Positions 1 through 64,000 of a stretch of 64,000 nucleotides of DNA are shown here, in pieces. The notes beneath the pieces were generated by a model that saw only the letters and a program-made list of their open reading frames with translations, did no database searches and was not told the origin of the DNA. The stretch comes from Carboxydocella thermautotrophica (GTDB lineage Bacteria > Bacillota > GCA-003054495 > Carboxydocellales > Carboxydocellaceae). Positions within the stretch are counted from its first letter, which is position 1. Each line of letters starts with the position of its first letter. The DNA lies in assembly GCA_003054495.1 (NCBI GenBank), contig CP028514.1, positions 1,341,501 to 1,405,500 of the forward strand, given 5' to 3'. The position numbers were made by a program, and so were the translations under genes.

Positions 1-408
1 AAAGACAGAGCTGTAAATATGGGCAATAATAACAAACCTGCTGAGTTCGCTCGTAGCAATGCTTTCTGTTCAGGATGTCACATAAATAAACCACCCAGCC
101 ATACCGAAATTTGGCCAATTGTGCATAAGCAACAGGCAATACCTAACCGGGCAGCCTGTCTGGTTTGTCATAATGAAAATAAACCTGATCCGTCGGAACG
201 AATTACCCAGAGAATTTATTGTTTCAAGTGCCACAAACCAAGGGATGGGATACAGGGGAATATTACCAATCACCCAACCAACTGGCGAAAACTTCATCCA
301 AATGTAGTTAAGTCAATTGGGATCGTGGAAGGTAAATGTTTTAATTGTCATGCAAGTAACCATTGTGCTAAATGTCATAGGGCCTATAACATTCATCAAA
401 TTAACTGA
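1..408 (+). CDS. Multiheme c-type cytochrome, 5' end outside the window
   Basis: The reading frame is open back to base 1, and the first ATG at 19 has no Shine-Dalgarno site or signal peptide behind it, so the true start lies upstream. The visible part has five CXXCH heme-binding motifs (CSGCH, CLVCH, CFKCH, CFNCH, CAKCH). The heme c would be attached outside the membrane, so a signal peptide is expected in the missing part. The closely packed hemes suit electron transfer; no catalytic domain is seen. It is followed at 484 by an 11-heme protein and probably belongs to the same operon. The family is certain; the exact role is not. Confidence 0.85.
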   Translation, partial: KDRAVNMGNNNKPAEFARSNAFCSGCHINKPPSHTEIWPIVHKQQAIPNRAACLVCHNENKPDPSERITQRIYCFKCHKPRDGIQGNITNHPTNWRKLHPNVVKSIGIVEGKCFNCHASNHCAKCHRAYNIHQIN

Positions 409-419
409 AAGATCGGCAG

Positions 420-470
420 GTAGACGGGAGGGGAATAAATCCCTTCCCCCTCCTCCCTTCCGAAAGGAAA
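420..470 (+). other. Possible mRNA hairpin between cytochrome genes
   Basis: A G-rich arm (GGGAGGGGAA) is followed by a C-rich arm (TTCCCCCTCC), then a small TTCC-GAAA-GGAA tetraloop hairpin. No U-run follows, so a simple terminator is unlikely. It may set relative expression of the two flanking genes. Folding was judged by eye only. Confidence 0.35.
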
Positions 471-483
471 GGACTAGAGGTTA

Positions 484-1464
484 ATGGCCGTAAAAGAACT
501 GCTAATAGTTGTTCTGATCGGGCTGATAATTGTGGGAATATTTGTTAATATTTATCAGCTTGACCTGAAAGAATTTTTCCTCGAAAGCTTATTGGGACTG
601 GTGTCACCAAATAAATATGCGGAAGTAGAAAGCAAAAAAAACTTAATTAATCGCATTCCACGAGAGTTTAAGGTGTGCCTGGACTGCCACGATACGCTTG
701 TGCAAAAACTGCAGGAAAAAAACATTCATCTTCCGGCAGTAATGGGTCAATGCGGAGTTTGTCATGTTGTAACTGGCCATCCTGGAGCCAGTGCTCAGTA
801 CACTTTACCTTTAAATGAATTATGTTTTACCTGCCATAATCGGATCTGGGATAAACAAAATCAATATCAACACAGACCTTTTGAGCTGGGCAAATGTGCG
901 GATTGTCATGATCCCCATGGTTCTCCAAATCAATATAATCTGCGCCTGGTACCGCAGTTATTGTGCAATACCTGTCATAATATGGGGATTAGATATGGTA
1001 AATACAAAGTTCAGCATCCGCCGTTTGCAACTAACCAGTGTCTCGGTTGTCATTATCCTCACAGCTCACCTTATCCCAAAAACCTCAGAGCTCCAGTAAA
1101 CGGGCTCTGTAACACCTGTCACTTTGCTACATTGCCGGGCCAATACGCACTTGTTAAACATCCTCCTTTTCGGGATGGACGCTGCATTGAGTGTCATCAT
1201 CCCCATGCTTCGGATAATATGCGAATGTTAAGAAAGCCCATCCCATACCTGTGCTTGAATTGTCACGATAATGAAAGGCAAATCGGCTGGTATAAAAAAA
1301 TGCATCCTTATGGCGAGAAGTTTCCAGATCGCGCTGAAGGAGGTAGCGTCACTTGTTTAAGTTGCCATCATCCCCATGGTACTGGTAATCCCAGGATGTG
1401 GCGACGACCTGGAAATTACCTGTGTTTTGGATGTCATCGCAATAAAATGGAGCCGATGAGGTGA
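484..1464 (+). CDS. Membrane-anchored 11-heme cytochrome c (doubled CXXCH type)
   Basis: The 326-residue protein begins with one hydrophobic segment (about residues 4-24) that should act as an uncleaved anchor. Eleven CXXCH motifs follow between about residues 65 and 320. Several carry the HxPHG/HPH extension typical of doubled-CXXCH cytochromes (CADCHDPHG, CIECHHPH, CLSCHHPHG), and extra histidines are available as distal heme ligands. The heme domain should face outside the membrane and could carry electrons from a quinol oxidoreductase to secreted cytochromes. The next gene overlaps or abuts its stop, which indicates an operon. The electron-transfer role is inferred from family and context. 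Confidence 0.9.
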   Translation: MAVKELLIVVLIGLIIVGIFVNIYQLDLKEFFLESLLGLVSPNKYAEVESKKNLINRIPREFKVCLDCHDTLVQKLQEKNIHLPAVMGQCGVCHVVTGHPGASAQYTLPLNELCFTCHNRIWDKQNQYQHRPFELGKCADCHDPHGSPNQYNLRLVPQLLCNTCHNMGIRYGKYKVQHPPFATNQCLGCHYPHSSPYPKNLRAPVNGLCNTCHFATLPGQYALVKHPPFRDGRCIECHHPHASDNMRMLRKPIPYLCLNCHDNERQIGWYKKMHPYGEKFPDRAEGGSVTCLSCHHPHGTGNPRMWRRPGNYLCFGCHRNKMEPMR

Positions 1465-1469
1465 AAAAT

Positions 1470-2117
1470 ATGGACTTACAGCCTCAAGAAAACATTATTC
1501 CGCTAAACCGCGCAATCATCTATTTGACCATTCTCATAATAACCGGTCTGTTAGTATTCTATTCTATTGGTAAATTTCTGTTCTGGAACAAACCAGAATT
1601 CCAGTCCAAAACCGAATATGATCTCGCAGTTGCCATGGAAAATGTAAAAAAATATCCGCAAAACGCGCTATTACGGGTTGAACTGGGCTGGGCCTTTGCA
1701 CAGGCCGGTAATTATGATCGGGCCCTGGAAGAATACCAGAATGCTTTAAAAATTGATAAGAAGAACGTTGCAGCTAAATATAATATGGCCTTGATTTATC
1801 TGCAAAAAAATCAAGATCAAAAAGCGGTTAAATTACTCGAAGAACTTATCAAGGAAAGGCCAGCCTTTACAGAAGCCAGACTTACACTGGGCGAATACTA
1901 CCTGCAGACTAAAAAGTATGATGATGCTTTAAAGCATTTTCATTTTGTGCTAAAGGCTAACCCTGGCACAGTAGACTATATCTATTTGATAGGTCAAGCG
2001 TTAGAGGGTAAAGGCAAAATAAAAGAAGCAATCCAGCAATATGAGCTGGCTTTGCGATATGTGCCTGATTTTCAACCAGCTAAGGAAGCCCTGGAAAAGT
2101 TGAAGGCCAAAAAATAG
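1470..2117 (+). CDS. Membrane-anchored TPR-repeat protein
   Basis: One transmembrane segment near residues 17-37 is followed by about four tetratricopeptide repeats (for example LGWAFAQAGNYDRALEEY and NMALIYLQKNQDQKAVKLL). TPR domains bind other proteins, so this may scaffold cytochrome assembly or maturation. ATG at 1470 has GAGGTG six bases upstream. A GTG at 1461 overlapping the previous stop as GTGA is an alternative and would add three residues. There are no heme motifs. TPR proteins also occur in cytochrome c maturation (CcmH/NrfG type), but this assignment is not specific. Confidence 0.85.
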   Translation: MDLQPQENIIPLNRAIIYLTILIITGLLVFYSIGKFLFWNKPEFQSKTEYDLAVAMENVKKYPQNALLRVELGWAFAQAGNYDRALEEYQNALKIDKKNVAAKYNMALIYLQKNQDQKAVKLLEELIKERPAFTEARLTLGEYYLQTKKYDDALKHFHFVLKANPGTVDYIYLIGQALEGKGKIKEAIQQYELALRYVPDFQPAKEALEKLKAKK

Positions 2118-2128
2118 GGGGCACTATT

Positions 2129-3067
2129 ATGGACAAGAAAAAATTTAAGCAATTATCGCTGGCAAGTCTAATAATTTTATTGCTGGTCTTTGCCTATTTT
2201 TACTGGCAAAAAACAGACCCCCTGGAAACCATACCTGTAGGCGATATAAGTGAACCTCCCAAATATGTTTTGTCTATGTATGGGGACAAAAAGTATTCTT
2301 TAGAACAACCTTTAGGTATAACAGTTTATGACAATGAGGTTTTTGTCTCTGACTCGGACGCAGGTAGAGTGTTGGTCTTTGATCAGAATGGTAAGTTATT
2401 GAGGATTATTGGAGAAAAAGACAAAAAGCTTAGAAATCCTTATGGTCTGGCAATTCACGCTGGAAAGCTTTATGTGGCTGACGGAGGACTGGCAAGAATC
2501 GCTATCTTTACTGTCCAGGGAGATTTCAAGGGGTACTGGCTTCCCAAGGAGGAGAATCGAATTAATGTGCCTGCGACGATATATGTAGATGACAATAGAA
2601 TAGTAATCAGCGATTTGGTTCGCAGCGGTATATATGTTTTTGATCATCAAGGTAACCTGAAATTAGCTTTTGGCGGCAAAGGTACAGAAAAAGGCTTCTT
2701 AAATAAACCCCACGGCTTTGTAATTAATGAGCGGGGAGAATTTATTGTGGCTGATAGTAACAATAATAGAGTGCAGATTTTTGATAACAAAGGGAAATTT
2801 ATCAAAATTCTTGGTGAGAATGAAAGCAATAAAGGAGAAATATTGACCCCAAGAGGCATCACCCAGGACGAACAGGGTAATATCTATGTCGTCTCCGGTC
2901 TGGAAAACAGAGTTTATGTTTTTGATAAAAATGGAAAATTTAGATTTAATTTTAACGAGACCGCTAATGGTGATACTTTAGGCTTGCCCAGTGGAATCGC
3001 CTACTCAGGACGTAAAGTCTATGTAACAGAATATGCCAATAAGCGGGTAAGTGTATTTAAGTATTAA
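2129..3067 (+). CDS. NHL-repeat beta-propeller protein, membrane anchored
   Basis: An N-terminal hydrophobic segment (about residues 9-25) precedes about six NHL-type blades, each with a recurring pattern such as VFDQNGKLLRIIG, HGFVINERGEFIVADSN or VFDKNGKFRFNF. The fold is a six-bladed propeller, usually a binding platform, exposed outside the cell membrane. It has no heme motif and no catalytic signature. A second propeller of similar length lies at 5087, each directly before a multiheme cytochrome, so the propeller and cytochrome may act as a pair. Substrate or partner is unknown. Confidence 0.88.
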   Translation: MDKKKFKQLSLASLIILLLVFAYFYWQKTDPLETIPVGDISEPPKYVLSMYGDKKYSLEQPLGITVYDNEVFVSDSDAGRVLVFDQNGKLLRIIGEKDKKLRNPYGLAIHAGKLYVADGGLARIAIFTVQGDFKGYWLPKEENRINVPATIYVDDNRIVISDLVRSGIYVFDHQGNLKLAFGGKGTEKGFLNKPHGFVINERGEFIVADSNNNRVQIFDNKGKFIKILGENESNKGEILTPRGITQDEQGNIYVVSGLENRVYVFDKNGKFRFNFNETANGDTLGLPSGIAYSGRKVYVTEYANKRVSVFKY

Positions 3068-3074
3068 ATGAGCC

Positions 3075-3094
3075 TGTAAGGCAGATGCCTTACA
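3075..3094 (+). other. Perfect intergenic hairpin
   Basis: TGTAAGGC, a four-base loop AGAT, and GCCTTACA form a perfect 8-bp stem. No U-run follows, so it is more likely a processing or stability element between the propeller gene and the 6-heme cytochrome gene than an intrinsic terminator. Confidence 0.55.
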
Positions 3095-3155
3095 ATATAA
3101 AAATAAAGGGGTGATGGGTTAAATGTCTATTTTAAAAAAGAGAGGAGGACCTATA

Positions 3156-5030
3156 TTGAAAGGGCGCTGGTTGACCCAAATATCATTAATTGGATCTCTG
3201 CTTTTATTCAGCGCTCAAGCAGCTTACGCTTTACCAACAACTCCACCATTGGCCAGTACTACCCTTAGCAGCGCGGCCAGTGCTGGAGGAACTACGATCA
3301 CTGTTACCAGTACCACTAATATTGATGTTGGCGATGTACTGGTCCTTGACCAAGGCGTAATTGGCAAGGAAGAACGGGTGCGAGTAGCTGGTATAGCTGG
3401 AACTACTATAACCATAGCCGGAGCAAGTAATGGTTACAAGTTACAGTACAGTCATAATAGTGGTGCTACTGTAGTAGAAATTGATACTGTTGGTTTGACC
3501 AATGCCAATCCCAATACTCCTGCTACTACTTATGAACACGATCCGGGAGATCCTGATAATTTCCAAGGGGTGATGGATCCTAATTTTAATAACAATTTAC
3601 CGGTCACCAGTGGGCCTCACGGTCGTTATACCACCAATACCAATGGTTGTGGACGCTGCCATCAATTACACCAAGCTAAAAGTATAAGATTAATCAGGTT
3701 TGATACAGCTGCAGCTCAAAACCCAATTTATGGAGTTTGTACTTATTGCCATAGTTTTAATGGGCAAAGTACCTATGATGTTAAAGATGGTATGATCTGG
3801 GATACCAACAATGGCTATCGCTATGCTACTAATGGTGGTGGTTTTGAACGCATGCTGGTGGTTGAGGGGCCGGCACAAGTAGCTACTGTAGTAAAAGTAT
3901 CGGCTAAACACCGAGTAAATGAACAAGCAACTATAAATACCGATGGCTCAATTTCTTATGTAAAGTTTAATGCCCCTGGAGGTTACCAGGAAACAAACGG
4001 TCACGTGGAATTGCGTTGTTCAAGTTGTCATCAGCCCCACGGAACTTCTAACAGCCGTCTGCTGGTAACCAGAATACAAACAGCAGATACCAGTGGGAAC
4101 CCCATCTGGCGTGATACATCTACTTCTGGAACTAAAGTAGTAATTAAGGTAAATAACCCTTTTAGTGATGAAAAAACAGAATACAACGAAGAAATTGCTA
4201 CTTTCTGCGGCGCGTGCCACTATGACTATCTTTCCAGCAATGCTTCACAGAAAAGTGGATATTATATGCCCAATTATTATCGCCACAAGATGAAAATGGG
4301 ACCCAATTCAGGTTTAAATGACATTAACACAAATGATGGTACTTTTGGTTATAATTCCAGTAAATTGGTTTTACCGCTGGCCAGCATCGGAAATGATGGT
4401 ACTAGCACCGGAGCTGCCAATACTGTTATATGTTTGACCTGTCATTACGCCCATGGGACCTTTGTGCAGGTAACTGGAATAAAGACTTATGACCAGATCC
4501 AGCTTAATAGTAATACTAATCTAAATACAGTTAATGGCTATGAATCTCCCAAAAACCTGCGGATGGATAACAGGGGAGTCTGCCAGAACTGTCACAACAG
4601 AACAAAGAGTACAGTAAAACCGGTACTGGTGCAGGTTTTAGATCCTGCTCAAGATGGTTCAAAAGAATATGGTCAGACTGGTTCGTTGCTACCTGGTAAA
4701 GCTGTTTCACCCACTGCTAATACCATTCTAATCCGCTTCGACCAGTACATGTGGAGGGATAAAACCGATCCGACTGGTGTTGCTGGTAGTGTTGAAAACA
4801 CTGGACATTACAAGGTGACAGACATGACAGCTAGCCAGAATATTTCTGTAACATCTGCTACTCTGCAGCCCGATGGACGTACTGTACTGTTAACTCTCGG
4901 CTCTAGTCTTACTCCTGGTAACCAGATTAAAGTCGAACTGCAAGCGATTGGTGCTACCAATATTAAAGACCTGAACTTTAATGAGGTAAACCCGGCAGAT
5001 ACGAATAATATTGTAACTTTCACTAAATAA
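3156..5030 (+). CDS. Secreted 6-heme cytochrome c with C-terminal Ig-like domain
   Basis: The TTG at 3156 is preceded by AGGAGG at a 7-base spacing and gives a clean signal peptide ending AYA before LPTTPP. The ATG at 3123 would add 11 residues. Six CXXCH motifs lie at about residues 165, 195, 288, 351, 426 and 476 (CGRCHQLH, CTYCH, CSSCHQPHG, CGACH, CLTCHYAHG, CQNCH). The N-terminal 150 residues are Thr/Ala/Gly-rich with a beta-strand look, and residues about 512-620 resemble a bacterial Ig-like (SbsA/Big type) domain. It is probably a surface or extracellular electron carrier. Heme number is certain; the role is inferred. Confidence 0.88.
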   Translation: MKGRWLTQISLIGSLLLFSAQAAYALPTTPPLASTTLSSAASAGGTTITVTSTTNIDVGDVLVLDQGVIGKEERVRVAGIAGTTITIAGASNGYKLQYSHNSGATVVEIDTVGLTNANPNTPATTYEHDPGDPDNFQGVMDPNFNNNLPVTSGPHGRYTTNTNGCGRCHQLHQAKSIRLIRFDTAAAQNPIYGVCTYCHSFNGQSTYDVKDGMIWDTNNGYRYATNGGGFERMLVVEGPAQVATVVKVSAKHRVNEQATINTDGSISYVKFNAPGGYQETNGHVELRCSSCHQPHGTSNSRLLVTRIQTADTSGNPIWRDTSTSGTKVVIKVNNPFSDEKTEYNEEIATFCGACHYDYLSSNASQKSGYYMPNYYRHKMKMGPNSGLNDINTNDGTFGYNSSKLVLPLASIGNDGTSTGAANTVICLTCHYAHGTFVQVTGIKTYDQIQLNSNTNLNTVNGYESPKNLRMDNRGVCQNCHNRTKSTVKPVLVQVLDPAQDGSKEYGQTGSLLPGKAVSPTANTILIRFDQYMWRDKTDPTGVAGSVENTGHYKVTDMTASQNISVTSATLQPDGRTVLLTLGSSLTPGNQIKVELQAIGATNIKDLNFNEVNPADTNNIVTFTK

Positions 5031-5036
5031 TTAGGC

Positions 5037-5062
5037 GCGGGGAATCTAGCATGATTCCCCGC
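5037..5062 (+). other. Perfect GC-rich intergenic hairpin
   Basis: GCGGGGAATC and GATTCCCCGC form a perfect 10-bp stem around a 6-base loop. It sits just after the 6-heme cytochrome stop and covers the first ATG (5051) of the next open frame, which supports the later start at 5087. There is no U-run, so it may be an mRNA 3'-end stabiliser or partial terminator. Confidence 0.6.
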
Positions 5063-5086
5063 TCGACCTTCTTCTGGGGTGGGAAA

Positions 5087-6007
5087 ATGGCCAGAAAAAT
5101 TAGTTGTTTCTTATTTGCTGTTGTTTTTTTTCTAGGAATTGGAGCATATTATTTCTCTCACGGTTATTCATTATCTTATTCTAGTCCTGCAAGAAAAACG
5201 ATTTATCATTTTTGGCCATCTGGTAATAATAGAATGCTTAATCAACCATTGGATGTAGCTAAGACAGGTAACGATTTATACTGGATTGCTGAAAGTACAA
5301 ACCAGCGGCTTAGTGCCGTCAATAATAACGGCACAATAGTAAAAGTTATAAACTTAGAGGGAAATTTCGCCCCTGGGAGTATTTGGTGGCAAAACAACCA
5401 TCTTTATGTTTGTGATTTAAATAGTAATCAAATAATGATATTAGATAAAAATGGAAATTTGATCAATCGTCTATTTTTATCAACAAATGGGGCTATTGTT
5501 AAACCTGTTTTTATTACAGGAGACAACCAAGAGCGATTATTTGTGGCTGATGTTTTTTACCATCAGGTAATTGTTTTGGATAACCTGGGTAATATCATTC
5601 AGAAAATCGCTAAGCCGGGCCATGAAAAAGGCCAGGTCTATTATCCTTACGGTATCGCTTATGATCAAGGGAACAAACGAATTTATGTCAGCGATTTTGG
5701 CAACCAGGAAGTAGATATTTTCGATATAAATGGCAGTTGGCTAGGGGATATCCCCACCTTAAGAGGCAAGCAAATACGCGGTCTGGCATGGGATGAGCGC
5801 CGCGAATTGCTTTGGGCCGTCGACATTTTTAATCATTCTGTTTTAATCTTAAATAAGGAATATAAAATTGTTGAACAAATTAATGAGCTGTCAACTGGCC
5901 AGTTCTTATATATCCCAAATAGCGTAAGGGTTTTCGGTAACGAAGTACTAATTGCAGACAAAGAAAATAACCGGATAGTACAGAGGATTGAGGTCGATAG
6001 AAAATGA
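5087..6007 (+). CDS. NHL-repeat beta-propeller protein, second copy
   Basis: The start at ATG 5087 follows a GGGGTGGG ribosome site; the ATG at 5051 lies inside a hairpin and was rejected. A hydrophobic N-terminus (about residues 5-23) acts as a signal or anchor, then NHL blades follow (for example ILDKNGNLINRLF, YPYGIAYDQGNKRIYVSDFG). It is related in layout to the propeller at 2129 but clearly diverged. Its stop overlaps the next cytochrome gene as ATGA, so the two are translationally coupled, which favours a physical partnership. Function is unknown beyond a binding scaffold. Confidence 0.86.
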   Translation: MARKISCFLFAVVFFLGIGAYYFSHGYSLSYSSPARKTIYHFWPSGNNRMLNQPLDVAKTGNDLYWIAESTNQRLSAVNNNGTIVKVINLEGNFAPGSIWWQNNHLYVCDLNSNQIMILDKNGNLINRLFLSTNGAIVKPVFITGDNQERLFVADVFYHQVIVLDNLGNIIQKIAKPGHEKGQVYYPYGIAYDQGNKRIYVSDFGNQEVDIFDINGSWLGDIPTLRGKQIRGLAWDERRELLWAVDIFNHSVLILNKEYKIVEQINELSTGQFLYIPNSVRVFGNEVLIADKENNRIVQRIEVDRK

Positions 6008-7467
6008 AAAAATTTTTTCAGATTATCTTTATGTTTTTTTTCTCATTTTTACCCATAACTCCGGTTATGGCAGCCCCTGACTATCCATTAATTATAAATT
6101 ACAGGCCCCTGGCAGGAGATCAAGGGGCAGGCATTGATACCGTTAAATCCCCTATTACTATTACCTTTGACCGGCCTATGAATGCTGCTACAATTAATAC
6201 AAGTACTTTTTATCTCAAGGATAGTAATAATAATTTACTAAATACAACTGTCACTTATGATAGTAATACCAGGGTGGCTACCCTGACATTAAATCCTGCA
6301 TCAACAAAATTGAATACTAATCAAGTCTATACTGTTTTTGTTATTGGCGGAGTTTCTGGGATTAAAGATAGCAATAATAATCCACTTCCAGGAAATTTTC
6401 AATGGTCTTTTGCGACAGGAACTTCGGATTATTTTGTGCCTCATCGCAATTATTCTACCAGTACTGCAAAATGTGGAATATGTCACCAACTGCACCAGGC
6501 ACCGGAGTATCGACTGGTGCGTAACAGTTCTACTTCAACTCTTTGCTTTACTTGTCATGATGGATCTGCCAGCAATTATAATATTAAATCACTTTTTGCA
6601 GCTGGCACCATTTCCTTTCACCCGGTGGCAGGCATATCTTTGGCTGGTAATTCTGATAAACTGAGATGTGTTGATTGCCATAACCCTCATAATGTTAATG
6701 ATAACCGTCCCCTTGCGCCAGCTGCTTCAGGTGCTTTGTCTTATAGCCGCGGAGTTGCACCACCTGCGCGGCCAGCCTGGAGTCAGGTCGCAGAAGGGGA
6801 CTGGAATTATAAAATAAGTATTTCGTATCAATACGAACTATGTTATCGCTGTCACTCAACCTGGGATCCAGCCAACCCAACCCATGCTGCTTTAACTTTA
6901 CGGGATATTGCCAGGGAATTTAATCCTAATAATAAGGCTTTTCATCCAGTAGAAGCAGATAGTCCCAACACAAAGGGAATTTTTGTTTCCGGCTATTCCG
7001 CAAGTACCAGGATCTTCTGTACTGATTGTCATGGCTCTCCGGTTTCAGGTGCAGCCAGAGGACCTCATGGCTCTACAAATGTTAAGATTTTAAAAGGACT
7101 TTATGATAATAATACAGGAACTGGAAACAGCCAGCATTTATGTTTTCGCTGTCATAATTATAACGCTTATGCCCAAAGAGATCCTTACAGAGATTCAAAT
7201 CTCACAGGATTTTATAATAGTAATAGAGGCAATCTGCATGCTTATCACACGGACAAATTAAACAGCATTCGCTGCCAGTATTGTCATTCTGCGGTAGTAC
7301 ACGGTCTTAATAGCAATAAACACCTGATTCTGAACACCAGTTTGGAATCCAATCCCTACAAAAGTAGTATTGCCAAAATTACTTACTATCAAGAAAGTAG
7401 TGGTAACTATAGTGCAAATAACTGCCGGGTTAATGATACTAATCTTTGCAGTGCACATTCAAATTAA
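6004..7467 (+). CDS. Secreted 7-heme cytochrome c with N-terminal Ig-like domain
   Basis: A signal peptide ends near VMAAP (about residue 24). Residues about 25-145 form a Big_5/SbsA-like Ig domain (ITFDRPMNAATINTSTF is typical). Seven CXXCH motifs follow at about residues 157, 181, 222, 280, 339, 380 and 424 (CGICHQLH, CFTCH, CVDCHNPH, CYRCH, CTDCHG, CFRCH, CQYCH). The first motif context, CHQLHQA followed by RLVR, matches the 6-heme protein at 3156, so they share a heme domain, but the Ig-like domain is at the opposite end. It is likely an exported electron carrier and is followed by maturation genes resB and ccsA. Confidence 0.88.
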   Translation: MKKFFQIIFMFFFSFLPITPVMAAPDYPLIINYRPLAGDQGAGIDTVKSPITITFDRPMNAATINTSTFYLKDSNNNLLNTTVTYDSNTRVATLTLNPASTKLNTNQVYTVFVIGGVSGIKDSNNNPLPGNFQWSFATGTSDYFVPHRNYSTSTAKCGICHQLHQAPEYRLVRNSSTSTLCFTCHDGSASNYNIKSLFAAGTISFHPVAGISLAGNSDKLRCVDCHNPHNVNDNRPLAPAASGALSYSRGVAPPARPAWSQVAEGDWNYKISISYQYELCYRCHSTWDPANPTHAALTLRDIAREFNPNNKAFHPVEADSPNTKGIFVSGYSASTRIFCTDCHGSPVSGAARGPHGSTNVKILKGLYDNNTGTGNSQHLCFRCHNYNAYAQRDPYRDSNLTGFYNSNRGNLHAYHTDKLNSIRCQYCHSAVVHGLNSNKHLILNTSLESNPYKSSIAKITYYQESSGNYSANNCRVNDTNLCSAHSN

Positions 7468-7482
7468 TGGAGAGTAATTAGT

Positions 7483-8391
7483 ATGTTAAGAGTATTATCC
7501 AGTATCCGATTAGCTAATTTAATCATATTAGTTTATTGTATTTTCTTGATTATCGCTATGCTTAAACCTGAAAAGAAGCTGCTGGATTCTATTTGGTTTT
7601 TTATTTTAGGGATATTGTTTTTTTTCAATCTTACAGCCTGTACCCTTAAACAATTGGTTAATTATCGTAAAAACAAAATTGGCTTAGCGCTCTTTCATAT
7701 TGGACTAGTATTAGTCCTTTTGGGAAATGGTATCAATTTTTTCTGGGGAAAAGAAGGTATTTTACAACTGGGGATTGGACAAACCAGGATTGTTGATAAA
7801 AGCAATTTATTAAATTATCGGGAGGGCAAATTTGCTTCCCCGTGGGAAGGGGATTTAGAAATCACGCTCCAAGATATAAAAATAGAAATGGATCAGGGTA
7901 AACCTAAAGTTAAGTATGGAAATTTACTGGTAGTAAACAGGAAAAACAACGCCATAGCTCAGATACCTTTTGATTATGTAAATTCATTTCAGTCAAACGG
8001 CCTTTATTTCTGGCCTTTGGAAAGAGGCTATGCTCCTGTATTAGAGTTAACGGATGAACTGATTCACTGGAGTCTACAAACTAAAAAATTAAATAACCAG
8101 GAAGTGTACGAAGGAAATTTAAAAACTGGTGATTTAGACCTGAAAGGCCAGCTGAAAGAGCAAAAATTGATTTTAATCTATCAACAAGGAAAAGAAACAA
8201 AAGAGAAAGTTTTAAGTCAAGGACAAACAGTATTCATTAATGGACAACAAATTAAATGGCTTGAAACCTCATACTGGCTGGCCTTTTCTGTTAAATACCA
8301 GCCAGGCAATAGTATAATCTGGCCAGGAACTCTCTTGCTGATTATTGGTAGCGCCTATCATTATCTACCACTGCTTTGGAAGAAGGGATAA
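7483..8391 (+). CDS. resB: ResB/Ccs1-like cytochrome c biogenesis protein
   Basis: System II cytochrome c maturation uses ResB (Ccs1) and CcsA (ResC) to move heme across the membrane and attach it to CXXCH. Here three N-terminal membrane segments (about residues 10-28, 36-56, 65-88 with FHIGLVLVLLGNG), a large outward domain, and a C-terminal segment (about 275-295) match the family layout. At 302 residues it is shorter than many ResB proteins. It sits directly between the cytochrome genes and ccsA, which supports a cluster-dedicated maturation system. Confidence 0.82.
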   Translation: MLRVLSSIRLANLIILVYCIFLIIAMLKPEKKLLDSIWFFILGILFFFNLTACTLKQLVNYRKNKIGLALFHIGLVLVLLGNGINFFWGKEGILQLGIGQTRIVDKSNLLNYREGKFASPWEGDLEITLQDIKIEMDQGKPKVKYGNLLVVNRKNNAIAQIPFDYVNSFQSNGLYFWPLERGYAPVLELTDELIHWSLQTKKLNNQEVYEGNLKTGDLDLKGQLKEQKLILIYQQGKETKEKVLSQGQTVFINGQQIKWLETSYWLAFSVKYQPGNSIIWPGTLLLIIGSAYHYLPLLWKKG

Positions 8392-8392
8392 C

Positions 8393-9175
8393 ATGTTTAA
8401 ACTTCAAGTAATAAATTTATGGACAAGCGTTAGTTTCTATGGTGTCGCCTTTGTTTTTTGGGTTGTTCACAGCTACTGGTATAAACCCATTCTGCTTAGG
8501 TTTAGTAATTATTCAGGTATAATCGGCTTTGTTTTTCATACTATAGCGTTAATTCTACGCTGGATAGAGGTTAATCATGGCCCCTATCATAATTTTTATG
8601 AAGTATTAATTTCTGACATGTGGGTAGCCTTATTGTTTTTCGGTATTTTAAGCTATAAGTTACCTGAACTAAAAAACGGCGCCCTTATCGTATATCCTTT
8701 GGCTATGGTAGTTATAGCTTATGCTGTCTTCCAAACCCCCCAGCAAACAGAACTTCCACCTTCATATGCTACTTACTGGCTGACCATACATGTGCTCTTT
8801 GCTAAACTGTCCTATGGTTCCTGTTTGCTTTCGGCTGTAGCTGCTGCTCTATATCTGCGTGAAAGAAAAGAGATTTTCGAGAAATGGCAATATCGGCTTG
8901 CAGGTATAGGATTCTTTAACCTTGCTGTAATGATTGCTTCAGGAGCAGTTTGGGCATATAAAGCCTGGGGGCGTTTCTGGGGCTGGGATCCCATCGAGAC
9001 CTGGGCTTTGATCTCCTGGCTTGTGTACGCATTGTACTTACATTTATGGAGAACGCAAAACTGGCGTGGCACAAAATCAGCCTGGTTGGCTATTATCAGT
9101 TTCTTATTCGTAATCCTGGCATTTTTCTGCCTTAAATTTCTATATCCTTCTGTTCACGAAAATCTCAGCATATAG
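8393..9175 (+). CDS. ccsA: CcsA/ResC-type cytochrome c assembly protein
   Basis: This multi-pass membrane protein has the tryptophan-rich WWD heme-handling signature (WGRFWGWDPIETWALISWL) near residue 200 and conserved histidines flanking it (HGPYHNFYEVL, HVLFAKLSYGS). It is the partner of ResB in heme export and ligation. ATG 8393, two bases after the resB stop and behind GAAGGG, is chosen over an upstream in-frame codon at 8345 inside resB. Length of 260 residues is normal. A terminator follows, closing the cytochrome operon. Confidence 0.9.
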   Translation: MFKLQVINLWTSVSFYGVAFVFWVVHSYWYKPILLRFSNYSGIIGFVFHTIALILRWIEVNHGPYHNFYEVLISDMWVALLFFGILSYKLPELKNGALIVYPLAMVVIAYAVFQTPQQTELPPSYATYWLTIHVLFAKLSYGSCLLSAVAAALYLRERKEIFEKWQYRLAGIGFFNLAVMIASGAVWAYKAWGRFWGWDPIETWALISWLVYALYLHLWRTQNWRGTKSAWLAIISFLFVILAFFCLKFLYPSVHENLSI

Positions 9176-9201
9176 AATATTTAGTTCATCTGGAGCAAAA
9201 A

Positions 9202-9228
9202 GATTACCCTCCGGGGTAGTCTTTTTTT
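9202..9228 (+). terminator. Intrinsic terminator of the cytochrome operon
   Basis: GATTACCC pairs with GGGTAGTC (one G-U pair) and is followed by seven T residues. It lies just after ccsA. Confidence 0.8.
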
Positions 9229-9304
9229 GGCACAATCAGAGGATGGTAGAACTGCCAGAATTGTCACTATAATTGAAATAAGAGAAATAAAAGGGGGAAA
9301 TAGC

Positions 9305-9490
9305 ATGGATTGGTCAACTTTAATGGCCCATATGTATGGAACAGTTATTAGCGGAGTTATGTTTGCTGCAGGTATATATTTTTTCTTTGGATTAAGTGGA
9401 AAAACTTCCTTTGGTTATAAAGCTTTTGGAGCGGTTATGAGTAGTCTGGGAGGGTTGCTCTTTTTGCTGACCTTAATTCCTGCATTTTAA
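9305..9490 (+). CDS. Small two-helix membrane protein, function unknown
   Basis: ATG 9305 follows an AAGGGGG ribosome site and gives 61 residues; the upstream frame from 9227 begins in the preceding terminator and was rejected. Two hydrophobic segments (about residues 10-29 and 38-58, GAVMSSLGGLLFLLTLIPAF) are separated by a short polar turn. Its stop overlaps the next open frame. No family was recognised. Confidence 0.6.
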   Translation: MDWSTLMAHMYGTVISGVMFAAGIYFFFGLSGKTSFGYKAFGAVMSSLGGLLFLLTLIPAF

Positions 9491-9513
9491 TGCCAAGGAG
9501 GTTACATCAGCAA

Positions 9514-9690
9514 ATGTCCATAGTATGCAAATGCGGATATGAACATTATGATGAATCCAAAATCATTAAACGACGCGATCCAATCACAAATCAGGTACGC
9601 CCAGTTTGTAAAATATGCGGGAGAAGAGTTTTTTTTAAATCTGTTAATCCTGCTCAATATAAGAGAATGTTAAGATCTATCCAGACATAG
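9514..9690 (+). CDS. Small zinc-ribbon-like protein
   Basis: The protein begins MSIVCKCGYEHYD and contains CKC plus CKIC, four cysteines able to bind one zinc. The start at ATG 9514 has AAGGAGG about 12 bases upstream, a long spacing; ATG 9490 is an alternative that would overlap the previous stop. It is very basic and may bind nucleic acid. A terminator overlaps its stop codon. Confidence 0.6.
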   Translation: MSIVCKCGYEHYDESKIIKRRDPITNQVRPVCKICGRRVFFKSVNPAQYKRMLRSIQT

Positions 9691-9706
9691 GATAGGTCTT
9701 TTTTTT
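9674..9706 (+). terminator. Intrinsic terminator
   Basis: GATCTATCC pairs with GGATAGGTC over nine positions and is followed by eight T residues. The stem includes the last codons and stop of the small zinc-ribbon gene. Confidence 0.85.
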
Positions 9707-9981
9707 ACCCTAAATGGTAGAGCGAAAGGCAAAAAGTTTTATATGAATAGCAATTCAGTGCAAAACTAAAATGTAGCTAAATGTTTTAGTTAACAAATAT
9801 TCATGTTTTTGAGCAGTTTAGTGACTATCTCTGTTTTTTCCCGGGATTTTTCTCGTCGAATTTTAGGGGCTGGCTTATAATATGACTAAACAATTCAGTA
9901 TTCGGAAAGGAGGTAATTTGAGGCCAGGAGCCCGTAGCAGACAATAACTAACCTCAATTAATTTAAGAAAGGAGTGGCAGT
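9707..9981 (+). promoter_or_regulatory. Leader region of the DUF485/actP operon
   Basis: This stretch lies between the terminator and the DUF485 gene. A TATAAT is visible at 9876-9881 without a convincing -35 partner. A strong AAAGGAGG at 9906-9913 serves a nine-codon open frame (see 9918-9947) rather than the main gene. No riboswitch was recognised. Confidence 0.4.
9918..9947 (+). CDS. Possible nine-codon leader peptide
   Basis: TTG at 9918, placed 4 bases after AAAGGAGG, opens a frame encoding MRPGARSRQ and stopping at 9947, 34 bases before the DUF485 start. The ribosome site is as good as those of the large genes. It may be a leader peptide controlling the symporter operon, or chance. No attenuator hairpin is obvious. 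Confidence 0.35.
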   Translation: MRPGARSRQ

Positions 9982-10350
9982 ATGAGCATTAATACTGAGG
10001 TCGGAATGGGTCAGAACGTAATTGAACATCCAAAACGTTCCCAGGCTGAATGGAAAAAAATCGCTGATAGTCCTGATTTTAAAACTCTTATTAACGCCAA
10101 AGGAAAATTTTTGATTCCTACCATCATATTTTCTTTTGTTTATTACTTTGCACTTCCTATTTTAGCTGGTTATGCCCCTGGCTTAATGAAAACAAAGATT
10201 GTTGGTGCTATTAATTTTGGCTATTTATTTGCACTTTCCCAGTTTTTCGTAGCCTGGATAATTGCCGGACTTTATAGCTCAGTATCTAATAATACCTTTG
10301 ATCCGCTGGCAGAAAAAATTAAGCAACAACAGGGGGGGAAGGGTAGATGA
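9982..10350 (+). CDS. DUF485 small subunit of a solute:sodium symporter
   Basis: The 122-residue protein has a hydrophilic N-terminus and two membrane segments (about residues 48-68 and 78-100), with the DSPDFKTLI and [13 protein letters not shown] blocks of the DUF485 family. DUF485 proteins are regularly encoded just upstream of acetate-type SSF symporters and are thought to support them. Its stop overlaps the symporter start by four bases (ATGA), showing translational coupling. It has a good AAAGGAG site. Confidence 0.88.
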
Positions 10351-11876
10351 AGATTATTACTTTTGGTCTATTTGCTCTTGTTGTTCTTGCTACCCTGATT
10401 ATTACTTACTGGGCAGCACGACGTACTAAAACTACTGCCGAATTCTATGCTGCTGGCCGCAGCTTAAGTGGTATTCAGAACGGTTTTGCTATAGCCGGTG
10501 ACTATATGAGTGCCGCTTCATTTCTGGGGATTGCTGGACTCATTGCTTTAAATGGCTATGATGGTTTTATGTATTCTGTAGGTTGGCTGGTAGCATATAT
10601 TACTGTTCTACTGGTCGTAGCCGAACCCTTACGAAATAGCGGTAAATATACCATGGCCGATATGCTGGCTTACCGCTTAAAACCCAAGCCGGTGCGGACT
10701 GCAGCAGCCCTTTCTACTCTAGTTATCTCCACCTTTTATCTATTAGCCCAAATGGTGGGTGCAGGTAGCTTAATTAAAATGCTAATCGGCTTATCCTATG
10801 AAACCTCCATTATTATAATCGGTATAATGATGATCTTATATGTTGCCTTCGGTGGTATGCTGGCAACCACCTGGGTACAAATCATAAAAGCGGGATTATT
10901 AATGGCTTGTGCAATTGTTTTAAGCTTTGCGGTTTTAGTAAAATTTAACTTCAATTTCGTGGACTTTTTTGGCGGTTTAAGCCAGAAGTACGGCCAATCA
11001 TTCCTGGAGCCAGGGAAATTATATAAGAATCCCATTGAATTAATCTCATTAGGATTAGCGCTAGTTTTAGGTACTGCGGGAATGCCTCATATTCTCATGC
11101 GCTTCTATACTGTACCTACTGCAAAAGAGGCCCGGAAATCCGTTGTTTGGGCAATGATTTTAATCGGTTCATTCTACATTATGACAACTTTCCTTGGATT
11201 CGGAGCAGCATACTTTGTTGGAGCAGATGCGGTCAAAGCTGCTGAAAAAGGCGGTAATATGGCAGCTCCAATGCTGGCCCAATATCTATTCGGTGGACCT
11301 AATACAATTGGTGGTGAAGCTGGTTTAGCTTTCGTTTCTGCGGTTGCTTTCGCTACAATCTTAGCAGTAGTTGCCGGTTTGACTCTGGCTGCATCCAGTG
11401 CCTTTGCCTATGATTTTTACACTAATGTAATTAAGGGTGGCAATGTGGATGAAGCTACTCAGGTTAAAGTCGCGAAGAGAACAACTGTAGCTGTTGGTAT
11501 TGTAGCAATAATTTTGGGGCTTCTAGCTAAAGGCCAAAACGTCGCCCATCTGGTAGCTCTGGCCTTCGCAGTTGCATCCTCTGCCAATGTGCCGGTTATT
11601 GTCTTCTCGGTATTCTGGAAGAAGTTCAATACTGGTGGTGCTGTAACCGGTATCCTGGTTGGCCTGGCTTCCTGTATCATTTTCCTCCTGCTAGGCCCCA
11701 ATGTGATGGATCCAAAGACTGCAATCTTTCCACTGAAGAATCCGGCTATTGTTTCTGTTCCGTTAGGATTCCTGGGTGCCTATCTGGGCAGCTTGTTCTA
11801 TCGTGAACCGGAAGCCGAAGAGAAATTCGAAGAACTCTACGTACGGGCCAATACCGGTATTGGTGCAGAAGTGTAA
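10347..11876 (+). CDS. actP: Sodium:solute symporter, acetate (ActP) type
   Basis: This 509-residue, about 13-helix membrane protein belongs to the SSF family. It has the [18 protein letters not shown] start and the [14 protein letters not shown] block of the ActP branch, and the [14 protein letters not shown] motif. ActP carries short-chain monocarboxylates such as acetate with Na+. Pairing with DUF485 supports this branch, but pyruvate, propionate or lactate are possible substrates. A strong hairpin follows the stop. Confidence 0.83.
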
Positions 11877-11879
11877 AAG

Positions 11880-11904
11880 AAGCCCCGGCAAAATGCCGGG
11901 GCTT
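11880..11904. terminator. Bidirectional terminator between actP and rsmF
   Basis: AAGCCCCGGC and GCCGGGGCTT form a perfect 10-bp stem with a 5-base loop. On the minus strand it is followed by TTCTTTT; on the + strand by a weaker TCATCTT. The converging genes both end at it. Confidence 0.8.
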
Positions 11905-13277
11905 CATCTTAATCCCTTTGGATAATGATTTTTAATTAAATGTCCATCATCTTTACCCCAGCCTACTGGAAAACCATTTACTGTTATAGTTAGCCAGCCT
12001 TTATTGCCTGAAGCAGGTAGAGGATGGCCAGCAAAGTATTGGAATAATTGTTGATCATCAGGTCCAAATTCAACATTATTAATTGTTTTAATTAACGGCC
12101 AGGCTAGAGCGGCACTATGAGCAGGCTCAAACCGATTTTTCTTGAATGCTCCTAAAAGCAGTCCAGGACGCAAAATTTTAAGCCCATTAAAATCAGGGGG
12201 CTGTAAGGGGAGCCAGAAAAGATGCTGGTTTCTTTCAAAATAAAATCCTTCTGGGCAGCTATCCAAAAAATCTTTTGCGAATGCTTGCCACGTTTTCAAA
12301 GCTGAATTTGTTATATTAACATTAGCTCGTTGGATCTTTGAAGAGATACCCGTTTCTGTTTTTCTCAAAAGAGCAATGAAATGGCCTTCGCCTTCCAGTT
12401 TATGAGGCCACAATCTAGTGCATTTTTCCAGCTCGCGATTATTTAAGAGAAGCCATTCGGGATGTCCGCCATCAAAAACAGGTAAGGGATCTGGATGGGA
12501 AATTAGACTTAATTCGGGAAAATGAGTCAAAAGCCAGTCAATTACCCCTTCATTTTCAACAGGGTTAAAGGTGCAAGTTGAGTAAACCAGGGTACCTCCT
12601 GGTTTGAGCATTGTCACAGCGGCAGAGAGTATTTCTTTCTGGCGTTCAGCACAGAATTCCACCCCGCGCCAGGTCCACTGAGCTCGCAAACTAGGATTTT
12701 TGCGGAACATTCCTTCCCCTGAACAAGGAGCATCAACAACAATTTTATCAAAAACCTGAGGTAATTTTTGAGCTAGTTTGGCAGGCAGTTCGTTGCTGAT
12801 TATACAGTTACCAACTCCCAGTCGTTCTATATTTTCTGCCAGCACTTTTAGTCTGGTTGCAGATGGTTCATTAGACCATAGCAATCCCTGACCGCCCAGG
12901 CGGGCAGCTATTTGGGTAGATTTTCCGCCAGGAGCAGCGCATAAATCCAGGATCCATTCACCAGGCCGGGGGTCTAAAGCACTTACAACGGCCATGGCAC
13001 TTGGCTCCTGCAAATAATACAGGCCTGCCTGGTGATAGGGGTGATTCCCGGCTTTCGCTGACCGGGATATATAATAACCTTCCTTACACCAGGGGACCGG
13101 TTCTTCTAAAAAGTGGAGCTCTTGCTTCAAAGTATGTGTTTGGATCTTTAATAGGTTTACCCTTAACCCTTTCCGGGCGGTTGTTGAGTAGGAGTTAAGA
13201 AAAGCGGTGAACTCATTGCCAAGCCAGGACTGCATTTTGGTTGTATACTCTTCAGGGAGAGGAGGGAATTGGTTCAT
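11904..13277 (-). CDS. rsmF: 16S rRNA m5C methyltransferase, RsmF family
   Basis: This NOL1/NOP2/Sun protein of 457 residues uses S-adenosylmethionine to make 5-methylcytosine in rRNA. Motif I is DLCAAPGGKSTQ, motif IV is VVDAPCSGEGMF (conserved Cys), and motif VI is YSTCTFNPVENEG with the catalytic Cys. The C-terminal third, with GWGKDDG near the end, matches the RsmF/YebU extension that binds RNA. It is transcribed alone on the minus strand against its neighbours. RsmF versus RsmB is decided by the C-terminal rather than N-terminal extension; the exact target base is unproven. Confidence 0.86.
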   Translation of the reverse strand: MNQFPPLPEEYTTKMQSWLGNEFTAFLNSYSTTARKGLRVNLLKIQTHTLKQELHFLEEPVPWCKEGYYISRSAKAGNHPYHQAGLYYLQEPSAMAVVSALDPRPGEWILDLCAAPGGKSTQIAARLGGQGLLWSNEPSATRLKVLAENIERLGVGNCIISNELPAKLAQKLPQVFDKIVVDAPCSGEGMFRKNPSLRAQWTWRGVEFCAERQKEILSAAVTMLKPGGTLVYSTCTFNPVENEGVIDWLLTHFPELSLISHPDPLPVFDGGHPEWLLLNNRELEKCTRLWPHKLEGEGHFIALLRKTETGISSKIQRANVNITNSALKTWQAFAKDFLDSCPEGFYFERNQHLFWLPLQPPDFNGLKILRPGLLLGAFKKNRFEPAHSAALAWPLIKTINNVEFGPDDQQLFQYFAGHPLPASGNKGWLTITVNGFPVGWGKDDGHLIKNHYPKGLR

Positions 13278-13494
13278 TCATGTATCGCTCCTTTTTATCA
13301 AACAGGACAATTTAAGGCTAGCTGTCTAATTGCACGCTAAACGGTATTATCTACAGTCTAAATGGTTATATATGTTTACTAACGAATGTACTGACATCTG
13401 GACAGGTAAAAAAAACTCTTAGCGAAAAAAATAATGAAAATTCCATATTATCTAGCTATATTGTTGGTAAGAAGAGAGCGAAAGGATGAGGTCT

Positions 13495-13686
13495 ATGAGC
13501 CAGTGGTGTAGAATTTGTGAAGAACCTCTAGAACGTCCTAAAGACCGTTCGATTTGTGACCGCTGTGAAAGTCAGGTTGATCGACAAGCCCGAAGTAGCT
13601 GGTCGCCATTAACTGCTGAAGTAGTTAGACAGAGACTACGTCAAAAAGGTTATCAAAGAGCTAGTAAAAAGTCAAATTCCAGTTAG
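13495..13686 (+). CDS. Small cysteine-rich basic protein
   Basis: The frame encodes MSQWCRICEEPL and ICDRCE, giving a CxxC plus CxxC knuckle that probably binds zinc, followed by an Arg/Lys-rich tail (RQRLRQKGYQRASKK). ATG 13495 has AAAGGA eight bases upstream; ATG 13486 overlaps that site and is unlikely. It is monocistronic between an intergenic region and a terminator. No function is recognised. Confidence 0.6.
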   Translation: MSQWCRICEEPLERPKDRSICDRCESQVDRQARSSWSPLTAEVVRQRLRQKGYQRASKKSNSS

Positions 13687-13722
13687 AAAAAAGGCCGGAG
13701 CCTGGGGCTCCGGCTTAGTTTT
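13687..13722. terminator. Bidirectional terminator
   Basis: GCCGGAGCC and GGCTCCGGC form a perfect 9-bp stem around TGG. The + side continues TTAGTTTTT; the minus side continues CTTTTTT. It ends both the + strand cysteine-rich gene and the minus-strand peptide gene. Confidence 0.85.
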
Positions 13723-13810
13723 TGAGGAGGGACAAGAGGGAGCGGTATAAAATGTAGAGGGTGGCGCCAACTCCTGCCAGGAACAGGAGTAGGGCAACAA
13801 CTTTGGCCAT
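13715..13810 (-). CDS. 31-residue single-helix membrane peptide
   Basis: On the minus strand, ATG at 13810 opens a frame reading MAKVVALLLFLAGVGATLYI, then YRSLLSLLKN and stop. GGTGAT lies four bases upstream; another in-frame ATG at 13816 would add two residues. One hydrophobic helix (about residues 4-22) and a basic tail are typical of small bacterial membrane proteins. Its stop abuts a hairpin followed by six T residues on this strand, which fits a real transcript. Function is unknown. Confidence 0.6.
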   Translation of the reverse strand: MAKVVALLLFLAGVGATLYILYRSLLSLLKN

Positions 13811-13923
13811 AAACATCACCACTAACTATTGTTGCCCTGGTAATGACAATATATGCGCCATACAAAAAATAGGTGTCAAATATAAAGTATGTAAAAAAAG
13901 TTTTCAAAAAATACAAAATTATC

Positions 13924-13953
13924 TTGTTGTTCTGCTAATAAAGACATTATAAT
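13924..13953 (+). promoter_or_regulatory. SigA-type promoter for korDABC
   Basis: TTGTTG and TATAAT are separated by 18 bases, about 33 bases before the korD start. The -10 is perfect; the -35 has two mismatches. Confidence 0.6.
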
Positions 13954-13985
13954 TAAGTATAGAAAGAGAACGGGGAGGGGAAAAA

Positions 13986-14177
13986 GTGGTTAAAATTGAA
14001 ATTAACAGTCGCTGGTGCAAAGGTTGCGGTATTTGTGTAGCTTTTTGCCCACAAAAGGTCCTGGAACTATCTCTTTTGGGAAAGGCAGTGGCTGTAAGTC
14101 CTGAAAAATGCATTAACTGTAAAATGTGCAGTGAACATTGCCCTGATTATGCTATTGAAGTGTTCAAGGAGGAATGA
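13986..14177 (+). CDS. korD: 2-oxoacid:ferredoxin oxidoreductase, delta (2[4Fe-4S]) subunit
   Basis: This 63-residue ferredoxin has two CxxCxxCxxxC clusters (CKGCGICVAFCP and CINCKMCSEHCP) and so binds two [4Fe-4S] centres. It passes electrons from the thiamine-diphosphate centre to ferredoxin. It uses a GTG start five bases after GGGAGGGG. It is the first gene of the korDABC order found in four-subunit 2-oxoglutarate or 2-oxoacid oxidoreductases, three bases before korA. Confidence 0.88.
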   Translation: MVKIEINSRWCKGCGICVAFCPQKVLELSLLGKAVAVSPEKCINCKMCSEHCPDYAIEVFKEE

Positions 14178-14180
14178 GGG

Positions 14181-15317
14181 GTGAGCGGGAGAAAACTGGT
14201 ACAAGGCAACGAAGCCTGTGTCTATGGGGCACTGGCTGCGGGAGTTAGATTTTATGCGGGGTACCCGATAACCCCGTCTACCGAGATTGCAGAAATGATG
14301 GCAACTGAACTGCCAAAATATCAAGGCACATACATCCAGATGGAAGATGAAATTGCCAGTATGGGGGCGGTATTAGGTGCGAGTATGGCTGGAGTAAAAG
14401 CCATGACTGCGACCAGCGGCCCAGGCTTTTCCTTGATGCAAGAAAATATTGGCTATGGTTATATGGCAGAAGTCCCTTGTCTGATAGTAAACGTGCAGCG
14501 CATGGGGCCAAGTACAGGCGTCCCGACGGCCCCTGGTCAGGCTGATGTACAACAGGCACGCTGGGGCACTCATGGAGATCATCCAGCCCTTGTACTTACC
14601 CCCTGGAGTGTAGAAGAATGTTATACCCTGACTAAAAAGGCGGTAGAGCTCAGCGAACTACTATCTATGCCAGTTATCTTACTTATGGATGAAGTTATTG
14701 GACATATGCGGGAAAGCATAAATATAGCCGAAGAATTAAATTTCGCTCAAAAGGCAGAGCGAGCACTTCCTGCTCTTTCACCTCAAGAATATCAGCCCTA
14801 TCGGGCCGATGAAAAAGGGCGAATTCAGCTGGCACCTTTTGGGCATGGGTATCGTTATCACATAACGGGTTTAGTCCATGATGTTAAAGGTTTTCCTACG
14901 AATAACCCCAAACTTATTGAGGAACAGCTCGTAAGAATTCAGCGGAAGGTTGAACTAAACCGACAAGAAATTGAGCTTTATGAAACCTATTATGCTGATG
15001 ATGCAGATTATCTACTGGTTAGCTATGGTTGTTCTGCCAGATCCGCGTTTGCTACAATGCGCAAGCTAAGAGCTAATGGTTTAAAAGTAGGACTTGTGCG
15101 TTTGATTACCCTCTGGCCATTACCGGATAATTCACTTAGGAACATTGTCAAGAATAAAAAAAGAGTTTTTGTTGTCGAGATGAACCAGGGCCAGATTACC
15201 AGGGAAATAGGAAGAGTTGTTGCCGGCCTTTGTAAGGTACAGGGCATTCACCGGATTGATGGGGAGCTGATCACACCTAATGAAATTTTGGAAAAGGTGG
15301 TGGGATCTTTATGTTAA
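14181..15317 (+). CDS. korA: 2-oxoacid (2-oxoglutarate):ferredoxin oxidoreductase, alpha subunit
   Basis: The 378-residue protein has the pyrimidine-binding and transketolase-C folds of the alpha subunit: GNEACVYGALAAGVRFYAGYP near the N-terminus (the YPITPSTEI block), ATSGPGFSLM, and the QGDHPA-like GTHGDHPALVL loop. With korB it decarboxylates a 2-oxoacid to an acyl-CoA, reducing ferredoxin. GTG start with AAGGAGG upstream. In anaerobes this enzyme commonly makes or uses 2-oxoglutarate in an incomplete TCA pathway. The substrate cannot be fixed from sequence alone. Confidence 0.88.
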   Translation: MSGRKLVQGNEACVYGALAAGVRFYAGYPITPSTEIAEMMATELPKYQGTYIQMEDEIASMGAVLGASMAGVKAMTATSGPGFSLMQENIGYGYMAEVPCLIVNVQRMGPSTGVPTAPGQADVQQARWGTHGDHPALVLTPWSVEECYTLTKKAVELSELLSMPVILLMDEVIGHMRESINIAEELNFAQKAERALPALSPQEYQPYRADEKGRIQLAPFGHGYRYHITGLVHDVKGFPTNNPKLIEEQLVRIQRKVELNRQEIELYETYYADDADYLLVSYGCSARSAFATMRKLRANGLKVGLVRLITLWPLPDNSLRNIVKNKKRVFVVEMNQGQITREIGRVVAGLCKVQGIHRIDGELITPNEILEKVVGSLC

Positions 15318-16129
15318 CTGAACTGAAGCCATTTTTGCGGCTGGATCGTTTACCCCATATCTGGTGCCCTGGGTGTGGCAATGGCTTGGTCATGGCAGGC
15401 ATTATCAGGGCCATTAAAAGGGCTGGCTTGAATCAGGATGAGGTAGTGATTGTTTCCGGCATTGGCTGTTCTGCTCGAGCCAGCGGTTACCTTGACTTTA
15501 ATACTGTTCATACTACCCATGGCCGGGCCTTAACCTTTGCCACCGGTATTAAACTGGCCAAGCCCCATTTATCAGTCTTTGTTTTAATGGGAGATGGTGA
15601 TGCATTAGCAATTGGCGGCAATCATTTTATCCATGCCGCCCGACGCAATTTGGATTTGAATGTCATAATATTTAATAACCAGATCTACGGAATGACCGGT
15701 GGGCAGGCAAGCCCTATGACACCAGCTACAAGCAAAGCAACCACTGCACCTTATGGACAACTTGAGCAGCCTTTTGACACGGTTGAACTGGCTAAAGGAG
15801 CTGGTGCTACCTTTGTCGCGCGTTCAACAGCATATCATACTCAGTTAACCGCAAAGTTTATTGCCGAGGGAATAAAACACAAAGGATTTGCGGTTACAGA
15901 AGTGATTACTCAGTGTCCTGTTGCCTTTGGCAGAAGAAATGGAATGGGCAACCCGGCGGATATGCTGAAATGGCAAAAAGAAAGAGCATTGAATATTGAT
16001 GTAGCCAAAAACCTGGGGGTAAAACCGGAAGGAAAGTTCCTAATCGGTATTTTACATCAGGAGGAGCGGCCTGAACTTGGTGAGCTTATTGCTTCACAAA
16101 AGGCCAGATGGCAAAAGGGGGACAACTAG
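15311..16129 (+). CDS. korB: 2-oxoacid (2-oxoglutarate):ferredoxin oxidoreductase, beta subunit
   Basis: This 272-residue subunit binds thiamine diphosphate: IWCPGCGNG near residue 18, GIGCSARASGYLDF, and the GDGDALAIGGNHFIHAARRN motif with metal ligands, followed by NNQIYGMTGGQ. The GDGDA and GMTGGQ blocks are typical of the KorB branch. It overlaps korA by 7 bases. It is the catalytic partner of korA. Confidence 0.9.
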   Translation: MLTELKPFLRLDRLPHIWCPGCGNGLVMAGIIRAIKRAGLNQDEVVIVSGIGCSARASGYLDFNTVHTTHGRALTFATGIKLAKPHLSVFVLMGDGDALAIGGNHFIHAARRNLDLNVIIFNNQIYGMTGGQASPMTPATSKATTAPYGQLEQPFDTVELAKGAGATFVARSTAYHTQLTAKFIAEGIKHKGFAVTEVITQCPVAFGRRNGMGNPADMLKWQKERALNIDVAKNLGVKPEGKFLIGILHQEERPELGELIASQKARWQKGDN

Positions 16130-16130
16130 T

Positions 16131-16709
16131 ATGTTAAAAGAATTTCGTTTATCAGGTACTGGTGGACAGGGGATAATTCTGGCAGCTATCTTGCTGGCTG
16201 AAGGCGCAACCCGGCAGGGACTAAACGTAGTTCAGACCCAGTCCTATGGACCGGAAGCACGGGGTGGAGCGTCCAAGGCAGAAGTTAAAATAAGTGATGA
16301 GCCCATTGATTATCCCAAAGTTGAAATGCCGGAATTATTATTGGCTTTGTCTCAGGAGGCCTATGATAAATATCATAATTCCGTCCAAGAGCGAGGAATC
16401 ATAATAGTCGATGAGGACCTGGTCCCCCATACAGTTAATACTAATTGCCAGCTGTTCAAGATTCCATTTACCCGTTTGGCTAAAGAAAATATCGGTAAAG
16501 AAATTGTAACTAACATTGTAGCCCTAGGCGCGATTGCCGCCTTAACAAAAGAGCTTGATTCCACGTCGATTTTAGAGGCTTTACAGCAAAGAATTCCCAG
16601 CCACTTGCTTGATATAAATCTTAATGCCTATAACTTAGGTTATAAACAGGGAGTGCAAGCATATGCGCAATCCCAGACCTTCACCAGACTGGAACAGAAT
16701 AGCCAATAG
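16131..16709 (+). CDS. korC: 2-oxoacid (2-oxoglutarate):ferredoxin oxidoreductase, gamma subunit
   Basis: The 192-residue subunit starts LKEFRLSGTGGQGIILAAIL and contains QSYGPEARGGASKAEV, both hallmarks of the gamma domain, which contributes to CoA binding. The start at ATG 16131, one base after korB, with GGGGGAC upstream, replaces the longer frame from 16077 inside korB. It completes the four-subunit enzyme. Confidence 0.9.
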   Translation: MLKEFRLSGTGGQGIILAAILLAEGATRQGLNVVQTQSYGPEARGGASKAEVKISDEPIDYPKVEMPELLLALSQEAYDKYHNSVQERGIIIVDEDLVPHTVNTNCQLFKIPFTRLAKENIGKEIVTNIVALGAIAALTKELDSTSILEALQQRIPSHLLDINLNAYNLGYKQGVQAYAQSQTFTRLEQNSQ

Positions 16710-17925
16710 TGTACGGGATGTCTGCTTCCATCGCTGGGGGGGACCAAGAAGCCCGTTAGCTGTTGGCTATTTGGAGCAAACCATGCTACCAGATATCCTC
16801 TGGTTTTTGCATCGGCTTGAGCCCTGGTGGCATACAGTATTAGCCCAGGAGCTACTAAAGGATAAGTTTGTGATCCAGCATGGTTTCCCCAATGTTCTAG
16901 GCCAGGGGATGGCTGAGGAAATATTGGTTGAAATATCACCCTGGCAGACAGAACAGGGCGAAGAAAAGGACCTCTTGTTTCTTTTGTTATCTCCTATTGC
17001 GCTTGATCAGCCGATGCATTATTTGACAGAAACTTTTCCTTTGCCAGAGGAAATCTGGGCAAAATTTAAAATGGCCTGGCGGCAACAGTACAATTTCCTC
17101 ACCAGGTGGCAACCACAAATCCTCGATTTTATTAGATTATGGCAGGACAATAAAGACTTTCAGCTAACCTGGCAATTTAGAACAGAGTTGTGGTTAGTTG
17201 GCATCAATTCTGATTGGGACTTTTATCTTAGCCAGCTTATACAACTGGAAAAATGCCGTATAGGTTTGCTAAACAGTCTAGAAGATTCATATGATCTTGA
17301 CTTGATTCCATCTAATTGGTTAAACCTAAAAGCAGATGGCCAAGTAGAACTGAACAAAACCGGGAGTAAAATAATAACCCCCTGGATTGTAGAAGATATA
17401 ATAAATACAGTCGAAGACCGTATGTTATTAGGTGGACCAACTCATGGCATCAACTCAGCTATGGGGGTTCTAGCCAGATTATATCCTGAACAAATAAAGT
17501 ATTTACTAGATTTAATTGTAGATCGTAATCGGCAAGGATGGTTACCTTTGCTGGAAAGCTGGTATGCGAGGGCAGACAAAGAGATAAAAATTTATCTAAT
17601 TGATGCAATTGGACATTTAGGCAAACAAAAGGCATTACCATTTTTAATCACTGCACTGCAAGCTGATGATGCTTCCATCATTCTGGCAATTTGTGAAACC
17701 CTGGCTATGATAGGTGATCGAAGTTGCGGCTTTGCCCTTAGCGCTCTGTTAAAGAACGGCAGTTATATTGTGCAGGAGAAAGTAGTATATACTCTGGCTG
17801 AATTGAAATTCACCCCGGCCCTTAAAAGCTTCCAGAAGATGCTTGACGATCCTAACGTTTCTCCAGAGTTAAAAAGAACAATCAAACGTGCAATTCATAT
17901 TATTAATACACCCTCTTCCAGTTAA
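16663..17925 (+). CDS. HEAT-repeat protein of unknown function
   Basis: The 420-residue protein has no recognised N-terminal family. It is rich in tryptophan over its first 180 residues (PWWHTVLAQELL, PWQTEQG), and its last ~150 residues form HEAT/PBS-lyase-like repeats (KIYLIDAIGHLGKQKALPFL, IILAICETLAMIGD, VQEKVVYTLAELK). It overlaps korC by 47 bases, with GGGAG nine bases before ATG 16663, so it is in the kor operon and probably translationally coupled. It might be an assembly or regulatory partner of the oxidoreductase; this is only inference. Confidence 0.75.
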   Translation: MRNPRPSPDWNRIANSVRDVCFHRWGGPRSPLAVGYLEQTMLPDILWFLHRLEPWWHTVLAQELLKDKFVIQHGFPNVLGQGMAEEILVEISPWQTEQGEEKDLLFLLLSPIALDQPMHYLTETFPLPEEIWAKFKMAWRQQYNFLTRWQPQILDFIRLWQDNKDFQLTWQFRTELWLVGINSDWDFYLSQLIQLEKCRIGLLNSLEDSYDLDLIPSNWLNLKADGQVELNKTGSKIITPWIVEDIINTVEDRMLLGGPTHGINSAMGVLARLYPEQIKYLLDLIVDRNRQGWLPLLESWYARADKEIKIYLIDAIGHLGKQKALPFLITALQADDASIILAICETLAMIGDRSCGFALSALLKNGSYIVQEKVVYTLAELKFTPALKSFQKMLDDPNVSPELKRTIKRAIHIINTPSSS

Positions 17926-17945
17926 AAACTGGAGAGGGTGTTTTT
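17909..17945 (+). terminator. Terminator of the kor operon
   Basis: CACCCTC-T-TCCAGTT pairs with AACTGGAGAGGGTG with one bulged base and is followed by TTTTT. It contains the stop codons of both converging genes; the minus-strand side lacks a T-run. Confidence 0.8.
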
Positions 17946-18839
17946 GAATTCATCATAGATGTCCTTGAGATTTTCTGATTTTTGAAGTCTAGTGATCAAG
18001 AAACTAAGAAATTCAGATATAGCTTGATGGGGAGGTAAAGGTATTTCTTGCAAAAATGACTTTAGCCAAATGTACTGATTTTCATATAATTTTATGTTTA
18101 AATTAATTTCTTTTGGCATAATATTGCCGTTTGCTTGTTGTTGGGCCGAGTTCTTGTTATCTTTTTCCTGTTTTTGTTCTTTAGTAATATACCATTGCTC
18201 TCGCGCAAGTCGTTCTACCTCAGGTTCGTTTTTAATTTGGGGATGGGAAACAACTTTACTAAACCAGAAAATGGCTTCATCAAATTTACCCAGTCTGCGT
18301 TTTAACTCACCGATTAAATAGAGCTGTCTTACTTCCGACATTTCATTCTGAGTATAACTATTTAAATAGTTTTCTTCATAATGCTTACAGGCTAGTTCCA
18401 GAAAAAATATTTCTTTCTCTTGATTTCCCAAAAAACGATAACACCAGGCTGTTCTTAGAAATAGCGGAGCCAATTTATGGGGCGGTTTTTTGCATATTTG
18501 CATAGTGCGAATTAATAACTCAAAAGCCATAGCAGCATATGTCCAGTTCGGCTCAAACTTAAATTCAGGGTCCTTAGCTTTTAATATAGGCAGTAAAGTT
18601 TTTAGTCTTTCCTTTTCCTCGGAAGGGTGATCGGTTCCAAAAGTTTTGCTGGGAGCAGCATAATGGCATTGGGGACAAACAGCTACTTGATAAAGAAGGG
18701 GATTAATACCACTATACTGGGGACAAAAGTCAGAGTCTCTTCCAATAAGGCTATAACTGCTGCTTTTTACCCGATAAACTTCAACTACTGTATGACATAT
18801 CGGGCAAGTTTTTTTTACGCTGAATATTTGGTTACTCAT
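17922..18839 (-). CDS. DUF2225 zinc-ribbon/TPR-like protein
   Basis: The N-terminus carries CPICHTVVEV, DFCPQYSG and VAVCPQCHYA, the zinc-binding part of DUF2225, a Firmicute and spirochaete family of unknown role. Residues about 100-230 are helical and TPR-like (YRFLGNQEKEIFFLELACKH, IGELKRRLGKFDEAIFWF). Residues about 230-305 are a low-complexity linker and a helical tail. AAAGGAGG precedes its ATG. It is monocistronic and convergent with the kor operon. Confidence 0.78.
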   Translation of the reverse strand: MSNQIFSVKKTCPICHTVVEVYRVKSSSYSLIGRDSDFCPQYSGINPLLYQVAVCPQCHYAAPSKTFGTDHPSEEKERLKTLLPILKAKDPEFKFEPNWTYAAMAFELLIRTMQICKKPPHKLAPLFLRTAWCYRFLGNQEKEIFFLELACKHYEENYLNSYTQNEMSEVRQLYLIGELKRRLGKFDEAIFWFSKVVSHPQIKNEPEVERLAREQWYITKEQKQEKDNKNSAQQQANGNIMPKEINLNIKLYENQYIWLKSFLQEIPLPPHQAISEFLSFLITRLQKSENLKDIYDEFKNTLSSF

Positions 18840-18908
18840 AGTAAGCCTCCTTTACAAAGAAAAAATTCTACATTAAACGATATTTTCCTCCAAAGTTTTA
18901 TTTTTTAC

Positions 18909-18939
18909 TTGCAAAAGGAGGGGTAAATGTAGTTATACT
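18909..18939 (+). promoter_or_regulatory. Possible promoter for the queD cluster
   Basis: TTGCAA and TATACT are separated by 19 bases, about 46 bases before queD. The spacing is long. No preQ1 riboswitch signature was found in this leader. Confidence 0.4.
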
Positions 18940-18984
18940 ATATAGGGGTGGTAAAGTTGGCGCTCAGGACAAGGAGGAAAAAAA

Positions 18985-19395
18985 GTGTTTGAAGTAGCAA
19001 TTAAGGAAAGTTTTGCAGCGGCCCATCTCATTAGAAATTATCCCGGGGATTGCGCAAGATTACATGGTCATACCTGGTTTGTAGAAGTAGGTATTTATGG
19101 CGAAGAACTGGATGACCTGGGGATGCTAATAGATTTCAGCAAACTGAAACAGATTGTTCGCAGTTATTTGAAAAAACTTGATCATCAATTAATAAATGAT
19201 TTACCAGAGTTTCGGGAAGGAGAGCTTAATCCTACCGCAGAGAACCTAGCTTTCTATTTGTATCATCAAATAAATCAGGTTATAAAAAAGGAATGGCCCG
19301 ATAAAAAAATTGCATTAGGATGGGTTAAAGTTTGGGAATCCCCTACAGCATGGGCTATTTATCGGAGGGGTAAAAATGAAAACATATCTGGTTAA
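18985..19395 (+). CDS. queD: 6-carboxy-5,6,7,8-tetrahydropterin synthase
   Basis: QueD converts 7,8-dihydroneopterin triphosphate to 6-carboxytetrahydropterin, the second step to 7-deazaguanines. The protein (136 residues) has the zinc-binding AAHLIRNY and CARLHGHTW histidines with the catalytic Cys in DCARLHGH, and ESPTAWAIY at the end. GTG start behind AAGGAGG. It leads a cluster with DUF366, queE and folE, all used for preQ0/queuosine. Confidence 0.92.
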   Translation: MFEVAIKESFAAAHLIRNYPGDCARLHGHTWFVEVGIYGEELDDLGMLIDFSKLKQIVRSYLKKLDHQLINDLPEFREGELNPTAENLAFYLYHQINQVIKKEWPDKKIALGWVKVWESPTAWAIYRRGKNENISG

Positions 19396-19933
19396 ACATG
19401 AGCTTACATATAATGGAGAACAGCTCTCATCGCTGTTTGCATATCGCAATTTTAGAGTTCAAGGCGATAGTATCGTAGCTTTTATCGGTCCCTGTCGTGT
19501 TGAATTATCTGAAATGGTGGATTTAGAAGACGTTTTGGCTCAGGACTGGATATATAGCCCCAGGATGTTACATTTTATTATTGAAATTTTTCATCTAGAT
19601 CTGGAGAAAATGGTAATTATTCAACGCTTATTCATTGCTATTATTAAAGAACAACTGGAGTATTACGGCGTGAAAGGAATAAAACGTAAAGGAGATGACT
19701 TGTATTTAGAAAATAAGAAACTTTCGGTGTCAATAGCTACTCTAAGTCCGGTATCATGCCTGATTCATACTGGATTGAATCTAGAAACAGAAGGAACTCC
19801 AGTCGCTACTGTCGGCCTGAGAGAATTAGGGATTGAAAATACTGAAGAATTTGCAGAGCAGGTAATGATCGCTCTGGCAAATGAAGTTGAATCGATTAAG
19901 CTGGCCCGCTGTAAAGTAAGGGGAGTTAATTAA
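19376..19933 (+). CDS. DUF366 family protein
   Basis: The 185-residue sequence matches DUF366 (RVQGDSIVAFIGPCRVE, MVDLEDVLAQDWI, KLSVSIATLSPVSCLIHTGL, ARCKVRGVN). The function is not established to my knowledge. It overlaps queD by 20 bases and queE by 1 base, so it is embedded in the 7-deazaguanine operon and probably takes part in it. No cofactor motif is obvious; a conserved Ser/His/Cys-rich centre could be an active site. Confidence 0.8.
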   Translation: MKTYLVKHELTYNGEQLSSLFAYRNFRVQGDSIVAFIGPCRVELSEMVDLEDVLAQDWIYSPRMLHFIIEIFHLDLEKMVIIQRLFIAIIKEQLEYYGVKGIKRKGDDLYLENKKLSVSIATLSPVSCLIHTGLNLETEGTPVATVGLRELGIENTEEFAEQVMIALANEVESIKLARCKVRGVN

Positions 19934-20667
19934 TGCAAGCAGCTTTTCTGATCGAAATGATGTCATCCTTTCAAGGGGAGGGTACTGTCGTAGGCTTACG
20001 CCAGTTATTTCTTCGTTTTGCCGGTTGTAACCTTGCTTGTGCATATTGTGATACCCGTTATTCCTTGCATGCGCAAGAAACCTGGAAAGTTGAATTCCCT
20101 CCAGGTACGGGTTGTTGGAACATATTAACAAATCCAGTTACTGTAGAACAGTTGCTAGAACAAATAAAAAAATTTAATCCGGATAAACATCATTCTTTGA
20201 GTTTGACGGGTGGTGAACCCCTATTACACTCGGATTTTCTGCAAGAATTTTTACCTAAAATAAAACAAATGGGGTGGAAAATCTATTTAGAAACTAATGG
20301 TATACTGGTACATAACCTTAAACAAGTTCTAGATTACATTGACATTATTGCTATGGATATTAAACTGGAATCAGCTACTGGAGCTCCGACCCCCTGGGAA
20401 GAGCACCAAAAATTTTTAGAATTAGCGATGAATAAATCCTGTTTTATTAAAGTAGTAGTTAATAGCAGGACGGACAGGCGAGAAATCGGTCAAGTTGCCC
20501 AGCTAGGGCCTGAACGTACCATAGCAATTGATATAGTATTACAACCCCAAACTGGTTCAGAATTACCGCCGGCCAATCGATGGATAGAATGGCAAGAAAT
20601 TTTAAAGCCATTTTATCGGGAGGTAAGAATAATTCCTCAGACTCACAAGATTCTGGGGGTATTATAG
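19933..20667 (+). CDS. queE: 7-carboxy-7-deazaguanine synthase (radical SAM)
   Basis: QueE contracts carboxytetrahydropterin to 7-carboxy-7-deazaguanine using SAM and a [4Fe-4S] cluster. The cluster motif is [12 protein letters not shown] (CxxxCxxC), preceded by [29 protein letters not shown] binds SAM. Length 244 residues is usual. It starts at the last base of the DUF366 stop. Confidence 0.92.
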
Positions 20668-20680
20668 AAAGGGTGGAAGT

Positions 20681-21241
20681 ATGGATATCAGAAAAATTGA
20701 AACAGCTATGCGAATGATCCTGGAGGCAATAGGGGAGGATCCAGAAAGAGAAGGATTAAGGGATACCCCCAAGAGAGTAGCTCGCATGTACGAAGAGATT
20801 TTTCATGGACTGGAAAATGACCCCAGGGAACATTTGCAGGTTTTATTTACTGAAGACCATGATGAAATGGTTTTAGTCAAGGATATACCATTTTATTCCA
20901 TGTGCGAACATCATTTTTTGCCTTTCTTTGGCAAAGCTCATGTAGCCTATATACCAGCTAAAGGGAAAATAACTGGACTGTCGAAATTAGCCAGGGTTGT
21001 CGAAGGGTATGCTAAACGTCCTCAGCTTCAGGAACGTTTGACCAGTCAAATCGCAGATGCTATTATGGAATGCCTTCAGCCCCGGGGCGTCCTGGTAGTT
21101 GTGGAAGCAGAGCATATGTGCATGACCATGCGGGGAGTTAAAAAACCTGGCTCATATACAACCACTTCAGCTGTAAGAGGAATTTTTAAAACTAATAATG
21201 CTACCCGTGCGGAAGCATTTAGTCTGATTAACAGCAATTAA
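20681..21241 (+). CDS. folE: GTP cyclohydrolase I (FolE)
   Basis: FolE turns GTP into dihydroneopterin triphosphate, the substrate of QueD and of folate synthesis. The 186 residues include the zinc motif MCEHHFLPF, the [10 protein letters not shown] block, and [12 protein letters not shown]. Placement after queE indicates supply for 7-deazaguanine synthesis, and it may serve folate too. GGTGGAAG-type site upstream. Confidence 0.95.
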
Positions 21242-21262
21242 CAAAAGTAAGGAGAAGAGAAA

Positions 21263-21442
21263 ATGAGTGAAATGGAAAAGGATAAACTCATTTTACTGGC
21301 AACTAAGACAGTACCTGCTAATCCTGAAATGATCTATATAGTTGATTTTCTTAATAAAAACCTTAAACACAAAAAGGTGATGTTTGGTCTAACATTAAAT
21401 AAAGAAGAAAAAACTATGACCTTGTCTATCTATGAGGTATAA
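21263..21442 (+). CDS. DUF4264 (YpmA-like) small protein
   Basis: The 59-residue protein (MSEMEKDKLILLATKTVPAN at the start, KKVMFGLTLNKEEKTMTLSI near the end) matches the short Firmicute DUF4264/YpmA family of unknown function. AAGGAGAAGAG lies about ten bases before ATG. It sits between folE and a transporter, in the same direction, and its stop overlaps the ribosome site of the next gene. Confidence 0.75.
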   Translation: MSEMEKDKLILLATKTVPANPEMIYIVDFLNKNLKHKKVMFGLTLNKEEKTMTLSIYEV

Positions 21443-21456
21443 AGGAGAGAATGGGT

Positions 21457-22734
21457 ATGAATCAGGTTTGGGTAGCCGGGATTGTTTTTCTGTTAACCTA
21501 TGCTGTGATTATCTCGGAAAAGTTACATAGGACGGTTGTGGCCCTCCTGGGTGCGGCAGTTTTACTTATCATGGGCACACTCTCTCAAGAAACAGCTTTG
21601 CATCATATTGATTTCAACACCTTAGGACTGTTGACTGGGATGATGATCATTGTCGGTATAACCCGTCACTCCGGGGTTTTTCAATATTTGGCAATTGTGG
21701 CAGCGCGTTGGGCAAAAGGAGAACCTATGGCTATCATGGTGGCATTAGCGACGATCACTGCTGTACTGTCTGCTTTTCTGGATAATGTAACTACGGTATT
21801 ATTAATCGTGCCAGTCACCTTTTCTATAACTCGAGAACTGAAAATTAATCCAATTCCTTTTTTAATATCCCAGGTGTTGGCGTCTAATATCGGTGGTACA
21901 GCTACTTTAATTGGTGACCCTCCTAATATTATGATTGGCAGCCAGGTTAAAGAGCTAACTTTCAATGCCTTTATCTGGAATTTAGCACCAGTAATAATTA
22001 TTATTTTTATTGTAACAATTTACTTATTAAAATGGATTTACCGTAAAGACTTAAATGTTGCTCCTGAGCTAAAGTCCCGTTTAATGGCTTTTGATCCCTA
22101 TAAAGAGATTAAAGACCCTTTACTTCTGAAAAAATCCCTGCTGGTTTTGGCTTTAACCATTGCTGGATTTGCTACCCATCAAATCTTCCACCTGGAATCT
22201 GCAACAATTGCCATGGCTGGTGCAACCCTCTTGATGTTAATTAGCAAAGTTGATATGGAAAAAATCTTCCATGAGGTAGAATGGCCAACCCTCTTCTTCT
22301 TTATTGGACTATTTATCCTGGTAGGGGGGTTGGTAGAAGTAGGAATAATCAAAGCCATGGCTGAAAAATCTCTGGAAATAACTGAAGGTAATCTCACCTT
22401 TGCTGCAATGTTAATTTTATGGGTTTCTGCCATTGCTTCCGCCTTTGTAGATAATATTCCCTTTGTTGCTACCATGATTCCGCTCATCAAAACCATGGGC
22501 CAGCTGGGGAACATGGGCAATATTGAACCTTTATGGTGGGCTTTGTCTTTAGGAGCATGTCTGGGGGGAAATGGTACCATTATCGGTGCATCAGCCAATG
22601 TTATTGTGGCAGGGATGGCTGAACGTCAGGGCTATCCTATGACATTTGTTGGCTTTATGCGAATTGCTTTTCCCCTGATGATAGTCTCGATAATTATCAG
22701 CTCAGCATATATTTATCTCAGATATTTGTTATAG
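21457..22734 (+). CDS. ArsB/NhaD-type membrane transporter (ion transporter superfamily)
   Basis: About eleven to twelve membrane segments and two inverted-repeat DN motifs (SAFLDNVTTVLLIVPV and SAFVDNIPFVATMIPL) with GGTATLIGDPPNIMIGS and GGNGTIIGASANVIVAG are the signature of the ArsB/NhaD/P-protein branch. It moves an anion such as arsenite or acts as a Na+/H+ antiporter. No arsR/arsC is next to it, so arsenic is not supported. ATG 21457 has the better spacing from AGGAG; ATG 21451 is possible. Confidence 0.85.
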   Translation: MNQVWVAGIVFLLTYAVIISEKLHRTVVALLGAAVLLIMGTLSQETALHHIDFNTLGLLTGMMIIVGITRHSGVFQYLAIVAARWAKGEPMAIMVALATITAVLSAFLDNVTTVLLIVPVTFSITRELKINPIPFLISQVLASNIGGTATLIGDPPNIMIGSQVKELTFNAFIWNLAPVIIIIFIVTIYLLKWIYRKDLNVAPELKSRLMAFDPYKEIKDPLLLKKSLLVLALTIAGFATHQIFHLESATIAMAGATLLMLISKVDMEKIFHEVEWPTLFFFIGLFILVGGLVEVGIIKAMAEKSLEITEGNLTFAAMLILWVSAIASAFVDNIPFVATMIPLIKTMGQLGNMGNIEPLWWALSLGACLGGNGTIIGASANVIVAGMAERQGYPMTFVGFMRIAFPLMIVSIIISSAYIYLRYLL

Positions 22735-22745
22735 GGGGAAAATAA

Positions 22746-23513
22746 ATGCGTATCCTGATCAGCAACGATGATGGGATCTGGGCCCCTGGTCTCAGGGCCC
22801 TGGTAGAAGCACTAAAGCCCCTTGGTGAAATTTTTGTTGTCGCCCCTGATCGGGAAAGAAGTGCAACAGGACATGGTATCACTGTTCACTGGCCCCTGAA
22901 AGTAGAACAGGTTGATTTTGGCATTACCGGGGTGCAAGCCTGGTCAGTTGAAGGTACACCCGCCGATTGTGTAAAGCTAGGAATTGAGGTTTTGACTGCG
23001 GGTAGTCGTCCTGATGTAGTTGTATCCGGGATCAACAAGGGCCCTAATCTGGGCACGGATGTTCTGTATTCTGGCACAGTTTCTGCAGCCATTGAGGCTA
23101 TTATAAACGAAGTCCCGGGAATTGCTGTCTCATTGGCCAGCTATCAAGACTTCAACTTTGCAGCTACTGGAAAAGTCGCTGCCTACATGGTTGAAAAATT
23201 ATTGGAACATGGGATTTCAGAAGATACTATTCTCAATGTAAATGTACCGCCACTGCCGCTGGATAAACTGAAAGGAATAAAAGTAACCAGACTGGGTCAA
23301 AGAAGATATCAAAATGCTTTTCACGAGCGAAGAGATCCGCGCGGCAGGGTTTATTACTGGATTGGCGGGGAACCGATAGATCTAGATGCCAGTCAAGACA
23401 CAGATATCTGGGCGATTGAAGCAGGATATGTTGCTGTTACACCAATACACTTTGATTTAACCAATTATAAAATCATCCAGGAAGTAGATGGCTGGGATTT
23501 GTCGCTGAAATAA
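22746..23513 (+). CDS. surE: 5'/3'-nucleotidase SurE
   Basis: SurE is a metal-dependent phosphatase of nucleoside monophosphates. It begins MRILISNDDGIWAPGL, with the two catalytic aspartates, and has APDRERSATGHGIT and SGINKGPNLGTDVLYSGTV. Length 255 residues is normal. It follows the transporter by 11 bases and is followed by a terminator. Confidence 0.95.
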   Translation: MRILISNDDGIWAPGLRALVEALKPLGEIFVVAPDRERSATGHGITVHWPLKVEQVDFGITGVQAWSVEGTPADCVKLGIEVLTAGSRPDVVVSGINKGPNLGTDVLYSGTVSAAIEAIINEVPGIAVSLASYQDFNFAATGKVAAYMVEKLLEHGISEDTILNVNVPPLPLDKLKGIKVTRLGQRRYQNAFHERRDPRGRVYYWIGGEPIDLDASQDTDIWAIEAGYVAVTPIHFDLTNYKIIQEVDGWDLSLK

Positions 23514-23522
23514 ATTGGCATT

Positions 23523-23553
23523 AACCCCTGAAAAAAACAGGGGTTATTTTTTT
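23523..23553 (+). terminator. Terminator after surE
   Basis: AACCCCTG and CAGGGGTT form a perfect 8-bp stem with a seven-A loop, followed by ATTTTTTTT. Confidence 0.9.
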
Positions 23554-23624
23554 TACCTTTATTACCTCTAAAATCATAAAGAAAATAAATAAATCTTTCT
23601 TTATAATAATTTTGAGGTGATATT

Positions 23625-24086
23625 ATGAAAAAGGTTATCCTGGTGAATTTGCTCACGGGAGTAATGATTTTTGGACTCTTGTTTTTATATAACCAAAATA
23701 ATATTGAAAAGCTTTTTAAGGACAATCCTTCTGTAATGCAAGTAAAAGTAAATGACCAGCAAATTAACATTAAGCTTAACTTCTCTTCAACCCTTTCTGA
23801 AAACCTGGTTAATATTTTAGAAAATACACCGCCTGATTATAAAATTTATTTTATTTCCGAAAGCAATAAGCAAATTGATACTTTTTGGCAAAAACACAAG
23901 AATAAAATATTGGAATTATTAATAAACAGGAAATTAACTGCTGCTGAAGAGCTGGTTCAGCATTTATCACAACAGCGCATACAGGGGCAAATTGTTGTTA
24001 CCGATAAGGGAACCTTGCTAATTTTGAAACAAAATAAAAATTTCCTGGTGGAATTGATACCGGTAAATTTACTATCAAGCAGCTAA
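23625..24086 (+). CDS. Membrane-anchored protein upstream of an FtsH-like protease
   Basis: The 153-residue protein has one N-terminal membrane segment (about residues 5-22) and an outward domain of about 125 residues. The domain has a beta strand start (VMQVKVNDQQINIKLNF), a helical middle and a beta end (GQIVVTDKGTLLILKQNK). No family was recognised. It is 23 bases before an FtsH-like gene whose product lacks the usual extracytoplasmic domain, so it could supply that part in trans. This is inference. Confidence 0.6.
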   Translation: MKKVILVNLLTGVMIFGLLFLYNQNNIEKLFKDNPSVMQVKVNDQQINIKLNFSSTLSENLVNILENTPPDYKIYFISESNKQIDTFWQKHKNKILELLINRKLTAAEELVQHLSQQRIQGQIVVTDKGTLLILKQNKNFLVELIPVNLLSSS

Positions 24087-24109
24087 TTTCTATGGTGAAG
24101 GGGGATATC

Positions 24110-25591
24110 ATGAACAGATTGATTCTATATATAAACGGACCAATACTGGCAATAGGACTTTACACCTGGTTATATGTCCGGGAATATTTTGGTTTGATTT
24201 TACTGTTAGCTATATTTGCGCTGGGTTATCAGTACTTGTTAATGAAAAATTTGATACCCGGGTTACCTTTCAGTAACCAAAAAAAGTATGAGCTGGTACA
24301 ATTCAGCGATATTGGCGGTCAGGAACGCGCTATTAAAGAACTACAAGAAGCTCTGGATTTTCTTAACCTTTCTCAAGAAGTACAAAGACTGGGTATCCGG
24401 CCAATCAAAGGTATTTTGTTAACTGGTCCTCCAGGTACCGGAAAAACATTGTTAGCCAAGGCGGCAGCAACTTATACTGATTCGGTTTTTCTTTCTGTTG
24501 CAGGATCTGAGTTCGTTGAAATTTTCGCCGGTAATGGTGCCAAAAAGGTACGTCGCCTATTTAATGATGCCCGTAAACTAGCGAGGAAAGAAAAGAAAAG
24601 ACATGCGGTTATTTTTATTGATGAAATGGAAGTTGTGGGGGGCAAACGAGGCAGAGTTGCCAATCAGGTTGAGTATGACCAAACATTGAATCAGTTATTA
24701 GTAGAAATGGATGGCTGCCAACCGGAGGATAGTGTTCACATTCTGGTTATTGGTGCAACCAACCGCCCTGACCTTTTAGACGATGCTCTATTAAGGCCTG
24801 GCCGTTTTGATCGCCATGTGGAAGTAAGCTTACCTGACATTAAAGGGCGGGAAGCAATTTTAAAAATACATTTACGCAACAAGCCTGTCAGCCCTGACCT
24901 GGATCTATATGCAATTGCTAAACAAACTTATGGTTTTTCTGGAGCGCAATTGGCCAGTGTAGCTAATGAAGCGGCTATCTATGCTTTGCGTTCCGGAAAA
25001 GAACATATTGGGCAGGAGGAGTTCTTAAAAGCGATTGACAAAATTCTTTTAGGTGAACACAGAGACACACTATTAAGTGATGCTGAAAAATTCAGAATCG
25101 CAGTCCATGAGATAGGTCATGCTTTTATTTCTGAATTTTATTTCCCCAAAAGCATAGCTCAGATTACGATTGTCCCCAGAGGCAAAGCATTAGGCTTTAT
25201 CAGACAAATACCAGAAAAGGATGAGCCAATCAAAACTGAAAGTGAAATTAGAAAGAAAATCAGGGTGTTATTAGCCGGGGGGTTGGCGGAAGAAACTATT
25301 CTCGGTGAAAAGAGTACGGGCAGCAAAGGGGACTATCAACAGGCTCTATTGTACATCAAGGAACTCATTTACTGTGGAATGAGTGGCTTAAAGCTGGTCG
25401 ATCCTGAAAGGATTCCGGAAGAAATCATAACTGAAAAGATTAATGATATTGCGGAAATGGAATCACAAATAGTTTTGGAGATTTTTAGTAATTATCAAAA
25501 TGATTTAGTTCAATTAAGCAATATTCTTTTAGAAAAAGAAACTCTAACGGGCGATGAATTTTACAACCTGCTGCCTTCTTTCGGCAAGTAA
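24110..25591 (+). CDS. FtsH-like membrane AAA+ zinc protease (short form)
   Basis: Two close N-terminal membrane segments (about residues 5-40) are followed by a AAA+ domain: Walker A GPPGTGKT, Walker [11 protein letters not shown] (a normal DE pair), and the second region of homology [13 protein letters not shown]. The M41 peptidase has VHEIGHAF (HExxH) and a downstream [11 protein letters not shown] with the third zinc ligand. At 493 residues it is shorter than typical FtsH (600 or more) and lacks the ~70-residue outward domain. GGGGGAT lies before ATG 24110. It is probably a paralogue, not the housekeeping ftsH. Confidence 0.83.
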
Positions 25592-25609
25592 CGCTGAAAG
25601 AAGGCTTTT
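25573..25609 (+). terminator. Terminator after the FtsH-like gene
   Basis: GCCTTCTTTC pairs perfectly with GAAAGAAGGC around a 13-base loop containing the stop codon, followed by TTTT. Confidence 0.78.
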
Positions 25610-25662
25610 CCATATCTGCGGATTATGATAAAATTATTACATATCAGGCTGGAGGGTAAAAG

Positions 25663-26169
25663 ATGTCGCGTTCTGTAGAGGTTATCAATAAAAAAGTTGC
25701 GCAAATTTTAAATCAATATAGCATGAGATTAGCGGTTGCTGAATCCTGTACAGGTGGATTATTAGCTGCCAAGATTACCGATCTTCCCGGCAGTTCTGAA
25801 TATTTCTCGGGCGGTATAGTGGCTTATGCCAATGATGTTAAAGTAAATTTATTAGGCGTTAAAACAGAAACTATCGAAAAGTATGGTGCTGTCAGTTCCC
25901 CTTGTGCCCGGGAAATGGCAAAGGGAGTAAAGGAACGACTTGGAGCTGATTGCGGAATTGCTATAACAGGCATAGCAGGACCGGGTGGAGCTACCCCTGA
26001 TAAACCAGTGGGACTAGTTTATTTTGGTATTGCAATTGCAGAGTTCACCTATGTGGAAAAGCAGTTCTTTAAAGGCGACCGGGCAGAAATACGTAAAAAA
26101 GCAGCTGCTCACGGTTTGAAATTGCTTTACCAGATCATAACAAATAGATACCTTAATGAAAGGAGTTAG
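25663..26169 (+). CDS. pncC: Nicotinamide-nucleotide amidohydrolase (CinA C-terminal domain protein)
   Basis: The 168-residue protein is a stand-alone CinA C-terminal domain. It has LAVAESCTGGLLAAKITD near residue 24 with the catalytic Ser/Lys context, GAVSSPCAREMAKG, and GIAITGIAGPGG. PncC deamidates NMN to NaMN in pyridine nucleotide recycling. It lacks the N-terminal molybdopterin-binding-like half of full CinA. CinA is often found just before recA, as here two genes upstream. Confidence 0.88.
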   Translation: MSRSVEVINKKVAQILNQYSMRLAVAESCTGGLLAAKITDLPGSSEYFSGGIVAYANDVKVNLLGVKTETIEKYGAVSSPCAREMAKGVKERLGADCGIAITGIAGPGGATPDKPVGLVYFGIAIAEFTYVEKQFFKGDRAEIRKKAAAHGLKLLYQIITNRYLNERS

Positions 26170-26172
26170 TAA

Positions 26173-27777
<1,605 letters not shown>

Positions 27778-27782
27778 AAAGC

Positions 27783-27811
27783 TTGACCAGGGAAATGGGA
27801 ACTGATAAAAT
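27783..27811 (+). promoter_or_regulatory. SigA-type promoter of recA
   Basis: TTGACC and TAAAAT are separated by exactly 17 bases. Each hexamer has one mismatch to consensus. The expected transcription start is about 27818. Confidence 0.75.
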
Positions 27812-27816
27812 AAAAA

Positions 27817-27830
27817 CAAACATCCGTTCA
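27817..27830 (+). promoter_or_regulatory. Candidate LexA (SOS) operator of recA
   Basis: CAAACATCCGTTCA matches the Firmicute LexA consensus CGAACRNRYGTTYC at 11 of 14 positions and covers the predicted transcription start of recA, a classic SOS target. Confidence 0.5.
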
Positions 27831-27851
27831 GGGGATGGGAGGAAAAAATAA

Positions 27852-28877
27852 ATGGATAAACAAAAAGCACTGGAAATTGCACTGAGTCAAATTGAGAAGC
27901 AATTTGGCAAGGGAGCGGTTATGCGGTTGGGTGAAGCCAGTAATAAAATGAATATTGAAGTAATACCTACTGGTGCCCTCTCCCTTGATATTGCATTAGG
28001 GGTAGGCGGAGTTCCCCGCGGTCGGGTGGTAGAAATCTATGGCCCGGAATCATCCGGCAAAACCACTGTTGCTCTGCATATAATTGCAGAAGCACAAAAG
28101 AACGGCGGTATTGCAGCTTTTATCGATGCTGAACATGCTTTAGATCCGGTTTATGCGAGAAAGCTAGGGGTTGATGTAGATAACCTGTTAGTATCACAGC
28201 CTGATACTGGGGAACAGGCCCTGGAAATCGCTGAATCATTAGTAAGAAGCGGTGCTATTGATGTGCTGGTAGTTGACTCAGTTGCAGCTTTAGTCCCCCG
28301 CGCTGAGATTGAAGGGGAAATGGGAGACTCCCATGTAGGTTTACAGGCCCGACTAATGAGTCAGGCTTTAAGGAAATTAACTGGAGCCATCAGTAAATCC
28401 AGATGCACTGCTATCTTTATCAACCAAATCCGTGAAAAGGTTGGGGTCATGTTTGGGAACCCGGAAACCACCCCCGGTGGTCGGGCTTTAAAGTTTTATG
28501 CTTCCGTCCGCCTGGAAGTTAGAAAAGTTGAGGCCATTAAACAGGGTAATGATGTTGTAGGTAGCAGAACAAGGGTAAAAGTAGTAAAGAACAAAGTTGC
28601 TCCTCCCTTTAAACAAGCGGATTTTGATATTATGTATGGTGAAGGTATTAGCAGAGAAGGGAACGTAATTGACCTTGCAACGGAAATAGATATTATCAAA
28701 AAGTCCGGGGCCTGGTATTCCTACGAAGGAGAGCGTTTAGGCCAGGGCCGGGAAAATGTTAAAGAATATTTAAAGGAGCATCCCGAGCTGTTACAGGAAA
28801 TCGAAGAGAAAATTAAACAAAAACTTCTGGCAGGGGCTGATATAACAAGCCCAGCGGAGGTTATCCTAAATGAATAA
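27852..28877 (+). CDS. recA: Recombinase RecA
   Basis: RecA drives homologous recombination and triggers LexA self-cleavage. The 341 residues include the Walker [10 protein letters not shown] (about residues 67-75), [20 protein letters not shown]1/L2 DNA loops ([19 protein letters not shown]), and a short acidic C-terminus. Length and sequence are ordinary. It overlaps recX by 8 bases. Confidence 0.98.
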
Positions 28878-29352
28878 CATAGAAAATAAAAGTTTCAGGG
28901 CTGCTTACCAGGCGGCCCTGAAATTATTAGCCTTAAAAGATCGTACGCGCAAGGAAATAACCGAAAAATTAAAAAGAAAGGGTTTTTCTTCCGATTTAGC
29001 AAATCAGGTTGTTAGCCAGCTGGAGGAAGAAGGCCTGGTAAATGATTGTAAAGTGAGCCAAACCTATTTCAACGAGCTGTGGAATTATAGTAATGCTGGT
29101 CCAACAAAAATATTAAACAAAAGCAAAGAGAAAGGATTGGATCAAGAATTTATTAAAGCAATGATAAATAATCTAACTGAAGAAGAGCTAAAAACAAAAG
29201 TTAAAAATATTATAAAAAAACGCATGAAACAAGGAGATAATAAAGCAAAGCTAAGAATATATCGTTATTTATTAAATCAGGGTTTTTCTTACTCACTAAT
29301 CAACAGAGCCTTTGCTGAGTTAGGGTATAACTTGACAAATCAGCAGGAATAA
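28870..29352 (+). CDS. recX: RecA regulator RecX
   Basis: RecX binds and modulates RecA filaments. The 160-residue helical protein has the three-helix repeat pattern ([40 protein letters not shown]). It overlaps recA, giving direct coupling. Its 3' end contains a promoter for the next gene. Confidence 0.9.
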
Positions 29353-29360
29353 TTTACAAT
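29332..29360 (+). promoter_or_regulatory. SigA-type promoter for rny inside recX
   Basis: TTGACA (perfect) and TACAAT (one mismatch) are separated by 17 bases. It overlaps the last codons of recX and would start transcription near 29367, about 90 bases before rny. Confidence 0.75.
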
Positions 29361-29406
29361 CTTTTAAGAGTGGCATACTCTATCCACAGGAAAAGGCATA
29401 ACATTG

Positions 29407-29435
29407 ACCGAGAAATGCTCGGTGTTTATTTTTTT
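29407..29435 (+). terminator. Terminator-like hairpin in the rny leader
   Basis: ACCGAG and CTCGGT form a 6-bp stem with a 5-base loop, followed by GTTTATTTTTTT. It ends recAX readthrough, but it also lies between the rny promoter (29332) and rny, so it may be an attenuator. Confidence 0.6.
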
Positions 29436-29454
29436 ATCCATTGGAGGTGACGAA

Positions 29455-30993
29455 GTGATAGAACTATGGATTGGACTAGCCATTATCAGCGCTATTCTGG
29501 CTTTTTGGGGAGGTTATAAATACCGACAGAATGTCGTTGAGAAAAAAATAGGGGAAGCTGAATCGGAAGCCAAACAAATCCTCGAAGAGGCTGAAAAGGC
29601 CGCCGAAGCTAAAAAGAGAGAGGCTCTTGTTGAAGCCAAAGAAGAAATCCTGAAAATGAAACAGGAAGTCGAGAGAGAAAACAAGGAACGCCGGGCAGAA
29701 ATCCAACGGATGGAACGGCGTTTAACCCAAAAAGAAGAAACCCTTGATCGAAAACTGGAGAACATAGAAAAAAAAGAAGAACTACTGAGCAAAAAAGAGG
29801 AAGAAATAAACAATTTAAGAAGCGAACTGGAAAATATTCTGTTAACCCAAAAGCAAGAACTGGAAAGAATCTCGGGTTTAACTTCGGAAGAAGCCAAAAA
29901 CCTACTTCTCAGCCAAATTGAGGAGGAAGTAAAACATGATGCAGCAGTCTTGATAAAAGAAATTGAAACCAATGCCAAAGAAGAGGCTGAGAAAAGGGCC
30001 AGAAACATTATTGCTCAGGCAATTCAACGTTGTGCTGCTGATCATGTAGCAGAAATTACTGTTTCAGTAGTATCTTTGCCTAATGATGAAATGAAAGGGA
30101 GAATCATTGGTCGGGAGGGTAGGAATATCCGGACCCTGGAGACCCTTACCGGAATAGATCTTATTATTGATGATACACCAGAAGCAGTAATTCTGTCAGG
30201 GTTTGACCCTATCCGCCGTGAAATTGCCAGAATCGCTTTAGAGAAACTAATTTTGGATGGTAGAATACATCCTGCCCGTATAGAAGAAATGGTAGAAAAA
30301 GCCAAGAAAGAAGTTGAGGGGCAGATCAGAGAAGCTGGCGAACAGGCGGCGTTTGAAGTCGGAGTTCATAATTTGCACCCAGAATTGATCAAACTGCTTG
30401 GTCGCTTGAAATATCGTACAAGTTATGGCCAGAATGTACTAAAGCATTCTATTGAAGTGGCACACCTGGCCGGAATGATGGCCAGTGAGCTAGGTGTGGA
30501 TGTTACATTAGCGAAACGCTGCGGTTTGCTACATGACATTGGTAAAGCTGTTGACCATGAAACAGAAGGCTCCCATACAGAAATTGGTGCTGATCTCGCC
30601 AAAAAATATAAAGAATCCAAAGAAGTTATTAATGCGATTGCATCACATCACGGGGATATTGAGGCAACTACTATCGAATCAGTTCTTGTTGCTGCAGCTG
30701 ATGCCATTTCAGCTGCTCGTCCTGGCGCCCGCCGCGAGACACTGGAAGCATATATTAAACGTTTGGAAAAATTAGAACAGATAGCCAATGAATTCGATGG
30801 AGTAGAAAAATCCTTTGCTATTCAAGCGGGCCGCGAAATAAGAATAATGGTCAAACCAGAAAAAATCGATGATTTAACAGCTGTTCGATTGGCACGTGAT
30901 ATTGTCAAGAAGATCGAATCGGAGCTTGAATATCCGGGTCAAATTAAGGTTGTTGTTATTCGAGAAACGCGAGCAATCGATTATGCCAAGTAA
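29455..30993 (+). CDS. rny: Ribonuclease Y
   Basis: RNase Y is the membrane-bound endonuclease that starts mRNA decay in many Firmicutes. From GTG 29455 (behind TGGAGGTGA) the protein is 512 residues: one N-terminal membrane helix ([17 protein letters not shown]), a long Glu/Lys-rich coiled coil (about residues 25-190), a KH domain ([15 protein letters not shown]), and an HD domain ([13 protein letters not shown] with SHHGDIE). The upstream frame from 29404 lies inside a terminator and was rejected. Confidence 0.96.
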
Positions 30994-30997
30994 CTTT

Positions 30998-31026
30998 AAA
31001 GGAGAAGGTTGTTCCTTCTCCTTTTT
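30998..31026 (+). terminator. Terminator after rny
   Basis: AAAGGAGAAGG and CCTTCTCCTTT form an 11-bp perfect stem around TTGTT, running into a T tract. Confidence 0.88.
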
Positions 31027-31097
31027 GCTTGTGTTGTTCTCCTTGGTTATATATGATAATATGATTTTAGGGTTATTTATTGGGAAGGGTGACACAG

Positions 31098-31613
31098 TTG
31101 AAACAAAATCTAACAATGGAAAACGACAATGCTGGTTTACTGATTTCTTTCTTGATCCGCTATCCCGAGATACTGAAGATTATATATGAGCCAAAACAAA
31201 TGGTCATTACCTTTGCCTTTGGCATCCGAACACCCTTAGAGGATAAGCAATTTAATAAATTTAAAAATAAAGTATCGGATTATATTAATACCGTACTGTA
31301 TCTAAATAATCAGACTGCTAAAATCCAGGATCTCTCTATAACGTCTATGCATGGAATCAGCTTGGTGGAATTTAAAAGGGACTTAACTACTTTTGAAAAA
31401 AATGAACTCAATGTGTTGATTGAACTTCTAAAAAGAGAGTATGAGGAAAAGTTACTGGTAGAGGATATGGGAAGTGTTGAAGAAGATGTACTCTGGCTAC
31501 ATGAAGAGATTATTAATAATTTTTTACTGAATCTGGGTGGAGCTGCTAGCAATGATGTCCCTTTAGTAGCTTTCCGTGAAAATGGGAGAGTATTTGTTTT
31601 TAATAAAAATTAG
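31098..31613 (+). CDS. Conserved-looking protein of unknown function between rny and ymdB
   Basis: The 171-residue cytosolic protein has no recognised family. It shows an N-terminal helical part, a mixed central part (MVITFAFGIRTPLEDKQF), and a charged helical C-terminal part rich in Glu and Leu (FEKNELNVLIELLKREYEEK). TTG 31098, five bases after GGGTGA, is preferred to TTG 31080. It is separated from ymdB by about 14 bases, so they may share an operon. A role in RNA metabolism is only suggested by the neighbours. Confidence 0.7.
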   Translation: MKQNLTMENDNAGLLISFLIRYPEILKIIYEPKQMVITFAFGIRTPLEDKQFNKFKNKVSDYINTVLYLNNQTAKIQDLSITSMHGISLVEFKRDLTTFEKNELNVLIELLKREYEEKLLVEDMGSVEEDVLWLHEEIINNFLLNLGGAASNDVPLVAFRENGRVFVFNKN

Positions 31614-31627
31614 TTGAGGTGAATGGA

Positions 31628-32419
31628 ATGCGCATCTTAATGCTGGGGGATATTACCTCCAGGCCTGGAAGAAGAGCGATCAGTGAAAGGTTACAGGATA
31701 TAATAAAAACTAACGAGATAGATTTCGTTATTGCCAATGGAGAAAATGCAGCTGGTGGTAATGGTATAACCAGGGAAATAGCTGATGAACTATTCCTCGC
31801 TGGTATTGATGTATTAACAATGGGTAATCATGTCTGGGATAAAAAAGAAATTTATAATTTTATTGATAAAGAGGCCAGAATATTAAGACCTGCTAATTAT
31901 CCCCCTGGTACTCCAGGTACAGGCTGGGGCATCTTTCGTTTAAAAAATAATCTCAAAATAGGGGTAGTTTCACTAGCAGGAAGAGTTTTCATGGGGGAGC
32001 AACTTGACTGTCCCTTCCGAACCCTTGAGAATGTTATATCAAGTTTAACAAAAGAGACCAAAATAATCATCATAGACTTTCATGCTGAAGCAACTTCGGA
32101 AAAACAGGCCCTGGCCTGGTATTTTGATGGGCGGGTCTCGGCAATATGCGGTACGCACACCCATGTACTTACCTGTGACGCCAGAATTTTCCCCAGAGGA
32201 ACAGCCTACATTACTGATTTGGGAATGACCGGACCATACTATTCTGTCCTCGGAGTAAAACCCGAAATTGTTATCCGCAAATTTATTACCCAGCTGCCAC
32301 AAAAATTTGAGGTCGCCAGTGGTCCCTGGCAAATTAATGGTGCAATCTTGGAGATAGATGAGGGGACTGGTAATGCTCTTGCAATAACTACTTTAAATGA
32401 AATAGAAAAAATGTTGTAA
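31628..32419 (+). CDS. ymdB: YmdB-family metallophosphoesterase
   Basis: The 263-residue protein has the dimetal site pattern of the YmdB/DR1281 family: MLGDITSRPGRRAI, ANGENAAGGNGIT, MGNHVWDKKEI, DFHAEATSEKQA and CGTHTHVLTCDA. In Bacillus subtilis YmdB is a 2',3'-cyclic nucleotide phosphodiesterase affecting sporulation and biofilm choice, encoded after rny. The rny-X-ymdB-spoVS order here resembles that arrangement. ATG 31628 behind GAGGTGA is preferred to GTG 31619. Confidence 0.93.
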   Translation: MRILMLGDITSRPGRRAISERLQDIIKTNEIDFVIANGENAAGGNGITREIADELFLAGIDVLTMGNHVWDKKEIYNFIDKEARILRPANYPPGTPGTGWGIFRLKNNLKIGVVSLAGRVFMGEQLDCPFRTLENVISSLTKETKIIIIDFHAEATSEKQALAWYFDGRVSAICGTHTHVLTCDARIFPRGTAYITDLGMTGPYYSVLGVKPEIVIRKFITQLPQKFEVASGPWQINGAILEIDEGTGNALAITTLNEIEKML

Positions 32420-32446
32420 AAAATTTCTGAAATCTTCGAGCTACAA

Positions 32447-32475
32447 AAAGGAATTTTTTCATTGTTGGCGAATAT
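32447..32475 (+). promoter_or_regulatory. Sigma-H-like promoter of spoVS
   Basis: AAAGGAATT, 11 bases, then GGCGAATAT fits the sigma-H consensus (RNAGGAWWW-N11/12-RNNGAATWW) at every defined position. It lies about 60 bases before spoVS, a gene known to be sigma-H dependent in Bacillus subtilis. Confidence 0.7.
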
Positions 32476-32533
32476 TTATAATTGGGAACAAAAGAAAAAA
32501 ATTACATCCCTATTTTGTAAGGAGGTTGTGTAA

Positions 32534-32794
32534 ATGGAAGTCCTCAAGGTTTCAGCAAAGTCTAATCCAAATTCTGTAGCAGGTGCATTAGCGGGGGTCT
32601 TGCGTGAGAGGGGCGGTGCCGAAATTCAAGCCATAGGAGCTGGAGCGATCAACCAGGCTGTAAAAGCGGTTGCTATTGCCCGGGGTTTTGTTGCTCCAAG
32701 CGGTATGGATCTTATTTGCATTCCAGCTTTCACCGATATTATTATCGACGGTGAAGAAAGAACAGCCATAAAGTTAATAGTAGAGCCCAGATAA
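32534..32794 (+). CDS. spoVS: Stage V sporulation protein S
   Basis: SpoVS is an 86-residue Alba-like protein needed for normal sporulation and cell division control. The sequence MEVLKVSAKSNPNSVAGALA, GAGAINQAVKAVAIARGF and the DIIIDGEERTAIKLIVEPR end is nearly invariant in Firmicutes. It has a strong AAGGAGGT site and its own promoter and terminator. It supports a spore-forming host. Confidence 0.97.
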   Translation: MEVLKVSAKSNPNSVAGALAGVLRERGGAEIQAIGAGAINQAVKAVAIARGFVAPSGMDLICIPAFTDIIIDGEERTAIKLIVEPR

Positions 32795-32816
32795 AATATT
32801 TTTTTCAAGATATTTG

Positions 32817-32844
32817 ACCTGTTTGTCTCCACAAACAGGTTTTT
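32817..32844 (+). terminator. Terminator after spoVS
   Basis: ACCTGTTTGT and ACAAACAGGT form a perfect 10-bp stem around CTCC, followed by TTTT. Confidence 0.88.
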
Positions 32845-32872
32845 CTATTTTATGGGAAGGAGGCGTGAAGCG

Positions 32873-33790
32873 TTGGACTATTCAAAGGTTTTACTGTTTG
32901 ATGGCCATTGTGATGCCCCCTGGGCCGAATTTCAAGGGCAAAAACCAGCAATAGATTCTAGACCTGTGGAAGGCCGGTATATTCAGGTGTTAAATACTTT
33001 TTTCTCAGATTCAATGCTGGTAAAGGAATCAAAATGGTCAACCTTGTTCTCATTGTGGGATATCTCTAGAAGAATTGCCAGGAGGCTAAATCTACCAATT
33101 TTAACGGAACGGCCATTTTCTACCCAGTATGGAATAATTCTAGGGATTGAGGGGTTAGATCTGTTTTCCGGAAATATGGCTGAGTTGGAAGCTCTCTTTG
33201 TTTTAGGATATCGGTTAATTGGCTTAACCTGGAACAGATCTAACCTGGTTGCAGATGGGGTTGGTGCTGGCAGTTCAGCAAAGGGACTTACCCAAATAGG
33301 CAAACTTGTGGTAAAATGGTGTTTGGATAAAGGGGTTATTTTAGATTTAGCTCATCTTGCCGAAAAAGGTTTTTGGGATGTAATGGCAGTAGCTACAAAA
33401 CCGATAGTAGTTAGCCACGCTAACTGTTATCAACTTTGCCCACATCAGCGTAATCTTACTGATTGTCAAATCAAGGCCCTCATTGCTAACCAAGGTCTAA
33501 TTGGCATAACTTTCGTCCCAGAGTTTTTGAGCGGCAAGACACAGGCTACAATGGATGATATTATTCGACATCTCGACCATGTTCTAGCTTTAGGAGGAGA
33601 AAACAATGTCGGTTTCGGCAGTGATTTTGCCGGCACTGACAGCCTACCACTTGGAATTACTGGCCCTGAAAGCTGGATGAAAATAATTGAAAGCCTTTAT
33701 CAAAGATATTCAGACGAATTAGTGCATAAAATCATCGGTCTTAATTGGTTACGCATTATTAATTCAAATTTGCCTGAAAGAAGGAATTGA
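32873..33790 (+). CDS. Membrane-dipeptidase family (M19) peptidase
   Basis: The 305-residue amidohydrolase-fold enzyme has FDGHCDAPW (first zinc ligands), the bridging-Glu motif GIEGLDLF, a second metal site near SHANCYQLCPHQRNL, and GFGSDFAG. M19 enzymes cleave dipeptides. A role in peptidoglycan or dipeptide recycling is possible. TTG 32873, nine bases after AGGAGG, is preferred; the ATG at 32852 lies upstream of that site. It is one base from the next gene. Confidence 0.88.
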   Translation: MDYSKVLLFDGHCDAPWAEFQGQKPAIDSRPVEGRYIQVLNTFFSDSMLVKESKWSTLFSLWDISRRIARRLNLPILTERPFSTQYGIILGIEGLDLFSGNMAELEALFVLGYRLIGLTWNRSNLVADGVGAGSSAKGLTQIGKLVVKWCLDKGVILDLAHLAEKGFWDVMAVATKPIVVSHANCYQLCPHQRNLTDCQIKALIANQGLIGITFVPEFLSGKTQATMDDIIRHLDHVLALGGENNVGFGSDFAGTDSLPLGITGPESWMKIIESLYQRYSDELVHKIIGLNWLRIINSNLPERRN

Positions 33791-33791
33791 T

Positions 33792-34643
33792 ATGCCCGCT
33801 GACCTCCATCTCCATTCAACGGCATCTGATGGCACCCTATCCCCGGAAGAAATTGTGGCTGAGGCAGCTGCCCTGGGGTTGACAACTATTGCTATAACTG
33901 ACCATGATACTATGGATGGCATTAATTCGGCACTAATTGCAGGTAAAAAACATAATGTTAAAGTCATCCCGGGAATCGAGATAAACACTGAATGGAAGGG
34001 ACTGGAGGTACACATTCTTGGTTATTATCCCGACATGTTTCATCCCCAATTTGCGGATATGTTGCTAACCTTGCAAGCAGCAAGAAGGGAAAGGGTAATT
34101 AAAACAATTGAAAAGTTGCAGCGTAACGGTATCGACATTGATATTTCTGATATACTGGCAGAAGCTGGAGGCCGCTGTTTAGGACGTCCTCATATAGCAA
34201 GAGCATTAATCAAGAAGGGTTATGCCAGCACCCAACGCGAAGCTTTTGAATTGTATATTGGGCCAGAAGCACCCGCCTACGTACCTCGTTTTAAACTTAG
34301 TCCAGAGCAAGCTATTTCAATCATTATTCAAGCTGGCGGGGTACCTGTTCTTGCTCATCCAGGGGTTCTTGCTAGAGACGATATTATTTATTATTTATTA
34401 AAACACGGGTTAATGGGAGTGGAAGTATTTCATCCCGACCATAACGCACGCCAGATTCAAATTTATTTAAAAATTGCCAGAAAGCTCGATTTATTAATTA
34501 CTGGTGGTTCTGACTGTCATGGACCGCGGGGCAAAAAAAGAGGATTGATGGGGAAAGTACGCCTGTCTACGCGCTATGTGGAAGAACTCAATTCGGCAAT
34601 TAAAAATAATCCCACAATAATGCTACCTGAATGTAAGCTATAA
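33792..34643 (+). CDS. PHP-domain phosphoesterase (TrpH/RNase AM-like)
   Basis: The PHP metal-binding motifs are all present: DLHLHSTASDGTL, ITDHDTMDGI, PGIEINTEW, LAHPGVL and TGGSDCHG. Relatives hydrolyse 3',5'-nucleoside bisphosphates and the 5' ends of short RNAs (YciV/RNase AM). At 283 residues the length matches this group. Its start is one base after the dipeptidase stop, so the two form an operon, although no functional link is evident. Confidence 0.88.
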   Translation: MPADLHLHSTASDGTLSPEEIVAEAAALGLTTIAITDHDTMDGINSALIAGKKHNVKVIPGIEINTEWKGLEVHILGYYPDMFHPQFADMLLTLQAARRERVIKTIEKLQRNGIDIDISDILAEAGGRCLGRPHIARALIKKGYASTQREAFELYIGPEAPAYVPRFKLSPEQAISIIIQAGGVPVLAHPGVLARDDIIYYLLKHGLMGVEVFHPDHNARQIQIYLKIARKLDLLITGGSDCHGPRGKKRGLMGKVRLSTRYVEELNSAIKNNPTIMLPECKL

Positions 34644-34649
34644 AAAAAA

Positions 34650-34681
34650 TTATCCACAACTGTGGATAATTCTGTTGATAA
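34650..34681. promoter_or_regulatory. Cluster of three DnaA boxes
   Basis: TTATCCACA (34650-34658) and its exact inverse TGTGGATAA (34661-34669) are perfect DnaA boxes two bases apart, followed by TGTTGATAA (34673-34681), a one-mismatch box. The first two also form an 11-bp palindrome. They lie in the 145-base gap between the PHP gene and a peptidoglycan-binding gene, just before that gene's promoter. No DNA unwinding element or dnaA gene is nearby, so it is not the chromosome origin. Confidence 0.65.
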
Positions 34682-34722
34682 ATTATCAGACAATTCACGA
34701 CAATTTCCGTCAGCTTTCGGAA

Positions 34723-34751
34723 TTGTTTCGGCTGTTTTTTCTTGTTATAAT
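34723..34751 (+). promoter_or_regulatory. SigA-type promoter for the peptidoglycan-binding protein and hyp operon
   Basis: TTGTTT and TATAAT are separated by 17 bases, 38 bases before the TTG start at 34789. The -10 is perfect. Confidence 0.7.
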
Positions 34752-34788
34752 AGTTTTGTCATAATATTTTAAGAAAGGAGCCGTTCTT

Positions 34789-35535
34789 TTGCGTAAATTA
34801 GCTATTTATATGCTATGTATTATTTTGTTCCATTCGATGTTCATACCAAGTGCCCTGGGGGCAACAAAATATTTGCAAAACGGTGATAAGGGTCCTTTGG
34901 TTAAAGAATTGCAAGTTTTGCTAAAACAGAAAAAAGTCTATAATGGGCCTATTAACGGCATTTTTGATAATCGTACCCATGCTGCAGTTGTTAAATGGCA
35001 AAAACGCATGGGTCTACCGGCGTATGGTAAAGTAGGCCCAGCTACATGGGCAACATTAAAAAAGCAGAACGAAAGTAGAACAAAAACTGTTAGCCGCAGT
35101 GGAGACCTCCGTAAACCAGGGTATGGACAGCTGATAGACTGGTCGCTAGTCAATCAGCTTTGGGAAGTAGGTACAATTGCCCAAATTATCGATCTGGAAA
35201 CCGGGAAACAGTTTAATGTCAAGCGGATTTACGGGCATAACCATGCCGATGTTATTCCTTTAACAGCTGCTGATACTGAAGTCCTTAGATCTCTTTATGG
35301 AAGGTGGAGCTGGGACAGAAGAGCGGTTATTGTTTGTTATAACGGACAATACTGGGCGGCCTCAATCAATGGTATGCCCCATGGAGAAGGAGCTCCTGCA
35401 ATTAACAACTTTCCCGGACATTTTTGCGTTCATTTTCTTAACAGCCGTACCCACGGTTCCAGTTATACTAAATCGGGTGTTTCTATAACTGATCCTGATC
35501 ATCAAAGAATGGTGAGAAAGGCTGCTGGATTATGA
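34789..35535 (+). CDS. Secreted peptidoglycan-binding protein
   Basis: A signal peptide (about residues 1-24, ending near ALGA) precedes a PG_binding_1 domain (GDKGPLVKELQVLLKQKK, GIFDNRTHAAVVKWQ) at about residues 31-87. The C-terminal domain (about 105-248) contains GHNHADVIPLT and GHFCVHFLNSRTHG, which hint at a metal or Cys/His active site, but I could not assign it; it lacks the SHGC pattern of L,D-transpeptidases. TTG start eight bases after AAGAAAGGAG. Its stop overlaps hypF as ATGA, an unexpected coupling. Confidence 0.8.
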   Translation: MRKLAIYMLCIILFHSMFIPSALGATKYLQNGDKGPLVKELQVLLKQKKVYNGPINGIFDNRTHAAVVKWQKRMGLPAYGKVGPATWATLKKQNESRTKTVSRSGDLRKPGYGQLIDWSLVNQLWEVGTIAQIIDLETGKQFNVKRIYGHNHADVIPLTAADTEVLRSLYGRWSWDRRAVIVCYNGQYWAASINGMPHGEGAPAINNFPGHFCVHFLNSRTHGSSYTKSGVSITDPDHQRMVRKAAGL

Positions 35536-37796
35536 TTAAACGTTGGCTAGTCCGCATTTATGGTGTAGTACAGGGAGTAGGGTTCAGGCCGTTTATCTAC
35601 AATCTTGCCAGCAAATATCAACTCAGCGGATTGGTTGGCAATGATACCCAAGGGGTTTTTTTAGAGATAGAAGGGTCAGAGGAAGTGTTAAACGCATTTG
35701 TTCAACAGATACCAATTGTAGCTCCTCCTATGGCTGTAATTGACAAGATTGAGATAATTAATACTGAGTTACCTATATCAATGCAATCAGGTTTTATCAT
35801 TGTCAAAAGCCAGGGAGCAGGTGACAAACAAATATCTGTACCTGTAGATACAGCTTTATGTTCTGACTGTGAAAAAGAATTGTTAACTCCGGAAGATAGA
35901 CGTTATTTATACCCTTTTATAAATTGTACAAATTGTGGCCCTCGTTATACAATTATCGAAGCTTTACCCTACGATCGTTTTAATACTACAATGAAAACTT
36001 TTCAAATGTGCCCGGAGTGTGCGGCGGAATATAACGACCCCACAAATCGGCGTTTTCATGCCCAGCCTAATGCATGCTGGCACTGTGGCCCACAGGTCAG
36101 TCTGCTCGATAGACAAAAAAACATTATCGCCAGAGGTATTGAAGCTATAAAACAAGCGGGAGAATTTTTATCTGCTGGCAAGATTATTGCTATCAAAGGC
36201 TTGGGGGGTTTTCATCTCGCCTGCGATGCCCGGAACTCTGACGTGGTAAAAACTTTACGACGGAGAAAAAACCGGGAAGAAAAAGCTCTTGCTGTTATGT
36301 GCAAAGACATCAATACACTAAAGGCGATAGTGCAAACTAGCATTTATAGTGAAAAAATCCTTCAAGGTCCTGAAAAACCAATTCTCCTGCTGCCCAAAAA
36401 GGATACTCAGCTTCTGGCTGATGAGATTGCCCCTGTAAATCCTAATTATGGGGTGATGTTACCATACACTCCTCTGCATCGGGTATTATTTGAGTTTTCA
36501 CCACCGTATCTGGTTATGACTTCCGCCAACAAAACGGATGAACCTATAGAATACAAAAATGATGAGGCGGTATCAAATCTTAATCAGATTGCAGATTACT
36601 TTCTGTTACACGATCGAGAAATTAAACGCCGCTGTGATGATTCAGTTGCAACCGTTTTTAGGGACAAACTCTTTATGATAAGACGCTCTCGTGGTTTTGC
36701 TCCTCTAGCCATCAAACTGCCTGAGGAATTTAGCCATATTATTGCAACGGGAGCAGAACAAAAAAATGTTATCGCAATAGCTAAAGGTAAAGATATTATT
36801 CTCAGTCATCACCTGGGCGACCTGGAAAATGAGGAAGCCTATCGAGCCTTTGAAGAATGTATAAATGACCTGACAAGTTTTTTGGATTTAAAACCGCGCC
36901 TAATCGTACACGACTTACACCCTGAATATTTAGCCACTAAATGGGCTCTGGAACAACCGGTTGCTAAACTGGCTATACAGCACCATGAGGCACATATTGG
37001 AGCTTGCATGCTAGAGCATCAACTGGCAGAGCCCGTTATCGGTATTGCCTTTGATGGCACTGGTTATGGTTACGACGGAACTCTCTGGGGCAGTGAAGTT
37101 TTTATCGGTGATGGTAAAGATTTTCGGCGAGTAGCTCACTTACTTCCCATACCGTTAATTGGTGGCGAAAAAGCTATTAGGGAAGTCTGGCGTTTAGGAT
37201 ATGTTTTACAGGAGCTAGCCGGTATAAAAGAAAAGAATGCCAACTTTAACAATAGGCCCGAAATTAGTATTTTCAAGAAAATGCTATCCAATCATCTTAA
37301 CGTTTTTCTATCCACCGGCATGGGACGGCTATTTGATGGTGTAGCAGCAATACTAAATTTACGTGAAAAAATTACGTATGATGGACAGGCTGCCATTGAG
37401 CTGGAAAATATAGCTTATCATAGCACTAAATCAATTCCTTTAAAATTAGATATAATCCAGCAGGAGAAAAAATGGTTTTTTGACTGGCGACCGCTAATAC
37501 AACAAATTTCCGCCCATCTCCGCAAAGGTGAGGCTATTTCAACCCTTGCTTTTGGCTTCCATTTAGCCATAGCAAATGCAATCAATGAAATCTGCCTCTT
37601 AATAAGAAACCAGTACGGAATAAATAAGGTCTGTCTGAGTGGTGGGGTGTTCATGAATCAAATTCTTTTAAGAGAAAGTGTTTCAAGGTTGGAACAGGAC
37701 AATTTCGAAGTTTACTGGCATCAGACAATTCCCTGTAATGATGGTGGCATAGCTGCCGGTCAAATTTATTTAGCATATTTAAGGAGTGAAAAATAA
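35532..37796 (+). CDS. hypF: Carbamoyltransferase HypF
   Basis: HypF makes carbamoyl-AMP and loads the carbamoyl group onto HypE, the source of cyanide ligands for [NiFe]-hydrogenase. The 754 residues show an acylphosphatase domain (RIYGVVQGVGFRPFIYNLA), two zinc fingers (CSDC to CTNC, CPEC to CWHC at about 109-175), a YrdC-like domain (IKGLGGFHLACDARN), and a Kae1-like domain (HHEAHIGACM, GGVFMNQILL). It leads hypFCDE. Confidence 0.95.
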   Translation: MIKRWLVRIYGVVQGVGFRPFIYNLASKYQLSGLVGNDTQGVFLEIEGSEEVLNAFVQQIPIVAPPMAVIDKIEIINTELPISMQSGFIIVKSQGAGDKQISVPVDTALCSDCEKELLTPEDRRYLYPFINCTNCGPRYTIIEALPYDRFNTTMKTFQMCPECAAEYNDPTNRRFHAQPNACWHCGPQVSLLDRQKNIIARGIEAIKQAGEFLSAGKIIAIKGLGGFHLACDARNSDVVKTLRRRKNREEKALAVMCKDINTLKAIVQTSIYSEKILQGPEKPILLLPKKDTQLLADEIAPVNPNYGVMLPYTPLHRVLFEFSPPYLVMTSANKTDEPIEYKNDEAVSNLNQIADYFLLHDREIKRRCDDSVATVFRDKLFMIRRSRGFAPLAIKLPEEFSHIIATGAEQKNVIAIAKGKDIILSHHLGDLENEEAYRAFEECINDLTSFLDLKPRLIVHDLHPEYLATKWALEQPVAKLAIQHHEAHIGACMLEHQLAEPVIGIAFDGTGYGYDGTLWGSEVFIGDGKDFRRVAHLLPIPLIGGEKAIREVWRLGYVLQELAGIKEKNANFNNRPEISIFKKMLSNHLNVFLSTGMGRLFDGVAAILNLREKITYDGQAAIELENIAYHSTKSIPLKLDIIQQEKKWFFDWRPLIQQISAHLRKGEAISTLAFGFHLAIANAINEICLLIRNQYGINKVCLSGGVFMNQILLRESVSRLEQDNFEVYWHQTIPCNDGGIAAGQIYLAYLRSEK

Positions 37797-38035
37797 TGTG
37801 TTTAGCTGTACCTGGTAAACTGATTGAAAAGAAAGAAAACACTGGAGTTGTGGAACTGATGGGAGTTAAACGGGAAGTTAGTTTAATACTATGTCCGTCC
37901 GCTTCAGTTAATGATTATGTGCTTGTTCATGCTGGTTTTGTTATTGATGTTGTAGATGAGGAAGCTGCTTTAGCAACTATTAAATTATTACAGGAGCTGG
38001 AGGAAAAAAATGCTGAACACCATTTCGCAAATTAA
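37796..38035 (+). CDS. hypC: Hydrogenase maturation chaperone HypC
   Basis: The 79-residue protein starts MCLAVPGKL; the Cys next to the initiator Met binds the iron centre and HypD. It overlaps hypF by one base and hypD by 26 bases. HypC carries the Fe(CN)2CO unit to the hydrogenase large subunit. Confidence 0.95.
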   Translation: MCLAVPGKLIEKKENTGVVELMGVKREVSLILCPSASVNDYVLVHAGFVIDVVDEEAALATIKLLQELEEKNAEHHFAN

Positions 38036-39101
38036 AAACCCGCAACTAGCAAAAAATCTAGTTCAGGAAATCACCAAGCTAGCCTTACAATTGCCCCAAG
38101 TAAAAATAATGGAAGTGTGTGGTACCCATACAGTTTCAATCTTTAAATCGGGCATTCGTTCTCTGTTGCCTGAAAATGTGAAATTGCTATCCGGGCCCGG
38201 TTGCCCGGTTTGTGTTACACCTAATAACTACATTGACCAGAGCATTTGGCTGGCCCTAGAAAAAGGTGTAATCTTAACCAGTTTCGGCGATATGTTAAAA
38301 GTTCCTGGTAGTAAGTATTCCCTGGCCCAGGCCAAATCATTGGGTGCTGATATTCGCGTTGTATACAGTACGTTAGATGCACTGAAAATAGCACAGGAAA
38401 ATCCTGAAAGAGAAGTTGTATTTCTGGGTATAGGTTTTGAGACAACAACTCCAACCGTAGCCAGTGCGGTTTTGCTGGCAGCAGAGCAGGGACTGAATAA
38501 CTTTTCAATTATAGGAAGCCATAAAACGATCCCTGCCGCATTAAGGGCTTTAGCTGAAAACAAAGAAATAGGAATAGACGCATTTTTATTACCAGGACAC
38601 GTTTCTGCTATTATCGGCCTTGAGCCTTATGTTTTCCTTGCTAACGAATATAACTTGCCTGGCGTAATAGCTGGTTTTGAAGGCGTGGATATTCTAATGG
38701 GAATTTATGAAATCCTGCAAATGCTTATAAACGGCCAGGCTCAAATATTAAATGCTTATCCTAGAATTGTTAAAACAGAAGGCAATCCAGTGGCCAGAGA
38801 AATAGTCAATCGAATTTTTCAACCTGCCGATGCCTACTGGCGTGGTATCGGTCTTATTCCCGAAACAGGCCTTGAATTAAAAGATCAATACAAAACTTTT
38901 GATGCAAAGGAAAAGTTTAACATTCCCGATTTTTCTGCTCATGAACCTAAGGGTTGTCGTTGTGGGGAAGTTTTAAGGGGCCTAGTTACACCACCTGAAT
39001 GTCCATTGTTTAGTAGAAAATGTACTCCTGAAACACCAGTAGGTGCATGTATGGTTTCTATTGAAGGAACATGCGCAGCATATTACAGATATGGGGTGTG
39101 A
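38010..39101 (+). CDS. hypD: Hydrogenase maturation protein HypD
   Basis: HypD holds a [4Fe-4S] cluster and helps assemble the Fe(CN)2CO group with HypC. Motifs seen are EVCGTHTVSIFKSGIRSLLP, GPGCPVCVTP, GIGFETTTPT, and the C-terminal Cys cluster (CRCGEVLRGLVTPPECPLF). Length 363 residues is normal. Confidence 0.96.
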   Translation: MLNTISQIKNPQLAKNLVQEITKLALQLPQVKIMEVCGTHTVSIFKSGIRSLLPENVKLLSGPGCPVCVTPNNYIDQSIWLALEKGVILTSFGDMLKVPGSKYSLAQAKSLGADIRVVYSTLDALKIAQENPEREVVFLGIGFETTTPTVASAVLLAAEQGLNNFSIIGSHKTIPAALRALAENKEIGIDAFLLPGHVSAIIGLEPYVFLANEYNLPGVIAGFEGVDILMGIYEILQMLINGQAQILNAYPRIVKTEGNPVAREIVNRIFQPADAYWRGIGLIPETGLELKDQYKTFDAKEKFNIPDFSAHEPKGCRCGEVLRGLVTPPECPLFSRKCTPETPVGACMVSIEGTCAAYYRYGV

Positions 39102-39104
39102 ACC

Positions 39105-40121
39105 ATGGAATTTATTACACTCGGCCATGGCAGTGGTGGCAAATTATCTCATCGCCTAATTTCTGAACTGTTTTTGAAGTATTTTCAAAACGAAATTCTC
39201 ATAAAACAGGATGATATGGCTATCGTACCAGGCAGCAGTATGAACTGGGCTATTTCGACTGATTCTTTCGTTATTAATCCGATCTTTTTCCCCGGTGGAA
39301 ACATAGGGAAATTATCTGTCTGTGGAACTGTAAATGATGTCGCCATGTCCGGTGGAATACCATTATACTTGACAGCAGCTTTCATAATTGAGGAAGGGTT
39401 CCCCCTGGCAGAACTGGAAAGAATCGTCCAGAGTATGGCTGAGACGGCCGCATCGGCTGGTGTGAAAATAATAGCAGGCGATACCAAAATAGTTGGAAAG
39501 GGACAAGCCGATGGCATTTTCATTAACACAACAGGTTTTGGATTAATTCCAGAAGGCAGAAATATTAGCGGACGCAACGCTCAGCCAGGTGATGTAATAA
39601 TCGTAAATGGAACTTTAGGAGACCATGGGGTAGCAGTAATGGCTGAACGACATGGACTGGAATTTTCCGTACCTATCTTCAGTGACTGTGCTCCTTTAAA
39701 TGAAATAATTGCCCTGTTGCTGGAAAATGTACCCCGGGTAAATGTTTTGCGCGATCCCACACGTGGCGGTTTGGCAACTACCCTCAACGAAATAGCCTAC
39801 CAGAGTAATGTAATGATAGAATTATGGGAGGAAAAGCTTCCAGTAAAGGATGAGGTTTTTAGTGCCTGTGAAATTCTTGGGCTAGATCCTTTATATATTG
39901 CTAATGAAGGTAAATTTATCGCCATTTTACCGGAAGAATTTGCTGATATAGCATTAGCTACAATCAAGAACCATCCTCTTGGCCGTGACGCGGCGATTAT
40001 CGGTAAAGTAGTAGACAAACCTAAAGAAAACTCAAATAATAAAGTTTACCTTAAAACAGCCTTGGGCGGAAAAAGGATTCTCGACATGCTGGCCGGCGAT
40101 CAGTTGCCCAGGATTTGTTAG
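39105..40121 (+). CDS. hypE: Hydrogenase maturation protein HypE
   Basis: HypE dehydrates a carbamoylated C-terminal cysteine to thiocyanate. The protein (338 residues) has the AIR synthase/PurM fold motif GHGSGGKLSHRLI, the DTKIVGKGQADG loop, and ends in the conserved PRIC with the reactive Cys. No hypA, hypB or hydrogenase structural genes are in this window. Confidence 0.96.
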   Translation: MEFITLGHGSGGKLSHRLISELFLKYFQNEILIKQDDMAIVPGSSMNWAISTDSFVINPIFFPGGNIGKLSVCGTVNDVAMSGGIPLYLTAAFIIEEGFPLAELERIVQSMAETAASAGVKIIAGDTKIVGKGQADGIFINTTGFGLIPEGRNISGRNAQPGDVIIVNGTLGDHGVAVMAERHGLEFSVPIFSDCAPLNEIIALLLENVPRVNVLRDPTRGGLATTLNEIAYQSNVMIELWEEKLPVKDEVFSACEILGLDPLYIANEGKFIAILPEEFADIALATIKNHPLGRDAAIIGKVVDKPKENSNNKVYLKTALGGKRILDMLAGDQLPRIC

Positions 40122-40132
40122 GGAGAGGTTTT

Positions 40133-40555
40133 ATGCGTATTGCTGTGATTGATGGTCAAGGCGGAGGTATTGGAAAACATATTACTGAAAAACTGCGTAA
40201 AGTTTTTGGGGAAAAAATCGAGATAATAGCCCTGGCTACCAATGCCTGGGCGGCCGCTAATATGTTGAAAGCAGGAGCCAATGAGGCTGCCTCAGGAGAA
40301 AATGCTATTTGTTACAGCATTAAAAACGTAGACATAATTGTGGGACCGCTAGGTATAGTTATTCCGAATTCAATGTTAGGGGAAATAACTCCTGCTATAG
40401 CTACGGCTATAGCTAGTATAGATAAAGAAAAATATCTTTTACCTATTTGTCGTGATCAAATCAAGCTAATAAGCAATAGCAATGAGCCATTACCTCATTT
40501 AATCAATGAACTGGTGGATGTGATAAGAAACAAACTGGCCGATGATCTCAATTGA
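40133..40555 (+). CDS. DUF3842 family protein
   Basis: The 140-residue protein opens with a Rossmann-like VIDGQGGGIGKHI and has the VGPLGIVIPNSMLGEITP block characteristic of DUF3842, a clostridial family of unknown function. ATG 40133, after GGGAGAGG, avoids overlap with the hypE stop. Its 3' end overlaps the converging HD gene by eight bases within a palindrome. Confidence 0.78.
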   Translation: MRIAVIDGQGGGIGKHITEKLRKVFGEKIEIIALATNAWAAANMLKAGANEAASGENAICYSIKNVDIIVGPLGIVIPNSMLGEITPAIATAIASIDKEKYLLPICRDQIKLISNSNEPLPHLINELVDVIRNKLADDLN

Positions 40556-40566
40556 GATTATCGGCC
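40537..40566. terminator. Long palindrome between converging genes
   Basis: GGCCGATGATCTCAA pairs with TTGAGATTATCGGCC with one G-U pair. It holds the ends of both genes. On the minus strand it is followed by a T-rich AGTTTGTTTCTT; the + side is weaker. Confidence 0.6.
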
Positions 40567-41090
40567 AATCTTAAAATCTCGATCTCTGCGGGAATTTTGT
40601 GTTCCTGAGAATGGTGATGCCTAATTAGTTGTAAGGTAATAGAATCAATGGTATTAATGGTCCTGGCTACATTCCAGCCAATTTCCCCGTGATAAAGATA
40701 GGAATGACACATGCGATGCCACCAGGATAACGGACTGCGATAATCAAGATATGCATATTTTTTAACTAATCCTGGGAAAAGGGCATTTACCATTACCATG
40801 ATAACTCTTTCCAGCAAGGATATTTGGAAACTTACCTTACCGATATCATGTAATAGAGCTCCTTTAATCAATGCTTCTCGATTAAGACGGCTTTGTTGCT
40901 CAGAATCTAGTCGATCAAATAATTTTTCGCAGGTTCTGGCAACCCGGACACAATGCTTTTGGGTTATGGGATCCAAATGATAAAAAAGGGTTTGTTCCAT
41001 CAAGTTTAAATATGAGTTAACATATTCTCGATCTTTATCAGTCATCTTCGAAAATATAGCCCCAAAAAACTGCTTGAACCGTCTTAACAT
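40548..41090 (-). CDS. HD-domain phosphohydrolase
   Basis: The 180-residue protein contains ALLHDIGKVSFQ (metal-binding HD), preceded by QKHCVRVARTCEKLFDRL, and a downstream LIRHHHSQEHKIP. HD proteins hydrolyse phosphomonoesters or phosphodiesters; specificity is unknown. ATG 41090 is preferred because GGAGG lies 6-7 bases upstream; a longer frame to 41198 lacks such a site. Confidence 0.82.
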   Translation of the reverse strand: MLRRFKQFFGAIFSKMTDKDREYVNSYLNLMEQTLFYHLDPITQKHCVRVARTCEKLFDRLDSEQQSRLNREALIKGALLHDIGKVSFQISLLERVIMVMVNALFPGLVKKYAYLDYRSPLSWWHRMCHSYLYHGEIGWNVARTINTIDSITLQLIRHHHSQEHKIPAEIEILRLADNLN

Positions 41091-41163
41091 ATATTGCCTC
41101 CAATCCAAGAAATCTATGACATAGTATAGCAAAAAATATTCAGGGGAGAAAGGGGTAACAAAC

Positions 41164-41697
41164 TTGCCGGGGGAAAAAATTTTGGTAGTTGGTGGCATCC
41201 GCAGTGGGAAAAGTAAGTGGGCAGAAAAATTAGCTTCATCGGATAGGCAAGTAGTGTATATTGCTACTGCACAGGTCTGGGATGAAGAAATGGCCAGAAG
41301 AGTAAATGAACATAAAATACGCCGCCCGTCACACTGGCAAACAGTTGAGGAACCACAGAAAATAGCTTGTATTCTAAATGAACTAAATCAGTGGGATGTC
41401 CAACCAACGGTGTTAATTGATTGTCTAACATTGTGGGTAACTAATTTATTGCTGAGTGAAATGAATTTGGAAAAAGAGTTTGCTGATTTGGTGCAAACAA
41501 TAAAAACATATCAAGGAAAAGTTATTTTGGTTAGTAATGAAGTTGGGTTAGGAGGAATAGCCAGCAACCAGTTAACCCGGACCTTTGGTGATGCACTGGG
41601 AACTTTACACCAGCTATTAGGTGAAATTTGCAATAAAGTTTATTTTGTCTGGTGTGGTATAGCAATAGATATAAAAAAGCACGGGGAGAGGATATAA
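41164..41697 (+). CDS. cobU: Adenosylcobinamide kinase/phosphate guanylyltransferase
   Basis: CobU phosphorylates adenosylcobinamide and adds GMP in the nucleotide-loop assembly of cobalamin. The 177 residues include the P-loop GGIRSGKSKWAEKLA, the VVYIATAQVWDEEM block, and SNEVGLGGIASNQLTR. It starts at TTG 41164 behind GAAAGGGGT. Its stop overlaps the cobQ start by one base. It leads the late cobalamin operon; no riboswitch is seen before it. Confidence 0.92.
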   Translation: MPGEKILVVGGIRSGKSKWAEKLASSDRQVVYIATAQVWDEEMARRVNEHKIRRPSHWQTVEEPQKIACILNELNQWDVQPTVLIDCLTLWVTNLLLSEMNLEKEFADLVQTIKTYQGKVILVSNEVGLGGIASNQLTRTFGDALGTLHQLLGEICNKVYFVWCGIAIDIKKHGERI

Positions 41698-43202
41698 TGG
41701 CGGCAAAGACTATTATGGTCCAGGGAACTGGCTCTAATGTCGGTAAATCATTAATTGTTGCTGGCTTGTGCCGGATTTTGAAAGAACAGGGGCTAAAAGT
41801 AGCTCCCTTCAAAGCGCAAAATATGGCCCTGAATAGCTACATTACATATGAGGGTGGGGAAATAGGCAGGGCCCAGGCATTACAGGCAGAAGCTGCTGGT
41901 ATATTACCCAGTGTTGATATGAATCCCATCTTATTAAAACCTGCCGGTAATATGCAAAGCCAGGTTGTAGTATTGGGGAAGCCTCTCGGTAACATGTCTG
42001 CTCGAGAGTATCATAACACTTGGTCGCTGCAGGCATGGAAAATTGTAACTGATGCTTTTCACAGATTAGCAAATCAATACGATGTTATTGTTATCGAAGG
42101 TGCCGGCAGTCCAGCGGAAATAAACCTAAAAGATACTGAAATTGTAAATATGCGAGTTGCTAAATATGCCAGGTCGCCCGTCTTACTTGTTGGAGATATC
42201 GACCGCGGGGGCGTTTTGGCATCACTAGTTGGAACTATGGAATTATTAGAACCAGAAGAACGGCAACTGATTAAAGGGTTTATTATCAATAAATTTAGAG
42301 GCGATGTCAATCTGTTTTTACCAGCGATTGAGATATTGGAAAGAAAAACGCTGGTTCCTGTTTTAGGAGTTCTGCCCTATCAAAAGCTGGCACTGGAAGA
42401 AGAGGACTCTATGTCTATTCAATCTAAGCCTCTGCCACCAAACGGATTGGATATTGTAGTGATACGCTTGCCTCAGATATCTAATTTCACAGATTTTGAT
42501 GCATTAAAATTTGAGCCAGATGTAGGTGTGCGTTTTGAATCTGACCCTTCTGCTGCAGGCAACCCTGATGCTATCATTATTCCTGGCAGTAAAAATACCA
42601 TCAGCGATTTGAACTTTTTACGAACTTCCGGTTGGGAAAGTTATTTAAAAAGCGCTCAAACCCAAGGGATTCCAATAGTGGGAATATGCGGTGGCTATCA
42701 AATGCTAGGGGAAAAAATCTACGATCCCCATGGTGTGGAAGGTACAAAAAGGTTCGAAACTGGCTTAGGCTTTATCAAAATGAAAACAGAGTTTTGGCCT
42801 GAAAAAACAACTACAATTAGTAATGGTATTTTAACTAATAAATTTTTTAATTTGGAAGAGTCAGGACTTGATGTAAAAGGGTATGAAATTCACATGGGTC
42901 AAACCATTCTTGATCCTTCCGAAACCCCGTTTATTAAGCTGGATGACAATCGAACTGATGGAGCAATTACTGCACATGGACAAATTTGGGGGACGTATTT
43001 TCATGGCATTTTTGATAATGACCAATTCCGTCGAAACTGGTTAAATTATTTGCGTCAACGAAAAAAACTTTTACCTATTACTACTTTGCGTAACTATAAA
43101 GAATGGAGAGAGTACAATTTAACCCAGCTAGGCAATTTAATTAAAGAAAATTTAAATATGGAGTATTTAATGAAATTGATAGAAAATGGTATTGAGGGAT
43201 AA
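41697..43202 (+). CDS. cobQ: Cobyric acid synthase
   Basis: This glutamine-dependent enzyme amidates four corrin side chains of adenosyl-cobyrinate diamide. The N-terminal ATPase has GTGSNVGKSLIVAGL and the C-terminal amidotransferase has VGICGGYQMLGE with the catalytic Cys, then GTYFHGIFDN. From ATG 41697 (GGGGAGAGG upstream) it is 501 residues, the normal size. It is also called CbiP. Confidence 0.95.
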   Translation: MAAKTIMVQGTGSNVGKSLIVAGLCRILKEQGLKVAPFKAQNMALNSYITYEGGEIGRAQALQAEAAGILPSVDMNPILLKPAGNMQSQVVVLGKPLGNMSAREYHNTWSLQAWKIVTDAFHRLANQYDVIVIEGAGSPAEINLKDTEIVNMRVAKYARSPVLLVGDIDRGGVLASLVGTMELLEPEERQLIKGFIINKFRGDVNLFLPAIEILERKTLVPVLGVLPYQKLALEEEDSMSIQSKPLPPNGLDIVVIRLPQISNFTDFDALKFEPDVGVRFESDPSAAGNPDAIIIPGSKNTISDLNFLRTSGWESYLKSAQTQGIPIVGICGGYQMLGEKIYDPHGVEGTKRFETGLGFIKMKTEFWPEKTTTISNGILTNKFFNLEESGLDVKGYEIHMGQTILDPSETPFIKLDDNRTDGAITAHGQIWGTYFHGIFDNDQFRRNWLNYLRQRKKLLPITTLRNYKEWREYNLTQLGNLIKENLNMEYLMKLIENGIEG

Positions 43203-43204
43203 AA

Positions 43205-44191
43205 ATGGAGCATTGGATTATTAATAATATTATAATGATTTTTATTGCATTTTTTTTAGATTTGCTTCTAGCTGACCCTAGATGGTTACCCCATCCCGTA
43301 GTAGGAATGGGAAAACTGGCTGCTTACATTGATGCAAGACTGAACCATAATCATAACGATTTTAAAAAAGCATTAGTATCGGGCATAATTGCGCTAATTG
43401 TTTATTTACTGGCAGTTTCTCTAATTTGCTTAATAATTTTGAGCGTAACTTATGCCTATAATGAAATTTTATATGTCTTCACTGGCTCAATTCTCATCTA
43501 TTTTTCCTTAGCTCTAAAGAGTTTATTAAAGGCAGCAACAAAAATATTAAAACCTTTATCTAGAGGGAATATAGCTTTAGCCCAGAAAAAAGTAGCTGAA
43601 ATTGTCGGCAGAGACACTGAACATATGAATGAAGAAGAAATAATTAGAGCAACTGTTGAATCTGTAGCGGAAAATTTCATCGATGGTTTTTTTGCGCCCA
43701 TTTTTTGGGCTCTTCTTGGAGGCCCTGGCGCAGCGATAATTTATCGTGCCATAAATACTTTAGATTCTATGTGGGGATATAAAAATTCTCGTTATCTTTA
43801 TTTTGGGAGGTGGGCAGCCCGCCTTGACGATGTGGTTAACTGGCTACCCGCTAGATTAGGAGGATTGGGCTTATTAATCACAGGTGGAATATTAGGATTC
43901 AATCTAAAACAAAGTTTCATTATATGGTTGCGGGACGCCCATAAACATCCCAGCCCAAATTCAGGTCATCCAGAAGCAGTAATAGCTGGTTTATTAGGAG
44001 TTCAGCTGGGAGGATTAAACTATTACCATGGTCAGCCACAGTGGCGGGCTACCTTAGGAGATAAAAATAAGAAGTTTGAGTTGCGAGATATAATTAATAC
44101 CCAAAAAATTGTTTTCACTGCAGGCTTATTAACTATAACCTTCATTGGATTTTTAGGTATAGCTCTAGTACTAAAGTTAGGGGTAAATTAA
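43205..44191 (+). CDS. cbiB: Adenosylcobinamide-phosphate synthase CbiB
   Basis: CbiB joins aminopropanol (or its phosphate) to cobyric acid at the membrane. The 328-residue multi-pass protein begins with LLLADPRWLPHPVVGMGKL and contains RDTEHMNEEEIIRATVESVAENFIDG-region residues (about 140-160) and HPSPNSGHPEA. It follows cobQ by two bases. Confidence 0.93.
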   Translation: MEHWIINNIIMIFIAFFLDLLLADPRWLPHPVVGMGKLAAYIDARLNHNHNDFKKALVSGIIALIVYLLAVSLICLIILSVTYAYNEILYVFTGSILIYFSLALKSLLKAATKILKPLSRGNIALAQKKVAEIVGRDTEHMNEEEIIRATVESVAENFIDGFFAPIFWALLGGPGAAIIYRAINTLDSMWGYKNSRYLYFGRWAARLDDVVNWLPARLGGLGLLITGGILGFNLKQSFIIWLRDAHKHPSPNSGHPEAVIAGLLGVQLGGLNYYHGQPQWRATLGDKNKKFELRDIINTQKIVFTAGLLTITFIGFLGIALVLKLGVN

Positions 44192-44192
44192 A

Positions 44193-44936
44193 ATGAAGTC
44201 AGCTATCTTTGCCTTACATGCTTTAACAAGAATTTCGCTGTTTGAAGTTAAATGGGATGAAAAAGCATTCGGTAAAGCAACCGCATATTTTCCAGTAATC
44301 GGATTGTTACTGGGGGGAATTTATCTACTAATTGCCGTTTTTCTGGCACCATTTGCAAGTAGTGTTATTTTAGCTGCATTACTAATTTGGGCTCACACTA
44401 TTTTAACAGGTGCCATGCATATTGATGGCTTGCTAGATACAATTGATGCAGTTTTCAGTAACAGATCTCCTGAACGGATGTTAGAAATTATGAAGGATAG
44501 CCATGTTGGCAGCAATGCAGTAATCGGTGCTTTTTGTCTGTATTTGTTAAAATACAGCTTTTTAATTGAAATTATTAAAAATAAGCAACTGGTATTGATC
44601 GTACTAGCGCCTGTTCTGGCGAGATTCAATCAAGTCGTAGTAATTTATTTTTTTCCTTATATTAGACCACAAGGATTGGGAAGTTTGTTTAAAAACTATA
44701 CTGGAAAAAAGGAATTCATGTTAGCCTCATTTTTTACAATATTGAGCCTTATCATTATGTCTTATTGGTTAGAGTTTGCTGATATTTTTCTTTTTTTAAT
44801 TTCAATAATTACTGCTCTTTTATGGGGAAAGAAGTTTACAAAACTTTTTGGTGGGTTAACAGGTGATCTCTATGGAGCACTTAATGAAATCACAGAAATA
44901 TTGATACTAGTAGCTGGCTATTTTCTTTTAAAATAA
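44193..44936 (+). CDS. cobS: Cobalamin synthase (adenosylcobinamide-GDP ribazoletransferase)
   Basis: CobS attaches alpha-ribazole to adenosylcobinamide-GDP. The 247-residue membrane protein has the GAMHIDGLLDTIDAVFSN motif (DGxxD metal site) and RMLEIMKDSHVGSNAV, both family hallmarks. It follows cbiB by one base. Confidence 0.94.
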   Translation: MKSAIFALHALTRISLFEVKWDEKAFGKATAYFPVIGLLLGGIYLLIAVFLAPFASSVILAALLIWAHTILTGAMHIDGLLDTIDAVFSNRSPERMLEIMKDSHVGSNAVIGAFCLYLLKYSFLIEIIKNKQLVLIVLAPVLARFNQVVVIYFFPYIRPQGLGSLFKNYTGKKEFMLASFFTILSLIIMSYWLEFADIFLFLISIITALLWGKKFTKLFGGLTGDLYGALNEITEILILVAGYFLLK

Positions 44937-44956
44937 TATTGGGTGGGGGTAGTAGG

Positions 44957-46066
44957 TTGAAAGAAAAATTTATACGTCACCATGGCGGTAACATTTGGCG
45001 ATTCAGAAAAGTTATCGATTTTTCTGCCAATATAAACCCCGAAGGGTTATCTCCAAACGTAGTAGCAGCAATTAAAGACAATCTTAATTTATTAGTTCAT
45101 TACCCTGATCCTGAATGCACAGAATTAACTCAAATTTTTTGTAAAAAAAACAACCTGGATCCGGGTTACTGTTTGTGGGGAAATGGCGCCGCTGAACTTT
45201 TTTATTTATTGTTCAAATATCTAAAACCAGGCACCATTCATCTTCCTATTCCTTCTTTTTGTGAGTATGAAGGTGCTGCTTTAGCAGCTGATGCGGAAAT
45301 ACGGTTCTGGTCATTTGCAAAAGAAAATAACTGGGATATAGACTGGCTTGAGATAATAGCTGAAGCAAACCCTGGAGACCTGTTAGTAATTACCAATCCT
45401 AACAACCCTACAGGATTTCTCTGGGAGAAGCAGAGACTTTTACCAGTGATTGATCGTGCTTATTCTAAAAATGTAAATGTCTTGATTGATGAGGCCTTTA
45501 TTGACTTTGTCGATGAACCTGAAAAATCATCTTTTATACAAGATTTCTATCAATGGCCTAATCTATTTATAAGCTATTCACTTACAAAATTTTATGCCAT
45601 ACCAGGTCTAAGACTGGGAATTTTACTGGCTAATAAAGAGATGATATCCTCTTTGAAATTTCATAAGGACCCCTGGAATGTTAACTTATTGGCCCAGGTA
45701 GCAGGAGCAGCAGCTTTACAGGATTCTGCTTACGAGGCTATTAGTAGAAAACTAGCCAAAAAAAGGCGTGAAGCAATGATTGAATTAATAGAGGACTATC
45801 TGGTACCAGCGGGTGTAAATTTTTGGTTACCACAGGCCAACTATGTTCTCCTGGAGTTGCCAGTACCTGTCTCAGATGTAGAACAAAAAATTAGAGATGC
45901 CGGTTTTCTAATTCGCAACTGCCAGAACTTTCGTGGACTAAATGAATATTATTGTCGTGTTGCTATAAGAACAGAAGCGGAAAATCGGGCATTAATTTTA
46001 ACTATGCAAGAAATAATTACTGAGGTGAAAAAAAGTGCCGAAAGTCTTACTGGTAAGACATGGTGA
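44957..46066 (+). CDS. cobD: L-threonine-O-3-phosphate decarboxylase, CobD/HisC-like
   Basis: This PLP enzyme supplies aminopropanol phosphate for the nucleotide loop. It starts with IRHHGGNIWRF, has DFSANINPEG, ITNPNNPTG, and the SYSLTKFYAIPGLRLG lysine motif. HisC aminotransferases are close, but the cobS/cobC neighbours and the HHGGN start favour CobD. TTG 44957 behind GGGGGT is preferred to TTG 44939. Size 369 residues. Confidence 0.88.
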   Translation: MKEKFIRHHGGNIWRFRKVIDFSANINPEGLSPNVVAAIKDNLNLLVHYPDPECTELTQIFCKKNNLDPGYCLWGNGAAELFYLLFKYLKPGTIHLPIPSFCEYEGAALAADAEIRFWSFAKENNWDIDWLEIIAEANPGDLLVITNPNNPTGFLWEKQRLLPVIDRAYSKNVNVLIDEAFIDFVDEPEKSSFIQDFYQWPNLFISYSLTKFYAIPGLRLGILLANKEMISSLKFHKDPWNVNLLAQVAGAAALQDSAYEAISRKLAKKRREAMIELIEDYLVPAGVNFWLPQANYVLLELPVPVSDVEQKIRDAGFLIRNCQNFRGLNEYYCRVAIRTEAENRALILTMQEIITEVKKSAESLTGKTW

Positions 46067-46649
46067 AACAATCTGGAACAATCAATTACGCTACCAGGGA
46101 CATACTGACATCCCGTTGAGTGAAATTGGACGCCAGCAAGCAGAAAGATTAGCATTACGACTAAAAAACTGGCCGATAACTGCCTTTTATGCCAGTGATT
46201 TGTCCCGAGCGCAAGAAACAGCCCAGATTATTGCCAGGTATCATCAAAAACCTGTAGTGTTATGTAATGGATTTAGAGAAACGAAGTTTGGCGCTTGGGA
46301 AGGATTAACCTATAAGGAGATAGCAGCACAATTTCCTGACGTTTGGAATGCATGGCAACGGGACCCTGTTAATGTCGTTATACCGCAAGGTGAAAGTGTT
46401 TCACAAGTAGCAGACAGGGCATGGAAGGCTTTACAACAAATCCTGTGTCAGCACAGGGACGATGATATGATTCTAATTGCCTCCCATGGTGGTACCATTC
46501 GTTTAATCTTAGCCCGTGCTTTACAAATGAATCTTAATCTGTTCTGGAATATCCGACAGGACAACACCGCTCTTAATATTATCGATGCATATAATGACCG
46601 TTATATAATTAGCCTGGTAAATGACACCAGTCACCTGGAACAAATTTAA
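46035..46649 (+). CDS. cobC: Alpha-ribazole phosphatase-like histidine phosphatase
   Basis: It has the RHGETIWN phosphohistidine motif near residue 8, SDLSRAQETAQII, and the second catalytic His in LIASHGGTIR. In this operon it most likely removes the 5' phosphate of alpha-ribazole phosphate (CobC). Other phosphoglycerate-mutase-like roles cannot be ruled out by sequence. GTG start seven bases after GAGGTGA; overlaps cobD by 32 bases. Confidence 0.85.
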   Translation: MPKVLLVRHGETIWNNQLRYQGHTDIPLSEIGRQQAERLALRLKNWPITAFYASDLSRAQETAQIIARYHQKPVVLCNGFRETKFGAWEGLTYKEIAAQFPDVWNAWQRDPVNVVIPQGESVSQVADRAWKALQQILCQHRDDDMILIASHGGTIRLILARALQMNLNLFWNIRQDNTALNIIDAYNDRYIISLVNDTSHLEQI

Positions 46650-46671
46650 TGCCCGAATTGGGCATTTTTTT
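46649..46671 (+). terminator. Terminator of the late cobalamin operon
   Basis: ATGCCC and GGGCAT form a 6-bp stem with a 5-base loop, followed by seven T residues. Confidence 0.8.
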
Positions 46672-46672
46672 C

Positions 46673-46701
46673 TTGGCGTACTATTATGATTGTGCTATAA
46701 T
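46673..46701 (+). promoter_or_regulatory. SigA-type promoter of guaB
   Basis: TTGGCG and TATAAT are separated by 17 bases, with an upstream TGC that makes an extended -10. No guanine riboswitch is seen in the leader. Confidence 0.72.
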
Positions 46702-46717
46702 AATGGGAAATATTTAG

Positions 46718-48208
<1,491 letters not shown>

Positions 48209-48213
48209 ACAAT

Positions 48214-48241
48214 AGAGGTCTGGAGTTTGTTCCAGACCTCT
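48214..48241 (+). terminator. First hairpin after guaB
   Basis: AGAGGTCTGGA and TCCAGACCTCT form a perfect 11-bp stem around GTTTGT. Only a short TT follows, so a second hairpin probably completes termination. Confidence 0.65.
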
Positions 48242-48248
48242 TAACATT

Positions 48249-48272
48249 ACCAGCAGGATTTTGCTGGTTTTA
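48249..48272 (+). terminator. Second hairpin after guaB
   Basis: ACCAGCA and TGCTGGT form a 7-bp stem with a 6-base loop, followed by TTTAT. Two hairpins in a row after guaB suggest strong termination. Confidence 0.65.
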
Positions 48273-48313
48273 TCGAGAATTATATTATGTTGAGATTATA
48301 ATTGTGGAGGCGA

Positions 48314-48703
48314 ATGTTCTTGCAAGAATTGCTATTTTATTCCCAGTTAGCTGTAACAGCTCTGGCCATTATGTGGTATATATTTGCAGCCTTTCAGGGA
48401 TTTAAGTTTTTAACTGGTCAAATGACTACTACAGAAATGGTACCTTCTCTTAAAAACCTTACCATGTTAGGACTTCTATTTTCAATTTTAAGCATATTAT
48501 TTACTGGTTTCTATAACCTGACTACTGAAAAAGTTTTTTGGGAAAATATTATGCTGGTCTCGATTGTGGATATTTTATTTAATGCTGCAGTATTGCATAT
48601 GCTTTACTGGAAATGGCGCCCTTACTGGCCTGCTGCCACAACCATCTTAACTATTTTTATTGATGCTTTTTTAAGAGTAATGTTTACCAAATTTTATTTA
48701 TAG
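48314..48703 (+). CDS. Four-helix membrane protein of unknown function
   Basis: The ~130-residue protein has about four hydrophobic segments (for example AVTALAIMWYIFAAFQGF, LTMLGLLFSILSILFTGFY and a C-terminal one). GGAGG at 48306-48310 is 3 bases from ATG 48314 and 9 from TTG 48320, so either could be used. No family was recognised. It comes 24 bases before a MoxR-type ATPase gene. Confidence 0.65.
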   Translation: MFLQELLFYSQLAVTALAIMWYIFAAFQGFKFLTGQMTTTEMVPSLKNLTMLGLLFSILSILFTGFYNLTTEKVFWENIMLVSIVDILFNAAVLHMLYWKWRPYWPAATTILTIFIDAFLRVMFTKFYL

Positions 48704-48726
48704 AGATAAAGGGAAGAGGGGAGAAA

Positions 48727-49587
48727 ATGGTAAACAGTTTAGACCAACTCAAACAGTTATTTATTGAAAATAACTACTGTCCTGATGACCGTACAGTAAT
48801 GGCAGTTTTTCTGGCTTTAAAGTTAAAAAAACCATTATTGGTTGAGGGCCCTGCAGGGGTAGGCAAAACTGAATTGGCCAAAGTTATCTCTAAAAGTTTA
48901 AACAGGCCTCTCATTCGCCTCCAGTGCTATGAAGGGCTAGATGAAAGCAAAGCATTATTTGAATGGAATTATCAAAAACAACTTTTATACATTCAGACAT
49001 TGGTGAATCAGGGTTCTAACTGGCAGGATATTAAGAAGAATATTTTTAGTGAAGAATTTTATCTAGCCCGCCCAATTTTGCAGGCATTAACTGCTGAAAA
49101 GCCAGTAGTTCTGTTAATTGATGAGATTGATAAAAGCGACCAGGAATTCGAAAGTTTCCTGCTAGAAGCACTGGCTGAATATCAAGTTACCATTCCCGAA
49201 ATCGGTACTATCAAAGCCAAACATATTCCTTTTGTTTTGTTAACCAGCAATAACACAAGAGCATTCAGTGAAGCATTAAAACGACGTTGTCTCCATCTTT
49301 ACATTGATTATCCTGACAAGGAAAGAGAGTTAGAAATAATTCTAAAAAAATTGCCTGATCTGGATAAAATATTGGCTGAAAAAATTATCACTTTTACCAG
49401 TAATATCAGAAAACAAAAGATCAAGAAATCACCTAGTATAGCTGAAGTAATAGAGTGGGCCCAATCTGCCCTTGTAAGCGGCCAAAAAGACCTTAACATA
49501 GACTGGGTTCAGCAATCATTATGCGTATTACTAAAATATGAAGAAGATATCAAGACAATCATGCCAAAGGTGGCCTCACTCCTATGA
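48727..49587 (+). CDS. MoxR-family AAA+ ATPase
   Basis: The 286-residue protein has Walker A VEGPAGVGKTELAK, Walker B VLLIDEIDKSDQEFE, and sensor motif LLTSNNTRAFSEALKRRC. MoxR ATPases act as chaperones that install cofactors or activate protein complexes, usually with a VWA-domain partner, which here is the next gene, overlapping by four bases. The client is not evident. Confidence 0.9.
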   Translation: MVNSLDQLKQLFIENNYCPDDRTVMAVFLALKLKKPLLVEGPAGVGKTELAKVISKSLNRPLIRLQCYEGLDESKALFEWNYQKQLLYIQTLVNQGSNWQDIKKNIFSEEFYLARPILQALTAEKPVVLLIDEIDKSDQEFESFLLEALAEYQVTIPEIGTIKAKHIPFVLLTSNNTRAFSEALKRRCLHLYIDYPDKERELEIILKKLPDLDKILAEKIITFTSNIRKQKIKKSPSIAEVIEWAQSALVSGQKDLNIDWVQQSLCVLLKYEEDIKTIMPKVASLL

Positions 49588-50891
49588 TAGTGAGGAAAAT
49601 ACTCCAAATAATTAATGAGTTGCGCGAATACGGTTATCCAGTTTGTACTGATGAAGTTTGTGATTTCTTACAGGCACTAACAATTATCCCATCTACAGAA
49701 TGGAATTTGAAAGATTTACTTTACATTACGCTGGTTAAAGATGATATACAGGCCAAGATGCTTGAAACTATACTATTTTATAAATCTTCAGAACTTCCAG
49801 TTGGAAATATTGTCGGTGATAGAGAATTTACAAGTAGTGAATATGGTCAACCCGAAGCTTTTAAAGAAAAGCTATTTCAGTATATTGTTCTCGGAGATAT
49901 GAATAGTTTAAAGCGGATTATAAGTAAGTCATTGGACTATATTTCAGAAAAAAATCTTAATCTTAGCTACGAAGAATTTAATAAAAAGATAAAAGTTTTT
50001 TTGGAATGGAAAATTACTGAGAACAAGCTCTTAAAAACTGAAGATCCCCAATTAATAATTAATTTAGAAAGTGCACGAGAGATTTTTGAGAACGAGGTAA
50101 AAAAATTTTGGTATAACAAACTAAGTATAGAAAATAAAAAAGATTTTATAAAAGAAAACATGTTAGTGAACAAGGACCTGGGATCACTTGATACAAAAGA
50201 ACAAATGGTAATTGAGCAACACATTCAAAAACTTACAAGATACCTGGCAATGAAAAAAAGCAGGCGCTGGATACGTGCCAAGTCAGGACTTTTTGACTTT
50301 AAAAAAACTTTTTCGACTTCAATAAGACACAATTTTCTCCCCTATCATTTATATTATAAAAAGCCCAAAATTACTAAGACAAATCTATACGTTCTTTGCG
50401 ATATTTCTGGCTCAGTTAGTCCATACGCCTTGTTTTTACTACAGCTTGTTCAAGGGATTTATAATGTTTTTAAAAATGTTAAAGCCTTTGTGTTTGTGGA
50501 TCAGGTAGCAGAAATTTCCCATTTGCTTGCACAGGAAAGAATGTCTAAAGAATTAATTACCGAACTTTTCAATAGTCAGGCGTCTATTAGCGGGTTTAGT
50601 AATTACGCTTTAGTCGGACAGCAAATTTGTAATCTTCTATCTGATCACCATTATTTCCATAGTATATTAATAGTAATTGGTGATTGTCGCACCAATTACC
50701 AGCCTGCTGGTATCCAATACTGGCGAGGTCTATGCAGTAAATTTAATAAAACAATATTTTTAAATCCTGAACCCATTGAGCGCTGGAATCAAGATGACTC
50801 ACAGGTAAAAGATTTTATGCCATTATTTCATTATTTTTTCGAGTGTCGAAATATCAATCAGCTGGAAAAAATCATAAGTTTTTTGCTATAA
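49584..50891 (+). CDS. VWA-domain (CoxE-like) protein
   Basis: The 435-residue protein has a helical N-terminal region and a C-terminal VWA domain with the MIDAS motif LCDISGSVSPYALF and VIGDCRTNYQP. It resembles CoxE-like partners of MoxR ATPases that serve CO dehydrogenase and other metalloenzymes. No coxL/S/M genes are present here, so the client is unknown. It overlaps the ATPase gene by four bases. Confidence 0.85.
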   Translation: MIVRKILQIINELREYGYPVCTDEVCDFLQALTIIPSTEWNLKDLLYITLVKDDIQAKMLETILFYKSSELPVGNIVGDREFTSSEYGQPEAFKEKLFQYIVLGDMNSLKRIISKSLDYISEKNLNLSYEEFNKKIKVFLEWKITENKLLKTEDPQLIINLESAREIFENEVKKFWYNKLSIENKKDFIKENMLVNKDLGSLDTKEQMVIEQHIQKLTRYLAMKKSRRWIRAKSGLFDFKKTFSTSIRHNFLPYHLYYKKPKITKTNLYVLCDISGSVSPYALFLLQLVQGIYNVFKNVKAFVFVDQVAEISHLLAQERMSKELITELFNSQASISGFSNYALVGQQICNLLSDHHYFHSILIVIGDCRTNYQPAGIQYWRGLCSKFNKTIFLNPEPIERWNQDDSQVKDFMPLFHYFFECRNINQLEKIISFLL

Positions 50892-50923
50892 TATAAGTAA
50901 CTAAACAACAAGGTGGGATTATT

Positions 50924-51151
50924 GTGAATCTAAAAGTATGTCTTAATGTAGATAGCTTAAAAAAAGATGAAGTTAGAAAACTAATAAAGGATGTAGAGAT
51001 TTTTTGCACTTGCGGTTTGCGTTTGCATGCCCTGGACTTTGAACATTCTGAAGTTTGCCCTGAATGTGGCCGCGAGTATCATTTACAGGATGGGATTGGA
51101 CATTTTCATATTATTATAAATAAACCAACAGAAGAAAAAGGATATTATTAA
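50924..51151 (+). CDS. Zinc-ribbon protein of unknown function
   Basis: The 75-residue protein has an N-terminal segment of mixed structure and a CTCGLRLHAL plus VCPECGREYH zinc knuckle. GTG start behind AAGGTGGG. It follows the VWA gene by 32 bases and could be part of that operon. It is the last gene before the cobalamin riboswitch. Confidence 0.65.
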   Translation: MNLKVCLNVDSLKKDEVRKLIKDVEIFCTCGLRLHALDFEHSEVCPECGREYHLQDGIGHFHIIINKPTEEKGYY

Positions 51152-51225
51152 ATATTTTTGTTCATGAAAGCAGGAAAACCTGAAAAGGTGTAGAATAAAT
51201 GTAATTAATATAGCTGAATATTATG

Positions 51226-51387
51226 ACAACAGGTGCCTCTTTTGAGAGGAGAATAGGGAATCAGGTGCAAATCCTGAGCGGTCCCGCCACTGTAATCGGG
51301 GAGCAACTACCAATATGCCACTGGCTACTATTGCTGGGAAGGCGGTAGCATTGTTATGATCCGAGAGCCAGGAGACCTGCCTGTTGT
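51226..51387 (+). ncRNA. Cobalamin (B12) riboswitch for cobT-bzaA-bzaB
   Basis: The B12 aptamer is recognised from CGGTCCCGCCACTGTAA (about 51279-51295) and the B12 box GAGCCAGGAGACCTGCC (51366-51382). A perfect 8-bp P1 (ACAACAGG, 51226-51233, with CCTGTTGT, 51380-51387) closes it. A terminator at 51418-51447 makes this a transcription-level OFF switch with cobalamin. It fills most of the 330-base gap before cobT. Confidence 0.95.
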
Positions 51388-51417
51388 TATAGCAGATAAC
51401 TGTGGATGATGGTAAAG

Positions 51418-51447
51418 TCCGCGGCATGTTTCATGCTGCGGATTTTT
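51418..51447 (+). terminator. Riboswitch expression-platform terminator
   Basis: TCCGCGGCATG and CATGCTGCGGA pair over 11 positions with one G-U around TTT, followed by TTTTT. It should form when cobalamin is bound. Confidence 0.85.
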
Positions 51448-51483
51448 AATTTTATCTTATAAAATTTGAGGGAGGTAGTTAAA

Positions 51484-52536
51484 ATGGATTTGTTAAAGCG
51501 CACCATCAGTTCAATAGTCCCCCTTAATACTGAAGCGATGCAGCAAGCCCAGGTAAGACTGGATATTCTGACCAAGCCACTGGGGAGTTTAGGAAGATTA
51601 GAAAGTATAGCTAAACAGCTAGCTGGCATTACAGGAAATCCGCGTCCCCAAATATCTAAAAAATGTGTGGTTGTTATGGCGGGTGACCATGGTGTAGCTA
51701 GCGAGGGAGTAAGTGCTTTCCCTTCTGAAGTTACATACCAGATGGTAGCCAATTTTATCCGGGGTGGAGCAGGAATCAATGTTTTAGCGCGCCATTCTAA
51801 TGCAGATGTGTTTGTAGTGGATATGGGAGTGGCAGTAGATATAGACCTGCCAGGTGTAATAAACAGAAAAATAGATTACGGTACCCGTAATATGGTCATC
51901 GAACCGGCGATGACTTATGAACAAGCAGTAAAGGCGTTAGAAGCCGGGGTTGAAATAGCAAAAGATCTAATAAAAAATCAGGGTTATACTCTGCTGGCAA
52001 CTGGAGAAATGGGCATTGCTAATACTACTCCAAGTTCAGCGCTGTTAGCTGTATTTGGGGGTCTAAAGGTTGAAGATGTTTGTGGCCGTGGTACAGGAAT
52101 CGATGAGGCCGGCCTAAAAAATAAACAAAATGCTATAAGGAAAGCAATCGAAGTAAACCAGCCCAATGTAAATGATCCTATTGATGTTTTAGCTAAAGTA
52201 GGTGGTTACGAAATTGCTGGATTGGCCGGTTTGATCCTGGGTGCTGCTGCCAATAAAACACCCATTATTATAGATGGGTTTATCTCCTCCGCAGCAGCAC
52301 TAATAGCACAACGGATTGCTCCGCTGAGTGTTGAATATATGATTCCTTCCCATGCCTCAGAGGAACCTGGTCATAAAATGATCCTTGAATTATTGGGATT
52401 GAAACCCATGCTCTTGCTAAATATGCGCCTGGGTGAAGGTACAGGTGCTGCTTTAGCAATGCATATTGTTGAAGGCGCTTGTAAAATCATTAATGAAATG
52501 GCTACCTTCGCAGATGCTGGAGTGACTGGCCCATGA
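51484..52536 (+). CDS. cobT: Nicotinate-nucleotide--dimethylbenzimidazole phosphoribosyltransferase
   Basis: CobT activates the cobamide lower ligand by adding ribose phosphate from nicotinate mononucleotide. The 350 residues include LGRLESIAKQLAGI, GDHGVASEGVSAFP, GEMGIANTTPSSALLAV and GRGTGIDEAGLKNK, all typical. ATG 51484 behind GGGAGGTAG is chosen. It is followed by two thiC paralogues, overlapping as ATGA, which suggests the ligand is made by them. Confidence 0.96.
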   Translation: MDLLKRTISSIVPLNTEAMQQAQVRLDILTKPLGSLGRLESIAKQLAGITGNPRPQISKKCVVVMAGDHGVASEGVSAFPSEVTYQMVANFIRGGAGINVLARHSNADVFVVDMGVAVDIDLPGVINRKIDYGTRNMVIEPAMTYEQAVKALEAGVEIAKDLIKNQGYTLLATGEMGIANTTPSSALLAVFGGLKVEDVCGRGTGIDEAGLKNKQNAIRKAIEVNQPNVNDPIDVLAKVGGYEIAGLAGLILGAAANKTPIIIDGFISSAAALIAQRIAPLSVEYMIPSHASEEPGHKMILELLGLKPMLLLNMRLGEGTGAALAMHIVEGACKIINEMATFADAGVTGP

Positions 52537-53651
52537 CGTCCGTTCTGGAAAATGCTTCACAGGGCCAAATCACGTCAACCATGGAGTTTGTTGCCAGCCA
52601 AGAAAACATTACAAAAGAAGAACTAGCCCGGGGAATAGCCCGGGGAGAAATTGTTATCCTGAATAATCGTAATCATAAAAATATCAAACCAGTTGGTGTA
52701 GGCTATCCTTTATCAGCCAAAGTAAACGCTAGTATAGGCACCTTAAAACATTTTATCAATCATACAGAAGAAATTGAGAAACTTAAAAGCGCAGAAGCAG
52801 CTGGTGCCGATACCATTATGGATTTGTCCAGTGGAGGAACCTCTCAGCAAAGCGATGAGTTTCGCCGAAATCTAATCCGGGAAACATCTTTACCTGTCGG
52901 AACTCTCCCTCTTTACCAGGCATTAATCGAAGCGAGAGAAAAATATGGATCCTGTCTGAAAATGTCGGCGAGTCAGTTATTTGAAACTATAGAAAAGCAG
53001 GCTGAAGACGGTATCTCTTTCATGGGTTTTCATTGTTCTTTAAATCAATTCACCCTGGATCTTTACTTGAAACAAAACCGTCAAGAGCCGATTGTAAGTT
53101 ATGGCGGTACTTTTCTAACTGCCTGGATGTTAGAGCATAAAAAGGAAAATCCATTATACGAACACTATGATAAGCTATTGAAGATCCTGAAAAAACACGA
53201 CATAGTTTTAAGCCTGGCTGATGCTTTTCGTCCCGGCAGTGTCCATGATTCGTTAGATACAGTTCAAACAGCAGAACTAGCTGTAATAGGTTATCTAGTA
53301 AAAAGAGCAAGAGATTTTGGAGTGCAAGTCCAGGTTAAAGGCCCTGGTCACACTCCTATTCAGGATATCCATCCTACAATTAACTTAATGAAGAAATTGA
53401 CCTCCAATAGTCCATACTTCGTTTTTGGCCCCATTGTAACTGATATTGCACCTGGTTATGATCATCTAACCAGTGCCATTGGGGGAGCATTGGCTGTCGC
53501 TGCCGGTGCCGACTTTATCTGTTATGTTACACCAGCAGAACATGTTGCTTTTCCCACTGTAGAACACGTTTACGCAGGGGTGGAAGCGGCAAAAAAAGCA
53601 GCTAGATTTGGCGATCATTATAGACTTCAGAAAGGGAGGAAGGGGAAGTGA
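52533..53651 (+). CDS. bzaA: ThiC paralogue without the C-terminal Fe-S motif (BzaA-like)
   Basis: The 372-residue protein aligns through the ThiC fold (NASIGT, AGADTIMDLSSGG, FMGFHCSLN, GPGHTPIQDIHPT, TDIAPGYDHLTSAIGGALA) with the neighbour at 53648, but stops about 60 residues early, before the CxxC cluster. ThiC paralogues next to cobT make 5-hydroxybenzimidazole from aminoimidazole ribotide in the anaerobic bza pathway; bzaA/bzaB pairs are known. Lacking its own [4Fe-4S] motif, this subunit probably needs its partner. The BzaA/BzaB labels are inferred from context. Confidence 0.78.
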   Translation: MTSVLENASQGQITSTMEFVASQENITKEELARGIARGEIVILNNRNHKNIKPVGVGYPLSAKVNASIGTLKHFINHTEEIEKLKSAEAAGADTIMDLSSGGTSQQSDEFRRNLIRETSLPVGTLPLYQALIEAREKYGSCLKMSASQLFETIEKQAEDGISFMGFHCSLNQFTLDLYLKQNRQEPIVSYGGTFLTAWMLEHKKENPLYEHYDKLLKILKKHDIVLSLADAFRPGSVHDSLDTVQTAELAVIGYLVKRARDFGVQVQVKGPGHTPIQDIHPTINLMKKLTSNSPYFVFGPIVTDIAPGYDHLTSAIGGALAVAAGADFICYVTPAEHVAFPTVEHVYAGVEAAKKAARFGDHYRLQKGRKGK

Positions 53652-54952
53652 CTCAACTGGAAATGGCCCGTCAGGGGATCATTAGCAAAGAAATGGAGTA
53701 TGTTGCGGCAAAGGAAAAAGTATCACCTGAATTTATTCGCCAGGGAGTAGCAGAAGGGACGATTGTTATATTGAAAAACAAAAACCGCAAAGATAGTAAT
53801 CCGGTTGCCATCGGCAAAGGGTTAAGAACAAAGGTGAATGCCAGTGTCGGAACCAGCCCTGATAGCACCAGTCTGGAACTGGAACTGGAAAAACTTCAGG
53901 TTGCAGAAAAGGCCGGTGCAGACACGATTATGGATTTGAGCACTGGCGGGGATATCAATGGAATTCGGAAAGAAATCCTGGCTAAAACCAAATTACCTGT
54001 TGGCTCTGTGCCCATTTATCAAACAGCAATAGAAGCAATCGCCAAATACGGTAGTATTGTCGAAATGAAAGCTGAAGATATCTTTGCTACTATTGAGGCT
54101 CATGCTGCTGATGGGATAGATTTTATGGCTATCCATTGTGCCCTGAATTTTGATGTGGTCAACCGGCTGAAAAAACAGGGAAGGACAATGGATATAGTTA
54201 GTCGCGGTGGTGCCTTTTTAACTGGTTGGATGCTGCACAACCAGGCGGAAAATCCTCTCTATACCCAGTTTGATCGGCTTTTAGAAATAGCTAAAAAATA
54301 CGATGTTGTCCTCAGTATTGGTGACGCCATTAGGCCTGGATGTATAGATGATTCTTTAGATCGTGCCCAGGTTCAGGGCCTAATCATTGCTGGAGAACTG
54401 GTTGACCGGGCCCGGGAGTATGGGGTTCAAGTTATGATTGAAGGACCCGGGCATGTGCCAGTACATCATATCCACTCTACGATTCAGTTACAGAAAGAAT
54501 TGAGCAATCAGGCCCCATACTTTGTCCTGGGAACCCTGGTTACAGATATTGCGCCTGGTTATGATCATATTACTTCAGCTATAGGAGGCGCACTGGCTTC
54601 GGCGGCAGGAGCTGACTTTATATGCTATGTTACACCTGCTGAACATTTGCGCTTGCCCACTGCCGCTGATGTCCGGGAAGGAGTAATCGCTGCCAGAATT
54701 GCCGCCCATGCAGGGGATCTGGCTAAAGGCGTCAAAGGGGCGGCTGAATGGGATTTAGCCATGGCCAGGGCTCGTAAATCATTAAACTGGGAAGAACAGA
54801 TGGTTGTAGCAATCGACCGGGAGAGAGCGGAAAAAATACGTTCGGAACGAGCACCTTTAAATTCAAGCGATGATGTTTGTACTATGTGCGGAGATTATTG
54901 TGCCATGAAAGTGGTAAGCCAATATCTTGGCGTTCCGGCCGGAGAGTGTTAA
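53648..54952 (+). CDS. bzaB: ThiC paralogue with Fe-S motif (BzaB-like)
   Basis: The 434-residue radical SAM-type ThiC protein has SVGTSPDSTSLELELEKL, FMAIHCALN, EGPGHVPVHHIHST, TDIAPGYDHITSAIGGALA, and a C-terminal CTMCGDYCAMK cluster that binds the [4Fe-4S]. GTG start overlapping the previous stop. In the pair with 52533 it is probably the catalytic half for 5-hydroxybenzimidazole. A thiamine-specific ThiC is possible, but a cobalamin riboswitch and cobT upstream argue against it. Confidence 0.8.
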   Translation: MTQLEMARQGIISKEMEYVAAKEKVSPEFIRQGVAEGTIVILKNKNRKDSNPVAIGKGLRTKVNASVGTSPDSTSLELELEKLQVAEKAGADTIMDLSTGGDINGIRKEILAKTKLPVGSVPIYQTAIEAIAKYGSIVEMKAEDIFATIEAHAADGIDFMAIHCALNFDVVNRLKKQGRTMDIVSRGGAFLTGWMLHNQAENPLYTQFDRLLEIAKKYDVVLSIGDAIRPGCIDDSLDRAQVQGLIIAGELVDRAREYGVQVMIEGPGHVPVHHIHSTIQLQKELSNQAPYFVLGTLVTDIAPGYDHITSAIGGALASAAGADFICYVTPAEHLRLPTAADVREGVIAARIAAHAGDLAKGVKGAAEWDLAMARARKSLNWEEQMVVAIDRERAEKIRSERAPLNSSDDVCTMCGDYCAMKVVSQYLGVPAGEC

Positions 54953-54978
54953 TTTTTCAGAAAATTATTGTTGCCTTA

Positions 54979-55008
54979 TAGACAATTGAAAAGGACTAAT
55001 GTTATAAT
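54979..55008 (+). promoter_or_regulatory. SigA-type promoter of the cbi operon
   Basis: TAGACA and TATAAT are separated by 18 bases, just before the second cobalamin riboswitch. The -35 has one mismatch. Confidence 0.65.
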
Positions 55009-55025
55009 AAAGCCAACAAAAAAGT

Positions 55026-55163
55026 GTAGCAAGTTTAGGGAAGTCAGTGAAAATCTGACGCGGTCCCGCCACTGTGAAAGGGAGTCTGGTACAAATTAGC
55101 CACTGGCAATTACCGGGAAGGCGTACCAGATGATGATCTTGAGCCAGGAGACCTGCTTGCTAC
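55026..55163 (+). ncRNA. Cobalamin (B12) riboswitch for the cbi operon
   Basis: GCGGTCCCGCCACTGTGAAAG (about 55059) and the B12 box GAGCCAGGAGACCTGC (55141-55156) are clear. P1 is perfect (GTAGCAAG, 55026-55033, with CTTGCTAC, 55156-55163). It is followed by a terminator at 55215. It probably turns off corrin synthesis when cobalamin is plentiful. Confidence 0.95.
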
Positions 55164-55214
55164 TTGCCTTCACCTACGGAGGATAGGGAAAGGCAGGTTG
55201 TTGGTAAGAAGGCT

Positions 55215-55247
55215 AACCCTGCCTATAGCGGGCAGGGTTTTTGTTTT
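55215..55247 (+). terminator. Riboswitch expression-platform terminator
   Basis: AACCCTGCC and GGCAGGGTT form a perfect 9-bp stem around a 7-base loop, then TTTTGTTTTT. It precedes the first cbi gene by about 30 bases. Confidence 0.88.
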
Positions 55248-55276
55248 TATCTTTCATAAACGGAGCCGTGAGAGAT

Positions 55277-56029
55277 ATGATCGTAATCTTTGCCGGGCCC
55301 AAAGCAGGGGAAAAACTTATTCGTCCACTTAAGGAACACGGTTACTGCCTTTGTACAATAACGGCTACTGACCTGGGAGTAAAACAGGCATTAGCTAATG
55401 GAAGCGATTATGCTTTTACTGCAATGGAAATGTTTGAGCATTTACCCTGGTTAAAGACAAACTATCAAATTAAGTTAGTTATCGATCACTCCGGACCTAT
55501 GCTCTCTCAATCACCTTTTTTTCTGCTGGAATGGTTTCAGCGAAATGGTTATGAGATCATTAAATATCGTGATGCTCTGCCATTGTTGCCAGATAATAAA
55601 CTGCTTCATCGAGTTAATTCCTGGGAACAACTGGCGGCAAGCTTGAATAATTTTGGTCGTAACATCTTTTTGACAACCGGTAGCAATAACCTGGAATTTT
55701 TATTAAAACACCCATCGCTAAAAGAAAAACAATTTATTGTTCGCGTAATCCCCGACAGTAAAGTGGTTGACAAGTGCCTCAAAAACGGTATTAGTCCCAA
55801 AAACCTGATCGCCATGATGGGACCTTTTTCTGCCAAACTTAACAAGGCTTTATTTCAAGCCTATAAAGCCGATGTAATTGTCGCTAAGGAAAATAATGCT
55901 GAGATAAAGAATAAGGCCAAAGCTGCTTTTGAGTTAGGCTTACCATTAATAGTTTTATCTAAGCAAGAGGAAAACGCTTTTAATAAAATAGATGATGTAA
56001 TTGCTTATCTAAATAATAAGGGGATTTAG
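55277..56029 (+). CDS. Divergent CbiJ/CobK-like reductase
   Basis: The 251-residue protein is related to precorrin-6A/cobalt-precorrin-6A reductases by its C-terminal MMGPFSAKLNKALFQAYKAD and AKENN blocks and the LTTGSNNLEFLLKH region. But the N-terminal nucleotide-binding GGTTEA-type motif and the DATHPFA block seen in the second copy (61601) are replaced (FAGPKAGEKLI and IDHSGPMLS). It may have a different substrate or be a non-reductase. ATG 55277 is chosen; GTG 55268 is possible. Confidence 0.68.
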   Translation: MIVIFAGPKAGEKLIRPLKEHGYCLCTITATDLGVKQALANGSDYAFTAMEMFEHLPWLKTNYQIKLVIDHSGPMLSQSPFFLLEWFQRNGYEIIKYRDALPLLPDNKLLHRVNSWEQLAASLNNFGRNIFLTTGSNNLEFLLKHPSLKEKQFIVRVIPDSKVVDKCLKNGISPKNLIAMMGPFSAKLNKALFQAYKADVIVAKENNAEIKNKAKAAFELGLPLIVLSKQEENAFNKIDDVIAYLNNKGI

Positions 56030-56034
56030 GGACT

Positions 56035-57147
56035 ATGAAGAAAAATATGTCCTTTTTTTCGGGGAAAAAAGGCTATACTACCGGTAGTTGCGCAACGGCA
56101 GCTGCAGTATCTGCCTTGCTGGCACTAGCGGGTAAACATCCCCAGCAAATAAAAATAATTCTACCAGACCAAAAGACGATTGACATTCCTGTTGCCAGCT
56201 GTGGTATTGGCACTGACTTTGGCTGGGCTGAAGTAATTAAGGATGCAGGTGATGACCCTGATGTTACCCATGGTCATATAATTGGTGCTTGTGTACGATT
56301 GATTGAGTCGGGTCATATTGTTATCAAAGGTGGTAAAGGGGTTGGCGTCGTAACAAAACCGGGATTGAAAGTTGCCGTAGGGGAGCCAGCCATAAACCCT
56401 GTACCAAAACAAATGATCCTGGATAATATTAAAAAGACCCTGGTCTCCCTTGGCATTAAGCAGGGGGTAGAAATCACTATTTATGTACCGGAAGGGGAAA
56501 AACTGGCAGAGAAAACATTGAATTCTAAACTGGGGATTATTGGTGGAATTAGCATACTGGGAACAACCGGGATTGTTGAGCCCATGTCTGAAGAGCGATT
56601 TAAGCTATCCTTGTTGCCTCAGCTGGAAATTGCCCGGGCAGCTGGGTACAAAGAAATAATCCTGACGCCGGGCAGAGCAGGCCAAAAGGCCGCTGAGAAA
56701 TTTTTAGCTTTTCCTGAGGATGCCATAATATTGAGCAGTAACTTTATTGGTTTTATGCTGGAACATGCCATTGGAATGGGTTTTAAAAAAGTTATTATTT
56801 TTGGTAGCCTGGGTAAATTGGTTAAGTTAGCAGGAGGAATTTTTTACACTCATTCAAAAATTGCTGATGCAAGACAAGAGATTTTGGCCTGTCACACTGC
56901 CCTTCTGGGGTTTTCGTCTGAATTAGTTAGAAAAGTCTTTCTTGCTAATACCACTGAAGAAATAATAGATCTGCTTAAAACCCATAACGGGGAAAAGGTC
57001 TTATGGCAGATAGCAGCAGAAGCTAAAAAAAGAGCTGAAGATTATATTTTTAATGAGGCCCAGGTAGAAGTTATTATTACAAATATGGCTGGCATACCTG
57101 TAGCCTGGAGTTCACAAGCCGGTTTACTATTGGGGGAAGCAACATGA
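56035..57147 (+). CDS. cbiD: Cobalt-precorrin-5B C1-methyltransferase CbiD
   Basis: CbiD methylates C1 of cobalt-precorrin-5B in the anaerobic route. The 370-residue protein has the KKGYTTGSCATAAAVSALL start, GVGVVTKPGLKVAVGEPAIN, and ILGTTGIVEPMSE blocks typical of the family. Its presence marks the oxygen-independent pathway. It begins five bases after the previous stop. Confidence 0.95.
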   Translation: MKKNMSFFSGKKGYTTGSCATAAAVSALLALAGKHPQQIKIILPDQKTIDIPVASCGIGTDFGWAEVIKDAGDDPDVTHGHIIGACVRLIESGHIVIKGGKGVGVVTKPGLKVAVGEPAINPVPKQMILDNIKKTLVSLGIKQGVEITIYVPEGEKLAEKTLNSKLGIIGGISILGTTGIVEPMSEERFKLSLLPQLEIARAAGYKEIILTPGRAGQKAAEKFLAFPEDAIILSSNFIGFMLEHAIGMGFKKVIIFGSLGKLVKLAGGIFYTHSKIADARQEILACHTALLGFSSELVRKVFLANTTEEIIDLLKTHNGEKVLWQIAAEAKKRAEDYIFNEAQVEVIITNMAGIPVAWSSQAGLLLGEAT

Positions 57148-58397
57148 CAAAGCAAAAATCATCAATAAAGTTAGTGGGCTTGGGCCCTGGTAATCCCGCT
57201 TTTATTTTCCCAGCATATAAAGACTTAATTAAAACTGCCGACATCATTCTGGGAGGAAAGCGCCAGCTGGATTTGATATTGCCTTTCCTCGAGAAAAAAA
57301 CAGATTTATGGTTAATTGACAGGAATTTTAGAGAGGTATTGAACAAATTAAAAAATCTGCAACACCAAAACATCGTTATTGTTGCTTCCGGCGACCCTGG
57401 TTTTTTTGGTATTCTTAACACGATTAAAAAGTATTGTTCAGAATTTGAGCTTGAAGTTTACCCCAATATCAGTAGTGCCCAATGGGCCCTGGCTAAATTA
57501 GGCTGGAGCTGGGAAGAAGTAAAGTGGTTTAGTATTCATGGACGGGAATTGCACACTGCTATGCAATCCTTACCCTCATCAGGTAAAATTGGGATTTTAA
57601 CAGACCCACGCATTAAACCTCAGCAACTGGCAACCGAGCTTAAATTCCGCGGCTGGTCAGAAGCTGATTTTATCCTGGCTCGTAACTTGACTTTGCCAGA
57701 TGAAGAGCTGGTTATTTTTCATCTGGAAGAATTGGCTAATCTGGATGATTTTAAGAATGATATCTTGTTAGCATACCTTCCACAAAAGAATTCAAAATTT
57801 TGGCCATACCAGTCTCCAGGTATTCCTGAACATCTTTTTATTACTGGTAAACCACCAATTACCAAAGCCGAAACCAGGGCGCTCATAATATCCAAGTCCT
57901 ACCTGGAACCCGGTTTAACAATTTGGGAAATTGGCACAGGAACAGGCAGTATTACCATCGAAGCAGCTCTATTCTCTCCAGGTAGTCAAGTATATACCGC
58001 AGATCCCCGCCCGGAGAGTGAACAGCTGCTAAAAGCCAATCAACAGCGCTTTAATTGTAATAATATTCATTTTTATCAAGGGTTTGCGCCAGAGATATGC
58101 CATTCCTGGCCATCTCCTCATCGGGTTATTATAGGTGGACACGGTGGCAAGCTGGACAAAATCCTGGAGTATGTTCATGAGAGACTACTGCCTGCAGGTA
58201 GGCTGGTTATCTCCGCTACTCAGTTAAAAACTGCAGCAACGGCCTGGGATTTTTTCCATGGTAATCAATATCAGGAAATTGAGGCGATTCAACTACAGGT
58301 GAATAGAATGCGTTCCGGACCTGGCTGCTCCCAGTTATGGGATGTTCAAAATCCATGCTTTATCATATCAGGCAGAAAAAAATCGGAGAGTGATTGA
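57144..58397 (+). CDS. cbiET: Fused CbiE-CbiT cobalt-precorrin-7/-6B methyltransferase
   Basis: The 417 residues join a CbiE tetrapyrrole methylase (about 1-205; VGLGPGNPAFIFPAYKDLI, GDPGFFGIL) to a CbiT Rossmann methyltransferase (about 220-415; WEIGTGTGSITIEAALF). The fusion, as in CobL, adds methyls at C5 and C15 and decarboxylates the side chain at C12. It overlaps cbiD by four bases. Confidence 0.94.
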   Translation: MTKQKSSIKLVGLGPGNPAFIFPAYKDLIKTADIILGGKRQLDLILPFLEKKTDLWLIDRNFREVLNKLKNLQHQNIVIVASGDPGFFGILNTIKKYCSEFELEVYPNISSAQWALAKLGWSWEEVKWFSIHGRELHTAMQSLPSSGKIGILTDPRIKPQQLATELKFRGWSEADFILARNLTLPDEELVIFHLEELANLDDFKNDILLAYLPQKNSKFWPYQSPGIPEHLFITGKPPITKAETRALIISKSYLEPGLTIWEIGTGTGSITIEAALFSPGSQVYTADPRPESEQLLKANQQRFNCNNIHFYQGFAPEICHSWPSPHRVIIGGHGGKLDKILEYVHERLLPAGRLVISATQLKTAATAWDFFHGNQYQEIEAIQLQVNRMRSGPGCSQLWDVQNPCFIISGRKKSESD

Positions 58398-58398
58398 A

Positions 58399-59097
58399 AT
58401 GACTCCAGTTTTATATGGAATAGGTGTTGGCCCTGGTGACCCGGAATTGATAACCGTTAAGGCAATGAATACTCTTAAAAAAGTCAAAGTGATTTTTGCT
58501 CCCAAAGCTACTGAGGAATATAAGAGTGTCGCCCGCGAAATAATTACTCCTTACCTGACAAAAGAACATAATGTAATTGAACTTACTATGCCAATGTTAA
58601 ATCAACAGGATGTTTTAATTAAATCCTGGCAAGAAAATGCCCGGATGATAGCTAGTTATCTACAACAAGGAGAGGACGTAGCGTTTATTACCCTGGGTGA
58701 CGTTAATTTATACAGTACGTTTTACTATTTATACTATGAATTAAAAACTTTAATTCCTCATTTAAAAGTAGAGATAATACCAGGGATAACATCCTTTGCT
58801 GCTGCTGCCTCACGCACTCAGTGGTGCCTGGCGGATAAAAACCATCCACTTATAATCATACCCATGAATAAAGAAATACACTTAACAGAAATGCTGGTGA
58901 ATCAATCCCGGGCTGTATTAATGAAGGTAGGAAAATATTTGCCCAGGATAAAACAGGCATTAAAAGCAACAGGGCCATGGCAGGGTTGGATAATCAGTTA
59001 TTGTGGACAGGCAAATGAAAAAATTCATCCCCTTTCGGAACTGGAGGAAATTTCGGCATTACCATACATGACTGTTATATTACTGGCAAAGGAGTAA
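58399..59097 (+). CDS. cbiL: Precorrin-2/cobalt-factor II C20-methyltransferase
   Basis: The tetrapyrrole methylase starts YGIGVGPGDPELITVKAM and has FITLGDVNLYSTFYYL and IIPGITSFAAAASR. CbiL methylates C20 of cobalt-factor II. Start ATG 58399 one base after cbiET is used; a frame from 58342 runs inside cbiET. 232 residues is the usual length. Confidence 0.93.
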   Translation: MTPVLYGIGVGPGDPELITVKAMNTLKKVKVIFAPKATEEYKSVAREIITPYLTKEHNVIELTMPMLNQQDVLIKSWQENARMIASYLQQGEDVAFITLGDVNLYSTFYYLYYELKTLIPHLKVEIIPGITSFAAAASRTQWCLADKNHPLIIIPMNKEIHLTEMLVNQSRAVLMKVGKYLPRIKQALKATGPWQGWIISYCGQANEKIHPLSELEEISALPYMTVILLAKE

Positions 59098-59101
59098 TCT
59101 T

Positions 59102-59857
59102 ATGAAAGTATATATCGTAGGAGCCGGACCCGGTGCGGTTGATTTGATTACAATCCGAGGACTGGAATTATTGAAAAGGGCAGATGTAGTGATTTACGCC
59201 GGTTCTCTGGTGAACCCGGAACTGTTAAATTATTGCAAAGAAAATGTAAAAATCTACGATAGTGCCGGTATGACATTAGAAGAAATTAACAAAGTTGTGT
59301 TCCAATCAGCTTCTGCAGATCAGCTGGTAGTCCGCTTGCATACCGGAGACCCCTCGATGTATGGAGCTATTCAGGAACAGATTAAAGCCTGGGAAGAAAA
59401 AGGTTTAGAAGTTGAAATCGTACCAGGAGTTAGCTCTGTATTTGCAGCCGCTGCTGCTTTAAAAGAGGAATTTACTAAACCCGGTGTTACCCAGACTTTG
59501 ATTTTAACCAGGGTAGGGGGTAAAACACCCGTACCGGAAAAGGAACGCCTGGCAAACCTTGCCAGTCATGGTGCCAGTCTCGCTATCTTTTTAAGTGTTC
59601 ATCTCATCGACCAAATCGTAACAGAACTTTTAGAGGCTAATCTACCCCCTGATACTCCGGTTGCAGTCGTACAACGCGTAACCTGGCCCGATGAAAAAAT
59701 TGTCAAAGGCAATTTATCTAATATTGCAGCTTTAGTAAAAGAAGCAAAAATCACCAAAACAGCTTTAGTCCTTGTAGGAAAATTCCTTAATGCTGAGTTT
59801 GATCGTTCTTTGCTTTATCACCCCAATTTCTCCCACGCATTCAGAGAGGGATCTTGA
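59102..59857 (+). CDS. cbiF: Cobalt-precorrin-4 C11-methyltransferase
   Basis: The 251-residue enzyme begins KVYIVGAGPGAVDLITIRGL and has HTGDPSMYGAIQEQ, PGVSSVFAAAAALK, and VVQRVTWPDEKIVKG, characteristic of CbiF/CobM. It methylates C11 and precedes CbiG, which opens the lactone. Confidence 0.95.
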   Translation: MKVYIVGAGPGAVDLITIRGLELLKRADVVIYAGSLVNPELLNYCKENVKIYDSAGMTLEEINKVVFQSASADQLVVRLHTGDPSMYGAIQEQIKAWEEKGLEVEIVPGVSSVFAAAAALKEEFTKPGVTQTLILTRVGGKTPVPEKERLANLASHGASLAIFLSVHLIDQIVTELLEANLPPDTPVAVVQRVTWPDEKIVKGNLSNIAALVKEAKITKTALVLVGKFLNAEFDRSLLYHPNFSHAFREGS

Positions 59858-59859
59858 CA

Positions 59860-60921
59860 ATGAAAAAAATTTCTTTTTGGGCTCTGACTAAAGGTGGACA
59901 GGAGACAGCTTCTTTACTGGCCCAACTTTGGCAAAAAGCTTATCCGCAGACTGAGGTTGCTACTTTTTTTCCAGAAGTAATGCAGCCATCATTAAAAGAA
60001 AAAATCAAACTGGAATTTGATAGATGGGATGCCCATGTTTTTATTATGGCATCTGGTATTGTCGTACGCTGTATAGCACCCTGTTTAAAGTCTAAACTGC
60101 ATGACCCGGCAGTTATTGTTGGGGATGAAAAAGGACAATATCTAGTTAGTTTACTGAGTGGCCACTGGGGTAATGCTAATTGGCTTACCAAAGAATTGGC
60201 TCGTTTAAGTAATGCTACACCGGTTATAACTACCTCAACTGATGTTCAAGGCATCACATCAATTGAAGATTTAATCAAGCTCCTTAAAGCGAACCCTGAA
60301 AGTTTAAAACCGGCTAAGAAATTAAATTCAACGCTTGCCAACTCTGGAACTTTAAAAGTTTTCTGGGATAATAAAAGTTTACTAACTACACCACTACCTC
60401 TTCCAGAACGATATGAGTATACTGACAATCTTATAAATGCAGATCTAATCTTTTCCAATTCCCAGCTAACTGAAATTGATCCAGACAAACAATTGTTATT
60501 GCGTATACCCTATTTTGCATTAGGTATAGGTTGTCGTAAAAATATTTCTTTTCATCAACTCTGGCGCAATTTGCAAAGTTTTCTTTCCTCCGGCAATATT
60601 GCCATTTCTGCAATTAAAGCTCTCTGTTCAATTACGTTAAAAAAGAATGAACCAGCTATTTGGGAACTGAGTCAAAAATTAAATTTACCCCTTTATTTTT
60701 TTGAGGCTGAGGAACTGAAAACTTATGAGTCAGAGCAAAATTTTTCTGCCTTTGTCAAAAAAACAACAGGAGTTGGTTGTATATGCGAACCGGCAGCAAT
60801 GAAGGCATGTCAAAAGCCGAAACTAATAATTCCCAAAACCAGTTATCCCCAAACAACCTTCGCTCTGGCAGCGGACATATCTATATTATCGGAATTGGAC
60901 CAGGTAATAAGGAACAAATGA
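59860..60921 (+). CDS. cbiG: Cobalt-precorrin-5A hydrolase CbiG
   Basis: CbiG opens the delta-lactone and releases acetaldehyde. The 353-residue protein has the CbiG N-terminal (VFIMASGIVVRCIAPCL, LLSGHWGNANWLTKELA) and C-terminal domain (FALGIGCRKNISFHQLW). Start ATG 59860 behind AGAGGG. Its 3' end overlaps the next gene by about 139 bases in another frame. Confidence 0.92.
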   Translation: MKKISFWALTKGGQETASLLAQLWQKAYPQTEVATFFPEVMQPSLKEKIKLEFDRWDAHVFIMASGIVVRCIAPCLKSKLHDPAVIVGDEKGQYLVSLLSGHWGNANWLTKELARLSNATPVITTSTDVQGITSIEDLIKLLKANPESLKPAKKLNSTLANSGTLKVFWDNKSLLTTPLPLPERYEYTDNLINADLIFSNSQLTEIDPDKQLLLRIPYFALGIGCRKNISFHQLWRNLQSFLSSGNIAISAIKALCSITLKKNEPAIWELSQKLNLPLYFFEAEELKTYESEQNFSAFVKKTTGVGCICEPAAMKACQKPKLIIPKTSYPQTTFALAADISILSELDQVIRNK

Positions 60922-61604
60922 CCTTTTCTGCCTGGGAAGCGATAAAAAAGGCTAACTACATTGTCGGATATAAAACATATATTAATTTAATTAAAGATAT
61001 GCTTACAGACCAGCAAAAAGTGGTTTCTACCGGTATGAGAGGTGAAGTAGAACGCTGCCAGACAGCGATTCGGCTGGCGCGGGCTGGTGAAATAGTGGCA
61101 GTTATTTCCAGTGGAGATGCCGGAGTTTATGGTATGGCAGGTTTAATTTATCAGCTTTTATTTCAGGACAATATATCTTTGCAAGTTACAGTAATACCAG
61201 GTATTACAGCTTCCATAGCTGCTGCTTCCCTTCTGGGTGCTCCATTAATGCATGATCACTGCAGTATAAGTTTAAGTGACCTTTTAACACCCTGGGAAGT
61301 TATAACTAAACGAATTGAGGCTGCTGCTCAGGCTGATTTTGTTATCGCCTTCTATAACCCCAGGAGTAGAGAGAGAACAGAACACATTGAAAAAGCCAGA
61401 GAAATTCTTTTAAAATACCGCCCCCCAAGCACTCCCGTAGGAATTGTTAAAAATGCTTTCCGTACTGATCAACACATTACTGTTTCTAATTTAGAAGAAT
61501 TTACAAATTGTGAAATTGATATGTTGTCCGTTGTAATAGTGGGAAATAGCCAAAGTTTTATAAAAGATGGCAAAATCATCACCCCACGGGGGTATGACCT
61601 GTGA
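60783..61604 (+). CDS. cbiH: Cobalt-precorrin-3 C17-methyltransferase
   Basis: The core from about residue 32 begins HIYIIGIGPGNKEQMTFSAW and has SSGDAGVYGMAGLIY, PGITASIAAASLLGAPLMHD, and ITPRGYD. CbiH/CobJ contracts the ring at C20/C17. The start is uncertain: ATG 60783 follows AGGAG by 10 bases but adds about 32 low-complexity residues coded over the end of cbiG. A later start near residue 30 is possible. Confidence 0.88.
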   Translation: MRTGSNEGMSKAETNNSQNQLSPNNLRSGSGHIYIIGIGPGNKEQMTFSAWEAIKKANYIVGYKTYINLIKDMLTDQQKVVSTGMRGEVERCQTAIRLARAGEIVAVISSGDAGVYGMAGLIYQLLFQDNISLQVTVIPGITASIAAASLLGAPLMHDHCSISLSDLLTPWEVITKRIEAAAQADFVIAFYNPRSRERTEHIEKAREILLKYRPPSTPVGIVKNAFRTDQHITVSNLEEFTNCEIDMLSVVIVGNSQSFIKDGKIITPRGYDL

Positions 61605-62380
61605 TTTTAATTTTAGGTGGAACTACTGAGGCTAAAGAAGCCGCCGTTTGGCTAAAAAAAAATACGGTACCTTTTGTTGTTACTACTACTACCGAGCTAG
61701 GAAGAAAACAATTGCTTTCTGAAGGTATTGAAAATATTCTCGTAACTAAATTAAATGAAATAACCTTTACGGAGCTAATTCACAAACTTAAAGTCAACAT
61801 GATCCTGGATGCAACCCACCCCTTTGCAGAACAAATCCATCAATTGGCAATAGACATCGCAAGAAAAATGAACCTTCCTTACTTGCGTTACCAGCGCCAA
61901 GATGTGGAGCTGAACAACAATAATCCATATATTATTGTTTGCCATAACTGGGAAGAAGCCATCAAACAAGCCAGTAAATTTAATTGCATTCTCCTGACTA
62001 TCGGTGTCAAGAGACTGAATGAGTGGGTCAATCATCCCTTATTACAAACGAAGAAACTTTACGCCAGGGTACTCCCTGTACCTGAATCGATAAGTACAGC
62101 TCTGGATGCAGGTTTTTCTCCGCAAAATCTCTTCGCTATGTATGGCCCTGTCCCGGCAGCAATAGATTTGAGTATAATCAGGAGCTATAAAATTGATGTA
62201 ATGGTAACTAAGGAAAGTGGTTATAATGGCGGTTTGCAAAATAAAATTCAGGCTGTGACAGAAGCTGGCATTCACCTTATCCTTATAAAAAAGCCACAAC
62301 TTAATTTAACTATAATAACTGATTTAAATGAACTAAAAAGTGTAATTGAGAAAGGAGATATTAACCCATGCAAGGAGTAA
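61601..62380 (+). CDS. cbiJ: Cobalt-precorrin-6A reductase CbiJ
   Basis: The 259-residue enzyme has LILGGTTEAKEAAVWL (NADPH-binding), LDATHPFAEQIHQLA, and YGPVPAAIDLSII plus KESGYNGGLQNKIQA. It reduces cobalt-precorrin-6A. It is canonical, in contrast to the divergent copy at 55277. GTG start overlapping the cbiH stop. Confidence 0.93.
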   Translation: MILILGGTTEAKEAAVWLKKNTVPFVVTTTTELGRKQLLSEGIENILVTKLNEITFTELIHKLKVNMILDATHPFAEQIHQLAIDIARKMNLPYLRYQRQDVELNNNNPYIIVCHNWEEAIKQASKFNCILLTIGVKRLNEWVNHPLLQTKKLYARVLPVPESISTALDAGFSPQNLFAMYGPVPAAIDLSIIRSYKIDVMVTKESGYNGGLQNKIQAVTEAGIHLILIKKPQLNLTIITDLNELKSVIEKGDINPCKE

Positions 62381-62742
62381 TAGTTTTAGGACATGGCAGT
62401 AGAGCAGTGGCTAATGATGCCAACATGCTTTTGTACGACGTAGTTGATTTATTTAAGAAGATTTCCGGTAAAGAATTGGTAGTCCCGGCCTGGATGAATC
62501 GTGAATCTGGCTTAACAGGTCTGCAGCAGGCCATTGACCACCTGGTAGAAAAAGGTGTAACTTCTATCGTCATTGCCCCCTGGTTTTTAACTAACGGTCT
62601 GCATATTAAAGAAGATATTCCCGAAGAAATTAAACATGCTCAAAGCAGATATCCCTTTCTAACCATAAAATTGGCTAAACCATTAGGGTTAGATCGGCGT
62701 TTAGTGGAAGTACTGGCAGAAAGGATTGCTGAAGCAGAATGA
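62368..62742 (+). CDS. cbiX: Sirohydrochlorin cobaltochelatase CbiX (short form)
   Basis: CbiX inserts cobalt into sirohydrochlorin at the start of the anaerobic route. The 124-residue single-domain form has VLGHGSRAVANDANMLL (metal-site His) and VIAPWFLTNGLHIKED. Archaeal-type short CbiX works as a dimer. It overlaps cbiJ by 13 bases. Confidence 0.92.
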   Translation: MQGVIVLGHGSRAVANDANMLLYDVVDLFKKISGKELVVPAWMNRESGLTGLQQAIDHLVEKGVTSIVIAPWFLTNGLHIKEDIPEEIKHAQSRYPFLTIKLAKPLGLDRRLVEVLAERIAEAE

Positions 62743-63374
62743 ATAATAACTTTTTTTTACAACAACCGGAATTAATTGAGCAAAAAAGTATGGAAATCAT
62801 TGAGAATAGTGTTGATTTATCCAATTTTAATGAGCAGGAAAAAGTAATAGCCCGACGCTTAATCCATGCAACCGGTGACCTCGGTATTGCCTCTGAAATT
62901 GTTATCCATCCGCAAGCCATAACTACAGCAAAAGCTTGCTTTGCCAGAAAAACACGGATTATTACTGATGTAGCTATGGTAAAATCAGGCATTAGCCCTG
63001 CAAAATTGTCTCGCTATGATATTGAAGTAAAAACATTAATTCATGATAACAACGTGCATCAGTTGGCCAGAGAAAAAAGGATCACTCGGGCCATGGCAGC
63101 AATTGAACTTACCAAAACAGAGTGGGCAGGAGAAATTGTGGCTATTGGCAATGCGCCCACTGCTCTTTTCCATTTGCTGGATTTAATAGCTAAAGGAGCT
63201 CCGGCCCCTGCCTTAATCATTGGAATTCCCGTTGGTTTTGTCGGTGCTGCTGAATCGAAAGAAGCATTGATTGCTCAGGGGCAAGTTCCCTTTATAACTG
63301 TTCGAGGGACTAAAGGTGGCAGTCCCATGGCTGCCGCAGCAATAAATGCTTTATTAACCCTGTTAAGGTGGTAG
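62739..63374 (+). CDS. cbiC: Cobalt-precorrin-8 methylmutase CbiC
   Basis: CbiC moves the methyl from C11 to C12 to form cobyrinate. The 211-residue protein has RRLIHATGDLGIASEIV (catalytic His), DVAMVKSGISPAKL, and the GVPVGFVGAAESK-like IGIPVGFVGAAESKEAL block. It overlaps cbiX by four bases. Confidence 0.95.
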   Translation: MNNNFFLQQPELIEQKSMEIIENSVDLSNFNEQEKVIARRLIHATGDLGIASEIVIHPQAITTAKACFARKTRIITDVAMVKSGISPAKLSRYDIEVKTLIHDNNVHQLAREKRITRAMAAIELTKTEWAGEIVAIGNAPTALFHLLDLIAKGAPAPALIIGIPVGFVGAAESKEALIAQGQVPFITVRGTKGGSPMAAAAINALLTLLRW

Positions 63375-63379
63375 ATATA

Positions 63380-64000
63380 ATGGTTAGGGCATTGATGATC
63401 GGAGCACCATATAGTGGAAGTGGAAAAACTACTTTGGTTGCCGGTCTCCTTCATGCCCTTGTACAACAGGGGTATCAGGTACAATCTTTTAAAGTTGGCC
63501 CAGACTATATTGATCCCAGTTACCATTCTTTAATAACTGGCCGACCCTGTCGTAACCTTGATTTGTTTTTAATGAACGAAGAAGCGGTTAAGGCTTCTTT
63601 TTTTCATAATTCCCGTGGTGCAGATTTTAGTATAATTGAAGGTGTGATGGGGCTTTTTGACGGCATGAGCTACAGCGATTTTGGTTCAACAGCTCATATT
63701 GCCAGAATATTATCCATTCCGGTCCTGCTCGTTTGGCCATGTCGAGGATTGGCCCATACAATTATCCCACTGTTAAAAGGTCTTAGCAGCTACGATCCTG
63801 AATTAAATATTGCAGGAATAATATTAAACCAGGTAAATTCGGAACAGCATTTTCAACAAATGAAAGAGTTAATTGAAGCTGAAACCAGGATTAAAGTTAT
63901 CGGAAGTATCGGGAAAAAAAAGGAATTCCAGCTAAATGAACGCCATTTAGGTTTGGTTCCTGCTGTAGAAAATCAGGATTATCTTGCAAGGACCGCAAAG
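63380..64000 (+). CDS. cbiA: Cobyrinate a,c-diamide synthase CbiA, cut by the window end
   Basis: From ATG 63380 an open frame of 207 codons runs to the last base without a stop. It begins MVRALMIGAPYSGSGKTTLV (P-loop), then KVGPDYIDPSYHS and IIEGVMGLFDGMSY, matching the N-terminal ATPase half of CbiA/CobB. The glutamine amidotransferase half lies beyond the window. CbiA amidates the a and c side chains, completing the corrin part of the operon. Confidence 0.93.
   Translation, partial: MVRALMIGAPYSGSGKTTLVAGLLHALVQQGYQVQSFKVGPDYIDPSYHSLITGRPCRNLDLFLMNEEAVKASFFHNSRGADFSIIEGVMGLFDGMSYSDFGSTAHIARILSIPVLLVWPCRGLAHTIIPLLKGLSSYDPELNIAGIILNQVNSEQHFQQMKELIEAETRIKVIGSIGKKKEFQLNERHLGLVPAVENQDYLARTAK

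Follow-up and report, generated by a model that had tools for sequence, protein, structure and literature searches.

A multiheme cytochrome gene cluster of Carboxydocella thermautotrophica linking Rieske/cytochrome b genes with an OmcS-family hexaheme

Gene content and limits of the locus

Carboxydocella thermautotrophica is a heat-loving, CO-eating Gram-positive bacterium. We analyzed a 64,000-nucleotide stretch of the strain 41T genome, referred to here as the window, which opens inside a run of forward-strand (+) genes for multiheme cytochromes. The first of these, cytA (3' end, positions 1 to 408), had been described in an initial annotation as a cytochrome of five or more hemes; five CXXCH motifs do lie inside the window, but the gene is cut by its edge. 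In full, cytA begins 666 bases before the window opens (L006:15836-16909) and encodes a 12-heme, N-terminally anchored NrfH/NapC-like cytochrome of 357 amino acids. There follow cytB (484 to 1464), an 11-heme cytochrome of a doubled-CXXCH, MtrA/DmsE-related family with one N-terminal TM-like segment; a TPR protein gene (1461 to 2117), overlapping cytB by 4 bases; NHL1 (2129 to 3067), an NHL beta-propeller; the 6-heme cytC (3123 to 5030); a second NHL propeller, NHL2 (5051 to 6007); and the 7-heme cytD (6004 to 7467), which includes an Ig-like (Big_5) domain. The TPR protein and both NHL proteins start with a TM-like segment, and cytC and cytD have signal-like N termini.

Both parts of a System II cytochrome c synthase are present at the end of the operon according to Pfam. 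ResB (7483 to 8391) is short, at 302 amino acids, and as a whole protein exceeds the Pfam cut-off (PF05140, 44.1 bits), having fallen below it in a genome-wide scan (19.5 bits). CcsA (8393 to 9175) matches PF01578 at 4e-38, and the CcsB model TIGR03144 stayed under its cut-off (167.9 versus 187.6). The listed start of the CcsA open reading frame (TTG, 8345) is probably too early, an ATG being available at 8393. Gene order and coordinates from the end of cytA through CcsA agree with the initial annotation, as do its minimum of 29 CXXCH motifs (29 were counted in all), the ATGA coupling of NHL2 and cytD (a gap of -4) and an intrinsic terminator ending the operon (about 9197 to 9228; fold z = -3.7, a stability that none of 200 shuffles equaled). 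Of the CXXCH motifs, 24 fall in the three complete cytochromes; 1,000 residue shuffles gave 0.07 on average and never more than 2, which rules out chance occurrence. Promoter-like matches were no more frequent than chance (34 found versus 32.1 expected).

What had been taken as the start of the cluster is an internal point: the operon runs upstream into a Rieske/cytochrome b complex that the initial annotation overlooked. Upstream of cytA lie genes for a two-component system, a Rieske protein, cytochrome b6, and a subunit IV with three fused cytochrome c domains, and nuo genes are found upstream of the operon. Between the Rieske gene and cytB the successive intergenic gaps are 5, 25, 0, and 75 bases; from cytB to CcsA they range from -4 to 55 bases, with the ATG at 8393 taken as the CcsA start. 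We consider it reasonably probable that the window cluster makes up the downstream portion of a single respiratory operon, a judgment made jointly with the electron path proposed below.

The OmcS-family hexaheme and its NHL neighbors

The hexaheme core of cytC (3594 to 4622; residues 158 to 500) combines six CXXCH motifs with six conserved further histidines (H166, H183, H263, H306, H388, and H444). A profile of 68 such cores, made up of 67 of the 89 candidates among the matches listed and the window's own, matched OmcS at E = 5.2e-34 over chain residues 2 to 406 of 407; the runner-up reached 5.7e-12, its best stretch covering 46 positions. The six distal histidines are kept in 59, 67, 68, 68, 68, and 68 of the 68 cores, enough for six bis-His hemes. 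By these profile comparisons cytC is a distant member of the OmcS family, its six CXXCH motifs collinear with OmcS over the whole chain; a phmmer search with cytC alone returned no PDB sequence at E <= 1. An AlphaFold2 model of the core (pLDDT 72.8) was aligned by VIA-align with 6EF8 (Z 11.6, rmsd 4.2, 229 aligned), the sole chain of 182 with Z >= 2. Foldseek gave nothing for this model at E <= 0.001, and OmcS was absent among its 33 rows. The OmcS fold match stems from the second look by VIA-align, and because the PDB entries used to train AlphaFold2 may include OmcS, we take it as supporting evidence only. A model of full-length cytC, based on 11 sequences, reached a pLDDT of 42 and was left unused.

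The modular electron conduit with possible cytochrome filaments suggested in the initial annotation is supported by this OmcS relationship, and cytC probably polymerizes into a filament across the cell wall. Alternatively, cytC and cytD would serve as monomeric carriers, secreted or attached to the wall, or else as a surface reductase for oxyanions or humics, having the OmcS fold without the polymer, with the NHL proteins as docking or adhesion partners. The regions that cytC has beyond OmcS at both termini look like wall or surface anchoring, as do the fn3/Ig arrays carried by 15-heme relatives of cytD. The protein encoded by cytD is itself a shortened form of that 15-heme cytochrome, with 8 hemes lost, and the PDB matches listed for its family (60 of 75) fall in the fn3-type part of the relatives and not in the heme part. 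Against monomers, the histidine of CXXCHxxH, which we take to be the intersubunit (bridging) position of OmcS, is kept in 67 of the 68 cores, and the Thermincola relative CwcA is insoluble and has been modeled as a polymer, according to the available part of its description (PMC7911101). Among the hexaheme relatives in G. sulfurreducens, only OmcS is known as a wire-former in the excerpted source (PMC12977616), and the physiological role of OmcS itself appears as disputed in another (PMC11077965). We regard monomeric carriers as rather unlikely.

NHL genes accompany hexaheme genes well beyond this locus. Among the matches listed, which favor cytC relatives, the hexaheme gene is immediately preceded by an NHL gene in 39 of 57 public loci, and no NHL gene adjoins it in 18 (9 of 66 loci lacked a 6-heme gene having an upstream neighbor, hence the 57). 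Counted by gene, 44 of the 78 hexahemes listed have an NHL gene directly upstream, compared with a mean of 8.3 and a maximum of 18 in 2,000 gene-order shuffles. In this genome, each of the five NHL genes has a 6- or 7-heme gene immediately after it. Across 12 of the 17 matching genomes (all but G016, G019, G020, G041, and G044), 52 of 64 NHL genes lie within two genes of a multiheme; for G002, assembled in short contigs, this holds for 1 of 6. Paired NHL and hexaheme proteins co-diverge (r = 0.694, reached by 0 of 5,000 within-genome re-pairings), as linked genes can without contact. A first scan of the genome contigs with NHL1 gave no relatives. NHL and cytochrome genes are thus kept together in relatives, as the initial annotation had expected of a module. 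TPR-NHL-hexaheme clusters occur repeatedly, in Bacillota, Chloroflexota, and other groups, some with adjoining ResB or CcsA genes, and an isolated layout was rejected on that account. These clusters, whose layout with dedicated System II genes was initially called unfamiliar, also resemble the Thermincola ImdcA/CwcA genes as far as the accessible text describes them (PMC7911101).

The Rieske/cytochrome b complex and electron entry

The genes heading the operon encode a b6-type Rieske/cytochrome b complex: the Rieske motifs CTHLGC and CPCHG, the b6 histidines at 88, 102, 189, and 204, YCxGG, and PEWY are present, and subunit IV bears three CXXCH motifs. Other Bacillota complexes of the b6 type, among which we count Bacillus qcrABC and heliobacterial pet, likewise consist of a Rieske protein, b6, and subunit IV with a fused or adjoining cytochrome c, whereas here there is a triheme fusion and a direct multiheme link. 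That the complex is an unrelated neighbor was rejected, given the 0-base gap between subunit IV and cytA and the same linkage in G001, a genome of the same order. Such linkage was seen only in C. thermautotrophica and two genomes of its order. G001 carries the two-component genes, Rieske, b6, the subunit IV fusion, cytA, cytB, hexahemes, TPR, NHL, cytD, and ResB in one run, with parts 28 to 85% identical, and G002 has equivalent parts split over two contigs. Gene order differs in both, two hexahemes standing before the TPR and NHL genes, so these closest bc-headed relatives have no NHL gene directly before a hexaheme. Cytochrome b6 had TPR, NHL, or hexaheme neighbors in 0 of 15 other genomes, within fetched stretches of differing length and among 50 with a match.

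A different entry point would be cytA itself, which, being NrfH-like, would oxidize menaquinol directly as in Thermincola, with the bc complex a separate or parallel branch on a shared transcript. A profile of nine cytA relatives matches NrfH (2J7A) at 7e-16 over its N-terminal part, and this part is present in the 41T protein. We scored the methionine after heme 1 in every MHC12-type protein (66 with 8 to 15 hemes and an early first heme). Among the 38 with a profile score of >150, it stands at +2 in 34 of 36 stand-alone forms and in 0 of 2 bc-linked forms, and at +3 in 2 of 36 and 1 of 2, respectively; the 28 weaker matches (+2 in 6, none in 22) are distant or differently built and little informative. 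The usual position is therefore empty in both bc-linked forms; G001 keeps a methionine three residues after heme 1, so that only the 41T form lacks it outright. These sequence comparisons suggest that the heme-1 site is altered in bc-linked cytA, but loss of a ligand does not prove that quinol oxidation has been lost. The NrfH match and the G001 methionine favor direct oxidation by cytA; the altered site, the zero gap, and the linkage in two further genomes argue against it, and we consider it unlikely. The next protein, cytB, matches a DmsE-type model under its cut-off (126.2 versus 192.2 bits) and 6R2Q, presumably MtrA, at 4.3e-16.

A proposed electron path and its relation to known systems

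Thermincola potens and T. ferriacetica have a pathway with ImdcA (TherJR_1117/Tfer_0070) and CwcA (TherJR_1122/Tfer_0075), in which, as here, a membrane multiheme is followed by a hexaheme, for which an OmcS-based model and a wall-spanning role have been put forward; NHL and TPR go unmentioned in the part of that paper available (PMC7911101). A T. ferriacetica MAG locus encodes 10-heme, 12-heme, and 17-heme cytochromes, TPR, NHL, and a hexaheme, an order that fits the locus-number spacing from 0070 to 0075, and so is probably the ImdcA-CwcA locus. Because an NHL gene precedes the hexaheme in most listed loci and the pairs co-diverge, we class the cluster with the Thermincola CwcA/OmcS type, as a variant found in a Gram-positive cell. 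Unlike in Thermincola, the Rieske/cytochrome b complex replaces the 10-heme ImdcA-like gene at the head, a second NHL gene and the 7-heme cytD follow, and ResB/CcsA stand at the end. A 10-heme/12-heme pair occurs in another cluster of this genome (L050).

Geobacter OmcS, with its block GSU2500-GSU2493, likewise combines an OmcS-family hexaheme with propeller-type neighbors, by the excerpted account (PMC12977616). In a Geobacter MAG locus, an NHL gene lies directly before each of two hexahemes. The OmcS companion block reportedly includes the prolyl isomerase OscH, channel-like OscEFG, and propeller-like OscD (Shen et al., 2025). Pfam detected no prolyl isomerase or CsgG/GNA1162-like gene among the operon proteins, fitting for a cell with no outer membrane; the genome's sole PF00639 match lies at C1:75032. 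NHL genes accompany multihemes in published clusters too, among them those of Dethiobacter alkaliphilus, which also has TPR genes (PMC10376724), Desulfovibrio ferrophilus (PMC9769857), and Geoalkalibacter ferrihydriticus (PMC12016550), for which assembly or mineral-binding roles were proposed. The accessible Dethiobacter text does not contain OmcS, CwcA, or Rieske; the other two were searched for NHL alone. Neither NHL as a general neighbor of OmcS-family hexahemes nor the bc-headed form, for which the paper on this genome was included, appeared in the literature searched. Shen et al. (2025) and a 2023 cytochrome-nanowire survey were outside its scope, so both may be known.

In the path we propose, menaquinol would be oxidized by the b6-type complex, whose subunit IV with its three cytochrome c domains would pass electrons to the membrane-anchored cytA and cytB, then to secreted cytC, probably stacked into a wall-crossing filament, and finally to cytD at the cell surface. 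For the anchored TPR and NHL proteins, the most likely role is to assist in folding, delivering, or capping the hexaheme, which would make them the Gram-positive equivalent of the OmcS companion factors; heme would be attached by ResB/CcsA. We favor this explanation as a whole with moderate confidence. Physiology counts against it: in the available description, Fe(III) in any form goes unreduced by strain 41T, which grows only by hydrogenogenic CO oxidation (PMC6085454), leaving the path without a known acceptor, and the growth on Fe(III) envisaged in the initial annotation is not borne out. This phenotype and the internal heme loss in cytD would also fit a relic cluster in a strain without extracellular respiration, which we think improbable, as every frame is open and a second genome of the species (G061) has the operon intact, with cytochromes, TPR, NHL, ResB, and CcsA 99 to 100% identical. 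Inward flow, in which electrons from an outside donor or partner would be forced uphill by way of the bc complex and complex I, suits an autotrophic host with nuo genes upstream and multiheme chains reversible in principle, but is very improbable, as a bc complex working in reverse would depend on proton motive force and on a suitable donor, and none is known in the host.

The assembly and charging of cytochrome wires are incompletely understood, and many of the factors involved are called poorly defined even in G. sulfurreducens, by the part of a recent review available (PMC12307469). A hexaheme with two kinds of small candidate helpers and no outer-membrane parts offers a simple system for studying NHL propeller function. 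Tentatively, the anchored TPR and NHL pair may be the minimal apparatus with which monoderms assemble OmcS-family wires, standing in for the prolyl isomerase and outer-membrane channel of Geobacter. In the Carboxydocella order, a proton-motive bc complex, and not a quinol dehydrogenase, may charge the wire, the bc step conserving energy. The altered heme-1 site of cytA allows a direct mutational test of this change of input. The wiring seems unusual, a bc complex heading an otherwise known type of multiheme/OmcS-like electron exporter, and this form predicts extra energy conservation in extracellular respiration.

Gene content and conservation of the operon

The left edge of the window cuts the operon within cytA, leaving only the 3' end of this 12-heme cytochrome gene inside, followed by cytB (11 hemes), a TPR gene, NHL1, cytC (6 hemes), NHL2, cytD (7 hemes), ResB, CcsA, and a terminator. 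Gene calls and terminator analysis bear out the gene order and closing terminator of the initial annotation; its first gene, counted there as "5+ hemes," is indeed a cytochrome but is only the 3' end of cytA, and the operon extends upstream. On the same strand upstream lie genes for a PAS-type histidine kinase, a LuxR-type regulator, a Rieske protein, cytochrome b6, a subunit IV with three fused cytochrome c domains (IV-c3), and the start of cytA, with complex I genes located farther upstream of the Rieske/b6 genes. From the Rieske gene onward, the first four intergenic gaps are 5, 25, 0, and 75 bases; those after them range from -4 to 55 bases. The three complete cytochromes contain 24 CXXCH motifs, versus at most 2 in shuffled sequences. 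A short distance past the terminator is a DUF485 and sodium:solute symporter pair (window 9982-11876), presumably an acetate-type symporter judging from the arrangement.

Homologs of b6 with 83 to 100% identity were found in two genomes of this species (G000, studied here, and G061) and two of the same order (G001 and G002). In G001, a single run holds two-component genes, Rieske, b6, IV-c3, cytA, cytB, two hexaheme genes, a TPR-type lipoprotein, TPR, two NHL genes, a 15-heme cytD, and ResB; G002 carries these parts on two contigs, in matching order as far as the contigs go. Since the hexaheme genes in both precede the TPR and NHL genes, the gene set of the operon is kept but its order is not. 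Within the stretches fetched from 15 further genomes, no TPR, NHL, or hexaheme genes neighbor the bc complex, and one genome (G170) has a 9-heme gene beside it. The operon's bc complex has intact catalytic motifs. A second Rieske/b6/subunit IV set is present in the genome (G000:C1:600800-606200, L162); near it is a 786-aa protein whose N-terminus is twin-arginine-like, and a similar neighbor occurs at the G002 set (L165).

Quinol oxidation and the role of cytA

Many related clusters begin with 10-heme and 12-heme NrfH/NapC-like cytochromes or the 12-heme cytochrome alone, and the cytA family profile matches the quinol dehydrogenase NrfH at 7e-16; cytA itself may oxidize quinol directly. The heme 1 ligand of NrfH comes from CXXCHxM. 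Among 36 stand-alone cytA relatives with profile scores of >150, Met occupies this position in 34 and lies one residue later in 2, and PE follows the motif in 34, versus none of the 2 readable bc-linked forms for either feature. The C. thermautotrophica cytA has no Met within three residues after heme 1, and the G001 cytA has one shifted by one residue. Judged from these two sequences of a single order, the loss or shift would be compatible with the bc complex taking over quinol oxidation. The accessible text of the strain 41T genome paper assigns complex I to CTH_1331-1341, lists 30 multiheme genes, and reports finding no CymA homolog (PMC6085454); the words Rieske and OmcS do not occur in it.

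An OmcS-family hexaheme and its NHL partner

cytC is an OmcS-family hexaheme. Against PDB sequences, an 11-sequence profile of its relatives had the Geobacter nanowire cytochrome OmcS (6EF8) as the sole strong match (6.6e-15; next, 0.0013), and a 68-sequence heme-core profile matched chain residues 2-406 of the 407 in OmcS at 5.2e-34, the second-ranked match (5.7e-12) having a best stretch of 46 positions. Six non-CXXCH His residues are kept in 59, 67, 68, 68, 68, and 68 of the 68 cores, so that, beside the six CXXCH His, ligands suffice for six bis-His hemes. The conserved His right after heme 1 (CXXCHxxH) aligns with an OmcS His that we take to coordinate heme 5 of the adjacent subunit. One ligand of OmcS heme 5 is described as supplied by the neighboring subunit in the accessible parts of two reports (PMC6584659, PMC7911101). 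The predicted cytC core (pLDDT 72.8) scored Z 11.6 to OmcS, the only one of 182 chains with Z >= 2; Foldseek alone on this prediction did not report OmcS.

Among 66 public loci listed by a cytC-alignment search, spanning Bacillota (Neobacillus and Thermincola among them), Chloroflexi, Actinobacteria, and other groups, an NHL gene lies directly upstream on the same strand of 44 of 78 hexaheme genes (mean 8.3, maximum 18 in 2,000 within-locus shuffles) and in 39 of 57 loci, and TPR directly precedes NHL in 40/56 cases. When the NHL genes are taken as the starting point, in 12 of the 17 genomes that have matches, a multiheme gene follows immediately in 44/62 cases, and 52 of 64 NHL genes have one no more than two genes away; in C. 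thermautotrophica, each of the five sits immediately before a gene for a 6- or 7-heme cytochrome. Nine of 61 genomes (own plus relatives) contain hexaheme matches, that of G018 being weak and partial, and strong NHL matches (E <= 1e-40) are present in each of the remaining eight. In two genomes, G040 and G026, there are NHL genes but no hexaheme match, and the NHL genes mostly adjoin other multihemes. Several NHL genes at G040 loci L175-L178 precede tetraheme genes, not hexahemes, and may represent the same pairing with a protein of 4 hemes. The distances among NHL proteins and among hexahemes are correlated (r = 0.694, 27 pairs; 0 of 5,000 within-genome re-pairings reach this, maximum 0.549), which shows that the two are inherited as a unit but is not proof of contact. 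By locus adjacency, NHL-side proximity, and this correlation, NHL and cytochrome genes are kept together in relatives, as the modular conduit first proposed supposes. NHL genes within multiheme clusters were already noted in the accessible text of earlier papers (PMC10376724, PMC9769857, PMC12016550). One TPR-NHL-hexaheme set, in a Bacillota MAG, adjoins a single 2411-aa open frame with 67 CXXCH motifs (L091:6957-14192).

In a Geobacter MAG locus (L116), an NHL gene precedes each of two hexaheme genes, and between the pairs lie a second propeller type, CsgG/GNA1162-like lipoproteins, and a prolyl isomerase. This gene set is reminiscent of a Geobacter block of eight genes that the accessible text of PMC12977616 links to the maturation and secretion of OmcS, a likeness in gene content that does not imply identity of the blocks. 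No CsgG/GNA1162-like channel or prolyl isomerase genes are found among the window operon's proteins, as expected given no outer membrane.

Maturation genes, paralogous clusters, and respiration

The genome has five ResB matches, of which four lie at 1673-1696 kb, within or next to a different multiheme cluster. A ResB gene also follows cytD in G001 and G039. Only CXXCH motifs are present here, with no CX3CH or CX4CH, so the additional System II genes are not explained by a special heme motif; gene dosage is a possible reason. cytD (window 6004-7467) aligns at both ends of its heme part with 15-heme proteins (G001, G039, and an own-genome paralog) and is without an internal block of 8 hemes. 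The loss is flanked by a pair of similar C-x-D-C-H-[ND]-P-H stretches, a pattern that recombination between repeats would be expected to leave.

A large second multiheme cluster (G000:C1:1684900-1714000; L009, L050) codes for predicted cytochromes with 49 (1780 aa), 28, 26 (cut), and 17 hemes, and also contains two NHL-hexaheme pairs together with ResB/CcsA genes. By heme counts and order rather than locus tags, the paralogous NHL-hexaheme-15-heme set (L051) may correspond to CFE_2242-2243, which the accessible text of the genome paper describes as a hexaheme/15-heme pair upstream of a 17-heme gene found only in strain 019 (PMC6085454). The same text states that strain 019 reduces Fe(III) and 41T does not in any form. 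We infer the electron order, polymerization, NHL function, and final acceptor; the operon itself is a real, conserved respiratory operon that belongs with OmcS and the Thermincola hexaheme CwcA in kind, differing by the bc complex as its head.
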